Below are positions 1 to 33,358 of a DNA stretch of 33,358 nt, in pieces; the stretch's first letter is position 1, and each line of letters opens with the position of its first letter. The translations under genes were made by a program, and so were the position numbers. The DNA comes from Candidatus Zambryskibacteria bacterium RIFCSPLOWO2_01_FULL_35_19. GTDB lineage: Bacteria; Patescibacteriota; Minisyncoccia; Phycocordibacterales; WO2-35-19. The notes beneath the pieces were generated by a model. That model made no database searches and was not told where the DNA came from. It worked only from the letters and a program-made list of their open reading frames with translations. The DNA is taken from the NCBI GenBank assembly GCA_001825335.1, contig MHWA01000004.1:1-33358 (forward strand), read 5' to 3'.

Positions 1-587
1 AAAGCGTATGCTTCTCCTATGTATTTTGCTTTGTCGCTTATATTTCCATCTATTATTCCGCCAAGTTTTAATATACCCCACAAAGCTTTAGCAATATGTA
101 GACCAACATCACCTTCGTATGTGTTGCGTTTTACCTCCGCACCATTACTTTCAATAATCCTAGAAATAGACTCCCCAATAACATTTCCCATCAAATGCCC
201 AATATGCATCGGTTTTAAAACATTTGTATTTGTGTACTCAATAATTATTTTCCTTGGCTCGCCGAAGCCTTTGGCGGAGGATAACTGGTCTAGAAGTAAG
301 TTATTTTTGCCAAAGTTTTCTTTTTGCTTATTTATTTCTTCAACTGATTTAACAAAAAACTCTTTGGCTAAATAAAAGTTAATAAACTTACCAGCCACTT
401 CAATCCTATCAATCTCCGAAATTTTATTTTTATTTAAAACTTCCACCAAATCATTCTCCGTTTTTGGAGAATGATTAAAAAATGAATAATCACCATTTTT
501 AATATCTTTTGGGTGAGCAAGCACAAAATCACCATCAATCTTCAATGCCTCTTTTATCCAATCTTTTATTTTTTGTTGAATATTCAT
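1..587 (-). CDS. argS: Arginyl-tRNA synthetase, N-terminal part (runs off the window edge)
   Basis: Hand translation of the minus strand from ATG at 587: MNIQQKIKDWIKEALKIDGDFVLAHPKDIKNG...IIIEYTNTNVLKPMHIGHLMGNVIGESISRIIESNGAEVKRNTYEGDVGLHIAKALWG. Shows the class I HIGH motif (HIGHLMGN) and ArgS-type context. Absent from the ORF track because it has no stop in the window. Confidence 0.9.
   Translation of the reverse strand, partial: MNIQQKIKDWIKEALKIDGDFVLAHPKDIKNGDYSFFNHSPKTENDLVEVLNKNKISEIDRIEVAGKFINFYLAKEFFVKSVEEINKQKENFGKNNLLLDQLSSAKGFGEPRKIIIEYTNTNVLKPMHIGHLMGNVIGESISRIIESNGAEVKRNTYEGDVGLHIAKALWGILKLGGIIDGNISDKAKYIGEAYA
256..280. repeat. Palindromic GC-rich repeat inside argS (ggctCGCCGAAgccTTTGGCGgagg)
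   Basis: 7-bp stem CGCCGAA/TTTGGCG around gcc, in frame as ...QLSSAKGFGEPRK...; far more GC-rich than its surroundings. Confidence 0.6.
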
Positions 588-588
588 T

Positions 589-1011
589 TTATTTTCCAGT
601 ACTACCAAAACCCCCTTCACCTCTTTGAGAATTAGAAAGTTCATCTGCTTCAACGATTTCCATAATCTCAATAGGTTGGATCAACATTTGCATTACTTTG
701 TGTCCTTTTTCAAAAGCATAAGATTCTTTACTTAAATTTACCACTCCCATAATAATTTCTCCTCTATACCCAGAATCTATAACTCCAGCAAGAACTTTCA
801 TACCATGATTTATGGACATGCCACTTTTATCCCAACAAAGTCCAACATATCCTTCTGGCAACTCCATAGCAATTCCACTTCTAATTCTTTTTATTTCTCC
901 TGGTTTTACAATAACTTTCTCAAGGGCAAACAAATCCATACCAGCATCTCCCGAATTAGCATATTCTGGAAGTTTGGCTTCTGGATGTATTTTTTTAATC
1001 TTTAATTTCAT
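589..1011 (-). CDS. dut: dUTP diphosphatase
   Basis: Trimeric dUTPase motifs: SGDAGMDLFA, DKSGMSINHGMKVLAGVIDSGYRGEI, GHKVMQMLIQP, RGEGGFGSTGK. Confidence 0.95.
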   Translation of the reverse strand: MKLKIKKIHPEAKLPEYANSGDAGMDLFALEKVIVKPGEIKRIRSGIAMELPEGYVGLCWDKSGMSINHGMKVLAGVIDSGYRGEIIMGVVNLSKESYAFEKGHKVMQMLIQPIEIMEIVEADELSNSQRGEGGFGSTGK

Positions 1012-1547
1012 TTCAATTTTTTAAATAGTTTATAAGCAGTCATCGCACCATTTAAAGCACTATGAGGTTCTGGTTCTGGTTCAATATCAAAAAATTTGCA
1101 AGCTGTTTTTAGACTAAAACTATCTTCGTTTTTTAGTCCTTTTTCCCAAGCAATAGAGAGCATATCAAGTCGATCATGATTTTCTCTTGTGCTCATAGGA
1201 TTTTCAATACCAACTTTCCTGAAGGCATCACTTATAAAGCCCCAATCAAAAGCAACATTGTAAGCACAGAAAACACATTCTTGAGTTTTTTCTGAATATA
1301 TTTTTATAGCTTTATCAAGACTTATTGCCTCTTTCCAATCCTTCTCATTATACCCGTTGTATTCAAGAGCAACAGGAACTGCATTTTCAATCCGAATAGG
1401 CCTAACTTTTTGGTTATAAGTATCTACTATTTCAAAAGTATTTGGATCAAAAACAACAAGACCAATTTCCAATATTTCGTGCACTCCAAAAATATCACCA
1501 CTAGTTTCCAAATCCGTCATCGCAATTTTTCTTTCACTAGATTTCAT
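1008..1547 (-). CDS. DnaQ-like (DEDD) 3'-5' exonuclease
   Basis: AMTDLETSGD.FGVHEILEIGLVVFD, CAYNVAFDWGFI, HSALNGAMTAYKLF. The ORF track starts at 1583, but MKSSERKIAMTDLETSGD (1547) fits the family start better. Confidence 0.85.
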   Translation of the reverse strand: MKSSERKIAMTDLETSGDIFGVHEILEIGLVVFDPNTFEIVDTYNQKVRPIRIENAVPVALEYNGYNEKDWKEAISLDKAIKIYSEKTQECVFCAYNVAFDWGFISDAFRKVGIENPMSTRENHDRLDMLSIAWEKGLKNEDSFSLKTACKFFDIEPEPEPHSALNGAMTAYKLFKKLK

Positions 1548-1583
1548 TCTAAATATGATACCAAAATATAACATTTTCCACAT

Positions 1584-1608
1584 CTACATCAAAAACTCAC
1601 GGTCGTAA
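1584..1608. repeat. Left arm of a perfect 25-bp inverted repeat
   Basis: ctacatcaaaaactcacggtcgtaa; exact reverse complement of 2274-2298. Confidence 0.97.
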
Positions 1609-1641
1609 TTTTTTAATGTATATAAAATGTGAAAAATAAAA

Positions 1642-2244
1642 CTATTTTAAACCGAAATAATTTTTTATTTCTTCATCGTCTTCCAAAGTATCGACTATCA
1701 TGTACAGCAAATCTTTACCTATCTCCAGATCAGTTTTTAATAATATAATCAAATCTTCGCAATTGTATGGATAAATCCAAACACTATCCTGAAGTCTCTT
1801 AAAGCCCACGGCAACAAGAGTAGCTCGTATTTGATCTCTTATAAATCTCAAACTTTCTGGAATATCAAAAATTAACACTCGCCATTTTCCATCCCACTTT
1901 TCTTTTTTAATTTTTTTATTTTTGTAAAAAGTATTTCTTAAAAGGAAAAGTTTTCCTTTTTTAGTAATTTTTAGTTTACCATTTTGCAATACTAGCATTC
2001 CCCGTTTAATAAGCCTGTTCCTAGAAATATTTATAGACTCTTTTTGTCTGAAATTGGAAATTAGACCTATTTTTTTCATTGCTAATAAAACATTTGGAGC
2101 AACTAACCCCACTCCAATAACACCAGCCACGTAAACTGTTTGTAGAATAATATTTTGAAGATTTTTCCTTTTGCTTTTCTTTTCCAACCCTTTACTAATC
2201 TCCAATTCTTTGCCAACTTTTTCTTTTTTAATTTTAATAGGCAT
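1642..2244 (-). CDS. PaaX-like winged-helix protein with Cas2-like C-terminal domain
   Basis: N-terminal wHTH-like segment (SRNRLIKRGMLVLQNGKLKITKKGKLFL), then KWRVLIFDIPESLRFIRDQIRATLVAVGFKRLQDSVWIYPYNCEDL, typical of the PaaX central (Cas2-like) domain. Confidence 0.8.
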   Translation of the reverse strand: MPIKIKKEKVGKELEISKGLEKKSKRKNLQNIILQTVYVAGVIGVGLVAPNVLLAMKKIGLISNFRQKESINISRNRLIKRGMLVLQNGKLKITKKGKLFLLRNTFYKNKKIKKEKWDGKWRVLIFDIPESLRFIRDQIRATLVAVGFKRLQDSVWIYPYNCEDLIILLKTDLEIGKDLLYMIVDTLEDDEEIKNYFGLK

Positions 2245-2273
2245 AACTTAATAATATCATATACACCGCTTTC

Positions 2274-2298
2274 TTACGACCGTGAGTTTTTGATGTAG
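2274..2298. repeat. Right arm of a perfect 25-bp inverted repeat
   Basis: ttacgaccgtgagtttttgatgtag; exact reverse complement of 1584-1608. Confidence 0.97.
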
Positions 2299-2337
2299 GT
2301 ATAATATAAATAATTTTAGTAATATTATTAATAAATC

Positions 2338-2346
2338 TGTTATAAT
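2338..2346 (+). promoter_or_regulatory. Extended -10 (TGtTATAAT) close to the purN-like start
   Basis: TGTTATAAT ends 9 nt before ATG at 2355. A second TATAAT lies at 2300-2305, abutting the 25-bp repeat. Confidence 0.5.
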
Positions 2347-2354
2347 CTACAAAT

Positions 2355-3041
2355 ATGAAAAAAATAGTGATATTTGCATCAGGCACAAAAGATGGTGGAG
2401 GAAGTGGGTTTGAAAATATGGTAAATGCTATTAGGAGCAGTATTTTAAACGCCGAAATTTTAGCTGTAGTTTCAAATCACAAAAACGGCGGGGTAAGAGA
2501 GAGGGCTGACCGTTTGGGAATTCATTTTGTGCATTTTCCAGCGCGCAAACTTCCCGAATCAGGTGAGTTTATAGACAAAGACGGAAACAAAATAGACCCT
2601 TCAGAATTTGGCACAGCCGAAAATTATAAAAAATTGACAGAAAACGCAGATTTAGTTTGTCTTTCTGGTTGGCTCAAATTGGTCACAGGCCTAGACCCCC
2701 AAAAGACGATTAACATTCACCCCGGACCTCTGCCCCGATTTGGTGGAGCAGGTATGTACGGACACCACGTCCACGAAGTGGTAATGGAAGCGTATAAAAA
2801 TGAGAAGGTTTCTCATTCAGCTGTGTCAATGCATTTTGTTACCGAAAAATATGATGAAGGTCCCCTCTTTTTTAGCCAGTCAGTTCCAATTTTCCCAGAT
2901 GATACAGCCGAAACTTTAGCTAAAAGAGTAAATGAAGTTGAACATAAGTGGCAACCCGTCATCACTGAAAAAGTTTTAACTGGTGAAATTAGTTGGGACG
3001 GCAAAGATCCAAAGACACTTAAAGGTCAAATTTTGAATTAA
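2355..3041 (+). CDS. purN: Phosphoribosylglycinamide formyltransferase-like protein
   Basis: MKKIVIFASGTKDGGGSGFENM, LVCLSGWLKLV, INIHPGPLPRFGGAGMYGHHVHEVVM: GART/formyltransferase signature. Confidence 0.85.
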   Translation: MKKIVIFASGTKDGGGSGFENMVNAIRSSILNAEILAVVSNHKNGGVRERADRLGIHFVHFPARKLPESGEFIDKDGNKIDPSEFGTAENYKKLTENADLVCLSGWLKLVTGLDPQKTINIHPGPLPRFGGAGMYGHHVHEVVMEAYKNEKVSHSAVSMHFVTEKYDEGPLFFSQSVPIFPDDTAETLAKRVNEVEHKWQPVITEKVLTGEISWDGKDPKTLKGQILN

Positions 3042-3053
3042 CCGGACAAGAAG

Positions 3054-3081
3054 AAAGGGCGCTGTCGAAACAGTGCCCTTT
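3054..3081. terminator. Intrinsic terminator hairpin, probably bidirectional
   Basis: aaagggcgctgt-cgaa-acagtgcccttt, between the convergent purN-like and ThyA-like genes. Confidence 0.85.
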
Positions 3082-3084
3082 TGG

Positions 3085-4758
3085 CTAAAATAAAGTACTT
3101 GATTGAAGACTGGTATCCTGTTCGTAAGGCTCATCGGCTCTGAGTTTGAGCTCCGCTACAGCCAGTTCTGTACCAAGATAAATCGCATGGTTTGTCGGAA
3201 GATCCGCCACAGCAATTTTGTCTCGCAACTCATTAGCTGTTTTTCCAAAATACCTTTCCAACACTTTCCCGCTTTCAGGATGCAAGAGTGAGACCTTAAT
3301 TTTCCCTCCATTCTTTGCATAGACGATCTCGATCTGATAGTTACCCCTGGCATCAGTACAGCTTTTCAAACTGGAAGAGTGCCTTCTTAATACTTCCTCA
3401 ACCTGCTTGAAATAGTTGTTGTAAATCTGAGCACTACCAGAGATTATGGTCAGGATACCTGTTGGTAATCCGATGGCTTCGGCGATTTCGGCCTGGATAA
3501 CTGCACAACCATAAGCGTTTTCCGGCCAACCTTGGGTCATGTCGTGACTTCGGAAGAAGACGGTCAAGTTCAACTTTTCGTCTTGAACCATTGCTTGTAT
3601 TAAAACAAGACATGGTGACGAATTATGTTTACGCATCAGCTCGTCCGCCGGATGCCAAGTCAAAGCAATGCACGCCTTGGAATACTTGTCACGTTTCAGG
3701 ACATCTATAGCATCCTTGATTTGGTCGATACTGCAAACATCTTCTCGATAGTCTACATTTTGGTCAATCCAAGGACCTTGGCCGAATTCAAAATCCATAT
3801 ACTTAGTTGTGGTTACCAGATCTTTGATACCACTAGCATCTGGATAAAAATACGCCCGTAGTTTGTTGCCATAGGTGTAAGCTTTACCTTCCGGTAAAAG
3901 CGGAGATAAGATTTCTGCCTGGTACGCTTCGATCTTTTCAGGAGTCAAAGGAACCAAGAAAGGATTGAGGGACAAATCCATGTCCTGAGGCTCATGAATA
4001 ACCACCGTCATATTGTTAACTTCTTTGACCAAACGATCGGTACCAACATTCATGTAATTAGTGCGACCATAACGCCAGAGATGACGAAGCATTTTAATCC
4101 AAGCATCTGGAATATTGTCACCATGAACAACGATTGGTCCACCTTCATACGGGAAAGACTCGTCTGCTTTTTCGTAGCCAAAGACTGCGGGCTCAGCAAA
4201 CGGATCTTTTCGCTCAAGTGATTTCATTATGCGATTGGCGGCTGTAATCTTTTCTTCAAAAGATGCGTCCAGCATCTCTCGATTGAGATCAATCAACTCC
4301 ACGCTAACCCTGACAAGTTCAATCATTTCGAGCGGAATATTATTGTCAAAGTAAATAGCATTTTTGAATCCATCAATCTTGCGATGTTCATTGACTCCTT
4401 TCTCAAAAAACGCCCTGATAGCATTAGCACTGGTCAGTTCGTTGTTGTTACCATCCATTTTTCTGGATGAAGATTCTTCGCCCAGCAAGATGACATAGCG
4501 GATATACGGATTACCCAAAATGTTTCTCACCATCGGTTCAAGACCTGCTGGAGTATAGAAGTTAGAAGCAATAGCCAAGTTTCCTTTTTCAAGTTCCGGT
4601 ACTATCGAGTCCCGAACTGTCCAAAGAAAAGCCAGGCCAACATTAGCTTCGGTTACTCGAAGTTCCGATGAAGATGGAAAGGCAATGCGGTCGCGAGCGG
4701 CCACAGGCCATCCAGATTCACCGTTTGAACCCAAAAGGCTTCTTATTCTTTCAAGCAT
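3085..4758 (-). CDS. Two-domain thymidylate synthase-like protein: MtrA/DUF4346-like N-terminus fused to ThyA-like C-terminus
   Basis: C-terminal half SSPCLVLIQAMVQDEKLNLTVFFRSHDMTQGWPENAYGCAVIQAEIAEAIGLPTGILTIISGSAQIYNNYF matches the ThyA layout (active-site PC, RS.D, N, S/G-A-H/Q-IY). N-terminal GWPVAARDRIAF...NPYIRYVILLGEES...IPLEMIELVRVSVELIDL resembles MtrA/DUF4346. Consensus SD gAGGAG upstream of the ATG. Confidence 0.75.
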   Translation of the reverse strand: MLERIRSLLGSNGESGWPVAARDRIAFPSSSELRVTEANVGLAFLWTVRDSIVPELEKGNLAIASNFYTPAGLEPMVRNILGNPYIRYVILLGEESSSRKMDGNNNELTSANAIRAFFEKGVNEHRKIDGFKNAIYFDNNIPLEMIELVRVSVELIDLNREMLDASFEEKITAANRIMKSLERKDPFAEPAVFGYEKADESFPYEGGPIVVHGDNIPDAWIKMLRHLWRYGRTNYMNVGTDRLVKEVNNMTVVIHEPQDMDLSLNPFLVPLTPEKIEAYQAEILSPLLPEGKAYTYGNKLRAYFYPDASGIKDLVTTTKYMDFEFGQGPWIDQNVDYREDVCSIDQIKDAIDVLKRDKYSKACIALTWHPADELMRKHNSSPCLVLIQAMVQDEKLNLTVFFRSHDMTQGWPENAYGCAVIQAEIAEAIGLPTGILTIISGSAQIYNNYFKQVEEVLRRHSSSLKSCTDARGNYQIEIVYAKNGGKIKVSLLHPESGKVLERYFGKTANELRDKIAVADLPTNHAIYLGTELAVAELKLRADEPYEQDTSLQSSTLF

Positions 4759-4804
4759 GTGTACTCCTCTGTGTTAAACAATAGCTTATTTTAAAAAAAT
4801 GTAA

Positions 4805-4830
4805 ACGGCGCGTCCCTAAAGACGCGCCGT
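4805..4830 (-). terminator. Intrinsic terminator
   Basis: acggcgcgtc-cctaaa-gacgcgccgt (10-bp perfect GC-rich stem), followed on the minus strand by a T run (ACATTTTTTT). Confidence 0.85.
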
Positions 4831-4832
4831 GG

Positions 4833-5147
4833 CTAGACCTCATACCAGAGGTGATTATAGATGTCCCACCAGTTACTAACTTGGGTGGGAAATATCAAAA
4901 CGATCTTCACCGGAGCACCTGGAAAAACTGGTTTTGAACTTTCACTTGTTATGTAAATGGTCAGATTCTCACCAACAAGTGGACGTGTGCGTACCTGACC
5001 GGAAACCATTTCCCTATAGTCGTATACAGAAGAGTTGACCACAACCAGTATTTCATGACCTTTGGATACCAATTGACGAGGATAGTATCCTATACTATCA
5101 GTTAGACACAAATCCTCAATAATATCTTCACTGATACCGATTTTCAT
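4833..5147 (-). CDS. Hypothetical protein (about 104 aa) between the ThyA-like and dCMP deaminase genes
   Basis: MKIGISEDIIEDLCLTDSIGYYPRQLVSKGHEILVVVNSSVYDYREM...; strong SD caGGAGGttttt ATG. The ORF-track start at 5165 is probably too early. Confidence 0.75.
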   Translation of the reverse strand: MKIGISEDIIEDLCLTDSIGYYPRQLVSKGHEILVVVNSSVYDYREMVSGQVRTRPLVGENLTIYITSESSKPVFPGAPVKIVLIFPTQVSNWWDIYNHLWYEV

Positions 5148-5213
5148 AAAAACCTCCTGCATCACTCTAGCACAAACCTTTTAAACATCAAACACTCCTC
5201 TTATAAAAAGAAA

Positions 5214-5238
5214 CTGCTGTAGTCATTGACTACAGCAG
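5214..5238 (-). terminator. Intrinsic terminator overlapping the dCMP deaminase stop codon
   Basis: ctgctgtagtca-t-tgactacagcag; minus strand continues with TTTCTTTTT. Confidence 0.8.
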
Positions 5239-5847
5239 CGAGCTTGTTGGAACATCAAACCGATACGATAATCTATTTCCGACAGTCAGAGCCATCCCAA
5301 ATATCTCTTTAACTCTCTCTTGTGAAAGATCTAGTTTGGTAATTCCGATACCTACCTGTCCGAGCCAATGTTTTGAAAGAGAGTATTCATCGTGCGTTAG
5401 GAGTTTATTTTGCAAATACTCCTTCCAAACGACCAGATGTTTAATCCTATTAGGGATAATGATATCTCTCACACATCCTGGACACGGAAAATTTGTGATG
5501 TATAACACTGCACCAACGGCCGACATTCCATATATCGAACATTGGTTGATAGCATTTTTCTCTGCATGGACTGCCGAGCAGAAGATCTTTCTTTCTTCTC
5601 TCAGTATCTCAAAAGTTCCAAGACCATTGCCATTTGTTGAGTCTTTATGGGCTAAGGCTTCATAAAAGCATTCTCCTACATCCAAACAGGTTTCAACACC
5701 CGGTGGTGCTCCATTGTATCCAGAAGCAATGACACGCTTATCCTTAATCAACACAGCACCAACTTGACGTTTTAGGCAAGATGACCTAATCCCGGCAATA
5801 ATGGCATTGATCATGAAAATCTCTTCCCAAGATGGTCGTTGTGACAT
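5230..5847 (-). CDS. dCMP/cytidine deaminase family protein
   Basis: Zn-deaminase motifs HAEKNAI and PCPGC; CLKRQVGAVLIKDKRVIASGYNGAPPG. SD GGAGGTGAT immediately upstream of ATG (MSQRPSW) at 5847. Confidence 0.9.
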   Translation of the reverse strand: MSQRPSWEEIFMINAIIAGIRSSCLKRQVGAVLIKDKRVIASGYNGAPPGVETCLDVGECFYEALAHKDSTNGNGLGTFEILREERKIFCSAVHAEKNAINQCSIYGMSAVGAVLYITNFPCPGCVRDIIIPNRIKHLVVWKEYLQNKLLTHDEYSLSKHWLGQVGIGITKLDLSQERVKEIFGMALTVGNRLSYRFDVPTSSLL

Positions 5848-5886
5848 AATCACCTCCATGGTGAAGTTTACACATTTTAAACAAAA

Positions 5887-5915
5887 CAAAAAGACTTGTT
5901 TAAAAAGTCTTTTTG
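5887..5915 (-). terminator. Hairpin terminator
   Basis: caaaaagact-tgtttaaa-agtctttttg. Confidence 0.6.
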
Positions 5916-5929
5916 TTGTAAAAAAAACG

Positions 5930-5992
5930 AAATAGTACTATTCCAAGAGCCATATCCTTACGGCCTAACGCAGGAACAGTACTATTTCATTT
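5930..5992. ncRNA. Candidate structured RNA hairpin, family 2 copy 1
   Basis: aaatagtactattcc [aagagccatatccttacggcctaacgca] ggaacagtactattt; 15-nt stem with one mismatch around a 28-nt apical sequence. The same apical sequence recurs at ~12553-12621. Confidence 0.6.
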
Positions 5993-6079
5993 TTTTATTT
6001 ATCTTATTTCACCTCCACCCACACATAATTTTCTGCTGAAAATTTTCGCGGGCCCACCTCGGCTCGTCATCCTCCGGTT

Positions 6080-6109
6080 CGTAGAAGTGCGATTCAACGC
6101 ACTTCTACG
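6080..6109 (-). terminator. Perfect 12-bp hairpin spanning the rplK stop codon
   Basis: cgtagaagtgcg-attcaa-cgcacttctacg; rplK stop at 6094-6096. No clear T run follows, so the terminator role is uncertain. Confidence 0.55.
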
Positions 6110-6516
6110 CCCACACTCCTACAAGTGCCGGCGATTATTTTGACTGCTGAATCTAAATCGTTGGCATTGAGGTCAACCATTTTGGTTTGAGCGATTTCTT
6201 CAAGTTGTTTGCGAGTGATGGAGCCCGCTTTTTGAATAGGTGTTTTACCAGACCCTTTTTCTATACCGATAGCTTTCATAATAAGACTAGAAGCAGGTGA
6301 AGTTTTTAAGATAAAATCAAAAGTCCTATCTTCATAAACAGAAATTTCAGCCGGCACCAAGGCGCCAGTCATCTCTCTAGTAGCTTCGTTAAATTTGGTA
6401 ACAAATTCACCAATGTTTATACCGGCTGGCCCCAAAGCAGTCCCGACAGGAGGCGCAGGGGTTGCTTTACCTGCCGCTATTACTAATTTTATTTTTTTTG
6501 TTATTTTTTTTGCCAT
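6094..6516 (-). CDS. rplK: 50S ribosomal protein L11
   Basis: [46 protein letters not shown]...: canonical L11. Confidence 0.98.
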
Positions 6517-6533
6517 AATTATTATTTTTGCGA

Positions 6534-6608
6534 GTCAGAAAGTGAATTTCAAAAGTCTGGCCCGTATAACAGGGAGATCCGAGGACTTTTGCAAATTTAC
6601 TTTCTGAC
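6534..6608. ncRNA. Long hairpin between nusG and rplK, candidate leader/regulatory structure
   Basis: Arms gtcagaaagtgaatttcaaaagtc (6534-6557) and gacttttgcaaatttactttctgac (6584-6608), near-perfect complements around a 26-nt loop. Confidence 0.65.
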
Positions 6609-6623
6609 GAGCTACACTTTACC

Positions 6624-7169
6624 TTAAATTTTCTTGACTTGCAAGAAATCCAGCTCTACTGGGGTTTCGCGTCCAAACATAGGCACCAATACTTTGACTT
6701 TACCCCTCTCTTCGTCTACTTCTCCTACTTTACCCTCCAAATCCTTAAATGGACCGTCAACTATCTTAACCGCATCGTCTAAAGATAAATCTATATTATG
6801 TTTTACCTTTTCTGAATTCATCCTTTTAAATAATTCATCTACTTCTTTTTGATCAAGTGGCACAGGGAAAACTCCAGCCCCAACGAAACCAGTTACTCTC
6901 GGAGTATTCCTCACTATATACCACGAATCATCAGTTACTATCATATCCACTAAAACATACCCCGGATAAATTTTTTCTTCTTCCTCTACCCGCTTGTTGC
7001 CTTTTATTTTTATTTTTTTCTCCGTTGGCACAATAACATCAAAAATTTTATCCTCCATACCCAAAGACTCTATACGCTGTTTTAAATTTCTGGTTACTGC
7101 ATTTTCATAGCCAGAATAGGTATGAATAGCATACCAATTTCTACCTTCTTGTATTTGTTGTTTAGACAT
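6624..7169 (-). CDS. nusG: Transcription termination/antitermination protein NusG
   Basis: NWYAIHTYSGYENAV, YPGYVLVDM, WYIVRNTPRVTGFVG, KOW motif VKIVDGPFKDLEGKV. Confidence 0.97.
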   Translation of the reverse strand: MSKQQIQEGRNWYAIHTYSGYENAVTRNLKQRIESLGMEDKIFDVIVPTEKKIKIKGNKRVEEEEKIYPGYVLVDMIVTDDSWYIVRNTPRVTGFVGAGVFPVPLDQKEVDELFKRMNSEKVKHNIDLSLDDAVKIVDGPFKDLEGKVGEVDEERGKVKVLVPMFGRETPVELDFLQVKKI

Positions 7170-7171
7170 AT

Positions 7172-7348
7172 TTAGATAAATAAATTCAAAATTCGTGAAA
7201 AAACAAAATCAAACAAACCTAAAAAGAGAGCAGTCAAAATAGAAACAATAATAACGACAACAGAAAAGATGACCGACTGCCTTCTGGTAGGCCAATTGAC
7301 ATGAGAAAGTTCTCCTTTTGTCTCCTTCAAATAACTAATTATTGACAT
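7172..7348 (-). CDS. secE: Preprotein translocase subunit SecE
   Basis: Hand translation: MSIISYLKETKGELSHVNWPTRRQSVIFSVVVIIVSILTALFLGLFDFVFSRILNLFI*. VNWPTRR signature plus one TM, upstream of nusG; below the ORF-track size cutoff. Confidence 0.93.
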   Translation of the reverse strand: MSIISYLKETKGELSHVNWPTRRQSVIFSVVVIIVSILTALFLGLFDFVFSRILNLFI

Positions 7349-7374
7349 AATATTTTGTTATTAATTTCCTTATT

Positions 7375-7399
7375 AAAAAACCCCTTACGGGGTCTTTTT
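7375..7399. terminator. Intrinsic terminator
   Basis: aaaaaacccc-ttac-ggggtcttttt. Confidence 0.85.
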
Positions 7400-7448
7400 A
7401 TTAAATTGTAATTTCATTATACTCCCATCTAAAACAAAGTCAAGTTCA

Positions 7449-8261
7449 TTATTTAATCTCATAAGTAATACTTATATCTGAAATTATTTTATTCTCTCCA
7501 GTTGGTAATTCTGCTCTAGCTGGCATTACTGAAGAAACCATAGCATCTCCCCCAAGACCCATAGCTTTTTCATCATAATACATAGGGTAATTGCCATTTT
7601 CGTTGTAATACATTATTTTACCCAAACGAACCCCAAGTTGTTTTGCCAACTCTTTAGCTTTTGTTTTAGCTTCAGCAATGGCCTCCTCTCTAGCTTCTGA
7701 TACATATTTATCTCTATCATCAATAGTAAATTCTACTCCACTTATATTAGAAACTTCTGTTGCTCCTACTTTAGTAACCAAATCTGCCACTTTTTCTGTA
7801 TCTCGCACTTTGACAGTGATGGTCTGACTGATTTCATAACCTTTCAAAACATTTTTACCAGCAGGACAAGGATAAGTTATACAAGCAACTTGATTCCATT
7901 CATATTTAGGATAAACATTGTAGCTAGTAGTTTTAATATCTTTATCTTCTACTCCCAACTGACGGATTACAGCTAGAGATTTACTCATTTTTTGGTCGGC
8001 TTTTTCTTGAGCTTCCACCACAGTGCTACCTAGCTCAATTACTGAAAAATTAAAAGTGGCAATATCAGGTATAGCATAAACTTCGCCAGTACCAGAAACA
8101 CTAATGGTTGATTGAGGATAAATTTCCCTGCCGACAGTTGGCAATCTTTTAAAATCTCCGATAATTTTTACTAAAAGAAAGGCCGAAAGAAGCATAAGTG
8201 AAATAGCAGTCCACTTTGAAACTCTCTTAACCCCCTCTTCTCCAAAAAATTGATTAAACAT
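7449..8261 (-). CDS. SIMPL domain (DUF541) protein
   Basis: ISVSGTGEVYAIPDIATFNFSV..., DIKTTSYNVYPKYEW, AIAEAKTKAKELAKQLGVRLGKI, N-terminal TM. Confidence 0.85.
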   Translation of the reverse strand: MFNQFFGEEGVKRVSKWTAISLMLLSAFLLVKIIGDFKRLPTVGREIYPQSTISVSGTGEVYAIPDIATFNFSVIELGSTVVEAQEKADQKMSKSLAVIRQLGVEDKDIKTTSYNVYPKYEWNQVACITYPCPAGKNVLKGYEISQTITVKVRDTEKVADLVTKVGATEVSNISGVEFTIDDRDKYVSEAREEAIAEAKTKAKELAKQLGVRLGKIMYYNENGNYPMYYDEKAMGLGGDAMVSSVMPARAELPTGENKIISDISITYEIK

Positions 8262-8283
8262 CTTTTTAGTTATTTATAAATAA

Positions 8284-8298
8284 TGATATTATTATAAT
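8284..8298. promoter_or_regulatory. Overlapping divergent -10 region (TGaTATTATTATAAT)
   Basis: Plus-strand extended -10 TGATATTAT ends at 8292, 7 nt before ATG 8299. The minus-strand TATAAT (8296-8291) sits upstream of the SIMPL gene. Confidence 0.5.
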
Positions 8299-8868
8299 AT
8301 GTCATGGGAAAAATTGCAAAATATTTTTTTTATTGTTTTTTTGATTTTAATAATAGGATCACTTTTTATTTATCAAATATTTGGCAGTAATTTTGACCTA
8401 GGAGAAATAAGAGAATATCTTAAAAATTTTGGTATATGGGCTCCATTTATTTTCATATTAATCTACATAATAGGGACAATTTTCATTCCATCCACTCCTT
8501 TTATGGCTATCGCTGGCCTTTTGTTTGGATTTGGATATGGGTTATTTTATACCATTATTGGCGGATTTTTAAGTTCTCTTTTAGTTTTTATAATATCAAG
8601 AAAATTGGGTCAAAAACGAGTAGAAAGTATTTTAAAAAATAAATACTTAAAGTATATAAATAAATACAACGGCAAACTTGGTAAAGGTGCAATCTTAGAC
8701 CTTGTCATATTGAGAATAATCCCAATTATGCCCTTTAATGTATTAAATATTTTGATGGGTGTTTCCAAAATAAAAACTCAAGACTATTTAATAGGCACTT
8801 TATTTGGTCTTATCCCAAGCAATGTGCTAGCTGTATATTTCGGTTACCTTATGACAAAAATATTGTAA
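8299..8868 (+). CDS. TVP38/TMEM64 (VTT domain) family membrane protein
   Basis: FIPSTPFMAIAGLLFGFGYGLFYTIIGGFLSSLLVFIISRKLG, LRIIPIMPFNVLNILMGVSKI: VTT motif pattern. Confidence 0.85.
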   Translation: MSWEKLQNIFFIVFLILIIGSLFIYQIFGSNFDLGEIREYLKNFGIWAPFIFILIYIIGTIFIPSTPFMAIAGLLFGFGYGLFYTIIGGFLSSLLVFIISRKLGQKRVESILKNKYLKYINKYNGKLGKGAILDLVILRIIPIMPFNVLNILMGVSKIKTQDYLIGTLFGLIPSNVLAVYFGYLMTKIL

Positions 8869-9258
8869 TTACTCAACTTTTTTGGCGGTATCTTCTCCCA
8901 AAACTCGATCAATATCTTGAACAATAGATTGCAAACTTTCGTCTGATTTGATCACATAGCCAACCACCCCCATAGACATCACGTCACTTATTTTTTTAAC
9001 ACTAGAAAGATTGGAGGAAACCAAAATAGGCACTTTGGGCAAATCATTATCCTCTTGGAGTTTTTTCAAAAAAGCAGTCCCGTCCAATTTTGGCATCATC
9101 AAATCCAAAATTATGAGGTCAGGTTTTTCAGATTTAAGTTTTTCTAAACCTACTTCTCCATCTTCAGCAGATACCAACTCATATCTCTCTTTAGGTAGAG
9201 CAGCTTCTAGTGTTTTAGAAAAAAACTGGTCATCATCTATTATTAAAATCTTTTTCAT
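8869..9258 (-). CDS. CheY-like response regulator
   Basis: KKILIIDDDQFFSKTLEAAL, PDLIILDLMMPKLDGTAFL, single REC domain. Confidence 0.93.
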   Translation of the reverse strand: MKKILIIDDDQFFSKTLEAALPKERYELVSAEDGEVGLEKLKSEKPDLIILDLMMPKLDGTAFLKKLQEDNDLPKVPILVSSNLSSVKKISDVMSMGVVGYVIKSDESLQSIVQDIDRVLGEDTAKKVE

Positions 9259-9298
9259 AAATTTGTCATTTTTATTTTATAATACATATATAATATCA

Positions 9299-11065
9299 TT
9301 AGTTAAGTGGAATAGTAAAGAAAAAACTAGTACCAAACCCCTCTTTTGAAACCAAGCCAATTGCTCCACCGTGAGCCTCTGTAATACCTTTAGCAATAAC
9401 CAATCCCAAACCAGTGCCCTTATTTTCTCCCTCTTTTGGACTCAATTTGGCCTGTTTAAAGGTGTGGAATAGATCTTTGATACTATCTTCTGGAATACCA
9501 ATACCAGTATCAGAGACGACCACACACAAAGAAGGCACTTTCACTTTGATATCTTTTTCTTCTGGGAAAACCGAAACTTTTGATCTATCAAAATTTTTAG
9601 GAAAATGTTCTTTAGGGTCATAAACAAAAGCAGAAACCAAAATCAAACCGTTGACAGAAGTAAATTTCAGAGAGTTTGATAGAAAATTATTTAAAATCTG
9701 TTTTAATGTTTGAGGATCAAATTCAGCCAACTCTGGCAAACTATCATCTAAATAAGTTTCCAAACCTATTTTTTTAACATCAGCTGAAACCTTATAAAAA
9801 GAAACTCTGTTATTTATCACCTCTTTGATGTTGGCCTGTTCTTTATTAACTTCAAATTTACCAGATTGAAGTTTAGAAAGATCTAAAATATCATTAACTA
9901 ATTCAAGCATCGATGCGGAGCCCTGATAAATCAACTTCAAATACTCGTCAAATTTATCAGAATTTTTATCAATGGTACCAGCGACCACCGACTCTGTTAT
10001 TTTTTTTATACCATCAAGAGGTGAGCGTAGTTCGTGCACTATCATACCTGTAAATTCTTCTCGGACTCTCTCTAATTCAATATCTTTAGTAATATCATTG
10101 AAAACCACCACTGCTCCATGCATCTGACTTTCCCCTTTATGATTGGAGTGCAAAACCGGATAGACTCCAATCTCAAAAAATGAGTCGTTGATGTTTATCC
10201 TTTCAGAAACAAAAGTTTTTTTATTAACCAAAGCTTCTTCCAGTCTTCCGTGAATATCAAACTTACCACCGAGAGTATCAATAAAGTCAAAAATATTTAT
10301 ATCTTTAGTTACTTCAAATTTTATAATTTTTTTGATAGCAGGGTTAGCGACCACTACTCTATAATCCATATCAACCATCAAAACACCGTCTTGCATACTT
10401 TCTACCATCGCATTTAATTTCCCCTTTTCTATTCTAACCACTTCGTGTAAACGAGTGACCGCTTCTGATGCCTGATTAGTTATCTTATACAAAATAGTCA
10501 TATCATCTTCTTTGTATAAACCTTTGTTTATATGGGCCACAGTCAAAACTCCGACTACTTTGCCGCTAATAACCAAAGGGATATTAAAAAGAGAACCGAT
10601 ATTTTGCTTGATTTCATCTATTACAATAGCTCCAGAAACTACTTCATCCAATTTAAATTTATCAAAAGTTTGGTCAGTCAAAGCAGAGAGTGAATCGGTC
10701 ATCTTATCTTTCATTTCTTTTAAAAATAGATGACTGACAGATTTTGCAAGATGAGTATTTATTTTTATTTTTTCTGGAGTAACTACAATATAACCGACAG
10801 CAGTATAATCTATAAACTGTTTTAGAGAACCAGTGATAATTTGCAATATTTCTTCTACATCTAAAGAATACCCCACTCTCTCTCCCAATTCTTTGAGGAT
10901 GGCGAGCTCATAGATACGACGAGTAGACTCTTCTCTTTCTTTTATTATTTCCCTTTCTCTTTTTTTAAACAAAAAATAAAAATAAAAAACAAAAAGAGCC
11001 AATATTAAAACTATTGAAATTAAAATCAGAGACATTGTGGCGCCTGATAGAAGCGCAATATTCAT
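9299..11065 (-). CDS. Sensor histidine kinase (TM, GAF-like, PAS, HisKA, HATPase_c)
   Basis: FTGMIVHELRSPLDGIKKI (H box), FLSNSLKFT (N box), VVVSDTGIGIP, GTGLGLVIAKGITEAHGG; PAS-like VESMQDGVLMVDMDYRVVVANPA. Confidence 0.93.
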   Translation of the reverse strand: MNIALLSGATMSLILISIVLILALFVFYFYFLFKKREREIIKEREESTRRIYELAILKELGERVGYSLDVEEILQIITGSLKQFIDYTAVGYIVVTPEKIKINTHLAKSVSHLFLKEMKDKMTDSLSALTDQTFDKFKLDEVVSGAIVIDEIKQNIGSLFNIPLVISGKVVGVLTVAHINKGLYKEDDMTILYKITNQASEAVTRLHEVVRIEKGKLNAMVESMQDGVLMVDMDYRVVVANPAIKKIIKFEVTKDINIFDFIDTLGGKFDIHGRLEEALVNKKTFVSERININDSFFEIGVYPVLHSNHKGESQMHGAVVVFNDITKDIELERVREEFTGMIVHELRSPLDGIKKITESVVAGTIDKNSDKFDEYLKLIYQGSASMLELVNDILDLSKLQSGKFEVNKEQANIKEVINNRVSFYKVSADVKKIGLETYLDDSLPELAEFDPQTLKQILNNFLSNSLKFTSVNGLILVSAFVYDPKEHFPKNFDRSKVSVFPEEKDIKVKVPSLCVVVSDTGIGIPEDSIKDLFHTFKQAKLSPKEGENKGTGLGLVIAKGITEAHGGAIGLVSKEGFGTSFFFTIPLN

Positions 11066-11066
11066 A

Positions 11067-11462
11067 TTAAGTATTCATTATGCCTTTAAAGAGTTTATTG
11101 GCACCAATAACCATAAATATATATCCTATAGCAAAGAAGACCGTGCTGGAGACATTAACCCAAAAATATAAAACCCATTTATCAACAACCATAACTATAG
11201 TGCCTAATACAACAAAGAGCATCCCGATTCCAATATAATTAAGGACCAAACCAAAGAGTCCGCCCCCAAGCTTTCTGGCTACTCTAAAAACAAAAAATGT
11301 TGCAATAATCCCGATAACAATAGACAAAAGCAAAGAAAAATTATCAGCAAAAACAGAGGCGTAAGCAACTCCATCATTAGATATTGACTCACTTATATTT
11401 TGAGCCATTACCATTGTGGGCAAGATTGTCCCTAAAAACGTAAAGAAGAAGAACTTTTTCAT
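11067..11462 (-). CDS. Hypothetical multi-TM membrane protein
   Basis: 131 aa, signal-like start and several hydrophobic segments, adjacent to the kinase. Confidence 0.7.
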   Translation of the reverse strand: MKKFFFFTFLGTILPTMVMAQNISESISNDGVAYASVFADNFSLLLSIVIGIIATFFVFRVARKLGGGLFGLVLNYIGIGMLFVVLGTIVMVVDKWVLYFWVNVSSTVFFAIGYIFMVIGANKLFKGIMNT

Positions 11463-11483
11463 ATTATATTTAAATTGTTTAAA

Positions 11484-11750
11484 TTAATGTTGAATTGAAG
11501 GATATTTTTGAAAAATAGAATTAACAGCATTCTTAACTATCTCTCCCGAAAGAGCAACATATTCATCTATTAATTTTTGCAAAACCACTTGTTCAGGTCC
11601 AGAAACTTCAATAACGGCCCCGTCGTCGGCCACTTTTAATCCTTCTACTCCTCTGGCTTTGAGGACGGCAATTTCTGGACCCAAAATAACAATCTGTTTT
11701 TTGATTATTTCTGTGAGCATTTGTTTGTAATCTGTATTTGTTGGTTCCAT
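11484..11750 (-). CDS. Hypothetical 88-aa protein
   Basis: Complete ORF MEPTNTDYKQMLTEIIKKQIVILGPEIAVLKARGVEGLKV...; its ATG overlaps an inverted-repeat arm. Confidence 0.7.
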   Translation of the reverse strand: MEPTNTDYKQMLTEIIKKQIVILGPEIAVLKARGVEGLKVADDGAVIEVSGPEQVVLQKLIDEYVALSGEIVKNAVNSIFQKYPSIQH

Positions 11751-11853
11751 CCCGTTAGAAGTAGGAAATTATATTTATAAATATAACTTACTACTCAAAT
11801 TAAACTATTAATAAAAGAATCTCGTTTTTAATTTCCGCAACTTCTAACGGGAT
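11749..11853. repeat. Inverted-repeat-bounded promoter cassette 1
   Basis: Perfect 14-bp arms atcccgttagaagt (11749-11762) and acttctaacgggat (11840-11853); AT-rich interior with a minus-strand TATAAT (11773-11768). Confidence 0.85.
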
Positions 11854-11889
11854 TCCATATCTATATTTCATTATATCAAAATAAAAAAA

Positions 11890-12285
11890 CTACATTTGAC
11901 AATTGTGTGGATTGCTCAATTTTAACGAAAAATATCCCAAAATGCCAAGTTGAATCATAGGAGTCAGTCCAACTTTCAATATAGGTACAATAGGCATATT
12001 TGGACCATATTGCCACCAATTAGTATAGAGAGCAAACCATTCAATAAAGACAGCCATTATTATTCCAAAAATTATTATGAGCCACATTTTATTTTTAAAA
12101 TAATTTTTATATAAAAATGGCAGAGAAAGTAAAACAATCAAAAAAGCATCAGCGACAGTAGCTTGCAATAAAATAAACCTAGAAACGGGTCCTCCCAAAT
12201 AATTATCATAAAGCACAAAATGTAAATTTTCCCAAATAAAATTTAAAACAAAAGCTATTATAAAAATAAAAATTAATCTTTTCAT
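11890..12285 (-). CDS. Hypothetical multi-TM membrane protein
   Basis: 131 aa, strongly hydrophobic (MKRLIFIFIIAFVLNFIWENLHFVLYDNYLGG...). Confidence 0.7.
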   Translation of the reverse strand: MKRLIFIFIIAFVLNFIWENLHFVLYDNYLGGPVSRFILLQATVADAFLIVLLSLPFLYKNYFKNKMWLIIIFGIIMAVFIEWFALYTNWWQYGPNMPIVPILKVGLTPMIQLGILGYFSLKLSNPHNCQM

Positions 12286-12303
12286 ATTAAAAACAAAATT
12301 CTA

Positions 12304-12405
12304 GTGGTTCGACAAGCTCACCACATTGAATTTTTATAGTCATTACTCGTTAAAATTTCTTTGCCCTTCGTTTAACTCAGGACACTGAATTTTTATAGTC
12401 ATTAC
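12304..12405. repeat. Diverged tandem repeat with 'TTCGACAAGCTCA' palindrome and duplicated 'TGAATTTTTATAGTCATTAC'
   Basis: gtggttcgacaagctcaccacattgaatttttatagtcattac...cccttcgtttaactcaggacactgaatttttatagtcattac. Confidence 0.75.
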
Positions 12406-12423
12406 ATTCCTTAAAAATTCGTG

Positions 12424-12497
12424 GGTGGTAAATGGGGCTTGAACCCATGACCTCCGCTTCCACAGAGCGGCGCTCTACCAGCTGAGCTACTACCACC
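12424..12497 (-). tRNA. tRNA-His(GTG)
   Basis: Minus strand GGTGGTAGTAGCTCAGCTGGTAGAGCGCCGCTCTGTGGAAGCGGAGGTCATGGGTTCAAGCCCCATTTACCACC folds as a cloverleaf; anticodon GTG; encoded G-1 pairs with C73; no genomic CCA. Confidence 0.95.
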
Positions 12498-12552
12498 ATC
12501 TTACAAAGAGTATTTTGACATAAAATAAGTCTTTTTTCCAGTTTTTATTCCC

Positions 12553-12621
12553 AAACAAAATCTCAAATAAATTACTTCAAGAGCATTATCTTTATGACCT
12601 AACGCAGAAACAATGTTTTTT
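12553..12621. ncRNA. Candidate structured RNA hairpin, family 2 copy 2
   Basis: caaataaattacttc [aagagcattatctttatgacctaacgca] gaaacaatgttttttattt; same 28-nt apical sequence as 5930-5992 on a different AT-rich stem. Confidence 0.55.
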
Positions 12622-12633
12622 ATTTTTTTGGCC

Positions 12634-12747
12634 CCAAAACTAAAATAGTTCTTGAATGAGATTCCGGAACCTGTGAAAAGGTGAGGACAAAGAAATTTTT
12701 AGCAAAAAATTTCTGTATTGAATGAAAGAAGCTATTTTAGTTTTTGG
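12634..12747. ncRNA. Candidate structured RNA element, family 1 copy 1
   Basis: Outer stem ccaaaactaaaatag/ctattttagtttttgg; core ttcttgaatgagattccggaacctgtgaaaaggtgaggacaaagaaatttttagcaaaaaattt; abuts the adenosyltransferase stop codon. Confidence 0.75.
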
Positions 12748-13386
12748 TTATCTATAATCAGGAGATTCTTCCATAATACCGACTTTATGATTTGAATATC
12801 GAGCTAGAGCATAAAGAGCACTTGAAAGTCTGTTTAAATAAGCTTTGGTTTGCTTGCTTACATTACCTGCCGATACTTTGGCGGAATCCTCTTTTGAATC
12901 AGAATTCAAAAGTGTTGGTTGAGAAATTTCTTCAACAACAGCGATGGTTCTTCTCTCTGCTCTCCTAGCGATAGTGCGAGCAATATCAAATATAGCTCCA
13001 AGTCCAGCTCCTCCCAGTTGCCATTTGGTTATATCTGATGAGCCACCAGATATAAAGAAAGATTTTATTGGTGGCAATTCTTTTTCAATACCGTCCACAA
13101 TCTCTTCAAGCTCTTTTACCTTATCTTCAGTGATAGTTTTTGGAGCTCCGGCTAGTTCTGCTTGAATGATAAAAAGATTTTTTTGTATATTGTGGATTAT
13201 TTCAGCCAAACTTGTCTCACCCAATTTATAACCAAGATGCACCGCTTGCACCTTACAAAGCCCTAAAAATGAATTTATTTCATCCAAGCTACCCAAAGCT
13301 TCCGCGATGTTTGAGCTTTTTGAAATCCTTTGGTCACAACTAAAAGTTTTAGTTGTTCCATCATCTCCTTTTTTAGTGTAAAGCAT
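12748..13386 (-). CDS. ATP:cob(I)alamin adenosyltransferase (PduO type)
   Basis: MLYTKKGDDGTTKTF, GSLDEINSFLGL, KSFFISGGS, ARTIARRAERR, LNRLSSALYALARY. Likely ATG at 13386 rather than 13395. Confidence 0.93.
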   Translation of the reverse strand: MLYTKKGDDGTTKTFSCDQRISKSSNIAEALGSLDEINSFLGLCKVQAVHLGYKLGETSLAEIIHNIQKNLFIIQAELAGAPKTITEDKVKELEEIVDGIEKELPPIKSFFISGGSSDITKWQLGGAGLGAIFDIARTIARRAERRTIAVVEEISQPTLLNSDSKEDSAKVSAGNVSKQTKAYLNRLSSALYALARYSNHKVGIMEESPDYR

Positions 13387-13451
13387 AGTACTCACTTTAT
13401 ACCATAACTAAATATTTTTGCCAGAAGCCAAAAAACCGATGAGTTCCCTAA

Positions 13452-13537
13452 TGGTGCGCGGGAGAGGACTTGAACCTCCACACCCTAGGGGCACTACCAC
13501 CTCAAGGTAGCCTGTCTACCAATTTCAGCACCCGCGC
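13452..13537 (-). tRNA. tRNA-Leu(GAG)
   Basis: Minus strand GCGCGGGTGCTGAAATTGGTAGACAGGCTACCTTGAGGTGGTAGTGCCCCTAGGGTGTGGAGGTTCAAGTCCTCTCCCGCGCACCA; class II with long variable arm; anticodon GAG; CCA encoded. Confidence 0.96.
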
Positions 13538-13571
13538 ATTTGTGAAAATTATAGCTGTTTTATATCTTTTT

Positions 13572-13606
13572 TCAAAAGTGTCAAAGACCGTCTTTGACAC
13601 TTTTGA
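13572..13606 (-). terminator. 16-bp perfect hairpin immediately after the rplS stop
   Basis: tcaaaagtgtcaaaga-ccg-tctttgacacttttga. Confidence 0.75.
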
Positions 13607-14056
13607 CTAGGCAACATCTTCTTTTATTTCTTCAACTATATCAGTTTCAACTGGAGATACTTCTTCTTCAATTTCTGGTGCATCAGGTAAAGCTCTGATA
13701 TTTCTCATTTGACGCCTTATTTCTCTAGCTGCTTTGTCACGAATATAATAAAGTTTAGAACGACGGACTTTAGAACGTTTGGTTATTTCTATTTTTTCTA
13801 TCATTGGAGAATAAATCGGATAAATCCTTTCCACACCCACTCCAGAGGCCACTTTTCTTAGAGTAAAAGTTCCGCCCGCTTCTTTACCGTGCTTTACTGC
13901 CAAACATAATCCTTCAAAATCTTGCAATCTTGTTTTCGGTTTGCCTGTTTTTTTGTCTTTTTCAATTATTTTTTGAGTAACACGAATAGTATCTCCAGAT
14001 CTAATATCTAGACCCTCTCTTTCTTTTATATTTACCGGTGAAATTATTTTATTCAT
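13607..14056 (-). CDS. rplS: 50S ribosomal protein L19
   Basis: IRSGDTIRVTQKI, DFEGLCLAVKHGKEAGGTFTLRKVASGVGVERIYPIYSPMIEKIEI, KVRRSKLYYIRD. Confidence 0.96.
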   Translation of the reverse strand: MNKIISPVNIKEREGLDIRSGDTIRVTQKIIEKDKKTGKPKTRLQDFEGLCLAVKHGKEAGGTFTLRKVASGVGVERIYPIYSPMIEKIEITKRSKVRRSKLYYIRDKAAREIRRQMRNIRALPDAPEIEEEVSPVETDIVEEIKEDVA

Positions 14057-14100
14057 TTTTTCTATTAGTTAAAATTCGTGTGTATTCGTAAATTATTGGG

Positions 14101-14949
14101 TTATCTTTTCTTACCCACTTTCCTTCTACTGACAATAAGTTTATTAGAATATTTCTTAGCGCGTCTTGATTTCTGACCTTTACCTGTTGGTTTGCCCCAA
14201 ATAGAGACGGCGCGTCTTCTACCTCTCCCTTGTCTACCTTCACCACCACCATGTGGATGATCAACTGGGTTCATAGCAGTGCCTCTGACGGTTGGACGGA
14301 TACCGAGCCATCTACTTTTGCCTGCTTTACCTTTGTTTTCAAGTCTTTTTTCTTCGTTTGAAACAGCTCCGATGCTAGCCCAACAATTTTCTTTAACTTT
14401 ACGCACTTCGCTAGATGGCATTTTCAAATCAACATAACCAGCATCTTTAGCCAAAACTTGAACAAAATTACCAGCCGAACGAGCAATCTTGGCTCCTCCA
14501 AGAGGTTTTAATTCTACATTATAAACAAAAGTGCCTGTCGGAATACCCTTTAAAGGCAACCTGTTTCCTTGTTTTATTTCTGCCGTTTCTCCCGTTATAA
14601 GTTTTTCTCCAACCTTAACACCTTTAGGCAAAAGAACATATCTTTTTTCACCATCTCTATATGAAGCCACACCGATAAATCCAGTGCGATTTGGGTCATA
14701 TTCTACAGAATCTATTTTATAAGGAATATTTAGTTTATTGTATTTAAAATCAATATCTCTATACAATCTTTTATGACCACCACCTTTATGACGCACCGTT
14801 ATTCTACCGGCATTATTTCGTCCTACAGACCTCTTAACACCAGAAGTTAAAGCTTTTAGAGGCCTATCTTTAGTCAAGACGTTTTTATAGGCGACAATTG
14901 ACATATGTCTCCTTGATTTTGATGTTGGTTTATAATTTTTTATTGCCAT
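14101..14949 (-). CDS. rplB: 50S ribosomal protein L2
   Basis: MAIKNYKPTSKSRRHMS, GRNNAGRITVRHKGGGHKRLYR, GTAMNPVDHPHGGGEGR. Confidence 0.99.
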   Translation of the reverse strand: MAIKNYKPTSKSRRHMSIVAYKNVLTKDRPLKALTSGVKRSVGRNNAGRITVRHKGGGHKRLYRDIDFKYNKLNIPYKIDSVEYDPNRTGFIGVASYRDGEKRYVLLPKGVKVGEKLITGETAEIKQGNRLPLKGIPTGTFVYNVELKPLGGAKIARSAGNFVQVLAKDAGYVDLKMPSSEVRKVKENCWASIGAVSNEEKRLENKGKAGKSRWLGIRPTVRGTAMNPVDHPHGGGEGRQGRGRRRAVSIWGKPTGKGQKSRRAKKYSNKLIVSRRKVGKKR

Positions 14950-14972
14950 TTCTTTATATTAATTAGAACAAT

Positions 14973-15260
14973 TTATTCAATCTTATCCCCCTTTTTCAAA
15001 TATACATAAGCTTTTTTGACACCAGCTTTGGTGCCTCTTTTGCCTTTAACAAAAACATTCTTGGTTGGATTTTTTACGATATTTACTTTAACAGGAGAAA
15101 TCTCATAAAAAATCTTGATTGCTTCAAAAACTTCTTTCTTAGTAGCTAAAGGAGCAACTTCAAAAGCATAGACATTTGATTCTGCCAAATAACTAGCCTT
15201 TTCAGTAATGCGAGGCCTCAATAATATATTCGCGTATTTTGCTTTTAAATCTATTGTCAT
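14973..15260 (-). CDS. rplW: 50S ribosomal protein L23
   Basis: ILLRPRITEKASYLAESNVYAFEVAPLATKKEVFEAIKIFYEISPVKVNIV. Confidence 0.96.
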   Translation of the reverse strand: MTIDLKAKYANILLRPRITEKASYLAESNVYAFEVAPLATKKEVFEAIKIFYEISPVKVNIVKNPTKNVFVKGKRGTKAGVKKAYVYLKKGDKIE

Positions 15261-15268
15261 ATAAAAAA

Positions 15269-16015
15269 TTATTTTACTTTAACTTTTGCCTTTACTTTTG
15301 TTTTTGCTTTAATTTCTGTTTTAATTTTTTCAGTCTTAGGAGCAATTTTAACCTTAGAAGACAACTTAACGGAAAAGGTTTTCATTGATTCTTCGGGTTG
15401 AGTTACTATCAAATATCGATATTGCAACAGATCTAAAACATTTAAATCTTTTACATCTCCGACCTCTAAATTACCAAAATTACTAAAACTTTTCAAAGTA
15501 TTGGTATTTTTTTCTTGAAGAGCAATAAAGACAGCATTTTTCCTTCTGTTGATAGAATTCATTTCTTTAATCTTTGAAAGAGAGACTATGATATTTTTAG
15601 CTTCTTTAGTTTTTGGTTCTTTTAAAGAAATATTATCTAAGAAAAACACTTCTCCATCTTTAAATTTACGAGAAAGGACGGTGAAAAGAGCTTTGGCTTT
15701 CATCTTTTTGTTTATCTTTTTTGAATAGTCTTTATCATTTCTAGGGCCATGAGTCACTCCTCCCCCGACCCATATAGGACTTCTGCGAGAACCGTGTCTA
15801 GCCCTACCGGTGCCTTTTTGTCTCCATGGTTTTTTGCCAGTACCAGAAACTTCTCCTCTTGTTTTGGTATGAGCAATAGGAGTTCTTTTATTAGCCATCA
15901 TAGAAGTAGCTACTTGATGGACCAAATCTTCATTCCAAGGTAAACCAAAAACTGTCTCCGGAAGTTTTATCTTTCCTGTTTCTTTACCTGTTTGATTGTA
16001 TATTACTGCTTCCAT
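15269..16015 (-). CDS. rplD: 50S ribosomal protein L4 with Lys-rich C-terminal extension
   Basis: ANKRTPIAHTKTRGEVSGTGKKPWRQKGTGRARHGSRRSPIWVGGGVTHGP; tail KTEKIKTEIKAKTKVKAKVKVK. Confidence 0.97.
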   Translation of the reverse strand: MEAVIYNQTGKETGKIKLPETVFGLPWNEDLVHQVATSMMANKRTPIAHTKTRGEVSGTGKKPWRQKGTGRARHGSRRSPIWVGGGVTHGPRNDKDYSKKINKKMKAKALFTVLSRKFKDGEVFFLDNISLKEPKTKEAKNIIVSLSKIKEMNSINRRKNAVFIALQEKNTNTLKSFSNFGNLEVGDVKDLNVLDLLQYRYLIVTQPEESMKTFSVKLSSKVKIAPKTEKIKTEIKAKTKVKAKVKVK

Positions 16016-16028
16016 TTTTTTGAAAATT

Positions 16029-16670
16029 CTATTTTAAATTTGTAGAACGAATTTCAACCAGCGTTCCTCTTCTGCCTGGGACTGCACCAGATACTAACAT
16101 TATGTTGTTTTCCTTATCTATATCAACAATTTTTAAATTCTTGACTACTGTCCTATCATTACCCATACGGCCTGCCATCCTCAATCCTTTGAAAACTCTT
16201 TGAGGTCCTGTAGCGCCGATAGAGCCGGGCTCTCTTTCAGAATGTTTTTGTCCATGACTTCGAGGACCACCATGGAAACCATGTCTTTTGACCACACCCT
16301 GAAAACCTTTACCCTTTGATATAGCGGCAACATTTACACTTTCTCCAATATCAAATGTTTCTATCATAAGACTATCTCCCTTATTTAATGAAAATACATC
16401 ATCCAATCTAAACTCTTTAAGAGTAGCGAAGCTCTCTTTTCTTCCTTCTGGCAATGGCATATCTTTAAGATGACCTAAGACAGGTTTTGAAATATTTTTC
16501 TCTTTACGAAAACCAGTAGCCACTTGAACGGCACTATAACCATCTTTTTCTTTAGTTTTAATTTGAGAGACCACTGTAGGCTCCATTTTCAAAACAGTAA
16601 CAGCTCTTGCTTTACCATCTTCCCCAAAGACTTGGGTCATATTTATTTTTTTAGCTAATGTAAATTTCAT
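16029..16670 (-). CDS. rplC: 50S ribosomal protein L3
   Basis: GKGFQGVVKRHGFHGGPRSHGQKHSEREPGSIGATGPQRVFKGLRMAGRMG. Confidence 0.98.
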   Translation of the reverse strand: MKFTLAKKINMTQVFGEDGKARAVTVLKMEPTVVSQIKTKEKDGYSAVQVATGFRKEKNISKPVLGHLKDMPLPEGRKESFATLKEFRLDDVFSLNKGDSLMIETFDIGESVNVAAISKGKGFQGVVKRHGFHGGPRSHGQKHSEREPGSIGATGPQRVFKGLRMAGRMGNDRTVVKNLKIVDIDKENNIMLVSGAVPGRRGTLVEIRSTNLK

Positions 16671-16815
16671 TTAATTAAATACCGCCCTTCGCTACCCACT
16701 TCGCTAAAGCTACGAGGGTCAAGGAAAGCTTTGGCAGGCAATGAAAAACGCCGTTTGGCTTTTGGTAGCTTAACAGAATAGTAAGATATTTGCAAGACTT
16801 ATAACAATAAAAAAC

Positions 16816-16841
16816 AAAAAACCACCTTTTGGTGGTTTTTT
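16816..16841 (-). terminator. Intrinsic terminator between rpsJ and rplC
   Basis: aaaaaaccacc-tttt-ggtggtttttt; minus strand continues GTTTTTTATTG. Confidence 0.85.
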
Positions 16842-16876
16842 GATACTTGCACACTTGTATTTTTCTAACTTTTAAA

Positions 16877-17278
16877 TTATATAATCTTCACATCTATGTT
16901 TACTCCTGAAGGCAAAGAAAGGTTGGTTAGAGAATCCATTATTTTTGGAGAAGGGTTGATGATATCTATCACTCTCCGATGAATTCTCATTTCAAATTGT
17001 TCACGAGCGTCTTTATAGACAAAAGGAGAACGATTGACAGTCCACTTTTTTATTTCAGTTGGCAATGGTATCGGTCCAACAATCGTAGCATCATAACGAA
17101 GAGCTGTGTCAATAATCTGCTTAACCGAAAGATCAAGCACTTTATATTCATAAGCCATCACTCTGATACGCAACTTAGAAATTGGCTCTTCTTTTTTTGA
17201 AGAACTTTTTTTCTTTGTCCCGCGAAGCTCTGTCTTTTTAGGCAAAGTAGAATCTTTTTTTAATGTGCTTTCTTTCAT
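16877..17278 (-). CDS. rpsJ: 30S ribosomal protein S10 (Lys/Ser-rich N-terminal extension)
   Basis: KLRIRVMAYEYKVLDLSVKQIIDTALRYDATIVGPIPLPTEIKKWTVNRSPFVYKDAREQFEMRIHRRVIDI. Confidence 0.97.
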   Translation of the reverse strand: MKESTLKKDSTLPKKTELRGTKKKSSSKKEEPISKLRIRVMAYEYKVLDLSVKQIIDTALRYDATIVGPIPLPTEIKKWTVNRSPFVYKDAREQFEMRIHRRVIDIINPSPKIMDSLTNLSLPSGVNIDVKII

Positions 17279-17396
17279 GATGATACTAAAATTTTGCGAA
17301 ACTCAACGAAAGGCTACAAAAATTTTTAGAAATTATTTTATACTTTTCGTATTTAATTTCGTTATCTTTTCGTAGTTTTCGCATGATTTTCGTATA

Positions 17397-18602
17397 TTAA
17401 GCAACAATCTTAGTTACCACACCCGCACCAACTGTCTTACCTCCTTCACGAATAGCAAATCTTTGTTTTTCTTCCAAAGCAACCGGAGCTGTTAATTTGA
17501 CTTTAAAGGTCACAGTGTCCCCAGGCATAACCATCTCTACCCCTTCGGCTAAAGTCACTTCACCGGTAACATCAGTAGTTCTAATATAGAATTGTGGTTT
17601 ATAGCCAGTGAAAAATGGTGTGTGTCTGCCTCCTTCTTCTTTCTTCAAGATGTAAACTTCTGATTCAAAATCTGTATGAGGAGTAACACTTCCGGGTTTA
17701 GCAATAACTTGACCTCGGTGAACATCATCTTTTTTGAGACCACGTAGCAAGATACCAGCGTTATCTCCAGCTTGTCCTTCTTGAAGTTGTTTGTTAAACA
17801 TTTCAATACCAGTAATAGTAGTTTTTTGAGCCGCTTTAAGGCCGATTATTTCCATTTCTTCACCTACTTTTACTTGGCCTCTTTCAATTTTTCCAGTAAC
17901 TACCGTCCCCCTACCTTCAATAGAGAAGATATCTTCAATCGGCATAAGGAATGGTTTGTCTAATTCACGAACAGGCATTGGGATATAAGAGTCAAGAGTT
18001 TTTACTAATTCAAAAACTTTTTGAGCCCATTCATCACTCATATCATTAGCTTCTAAAGCTTTAAGACCAGAACCTCTGATGATAGGAGTAGCAGCACCGT
18101 CATATTGATTTTTAGTCAAAAGTTCACGAATTTCTTCTTCTACCAAATCAATCAAATCTTGTTCTGCCACCATATCGCATTTGTTTAGGAAGACAACTAT
18201 TTTAGGCACACCGACTTGGCGAGCCAAAAGGATATGCTCTCTAGTTTGAGGCATCACTCCATCTGTAGCTGCTACCACAAGCACCGCACCATCCATTTGA
18301 GCGGCACCAGTAATCATGTTTTTAATATAATCGGCGTGACCGGGAGCATCAATGTGAGCATAGTGTCTTTCTGGAGTCCAGTATTCACTATGATGCAAAG
18401 CAATGGTTATGCCACGAGCTTTTTCTTCTGGAGCATTGTCAATGCTATCTACTTCTTCAATACGAGAACCATAACCATCCGCTTTGTTCATATCAAGAAC
18501 TTTAAGAATTGCGGCTGTTAAGGTAGTTTTACCGTGGTCAACGTGACCAACTGTTCCTACGTTTATGTGTGGTTTTGAACGATCAAATACTTCTGCTGCC
18601 AT
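17397..18602 (-). CDS. tuf: Elongation factor Tu
   Basis: [70 protein letters not shown]. Confidence 0.99.
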
Positions 18603-18706
18603 AATTTTTTGATTAAAATTTATTATTAATTATTTTTTAAAATTGCGACAAAATAAAAGTCGCTTATTTATCAATATATCATATACTAACAAACTCTTAA
18701 AAGAAG

Positions 18707-19033
18707 TCAAATCAGTGAAAATAATTTTTTGAGTTTTTGATCAATTTCAACAATATATGCTTTTTCCAAAACACCAATCTCCCCAAGTATAATTTTCTTT
18801 TCAAGAGTAGCTATTTTGTCAATTTTTATGACAGAATCAGTTTTGAGTCCGTTTTTTGAGGATGGCTCAACAAAAATATCAAATTCAGATCTTTTTAATC
18901 CTAATGATGAAATAAATGCGACCAAACAATCTTCTCCTTTTTTATGATTTGAGAGAATTATTGACGGTCTTACTTTGCTACCGGAGAGATCGGTAAAAGG
19001 AAAAGGGGTGAGCACTATTTTCCCCTTAGGCAT
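18707..19033 (-). CDS. MazF/PemK-like toxin (endoribonuclease family)
   Basis: GKIVLTPFPFTDLSGSKVRPSIILSNHKKGEDCLVAFISS...IKIDKIATLEKKIILGEIGVL: PemK/MazF fold pattern. Confidence 0.85.
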   Translation of the reverse strand: MPKGKIVLTPFPFTDLSGSKVRPSIILSNHKKGEDCLVAFISSLGLKRSEFDIFVEPSSKNGLKTDSVIKIDKIATLEKKIILGEIGVLEKAYIVEIDQKLKKLFSLI

Positions 19034-19077
19034 ACTTAGGCATACTTAGGCATACTTAGGCATACTTAGGCATACTT
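19025..19077. repeat. 10-bp tandem repeat (minus-strand unit AAGTATGCCT), ~5.3 copies, at the antitoxin-toxin junction
   Basis: cttagg(catacttagg)x4 catactt, perfect copies. Confidence 0.98.
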
Positions 19078-19317
19078 TTTCTTAATATCAGAATATGAGT
19101 AAATATCCGGCTCGTATTTTAAGAAATCAAAACTTTTTGAGTTAGCATTTATATTTGTTATTTCATTCAAATTCTCGTTGCGGTTCGCTGGAAATTGTAT
19201 AATAACAGCATCTATGATTTTTTTTGTTCCTATGGCAAAAACATCTCCGCGATTTTTTACTTGGTCTATTATTTTTTTCATATCTTTCTTGGCTTCAGAT
19301 ATTGTTATAGTTTTCAT
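19066..19317 (-). CDS. Phd/YefM-like antitoxin
   Basis: MKTITISEAKKDMKKIIDQVKNRGDVFAIGTKKIIDAVIIQ...YSDIKKKYA*; start at internal Met 19317; immediately upstream of the MazF-like gene. Confidence 0.75.
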   Translation of the reverse strand: MKTITISEAKKDMKKIIDQVKNRGDVFAIGTKKIIDAVIIQFPANRNENLNEITNINANSKSFDFLKYEPDIYSYSDIKKKYA

Positions 19318-19384
19318 TAATTGAATTATAGCAAAAAGCAAACAATTAGCAAACCCCCCAAAAGAAGTCAATACAAAAATGCCA

Positions 19385-19684
19385 CTAAGCAAAAATACCA
19401 GAGGTAGCGCGTTTGAGGCGAGAGAGTTCTTCGGAAACTATTTTGTCAAAATCGGGAACTTTAGACTTAAGGAAAGAGATAATTTTTTGATAATCATTAC
19501 CAGCATCATCAATAGTCCGGTCAAACTCATTCATCGCATCTTCATCCATTACATCTACAGCCCTTTCTACCACTGATTCAAAAAGCATATTGCCTATTTT
19601 TTCTATCATCTCTTCTCGTTGTCGAGAATCCATATTTTCCAGTCCAAAATCTTTTACTATTTTTATTTTAAATTCTTCATTCAT
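19385..19684 (-). CDS. Hypothetical small acidic protein (DUF5663-like?)
   Basis: 99 aa: ENMDSRQREEMIEKIGNMLFESVVERAVDVMDEDAMNEFD...; family call from memory only. Confidence 0.6.
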   Translation of the reverse strand: MNEEFKIKIVKDFGLENMDSRQREEMIEKIGNMLFESVVERAVDVMDEDAMNEFDRTIDDAGNDYQKIISFLKSKVPDFDKIVSEELSRLKRATSGIFA

Positions 19685-19726
19685 TTTTTTAATTTTCGTT
19701 ATTTATATCTAATGGGACTCATTACA

Positions 19727-22700
19727 CTATGCTACTTTTGATAATTGGTTTTGTGGATGCTCTAATGAATACTTAACTAGTCTTCTTAAAAATTTCTCTA
19801 CATTTTCGTTATTATACGGCTTAACTGTATTATTTGTTTGTTCCATTAATCCAATTACCTGCTTCATTAAAATGCTGTGTTTTTTGGATTGAGACAATTC
19901 ATTAATAATCTCTTCTGGCAATTCAGCTCTATTTGAATCACCTGTATAATATTCTACTACATTATTTGCTGGAAATTTTGCCATTTTTCCCCATTCTGGA
20001 GTATTTACTCCTGCTACTTTACCGAGACCTAGAAAACCATCTTTACCATAGACATCATCAATTCCATTAAAGACCGCTTCTTCGACTTGAGCTTCAAGTT
20101 TACTTCCAGAAAGTATATTATTAACATCAGAAGCCATGGATCTTACATCGTTAACGAGATGTTTACTTCCCTCAAGTTCTGGTGGAGGTAGTGGTTCAGC
20201 CATAGGCCCAAGTTCAGAATCAGAATCAGAATTTGTTTCTAAATTGTCTGAAATACCAGATTTGATAGGTTCAACAATAACAGGATTTTCTAAAGTTTCT
20301 GGAATATTAGACTTGATTGGTTCTACTTCAGTCGGAGTTTTTAAAATTGGAGATGGTTCTACTGGTGCTTCAGATTCGGAAGGTTCGGGTATCTCGTTAA
20401 TCGCTTCTACTTTTGGTTTAGTTGCCAAAATCTCTGCCACTTTGTCATTAGTCAATTTTACATTTGGATTTTCCTGCAAATAAGTAGCGATTTGAGCATC
20501 TTTGTGCAATATATTTTGTTGCTCTTCTAACGTTTTTTTAGCTGCTCCATCTAAAACTTTTTTTACTTCTTCTGCATCACCCAACAACTTAGATAGATCA
20601 ATTTCTTTACCTGTTTCTACTTTAACTCCAAAATCAGGATCAGAAGTTAGACCGTATTTTTCTGGATCACCTATTTCCCTACCTATGCCTTTGTTTGTAA
20701 AATAAGAGATTGCATTATTTTTTTGAGCTTCAGTAAATCCTCTAAATTGCTCATTTTCTTCAAGACCTTTTTGCACTACATTCCAAAATGAATTGGTTTT
20801 ACCTTCTATTTTTATATGTTTCAAATTTTCTGGGTTTTCAAATATTTTTTCTACTGTAGCGGTATTAACTATTTCTTCTTGTGGAAGTTTTGGTCCGACA
20901 AAACCTTCTTCTTTAGGTAGCATCGGACCAACAAAATCAGACTCTTTAGGTTCTATAGGGCCGACAAAAGGATGATCTTCTTGTGGAAGTTTCGGTTCGA
21001 CAAATTCCTGCTTCTCTGACACTATTGATTCAGCCGTATTTGAAGTTTCAGTTTGAGTAGGTTTAGTTGAAACTTCTAAAGGTTCGGGCTCTGACACAGT
21101 TGGATTTTCTGGAGTTTGTGTTTCTACTACGGGTTTTGGAATATGTCCCATTTTCGGCTTCAGTGTAATATGTTCTGCTTCTACTTTTACTCCTGTGTTT
21201 TCAGTAACAGAGGGCTTAAATCCAACTCTAGGTCCTCTAAATAATTCTTGATGTTCAAGACTACTACTGGCTTTATTTTCTATTACAACATTTGGTTCAA
21301 CGTTTGACCCAACCACTTCAGGGACATTAGCAAAAACACCCTCAACCAGATTGGCAAACATTCCCGTCCCAGCACCAGCAACCGTAACAATACCCATTTT
21401 CTTCATAGCCATCCTAGACTTTTTCTTTTCATATTTCTTCTCTATTTCTGAAAAATAATTTGCTTTTTCTTCTAAATCTATCTCATTATTATTTTTAAGA
21501 GCTTCTATTTCTTCCTCTTTAGCTTCTTCTAATGCTTTAATTGACCAAGCTATTCTTTTTTCTTTATATTTTCTCTTTATCTTTTCAATCTGTTCCAATT
21601 TTTCTTCTGAAGATAATCTTGAATATTCTTCGGAATACTTTACTTCCTCTATGTCTATATTTTCATTATCTTCAGACCATCTTTTTTCAGCTCTAGTTTC
21701 AACAAATTCCCCAGCGCCAACACCAGCCACTCCAGAAAAAAGTTTTTTTCCTAAAAAACCAACTGTCCCCCATGCTCCTGCACCACCACCAAGAGCCCAA
21801 CCTACTCCAGCGCCTAATGCAAAGTTCACACCTCTTCTTTCCCATTTTGAAAGTCCTAAATATCCTTTAATTACTTTATTTCCTAATACTTTCGCTGCTT
21901 CTATTTTTGCTTTATCTTTCCATGTTTTCTCTCTGTTTGCCCTAATGGCTTTGAGATATAGATCATTCTCACGCACAACCATTTCTTCAAATAAATAGCT
22001 ATTGAGATTGTTTTTTTGTTCTTCGCTTATAGAATCTTCATCTAAATTATTTGCTCCAAGCCAACTTCTTTTTAATAAATTATATATTTTTTCTTTTTCA
22101 CTAATATATTTTTCTTTTAAATAATCAATACTAGCTCCTGTTTCAGTACCAAAATTAGCTTTCGTAGCTTCGGCTTTGGCTAATTCATCTCTCAATTTAT
22201 CAAATTCTGCAAAATCTTCTGTCCAAGCAGGGAGTTCTTCTTCTGCCTCAGTGGAATTTTCAACAGGAGATATTTGCTGCTCCTGTGGTGATATAGATTC
22301 TGGAACTGCAACTTCTGAAATAAACAAGGTATCTAAAAAATCAGTTATTTCTTGCTTAGTGATACCAAGATCTAAATATAAAACATTATCCTCAATAAAA
22401 ATTTTGGAATCTTGCTCAAATCTGGGATAACCCAATCGTATTGTCTTAAATTTTTCTTTTAATTTATCTTTTTCAGAAACAGATTCTAGAGCTTCTTTAA
22501 TTTCGTTATATTTATTTTCCACTTCTGCAGATGCCTTAGTCTCTTCAAACTTTCCAATTTGTTCCTCATTAATCTCCAAATCAATCTCCAAATCACAGGT
22601 CGCATTATTTAAATTTTCCCAAGCCGTAGGGGTTTGGTCTTCTAATTTTTCAGACGTAGATCCAAGTAAAGCTTGTTTTTGTTCAAGTGATAAATTTGGA

Positions 22701-22756
22701 TTTAATCCACCTGTTCTTCCTTCTATACCACTGGAATTTTCTAGTTTGGTTTCCAT
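19727..22756 (-). CDS. Large uncharacterised protein (~1009 aa) with Gly-rich hydrophobic segments, charged coiled-coil and Pro-rich VGP repeats
   Basis: Continuous ORF; hydrophobic segments GVNFALGAGVGWALGGGAGAWGTVGFLG and MGIVTVAGAGTGMFANLVEGVFA; repeats FVEPKLPQEDHPFVGPIEPKESDFVGPMLPKEEGFVGPKLPQEE. Confidence 0.8.
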   Translation of the reverse strand: METKLENSSGIEGRTGGLNPNLSLEQKQALLGSTSEKLEDQTPTAWENLNNATCDLEIDLEINEEQIGKFEETKASAEVENKYNEIKEALESVSEKDKLKEKFKTIRLGYPRFEQDSKIFIEDNVLYLDLGITKQEITDFLDTLFISEVAVPESISPQEQQISPVENSTEAEEELPAWTEDFAEFDKLRDELAKAEATKANFGTETGASIDYLKEKYISEKEKIYNLLKRSWLGANNLDEDSISEEQKNNLNSYLFEEMVVRENDLYLKAIRANREKTWKDKAKIEAAKVLGNKVIKGYLGLSKWERRGVNFALGAGVGWALGGGAGAWGTVGFLGKKLFSGVAGVGAGEFVETRAEKRWSEDNENIDIEEVKYSEEYSRLSSEEKLEQIEKIKRKYKEKRIAWSIKALEEAKEEEIEALKNNNEIDLEEKANYFSEIEKKYEKKKSRMAMKKMGIVTVAGAGTGMFANLVEGVFANVPEVVGSNVEPNVVIENKASSSLEHQELFRGPRVGFKPSVTENTGVKVEAEHITLKPKMGHIPKPVVETQTPENPTVSEPEPLEVSTKPTQTETSNTAESIVSEKQEFVEPKLPQEDHPFVGPIEPKESDFVGPMLPKEEGFVGPKLPQEEIVNTATVEKIFENPENLKHIKIEGKTNSFWNVVQKGLEENEQFRGFTEAQKNNAISYFTNKGIGREIGDPEKYGLTSDPDFGVKVETGKEIDLSKLLGDAEEVKKVLDGAAKKTLEEQQNILHKDAQIATYLQENPNVKLTNDKVAEILATKPKVEAINEIPEPSESEAPVEPSPILKTPTEVEPIKSNIPETLENPVIVEPIKSGISDNLETNSDSDSELGPMAEPLPPPELEGSKHLVNDVRSMASDVNNILSGSKLEAQVEEAVFNGIDDVYGKDGFLGLGKVAGVNTPEWGKMAKFPANNVVEYYTGDSNRAELPEEIINELSQSKKHSILMKQVIGLMEQTNNTVKPYNNENVEKFLRRLVKYSLEHPQNQLSKVA

Positions 22757-22763
22757 ACACAAT

Positions 22764-22769
22764 ATTATA
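22764..22769 (-). promoter_or_regulatory. -10 box (TATAAT) 8 nt before the start of the 1009-aa protein
   Basis: Minus strand TTTAAC-17-TATAAT, then ATTGTGTATGGAA with ATG at 22756. Confidence 0.5.
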
Positions 22770-22819
22770 CGCCAGTGAATTTTAAAGTTAAAGGGAAAAG
22801 TGTGATTTTAAGCAAGAGG

Positions 22820-22847
22820 TTGACAAAATCTTACCAAGGTATATAAT
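22820..22847 (+). promoter_or_regulatory. sigma70-type promoter for nusA
   Basis: TTGACA (22820-22825), 16-bp spacer, TATAAT (22842-22847). Confidence 0.85.
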
Positions 22848-22872
22848 GGTCCTAATACTGAAATCAGAGATG

Positions 22873-22888
22873 TCCGCCTTCCGGCGGA
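22873..22888. repeat. GC-rich palindrome tccgcc-ttcc-ggcgga in the nusA leader
   Basis: Perfect 6-bp stem followed by TTTTATG; similar to 30923-30939. Confidence 0.7.
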
Positions 22889-22949
22889 TTTTATGTTTCT
22901 AGTTTTAGAAATTAGGTTAATTAGAATAATTAGAAATTTATTTAATATT

Positions 22950-24086
22950 ATGTTTGATTTAAAAGTAATAAATTCGGTCCTTGACCAATTAGAAGAAGAG
23001 AGAGGCATAGCAAAAGAAAAAGTCATAGAAGCCATAGAGATGGCTTTAGCTACTGCTTATAAAAAAGAATACGGCAAACGTGGACAGATAGTCCGCGCTA
23101 ATTTTGATTTGAAAAGTGGCGATGTAGAAATGAATCAAGTGAAAATAGTTGTAGATGATACAAAAGTATTTATGGACAAAGAGTCTCTAGAGGATGCCCT
23201 AGAAGAAGCGGAAAAAAATGATGACGAAAGAGTTCTTTTCAATCCAGAACATCATATTTTACTTCCAAATGCCCAAAAAATAAAAAAAGATGCCGTAGTC
23301 GGAGATGAAATAATTTTCCATCTCGAATCAAAAGGAGATTATGGACGTATCGCCAGTCAAACAGCCAAACAAGTCATTATGCAAAAAATCAGAGAAGCTG
23401 AAAGGTCTTCGGTCTTGAAAGAATTTGGTGAGAGAGAAGATGACATTATATCTGGAACTGTTCAAAGAATTGAGAGAGGTAACATTTTTGTTGATGTTGG
23501 TAGAGCTGTTGGTATCTTATCTTACGAAGAACAAATCCCAGGCGAAAGATTCAATCAAGGAGAAAGGGTGCGAGCTTATTTATACAAAGTGGAAGATGGT
23601 CCCAAGGGAGTGGCTCTTCGTCTTTCTCGTTCTCATCCAAAATTTTTGGTTAAACTTTTTGAAAATGAAGCTCCTGAATTAAAAAACGGGACCATAGAAA
23701 TAAAATCCGTAGCAAGAGAAGCTGGTTCACGTTCTAAAATAGCTGTTGCTTCAAATGACAATTATATTGACCCAGTTGGATCTTTAGTTGGCCAAAGAGG
23801 AGTCAGAGTAGCTACCGTCACTTCCGAACTTGGTGGAGAAAAAATAGATATCATAGAGTGGTCTGAAGACCCAGCCGAATTTATAGAAGACGCCCTCTCT
23901 CCAGCTAAAATAATCTCCGTTGAAATAAACGAAAAAAATAAAGAAGCCGCTGTTATAGTTTCTGAAGACCAACAATCTCTAACAATAGGCAAAGGTGGCC
24001 AAAACGTTCGTCTAGCCGCCAAATTAACCGGTTGGCGTATTGACATCAAATCAACTAAAGGAGAAGAATTAGAAGTGGCCGAATAA
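22950..24086 (+). CDS. nusA: Transcription termination factor NusA
   Basis: MFDLKVINSVLDQLEEERGIAKEKVIEAIEMALATAYKKEYG, S1 and KH domains (SLVGQRGVRVATVTSELGGEKIDIIEWSEDPAEFIEDALSPAKI; QQSLTIGKGGQNVRLAAKLTGWRIDI). The upstream 19 aa in the ORF are probably leader. Confidence 0.97.
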   Translation: MFDLKVINSVLDQLEEERGIAKEKVIEAIEMALATAYKKEYGKRGQIVRANFDLKSGDVEMNQVKIVVDDTKVFMDKESLEDALEEAEKNDDERVLFNPEHHILLPNAQKIKKDAVVGDEIIFHLESKGDYGRIASQTAKQVIMQKIREAERSSVLKEFGEREDDIISGTVQRIERGNIFVDVGRAVGILSYEEQIPGERFNQGERVRAYLYKVEDGPKGVALRLSRSHPKFLVKLFENEAPELKNGTIEIKSVAREAGSRSKIAVASNDNYIDPVGSLVGQRGVRVATVTSELGGEKIDIIEWSEDPAEFIEDALSPAKIISVEINEKNKEAAVIVSEDQQSLTIGKGGQNVRLAAKLTGWRIDIKSTKGEELEVAE

Positions 24087-24091
24087 GTTTA

Positions 24092-24143
24092 AAAATCAAG
24101 GGGAACCCTTGAAGAAATGCCCCAAAGGGTTCCCCTTGATTTT
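24092..24143 (+). terminator. Strong intrinsic terminator after nusA
   Basis: aaaatcaaggggaaccctt ... aagggttccccttgatttt, 19-bp perfect stem. Confidence 0.9.
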
Positions 24144-24209
24144 ATTTTCATGATACAATAGAGAGTGTTTGGTGTGGACCGTATGGTCATTTACAAATAA
24201 ATTAAATAT

Positions 24210-24992
24210 ATGAGAAATAAATTATTACTTTTGATGATAGCTTCTTTAATAGCTTTACCAAATTTATCTCTGGCTGAGTCAAATTATTCTGATACTGAAG
24301 CGGCAAGAGAAGCCTCAGAATATAACGCAGAGCAAAAAAGAGAAACTATTAAAGACGAGATAGAAGCTAAAAAAGAAGCTCTGGAACAAGAGATGGAGCA
24401 AAATAGAGAAGAAATAAAAAATAGAGTAGAAGAAAGAAAAGAAGGTTTAAAGAATAAAATTGAAGAAAGAAGAGAAGAATTAAAACAAAACCTAGAACAA
24501 AAAAGAGAAGAAATAAAAAATAGAGTAGAAGAAAGGAGACAAAATACTACTGATCAAATCACAGAAAGAGTAAACAAATTTATAAGTAAAATAATAGAAA
24601 GGTTTAGCACTGCAGCCAATCGTTTAGATATCTTGGTTATTAGGATAGAATCAAGAATTGAAAAAATAGAAGCTAGAGATATTGATGTAACAGAAGCCAA
24701 TGATCTTTTGGTTATTGCTAAAACTAAAATAGAAACAGCTAAAACAAGTATCTCTCTTATAGCTCTTCCAGAAATTATTGACCCAGCTGCTTCAACTACG
24801 GCAAGTGCCATAAAAGAAGCTTTTGAAACAACTAAAACTCAAATAGAACAAGCTAAAAAAGACCTTAAAGCAGCTCACGCCGCTCTGGTAGAAGTAATAA
24901 AAAGTCTAAAACCGGGAGACAACAAACTTAGAGAAATCGAAAACGATGAATCTGAAGATGATTCGACCGCCACTACAACCGATGATAATTAA
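24210..24992 (+). CDS. Secreted/periplasmic coiled-coil protein with internal repeats
   Basis: Signal-like MRNKLLLLMIASLIALPNLSLAES; (R/K)EEIKNRVEERxxx repeats; a >25-nt exact DNA repeat gaagaaataaaaaatagagtagaagaaag. Confidence 0.75.
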   Translation: MRNKLLLLMIASLIALPNLSLAESNYSDTEAAREASEYNAEQKRETIKDEIEAKKEALEQEMEQNREEIKNRVEERKEGLKNKIEERREELKQNLEQKREEIKNRVEERRQNTTDQITERVNKFISKIIERFSTAANRLDILVIRIESRIEKIEARDIDVTEANDLLVIAKTKIETAKTSISLIALPEIIDPAASTTASAIKEAFETTKTQIEQAKKDLKAAHAALVEVIKSLKPGDNKLREIENDESEDDSTATTTDDN

Positions 24993-25025
24993 AGATTAAA
25001 AAATTATAAATTAACTTAAATAAAA

Positions 25026-25328
25026 ATGGATACTTTTAATCCAAATCAAATGCCCCCAATGCAAGAGCAGTCAGAAAAAAAATCTATCGGACCGCTTGTT
25101 GCTGTTATTATTATTTTGGCTCTTATTGTCATAGGTGGTTTATATTTTCTAAAAACACGGTCATCTCAACCTGTTTATGAAGCACCTACAGAAGAAGTTG
25201 ATACCATTAGTGAATCTTTAAATCAACAAAGCGATTCCGATGAATTAAATTCAATAGAGGCAGATCTAAATGCCACTGACCTAGACAATCTAGATCAAGG
25301 AGCCGCTGCGATAGAGGCCGAGTTATAA
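25026..25328 (+). CDS. Hypothetical single-TM protein
   Basis: IGPLVAVIIILALIVIGGLYFL TM followed by an acidic tail. Confidence 0.7.
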   Translation: MDTFNPNQMPPMQEQSEKKSIGPLVAVIIILALIVIGGLYFLKTRSSQPVYEAPTEEVDTISESLNQQSDSDELNSIEADLNATDLDNLDQGAAAIEAEL

Positions 25329-25347
25329 TAAAATATTTTGTTTATAC

Positions 25348-25390
25348 AAATTAAAAAAGAAGTGAATATAAGTCACTTCTTTTTTAATTT
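25348..25390 (+). terminator. Intrinsic terminator
   Basis: aaattaaaaaagaagtga-atataag-tcacttcttttttaattt, 18-bp stem. Confidence 0.85.
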
Positions 25391-25430
25391 CTTGCTTCAG
25401 ATAAAATTTTGATATAAACTGACGAAACAA

Positions 25431-26498
25431 ATGACATACGAAGTCAAAATGAAAAAACTGCCAAAGTCAGAAATAGAGCTAGAAATATCTCTTCCAGCTG
25501 ATTTTTTGGATTTAGGAAGAAAGAAAGCTATAAAACTATTTAGTGATTCTTTAGATATTTCTGGTTTTAGAAAAGGCCATATTCCCGAAAAAATAGTGAT
25601 AGAAAAAATAGGTGAAGGTAAAATTTTAGAAGAAGCGGCTGATATTATATTAAAAGAACACTTTTCTAAAATTATAGAGCAAGAAAAGTTGGATATAATA
25701 GGTAGACCAAATGTCTCAATTACCAAATTAGCTTTAGGAAATCCAATTGAAATTAAAGCCACTTTTGCCATAATTCCCTCTTTTGAATTGCCTGATTATC
25801 GAGCGATAGCGAGATCCAGCGTAGCGGGAGCGAAGTTGGATAAAAACATAGAAACCACAGACAAGGAGATTGATGAAGTCCTGTTGCAAATAAGAAAAAA
25901 CAAAGCTCACTTCGACTGGCATAACGCGCACCCTGATGAAAAAGGTCACAGTCATCCAAATATAGAAGAAAAAGATTTACCAGAACTCAATGATGAGTTT
26001 GCCAAATCTGCTGGAAACTTCAAAAACTTAGACGAACTTAAAGAAAAAGTAAAACAAAATATTAAAGATGAGAAAAAAATACGAGATATAGAAAAAAAGA
26101 GGGCCTCTATCATAGAAGAACTTGTTAAAAATACAAATATTGAGTTGCCTGATATTTTAATAGAAAGTGAGGTTAATAAATCTCTAGCCCAAATAAAAGA
26201 TGATGTAGAAAGAGTTGGTCATAAATTTGATGAATATTTAATTCAAGTTAAAAAAACAGAAGACGATTTAAAGAAAGATCTTAAAGAAAGTTCAGAAAAA
26301 AAAGCTAAAGTTCAACTCATCTTCAATGAAATCGCTAAAGTAGAAAAGCTAGAGCCAAACAAAGAAATTTTAGAAAATGAAGTTAAAGAAGTATTGAAAC
26401 ATTATCCAAACGCTTCTGAAACCAATGCGCGCATCTATGTAGCCACCATTTTGATCAATCAAGAGGTTTTGAAATTGTTGGAAAATCCTAAGAACTAA
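25431..26498 (+). CDS. tig: Trigger factor-like chaperone, apparently without PPIase domain
   Basis: DISGFRKGHIPEKIVIEKIG (ribosome-binding GFRKG motif); C-terminal LPELNDEFAKSAGNFKNLDELKEKVKQNIKDEKK; only ~60 aa where the FKBP domain normally sits. Confidence 0.85.
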   Translation: MTYEVKMKKLPKSEIELEISLPADFLDLGRKKAIKLFSDSLDISGFRKGHIPEKIVIEKIGEGKILEEAADIILKEHFSKIIEQEKLDIIGRPNVSITKLALGNPIEIKATFAIIPSFELPDYRAIARSSVAGAKLDKNIETTDKEIDEVLLQIRKNKAHFDWHNAHPDEKGHSHPNIEEKDLPELNDEFAKSAGNFKNLDELKEKVKQNIKDEKKIRDIEKKRASIIEELVKNTNIELPDILIESEVNKSLAQIKDDVERVGHKFDEYLIQVKKTEDDLKKDLKESSEKKAKVQLIFNEIAKVEKLEPNKEILENEVKEVLKHYPNASETNARIYVATILINQEVLKLLENPKN

Positions 26499-26554
26499 CT
26501 CGCCTCCCCTCTCTTAATTTAAGAGAGGGCGACACGAAGTGCGGGGTGAGTTAG
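26499..26554. repeat. Intergenic palindromic element (ctcgcctcccctctcttaatttaagagagggcgacacgaagtgcggggtgagtt)
   Basis: Nested stems ctctcttaa/ttaagagag and aactcgcc../..ggtgagtt. Confidence 0.75.
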
Positions 26555-26600
26555 ATAAAAGGAGAAGAGTCAGAAGAGAGTTAGAAAAAAAGAAAATATA

Positions 26601-26609
26601 TGCTATACT
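26601..26609 (+). promoter_or_regulatory. Extended -10 (TGcTATACT) immediately upstream of clpP
   Basis: -10 ends 8 nt before ATG 26617. Confidence 0.55.
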
Positions 26610-26616
26610 CTCTGAT

Positions 26617-27204
26617 ATGAACGAAACAAATTCAATATTAGTTCCAACAGTTATAGAAAAGACTCATCAAGGTGAGAGAGCTTATGATATTTATTCCAGA
26701 CTTTTGAAAGAGAGGATAATTTTTATTGGCGGTCCGATTGACGATACTGTCGCCAATTTGACGATTGCCCAACTTTTATTTCTTCAGACCGAAGACCCTA
26801 AAAAAGACATTTCTCTTTATATAAATTCGCCGGGCGGATACATTCATTCCGGTTTGGCAATTTTAGATACTATGAATTATATCAAGCCAGATATTCAGAC
26901 AATTTGTGTCGGTATGGCCGCATCAATGGCTTCAGTTTTGCTTTCAGCCGGCGCTAAAGGAAAAAGATTTATTTTACCCAACTCGGAAGTGATGATACAT
27001 CAACCTCATGGTGGTAGCGAAGGTCAAGCGACCGATATTGAAATCAGTGCCAAACATATTTTAAAACAGCGCGACTTATTAAATAAAATGCTGGCCAAAA
27101 ATACCGGGCAATCTTTAGAAAAAGTGGAAAAGGATGTTGACAGAGATTTCTTTATGACCGCCGATGAAGCCAAAAAATACGGTATAGTTGATAAAATTCT
27201 ATAA
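26617..27204 (+). CDS. clpP: ATP-dependent Clp protease proteolytic subunit
   Basis: [51 protein letters not shown] at 26617 (ORF track starts upstream at 26539). Confidence 0.97.
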
Positions 27205-27239
27205 TTTTGTATAATACTTTCATTAGTATTTAAACAAAA

Positions 27240-27370
27240 GTAATTTAGTCTGAATTTCAGATAAGAAAACGAGAATTTTAAACTAAAATGTCCTTAATTT
27301 GCAACAAAACAAAGGAAAGACTCTCATTTCAAGCTATGGCTAGCTTGATCTAAAATAGGATCTAAATTAC
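27240..27370 (+). promoter_or_regulatory. Long, possibly folded 5' leader of rny
   Basis: Ends close with GTAATTTAG (27240-27248) / CTAAATTAC (27362-27370); internal AAGCTA-TGGC-TAGCTT palindrome; TATAAT upstream at ~27209. Confidence 0.4.
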
Positions 27371-27380
27371 AGCAAAATAT

Positions 27381-28910
27381 ATGTCATTAAAATTAGCAAT
27401 GCTTCTGGCAGGTCTGGCAGCATTTGTTGGTGTCGGATTTGGTTACTTTTTAAGATGGATTATCTCCTTAGGTCAGCGTGGCTCGGTAGAAATTCATGTC
27501 AAACAGATGGAGCTTCACGCTAGAGAAGAAGCCAAAAGAATCACCGAAGAAGCTGAAAAAAAGGCCGAAGAAACTTTAAAAGAAGCCCGAATAGAGTTCA
27601 AAGAAAAAGACGAAAAAATTAAAAAGATGGAGGACCGTCTTATCAAAAAAGAGGAATTTTTGGATAAACGACAAGTTGATATAGACAAAGAAGTTGAACA
27701 AGTCAAAAATAAAGTCTCTGAAGTAAAGACAATCAAAGAAAAAATAGAAACCTTAGAAAAACAAAAGTTTGAAGAACTTCAAAAAATTTCCAACCTATCA
27801 GAAGAAGAAGCCAAAGAAGTATTGTTGAAAGAGATAGAAAATAAACATGAAGAAGATATTTTAGTTAGAATGCAAAAACTAGAAAATACTGGTGGTGAAA
27901 AAATAGAAGCTAAAGCCAAACAAATATTAACTTCTTCTATCCAAAGACTCGCCAATTCAGTCTCTTCTGAAATTTTTTCTACCACCGTCACTATCCCCTC
28001 TGATGAAATAAAAGGCAAAATCATAGGCAAAGAAGGTAGAAATATCAAAGCTTTTGAAAGGGCTTCCGGAGTAGAAGTTATTGTTGATGATACACCAGGT
28101 CTCATCACCATCTCCTCATATGATTCTGTCCGCAGGCAAGTGGCAAGAGTGGCACTAGAGAACTTAATTTCTGACGGCAGAATCCAACCAGCCAAAATTG
28201 AAGAAATGATAGAAAAAGCCAAACAGGATATAAACAAAATAATTAAAGAAAAAGGTGACGCTGCTGCTTATGAGTGTGGCGTTTTCAATCTTGACCCAAG
28301 GATCACAGGTATTCTCGGCAGATTACACTTCAGAACTTCTTATGGTCAAAATGTATTGCAACACTCTATAGAAATGTCTCACATTTCCGGTATGTTAGCA
28401 GCCGAAATCGGAGCCAATGTTGCTGTAGCTAAAGCCGGAGCCTTGCTTCACGATATCGGCAAAGCTGTGGACCACGAAATTACCGGTACTCACGTTGAAA
28501 TTGGAAGAAGGATTTTACAAAAATTTGGTGCTGACGAAAAAATAATCCGAGCTATGGAAGCTCATCACGGCGAATATCCATATTCCACTTTAGAGTCATA
28601 CATAGTCCAATCAGCTGATGCTATATCTGGTGCTAGACCAGGAGCTAGGCGCGACAGTGTTGAAAACTATTTAAAGAGATTGAGTGAACTAGAAGGTATC
28701 GCTACCTCGTTTACAGGAGTAGAAAAAGCTTATGCCCTCCAAGCTGGTAGAGAAATAAGGATTTTTGTTACCCCTTCAGAAGTAACTGACCTAGAAGCTA
28801 AAGAGACCGCTCGTCAAATAGCTATCCGTATCGAAAACGAACTCAAATACCCCGGTGAAATCCGTGTTGTAGTCATCCGCGAATCCCGCACTATTGAATA
28901 CGCGAGATAA
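27381..28910 (+). CDS. rny: Ribonuclease Y
   Basis: N-terminal TM, coiled coil, KH (GKIIGKEGRNIKAFERASGVEVIVDDTPG), HD (HSIEMSHISGMLAAEIG, LLHDIGKAVDHE). Confidence 0.98.
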   Translation: MSLKLAMLLAGLAAFVGVGFGYFLRWIISLGQRGSVEIHVKQMELHAREEAKRITEEAEKKAEETLKEARIEFKEKDEKIKKMEDRLIKKEEFLDKRQVDIDKEVEQVKNKVSEVKTIKEKIETLEKQKFEELQKISNLSEEEAKEVLLKEIENKHEEDILVRMQKLENTGGEKIEAKAKQILTSSIQRLANSVSSEIFSTTVTIPSDEIKGKIIGKEGRNIKAFERASGVEVIVDDTPGLITISSYDSVRRQVARVALENLISDGRIQPAKIEEMIEKAKQDINKIIKEKGDAAAYECGVFNLDPRITGILGRLHFRTSYGQNVLQHSIEMSHISGMLAAEIGANVAVAKAGALLHDIGKAVDHEITGTHVEIGRRILQKFGADEKIIRAMEAHHGEYPYSTLESYIVQSADAISGARPGARRDSVENYLKRLSELEGIATSFTGVEKAYALQAGREIRIFVTPSEVTDLEAKETARQIAIRIENELKYPGEIRVVVIRESRTIEYAR

Positions 28911-28935
28911 TATTATTGTAATTTTGTTTTGGTAT

Positions 28936-28959
28936 GTATTTAATTACGTAATTAAATAC
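28936..28959. terminator. 24-bp perfect palindrome gtatttaattac|gtaattaaatac between rny and the MBL gene
   Basis: Perfect dyad in a convergent intergenic region; terminator role is inferred. Confidence 0.55.
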
Positions 28960-29036
28960 GTATTATTTCTCATACACAAATTACTCACGACCGTGAACAA
29001 TCTGTGTATTTGAATTTTAAATAAGGTTGGGTTTAA

Positions 29037-30407
29037 TTAGATCAATTCATAACCTTTTCCTTCTTCTGGATAAATTGCTTCTATATCAAGATAATCGCGG
29101 ATGCGTTGAGTAAGAAAAAGAGAAGCTTTTGGCTCACCCATAATTACAAAAACTTTTTGAGGTGCTGTTTTCTCGACAAACTCCAACAGATGCTCCGAAT
29201 CTTTGTGTGATGAATATCCTGTGATATTTTTTATAGTAGCTCTGACTTTTACTTTTTCTTTACCATTTTTTTTATTACCATCTGTATCTATAAAAACCTG
29301 CTTTTTGCCATCCAAAATAGCTCTACCCAAAGAGCCAACAGACTGATAACCAACCATTATGATGGTGGCTTTTGGATCAGGTAAATAATGAGCTTCGTGA
29401 TTTACGATTCTCCCCCCTTCCGACATACCAGAGCCAGCTAAAATTATTTTAGCTCCTTTTATTTTCTCTATCTCTCTAGATTCTTCTGCCGTTCTAATCA
29501 TAGTAAAATTTGGAAAATCAAAAATGTCATCTCCTGCTTTTATTTCTTCTTTTACTGATTTTTTAAAATCATCCATATGTTTTTTGTATATGTCAGTCAC
29601 TTTCAAAGCCAAAGGAGAATCCAAAAATACTGGCACTGCTTTTATTTCTTTGTCTTCAATCATATTGTTTATTTCATAAAGCAAGACTTGAGTCCTCTCT
29701 ATAGAAAAAGCAGGTATCACAATAGCACCATCTTTTTTAATTCCTTCCAAAAGAGCTTGTTTTAATTTTTCTCTTCTTTCTTTTTTGTCTTCATGATTTC
29801 TGTCTCCATAAACACTTTCCATTACTATATAATCCACATCTTTTGGAACTTGTGTATCAGGCAAGAGGGGTGAGGGAGAATTACCCAAATCCCCAGTAAA
29901 AGCAATTTTTTTATCACTACAAGAAATATTCAAAATGGCCGAACCCAAAATATGTCCAGCATTTTGCATTTCCAAAAAACATCCCGAAAAAAGTTCAATC
30001 TTTTCTCCATATTTTTTACCCTCCCAAAGAGAAAAAGTTTTTTGTATATCTCCCTCCTCAAAAAGTATTTTATCTGGATGTTTTGCCTTTAATACCTTTA
30101 AAGCATCTTGGAGCATTGGATGCGCTAGCTCCAAAGTTTGTTCGGTAGAAATTATTTTCCCCTTAAATCCATCTCTGACCAATTTTGGTATCTTTCCTAT
30201 GTGGTCCATATGAGAATGAGTAACAAGGAGCAAATCTACTTCTGCTGGATTATATTTAAAGGGTGTAAAATTTTTTTCTTCAGCAAACTTTGCCCCCTGC
30301 AAAAGTCCACAATCAACTAAAATTTTCTTCTGATTCACCTTGAGCATAATGTTAGCTCCAGTAGTGCTTCCCACTCCACCATAAAATATTAATTTTATAT
30401 TATTCAT
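29037..30407 (-). CDS. MBL-fold/beta-CASP RNA-processing exonuclease-like protein
   Basis: THSHMDHIGKIPKL, GHILGSAIL, FTGDLG, beta-CASP GSGMSEGGRIVNHEAHYL, GYSSHKDSEHLLEF. Confidence 0.93.
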   Translation of the reverse strand: MNNIKLIFYGGVGSTTGANIMLKVNQKKILVDCGLLQGAKFAEEKNFTPFKYNPAEVDLLLVTHSHMDHIGKIPKLVRDGFKGKIISTEQTLELAHPMLQDALKVLKAKHPDKILFEEGDIQKTFSLWEGKKYGEKIELFSGCFLEMQNAGHILGSAILNISCSDKKIAFTGDLGNSPSPLLPDTQVPKDVDYIVMESVYGDRNHEDKKERREKLKQALLEGIKKDGAIVIPAFSIERTQVLLYEINNMIEDKEIKAVPVFLDSPLALKVTDIYKKHMDDFKKSVKEEIKAGDDIFDFPNFTMIRTAEESREIEKIKGAKIILAGSGMSEGGRIVNHEAHYLPDPKATIIMVGYQSVGSLGRAILDGKKQVFIDTDGNKKNGKEKVKVRATIKNITGYSSHKDSEHLLEFVEKTAPQKVFVIMGEPKASLFLTQRIRDYLDIEAIYPEEGKGYELI

Positions 30408-30486
30408 CCCGTTAGAAATTTAGCTTCTAAAAGTTTAGTATTTAATTTTAAGTATAATAAATATATCATGGTATTTCTAACGGGAT
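30406..30486. repeat. Inverted-repeat-bounded promoter cassette 2
   Basis: Perfect 14-bp arms atcccgttagaaat (30406-30419) and atttctaacgggat (30473-30486); minus-strand TATACT inside (30456-30451). Confidence 0.85.
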
Positions 30487-30893
30487 TCATTGTTATTTTT
30501 TTCTTCCCAAATAAAAGCATAGAAAGATGAAGTGACCGCACCCAAAAGGTCCATTATCAAATCCATCATAGTATCATAAGGATATTCCGCTTTTAGTAAT
30601 ACATCTTCTCCAAGAAAAAGTTCAAATATTTCCCAAGAAATTCCTATAAAAATTGTTCCAGTGATAGCTATTATTAAAAAATGTTTTAAACTCCTGTCTT
30701 GAGAATTAAAAAAACTAGAAAAGAAATACAACCACAAAAAAAAGGCAGCCGAAGTAGCCCCTCCAAGAAAATGAACTACGCTATCAAACTCATAAACAGA
30801 CCAATATAAATGATTAATATTGGCAATATAATTAAGCACCCCCACTATTGCAAGTAAAACAAACATTTCCCAAAATAAGGGTTTTTTTAACAT
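30477..30893 (-). CDS. Small multi-TM membrane protein (YjdF/DUF2238-like)
   Basis: MLKKPLFWEMFVLLAIVGVLNYIANINHLYWSVYEFDSVVHFLGGATSAAF...GISWEIFELFLGED; probable start at 30893. Confidence 0.65.
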   Translation of the reverse strand: MLKKPLFWEMFVLLAIVGVLNYIANINHLYWSVYEFDSVVHFLGGATSAAFFLWLYFFSSFFNSQDRSLKHFLIIAITGTIFIGISWEIFELFLGEDVLLKAEYPYDTMMDLIMDLLGAVTSSFYAFIWEEKNNNESR

Positions 30894-30919
30894 AAAAATA
30901 TAATAACATATTGGCACAC

Positions 30920-31092
30920 AAAATCCGCCCAAGGCGGATAAAGTGTAGGACCACCTAGAATAATTCCCTAATTGTAAAATATTAGGTGGGTGGCCTCAAC
31001 TACAAAAATCAGAACACCGAAGCACTCATCATATCATAGAGATATTGGCCTCCCTGAATATGTTCAACTTAGAAAATATCCAAGTGATCCTA
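30920..31092 (-). ncRNA. Candidate small RNA gene (possibly 6S-like); promoter and terminator both visible
   Basis: Minus strand TTGGAT (31127-31122), 18 bp, TATAAT (31103-31098); ~150-nt non-coding body; closing stem UAGGAUCACU/GGUGGUCCUA; C(UUCG)G hairpin; terminator ATCCGCC-TTG-GGCGGAT-TTT (30939-30923). Confidence 0.6.
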
Positions 31093-31106
31093 TCTGTATT
31101 ATACTA

Positions 31107-31712
31107 CTATTCAAGGAATCCATCCAAGTTTACATCATACAAAATCTGTTCGGCAATTAAACGATAATCTATAAGTTCATTATCCTTAAACCAATGTTTT
31201 ATTTCTTTTTCAGATTCTTCAGATGTGCCCGATGCGTGAATCAAATTTCTAACTGCTCTACCATCAGTGTCAGCCATTATGTATGAATCTAAAACATAAT
31301 CACCCCTTATGGTGCCCACATCGGAACTTCTTGGTTCAGTACCCCCAACTATCTTACGAACTAATTCGGTTGAATGAGCTCCCTGCCATACCATAGCCAC
31401 CACCGGACCAGAAGTCATATATTTTTTTAATTTTTCTAAAATAATTGCCGTGATTTCTAAAGGATCTTCTGTTGGTAATTTTTCTCCTTTCTCTCTAGCA
31501 TTTTTAATTCTTTTCTCTCCTGTTATCCTTCGCCATTCTGGATCTAAAGTGTAATGTTTTTCTATATGTTCTTCGGTTGGCAAACACATTTTCAAAGCCA
31601 CCAACTTTAATCCTGGCCTTTCCAATCTTTTAATAATTTCACCAATAAGAGTCCTCTGAACCCCATCTGGCTTGATGACTACTAAAGTTCTTTCTGTTTT
31701 TGGATGATTCAT
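31107..31712 (-). CDS. ndk: Nucleoside diphosphate kinase with internal insertion
   Basis: ERTLVVIKPDGVQRTLIGEIIKRLERPGLKLVALKM; GPVVAMVWQG; DVGTIRGDY; NLIHASGTSEESEKEI. Likely ATG at 31712. Confidence 0.95.
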   Translation of the reverse strand: MNHPKTERTLVVIKPDGVQRTLIGEIIKRLERPGLKLVALKMCLPTEEHIEKHYTLDPEWRRITGEKRIKNAREKGEKLPTEDPLEITAIILEKLKKYMTSGPVVAMVWQGAHSTELVRKIVGGTEPRSSDVGTIRGDYVLDSYIMADTDGRAVRNLIHASGTSEESEKEIKHWFKDNELIDYRLIAEQILYDVNLDGFLE

Positions 31713-31722
31713 ATTATTATGA

Positions 31723-31829
31723 GTCAAAAAATAGTTCTTGAGCGAAATTCCGGAAGCTGTGAAAAGCTGAGGACAAAGAAATTTTTAGCAAAAAATTTGC
31801 TGTTAGAGCAAAAGAAGCTATTTTTTGAC
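31723..31829. ncRNA. Candidate structured RNA element, family 1 copy 2
   Basis: Outer stem gtcaaaaaatag/ctattttttgac; core ttcttgagcgaaattccggaagctgtgaaaagctgaggacaaagaaatttttagcaaaaaattt, near-identical to 12634-12747. Confidence 0.75.
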
Positions 31830-31849
31830 GAACTAAAACTAATTAATAA

Positions 31850-32623
31850 TTATTTTGTTAATATTTCAATCTTACCATCATACCCCATAGCAACCGTATG
31901 TTCAAAGTGGGCTGACAAGGACTTATCTCGAGTGATAAAGGTGTAGCCATCAGAGAGCTTTTTTATATCTCTACTACCCAAAGAAAACATCGGTTCAATA
32001 GCGATAACCAGCCCCTCTTTAAGCTCCGGCCCTTCACCGCGATTGGCTTTATTTGGCACATATGGCTCTTCATGCACACTGTAGCCAACCCCATGACCTG
32101 ACAATCCTTCAACAACCCCAAAACCATATTTAATAGCTACTTGCATAATAGCATCTCCTATGTCTCCAATATGTCCATGAAGACGCATAGCATTAATGCC
32201 TTTATCTAAAGCTTCTTTAGTCGCTCTCATTAATTCTTCAGCTCTCTTATCTATCTTACCTACTGGCACAGTAATAGCAGCATCGGTTATAAGTCCTTTA
32301 TAGGTAAGTCCGAGGTCTAGGGTAACAATATCTCCTTCAAACAAAATACGGCCTCCACCATCATTTGGAATACCATGCACTATTTCTTCGTTTATAGAAA
32401 CACAAAGAGAAGCGGGATAAGGTTTTTTAGCATCATAAGGCTGATAACCTAAAAAAGAAGCCGTGCCCCCAGCTTCATCAATAAGTCCTTCAGCATAAGT
32501 ATTGAGAGCGTCAGTTTTAACCCCTGATTTAACTTTTTTAGCCACTTCTTTCAAAATCCTTGCATGAATTTTGCCCCCCTCTCTCATTATGGCTATCTCT
32601 TCTTCTGTTTTGTATTTGATCAT
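31850..32623 (-). CDS. map: Methionine aminopeptidase type I
   Basis: VSINEEIVHGIPNDG, VTLDLGLTYKGLITDAAITV, GLSGHGVGYSVHEEPYVPN, EPMFSLGS. Confidence 0.97.
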   Translation of the reverse strand: MIKYKTEEEIAIMREGGKIHARILKEVAKKVKSGVKTDALNTYAEGLIDEAGGTASFLGYQPYDAKKPYPASLCVSINEEIVHGIPNDGGGRILFEGDIVTLDLGLTYKGLITDAAITVPVGKIDKRAEELMRATKEALDKGINAMRLHGHIGDIGDAIMQVAIKYGFGVVEGLSGHGVGYSVHEEPYVPNKANRGEGPELKEGLVIAIEPMFSLGSRDIKKLSDGYTFITRDKSLSAHFEHTVAMGYDGKIEILTK

Positions 32624-33210
32624 AATCCTAATTTAATCATAATTTCCTGATGAACATCTTCAATAGTTTGCTCACCATTAATAGGTATAAATCTATAGTC
32701 CGAATCATTTTTGAAATACTCAATTGCCGGCACAGTGTTTTCTCTATACCAACCCAGTCTTTTTTTAATCTCTTCATCCGTATCATCACTTCGGCCTCGG
32801 CCTTTCAAAAGTTTAGTAGCCCATTCATCCGAACATTCAATTGAAATGATGGTAAGATTTTCTCTTTTATAAAATTTAAGCGCTGAATCTAAAACATTGG
32901 CTTCAACCAATCTCCTAGACATTCCGTCTAAAAATAAATGTTCATCACCTGTTACATTTTCTATCATAATACCAGCCCAAACCCAAATCGGTAAAAATAC
33001 TGGAGCTAAGTTTCCAGTTTCTAAAATGTTTTTCATTTTTTGAGCAGTAAAAGAATCATTTTCGGCCAATTCTCTAAACTTTTGACCTGTTTCTATATAA
33101 AGAATATTTCTATCTGGGTCTCTTTTTTTAATCTCGTCTTGTAAACGTCGAGCTTGTGTTCCTTTGCCAGAACCAGATGGTCCAAAAAATATAAATGTTT
33201 GTGGTTGCAT
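32620..33210 (-). CDS. adk: Adenylate kinase family protein
   Basis: FIFFGPSGSGKGTQARRLQ (P loop), YIETGQKFRELAE, FLDGMSRRLVEA; overlaps map by 4 nt. Confidence 0.93.
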   Translation of the reverse strand: MQPQTFIFFGPSGSGKGTQARRLQDEIKKRDPDRNILYIETGQKFRELAENDSFTAQKMKNILETGNLAPVFLPIWVWAGIMIENVTGDEHLFLDGMSRRLVEANVLDSALKFYKRENLTIISIECSDEWATKLLKGRGRSDDTDEEIKKRLGWYRENTVPAIEYFKNDSDYRFIPINGEQTIEDVHQEIMIKLGL

Positions 33211-33217
33211 ATTCTTA

Positions 33218-33254
33218 AATTATTCTAATTAACCTAATTATTCTAATTATTCTA
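33218..33254. repeat. AT-rich microrepeat (attattctaatt units), also present upstream of nusA
   Basis: aattattctaattaacctaattattctaattattcta; aattattctaattaacctaatt recurs as its reverse complement near 22912-22933. Confidence 0.7.
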
Positions 33255-33358
33255 AAAAATGTCCAATTTTCAATCCCCAATTTAGGTCAATTTATACAAT
33301 TAGAGCAATTAGAAATTTATCAAAATTATTTTATAAATAATTTTGATTTAATATTCCC

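Follow-up and report, generated by a model that had tools for sequence, protein, structure and literature searches.

A dispersed palindromic repeat family with a three-way-junction core in Patescibacteria

Described palindromic repeats and two copies in a reduced genome

The palindromic elements of Rickettsia (RPEs) are hairpin-forming repeats of ~105–150 bp that lie both between genes and in frame within conserved protein genes, with no known transposase, and palindromes in protein-coding sequence have been described as a trait of Rickettsia (and Wolbachia). The RPEs (Ogata 2000, 2002) and the Wolbachia palindromic repeats (Ogata 2005) are considered here as PMC10969869 and PMC2229807 describe them, and RPEs are said to lose their repeat identity over time (PMC6649704). 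Long near-perfect inverted repeats are tolerated in conserved open reading frames of nematomorph mitochondria as well, where they are not described as one dispersed repeat (PMC6649704). Two further groups of bacterial repeats are relevant: REP sequences, which are palindromes of 20–40 bp with an unpaired GTAG/CGTC end tag (PMC3733652), and MITEs (Correia/NEMIS, ERIC, RUP, BOX and SPRITE, the last of which resembles a terminator), which are small and non-autonomous, and whose ends are self-complementary and whose RNA folds stably.

In this study we analyse a window of 33,358 nucleotides from Candidatus Zambryskibacteria, the whole of the stretch of DNA that was presented, belonging to a genome (G000) of 510 kb, a reduced size as in candidate-phyla bacteria. 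A preliminary description had reported two elements of ~110 nt in this window, with almost the same core, and both are found where it placed them and are matched by our covariance model. Copy 1 is a palindrome at 12631–12749 on the plus strand, of which the model matches 12638–12742, leaving 7 more arm positions per side. Its outer left arm, AACTAAAATAG-TTCTT (12638–12653), pairs with the right arm, AAGAA-G-CTATTTTAGTT (12726–12742), around a single bulged G at 12731. The next segment, GA-AT-GA-GAT (12654–12662), would pair with 12717–12725 in a helix that includes two tandem G.A steps; only the AT/AT and GAT/ATT pairs of this helix are counted, the G.A steps being our reading by eye. The side hairpin of the three-way junction follows (12663–12687; TCC..GGA and ACCT..AGGT, with an internal loop GGA/GA), and then the apical hairpin (12691–12714; AGAAATTTT, loop TAGCAA, AAAATTTCT), whose 20-bp core, AAATTTTTAGCAAAAAATTT, is seen again in related hairpins throughout the order. 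Copy 2 lies at 31723–31829 on the same strand (model match 31724–31828), and its inner hairpin, AGCT..AGCT at 31755–31768, is compensatory to the ACCT..AGGT of copy 1. The inner hairpins (ACCU/AGGU against AGCU/AGCU) and the outer stems, which differ and yet are paired in both copies, are as first claimed.

Each copy had also been placed 3' of a minus-strand gene, which we confirm. The stop codon of the cobalamin adenosyltransferase gene (12748–13395, minus strand, Pfam PF01923) adjoins copy 1 within a few bases, and that of a second minus-strand gene at 31850–32623, which we take, after the preliminary description, to be map (methionine aminopeptidase), is ~20 nt from copy 2; both copies are antisense to these genes. 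Orthologs of map are present in 8 of 8 relatives. On its other side copy 2 adjoins the start side of an NDK-family gene (31107–31727, minus strand, PF00334). Two other sets of short repeats were seen nearby: left of a tRNA, at 12301–12420 of the window, are one GGTTCGACAAGCTCACC-type sequence and two ctgaatttttatagtcattac-like copies, and the stretch with TGACCTAACGCAGAAACAAT beside copy 1 (~12600–12630) recurs elsewhere in G000 (C15:21395–21426, L006) with 88% identity over ~31 nt.

The repeat family, its fold and its strand

The view that the elements belong to no known RNA class agrees with the Rfam covariance models, which give no match at the gathering score or at E≤10 at either window copy and nothing above chance at the element in divergent relatives. 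Membership of a known RNA class was rejected, the weak matches to microRNA precursors being put down to long hairpins. Searching related genomes with a first covariance model, built from 7 congeneric copies, recovered a dispersed family, with matches in 140 of the 397 genomes of the order and often at least 10 per genome. G000 itself has 9 full matches and, at C4:80529, one more copy that has lost its core through an internal deletion, and BLAST and pattern searches found a truncated copy in G005 as well. A subfamily with the core GGAGCGACGGCGACGGACGGAGAAAATTTTTAGCAAAAAATTTTCGTG, whose apical hairpin is common to the window copies, is also order-wide (e.g. L010, L013, L016, L028, L087 and L099). 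Matches outside the order are rare: among 380 genomes sampled from the whole phylum 16 were positive, of which 5 lay outside it. An exact scan for the core pattern in 84,980 GTDB species returned 28 loci, all in candidate-phyla or environmental records, with Nomura-, Zambryski-, Taylor- and Azambacteria and Parcubacteria/Paceibacterota as the only named taxa. No copies were found in the viral, phage and plasmid sequences searched. The elements are a large dispersed multi-copy palindromic repeat family in Patescibacteria. Our best reading is that a mobile palindromic repeat of this kind is new for the phylum, and our search of the open-access literature turned up no earlier account of them from candidate phyla, although this does not prove that none exists.

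The closest parallel is with the RPEs, which are likewise dispersed hairpin repeats of ~105–150 bp, intergenic and in frame in conserved genes, and for which, as here, no transposase is known. The Patescibacteria family differs in its conserved three-way junction, its variable near-perfect arms and its order-wide rather than one-genus spread, and no sequence relation to the RPEs is seen in so far as the core-pattern scan bears on it. We consider it likely that these repeats of Patescibacteria are mobile, non-autonomous palindromes, RPE-like and with a three-way-junction core. Each copy is a hairpin of ~105–150 nt in which long self-complementary outer arms carry the conserved junction, formed by a G.A-rich helix, a side hairpin and an apical hairpin of the UAGCAA type. 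As an unrelated family throughout an order of ultra-small Patescibacteria, it would indicate that selfish repeats persist even in highly reduced genomes.

The fold is well supported. Compared with dinucleotide shuffles, folding of copy 1 gives z -6.2 and of copy 2 z -4.6, with 0 of 200 shuffles as good. A seed alignment (A2) of 7 full copies from G000 and its sister species G007, collected by BLAST and pattern search without the use of structure, yields a three-way junction made up of an outer stem, a tandem-G.A helix, a side hairpin and an apical hairpin whose loop is of the UAGCAA type, and shows double-sided changes at 16 of 38 pairs against 7.5 ± 1.6 in shuffles. A second covariance model gave 85 matches, 83 of them distinct, in loci taken round the earlier matches; in this larger alignment, which is fitted to the model and so leans towards it, double-sided changes are found at 37 of 38 pairs, 94.8% of helix cells are paired, and covariation is 0.80, against 0.21 ± 0.01 in shuffled and no more than 0.14 in slid alignments. 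The compensatory change described from two copies is therefore borne out by many. The further step, from compensation to selection on the structure, stands in part: the structural constraint is strong, but the outer arms may reflect correction by template switching. Covariation by itself is no proof of a regulatory RNA, a caution that this family illustrates.

The question concerns the outer arms, whose sequence differs almost from copy to copy and which are yet ~95% paired, with pairing that extends beyond the 16-bp model stem by a median of 5 further positions. Such outer arms recall the terminal inverted repeats of MITEs, except that their sequence differs per copy, and their continued pairing is unlike the loss of identity described for RPEs. 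Template switching is a published mechanism of palindrome perfection (PMC6649704), and if it rewrote one arm from the other, compensation in the arms would be mutational and selection would act only on the core. The variability of the arms would fit such a process, as would two copies of G000 in which the arms reach into host coding sequence: the copy in uvrC goes on pairing within the gene (ATTGAGcAAATC / GATTTaCTCAAT), and that in rnr has a left arm mirroring the segment that codes for QEL. Pure correction, on the other hand, would not predict that GU exceeds AC in the outer helix by 12 to 0 (copies tallied), and the core helices covary as well. We regard an entirely mutational origin as a tentative possibility, somewhat short of an even chance. 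The GU-biased mismatches favour some selection on the arms, selection and template switching are not exclusive, and either or both may maintain the pairing of the outer arms.

Both the mismatches and the folding are strand-specific. Across the alignment G-U pairs outnumber A-C pairs by 130 to 37, and as RNA the element strand gives the better fold in 81 copies and its complement in 2, the median difference being 5 kcal/mol, from which we infer that the constraint acts on one defined single strand. The direction of the neighbouring genes has little to do with it: by a crude ORF caller, on which all our counts of orientation and position rest, 23 copies are antisense to their flanking genes (-E-), 13 are sense (+E+), 14 are convergent and 11 divergent, and the 14 copies in ORFs are 7 sense and 7 antisense. 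The GU:AC excess is kept in antisense copies (25:8), also in those within ORFs (11:1). Antisense copies thus keep the element-strand fold, as a structure required in the mRNA of the host would not, and the fold is tied to one strand whatever the direction of the host gene. A structure of one strand regardless of host-gene direction might be expected of independent small RNA genes, each with a promoter of its own and spread by duplication, but copies are found well inside housekeeping ORFs, on one strand or the other, most lie directly against stop codons, and no promoter-like excess is present upstream of the window copies; we find this explanation scarcely credible.

Places beside and within genes

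In 44 of the 67 intergenic copies a flanking gene ends with its stop codon no more than 30 nt away, and 14 of 81 copies are inside long ORFs, the majority of which encode recognisable housekeeping proteins. The position beside stop codons, together with the strong RNA-type covariation with GU pairs and the A-run/T-run ends that flank the stem in several genus copies, would suit a structured cis-regulatory or 3'-end mRNA element, such as a bidirectional terminator, a stabiliser or a ligand- or protein-binding RNA. An arm end with a run of at least 5 T is, though, no commoner in intergenic (25%) than in in-ORF copies (21%), and a scan for intrinsic terminators, restricted to loops of 3–8 nt, called neither window copy; termination is therefore at most a side effect, and we reject it as the conserved function. 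Many copies are antisense to the sole known transcript across them and still keep the element-strand fold, others are in frame within ORFs, and the host genes that were found have no common pathway. We judge a cis-regulatory RNA to be quite improbable. Single genus copies could terminate transcription, and a secondary role at the mRNA 3' end, as distinct from the conserved function, is possible.

The copies within genes leave the reading frame open. In the genus they occur in a gene that we take to be uvrC, in G000 (L005) and G007 (L028), and in RNase R, in G000 (L133) and, at two sites, in G006 (L078); in other species they are found in RsmE, DusB, IscS (cysteine desulfurase), Fmt, UvrD and KsgA. 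Judging by eye, we presume that other open-frame copies lie in ComEC (G000), a SpoU-type methylase (G006) and TsaD (G005), and that further copy-bearing ORFs encode TsaD and an M1 aminopeptidase. The RNase R gene of G006 (C13) carries two copies, oppositely oriented and separated by ~420 bp, and the same locus has elsewhere on it a match to a 16S rRNA end.

Where Pfam was run, the host domain matches reach over the inserts or flank them on both sides, and the host proteins have open frames and full-length domains despite the insert, of which SIAQADEPSIANFQQK is an example peptide in UvrD/Fmt. Alignment with solved structures shows ~30–37 extra residues at the element in IscS and KsgA. For IscS, a solved desulfurase aligns at query residues 5–90 and 128–205 with 4 chain residues between, the element being residues 90–124; for KsgA, solved structures align to residue 105 and resume at 139, the element being residues 104–138. 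The desulfurase loop varies in length among the relatives in the order that were read, from 24 to 41 residues between the same motifs as against 49 with the element, and elements therefore settle in tolerant loops. The element-bearing desulfurase (L159) has at residues ~206–243 a second insert of ~30 residues, of other sequence, which is absent from solved desulfurases. Intergenic copies have a modest excess of open frames (1.55 versus 1.17 in dinucleotide shuffles), and open frames may aid the survival of copies that land in ORFs. The family would explain the odd inserts of ~35 residues in core enzymes of Patescibacteria. The nematomorph coding palindromes are similar in being long near-perfect inverted repeats tolerated in conserved ORFs, but the Patescibacteria copies all have one core.

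Presence and absence among relatives, and possible movers

Comparison of sister species shows sites that are filled in some and empty in others. In RNase R, G006 alone has a copy at site 1, and site 2 is filled in G000 and G006 and empty in G001, G002 and G008; the map-NDK site is empty in 4 relatives (G001, G002, G003 and G008), and the cob site is empty in G006. The copies thus differ in presence and absence between sister species, surviving mainly just past stop codons, with ~1/6 of them in frame in genes. Movement is inferred from this distribution because copy number is low and the insertions are old and partly shared, as at RNase R site 2. The expectation of an RNA gene or cis-regulator, raised by the preliminary description, does not hold for elements that occur in both orientations, keep their fold when antisense, lie in frame in ORFs and have empty sites in sister species. 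Its own alternative, a MITE-like repeat free of structural constraint, fits in its first half, the behaviour of a mobile repeat; the constraint is strong, not absent. The family further departs from MITEs in that no fixed terminal inverted repeat or parent IS was found. A clean target-site duplication was looked for at map, cob, uvrC, rnr and iscS and not seen, these sites being too diverged to align between relatives and holding another hairpin in some of them.

No linked transposase or other mobiliser was found. Y1 (IS200-like) transposase genes are common, present in 9 of 9 genus and family genomes, and our elements resemble REP/BIME sequences with their RAYT (Y1) transposases in being imperfect, bulged one-strand palindromes placed 3' of genes (PMC3733652), so that hairpins moved as single-stranded DNA by Y1 transposases would be a conceivable source. 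None of the 30 Y1 loci checked has an element beside it, though, Y1 genes and elements do not co-occur (OR 1.28, p 0.28), and 8 element-rich genomes are without a Y1 match. The elements are moreover multibranched and, at ~105 nt, three times longer than a REP, and the alignment ends without a visible invariant unpaired tetranucleotide such as the GTAG/CGTC tag. We give a REP/RAYT-type origin very little chance.

For the mobile, RPE-like repeat that we prefer, the hairpin would be single-stranded, either as DNA at the replication fork or as RNA, and might be recognised by a host or element-encoded enzyme and so copied or moved, while the arms would drift and stay complementary through hairpin selection, template-switch correction or both. 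A bolder form of this proposal, which we think unlikely, is that of a new class of selfish palindrome spread by the host without a transposase through its single-stranded three-way-junction hairpin, its arms rewritten by template switching from the flanking target and housekeeping proteins remodelled order-wide. With a defined strand, a defined core and many presence/absence sites, the family offers a clean system for asking by what route palindromes move and what keeps their arms complementary.

Other palindromes were seen at some of the same places. At the position of copy 2, the map-NDK region of G007 (C17, L108) has a different long palindrome, GCCGGAAAAAGATTTCAAAAGTC .. GACTTTTGCAAATCATTTTCTGGC. 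The UvrC loop of G003, G004, G005 and G008 (L120, L122, L124 and L125) holds other hairpin-forming inserts, e.g. CCCCTCTC..GAGAGGGG and GTCAAGGTTGAACCTTGAC, and the GTCAAGGTTGAACCTTGAC hairpin is found in the RNase R of G003 too. The idea that elements insert into the loops of hairpins already present, which the simple hairpins of several relatives make attractive at uvrC, was not adopted, since the map-NDK relatives G001, G002, G003 and G008 and the cob relative G006 have no evident palindrome at these places. The other hairpins at the uvrC site indicate that the genus harbours several palindromic repeat families, and suggest that several of them are coding.
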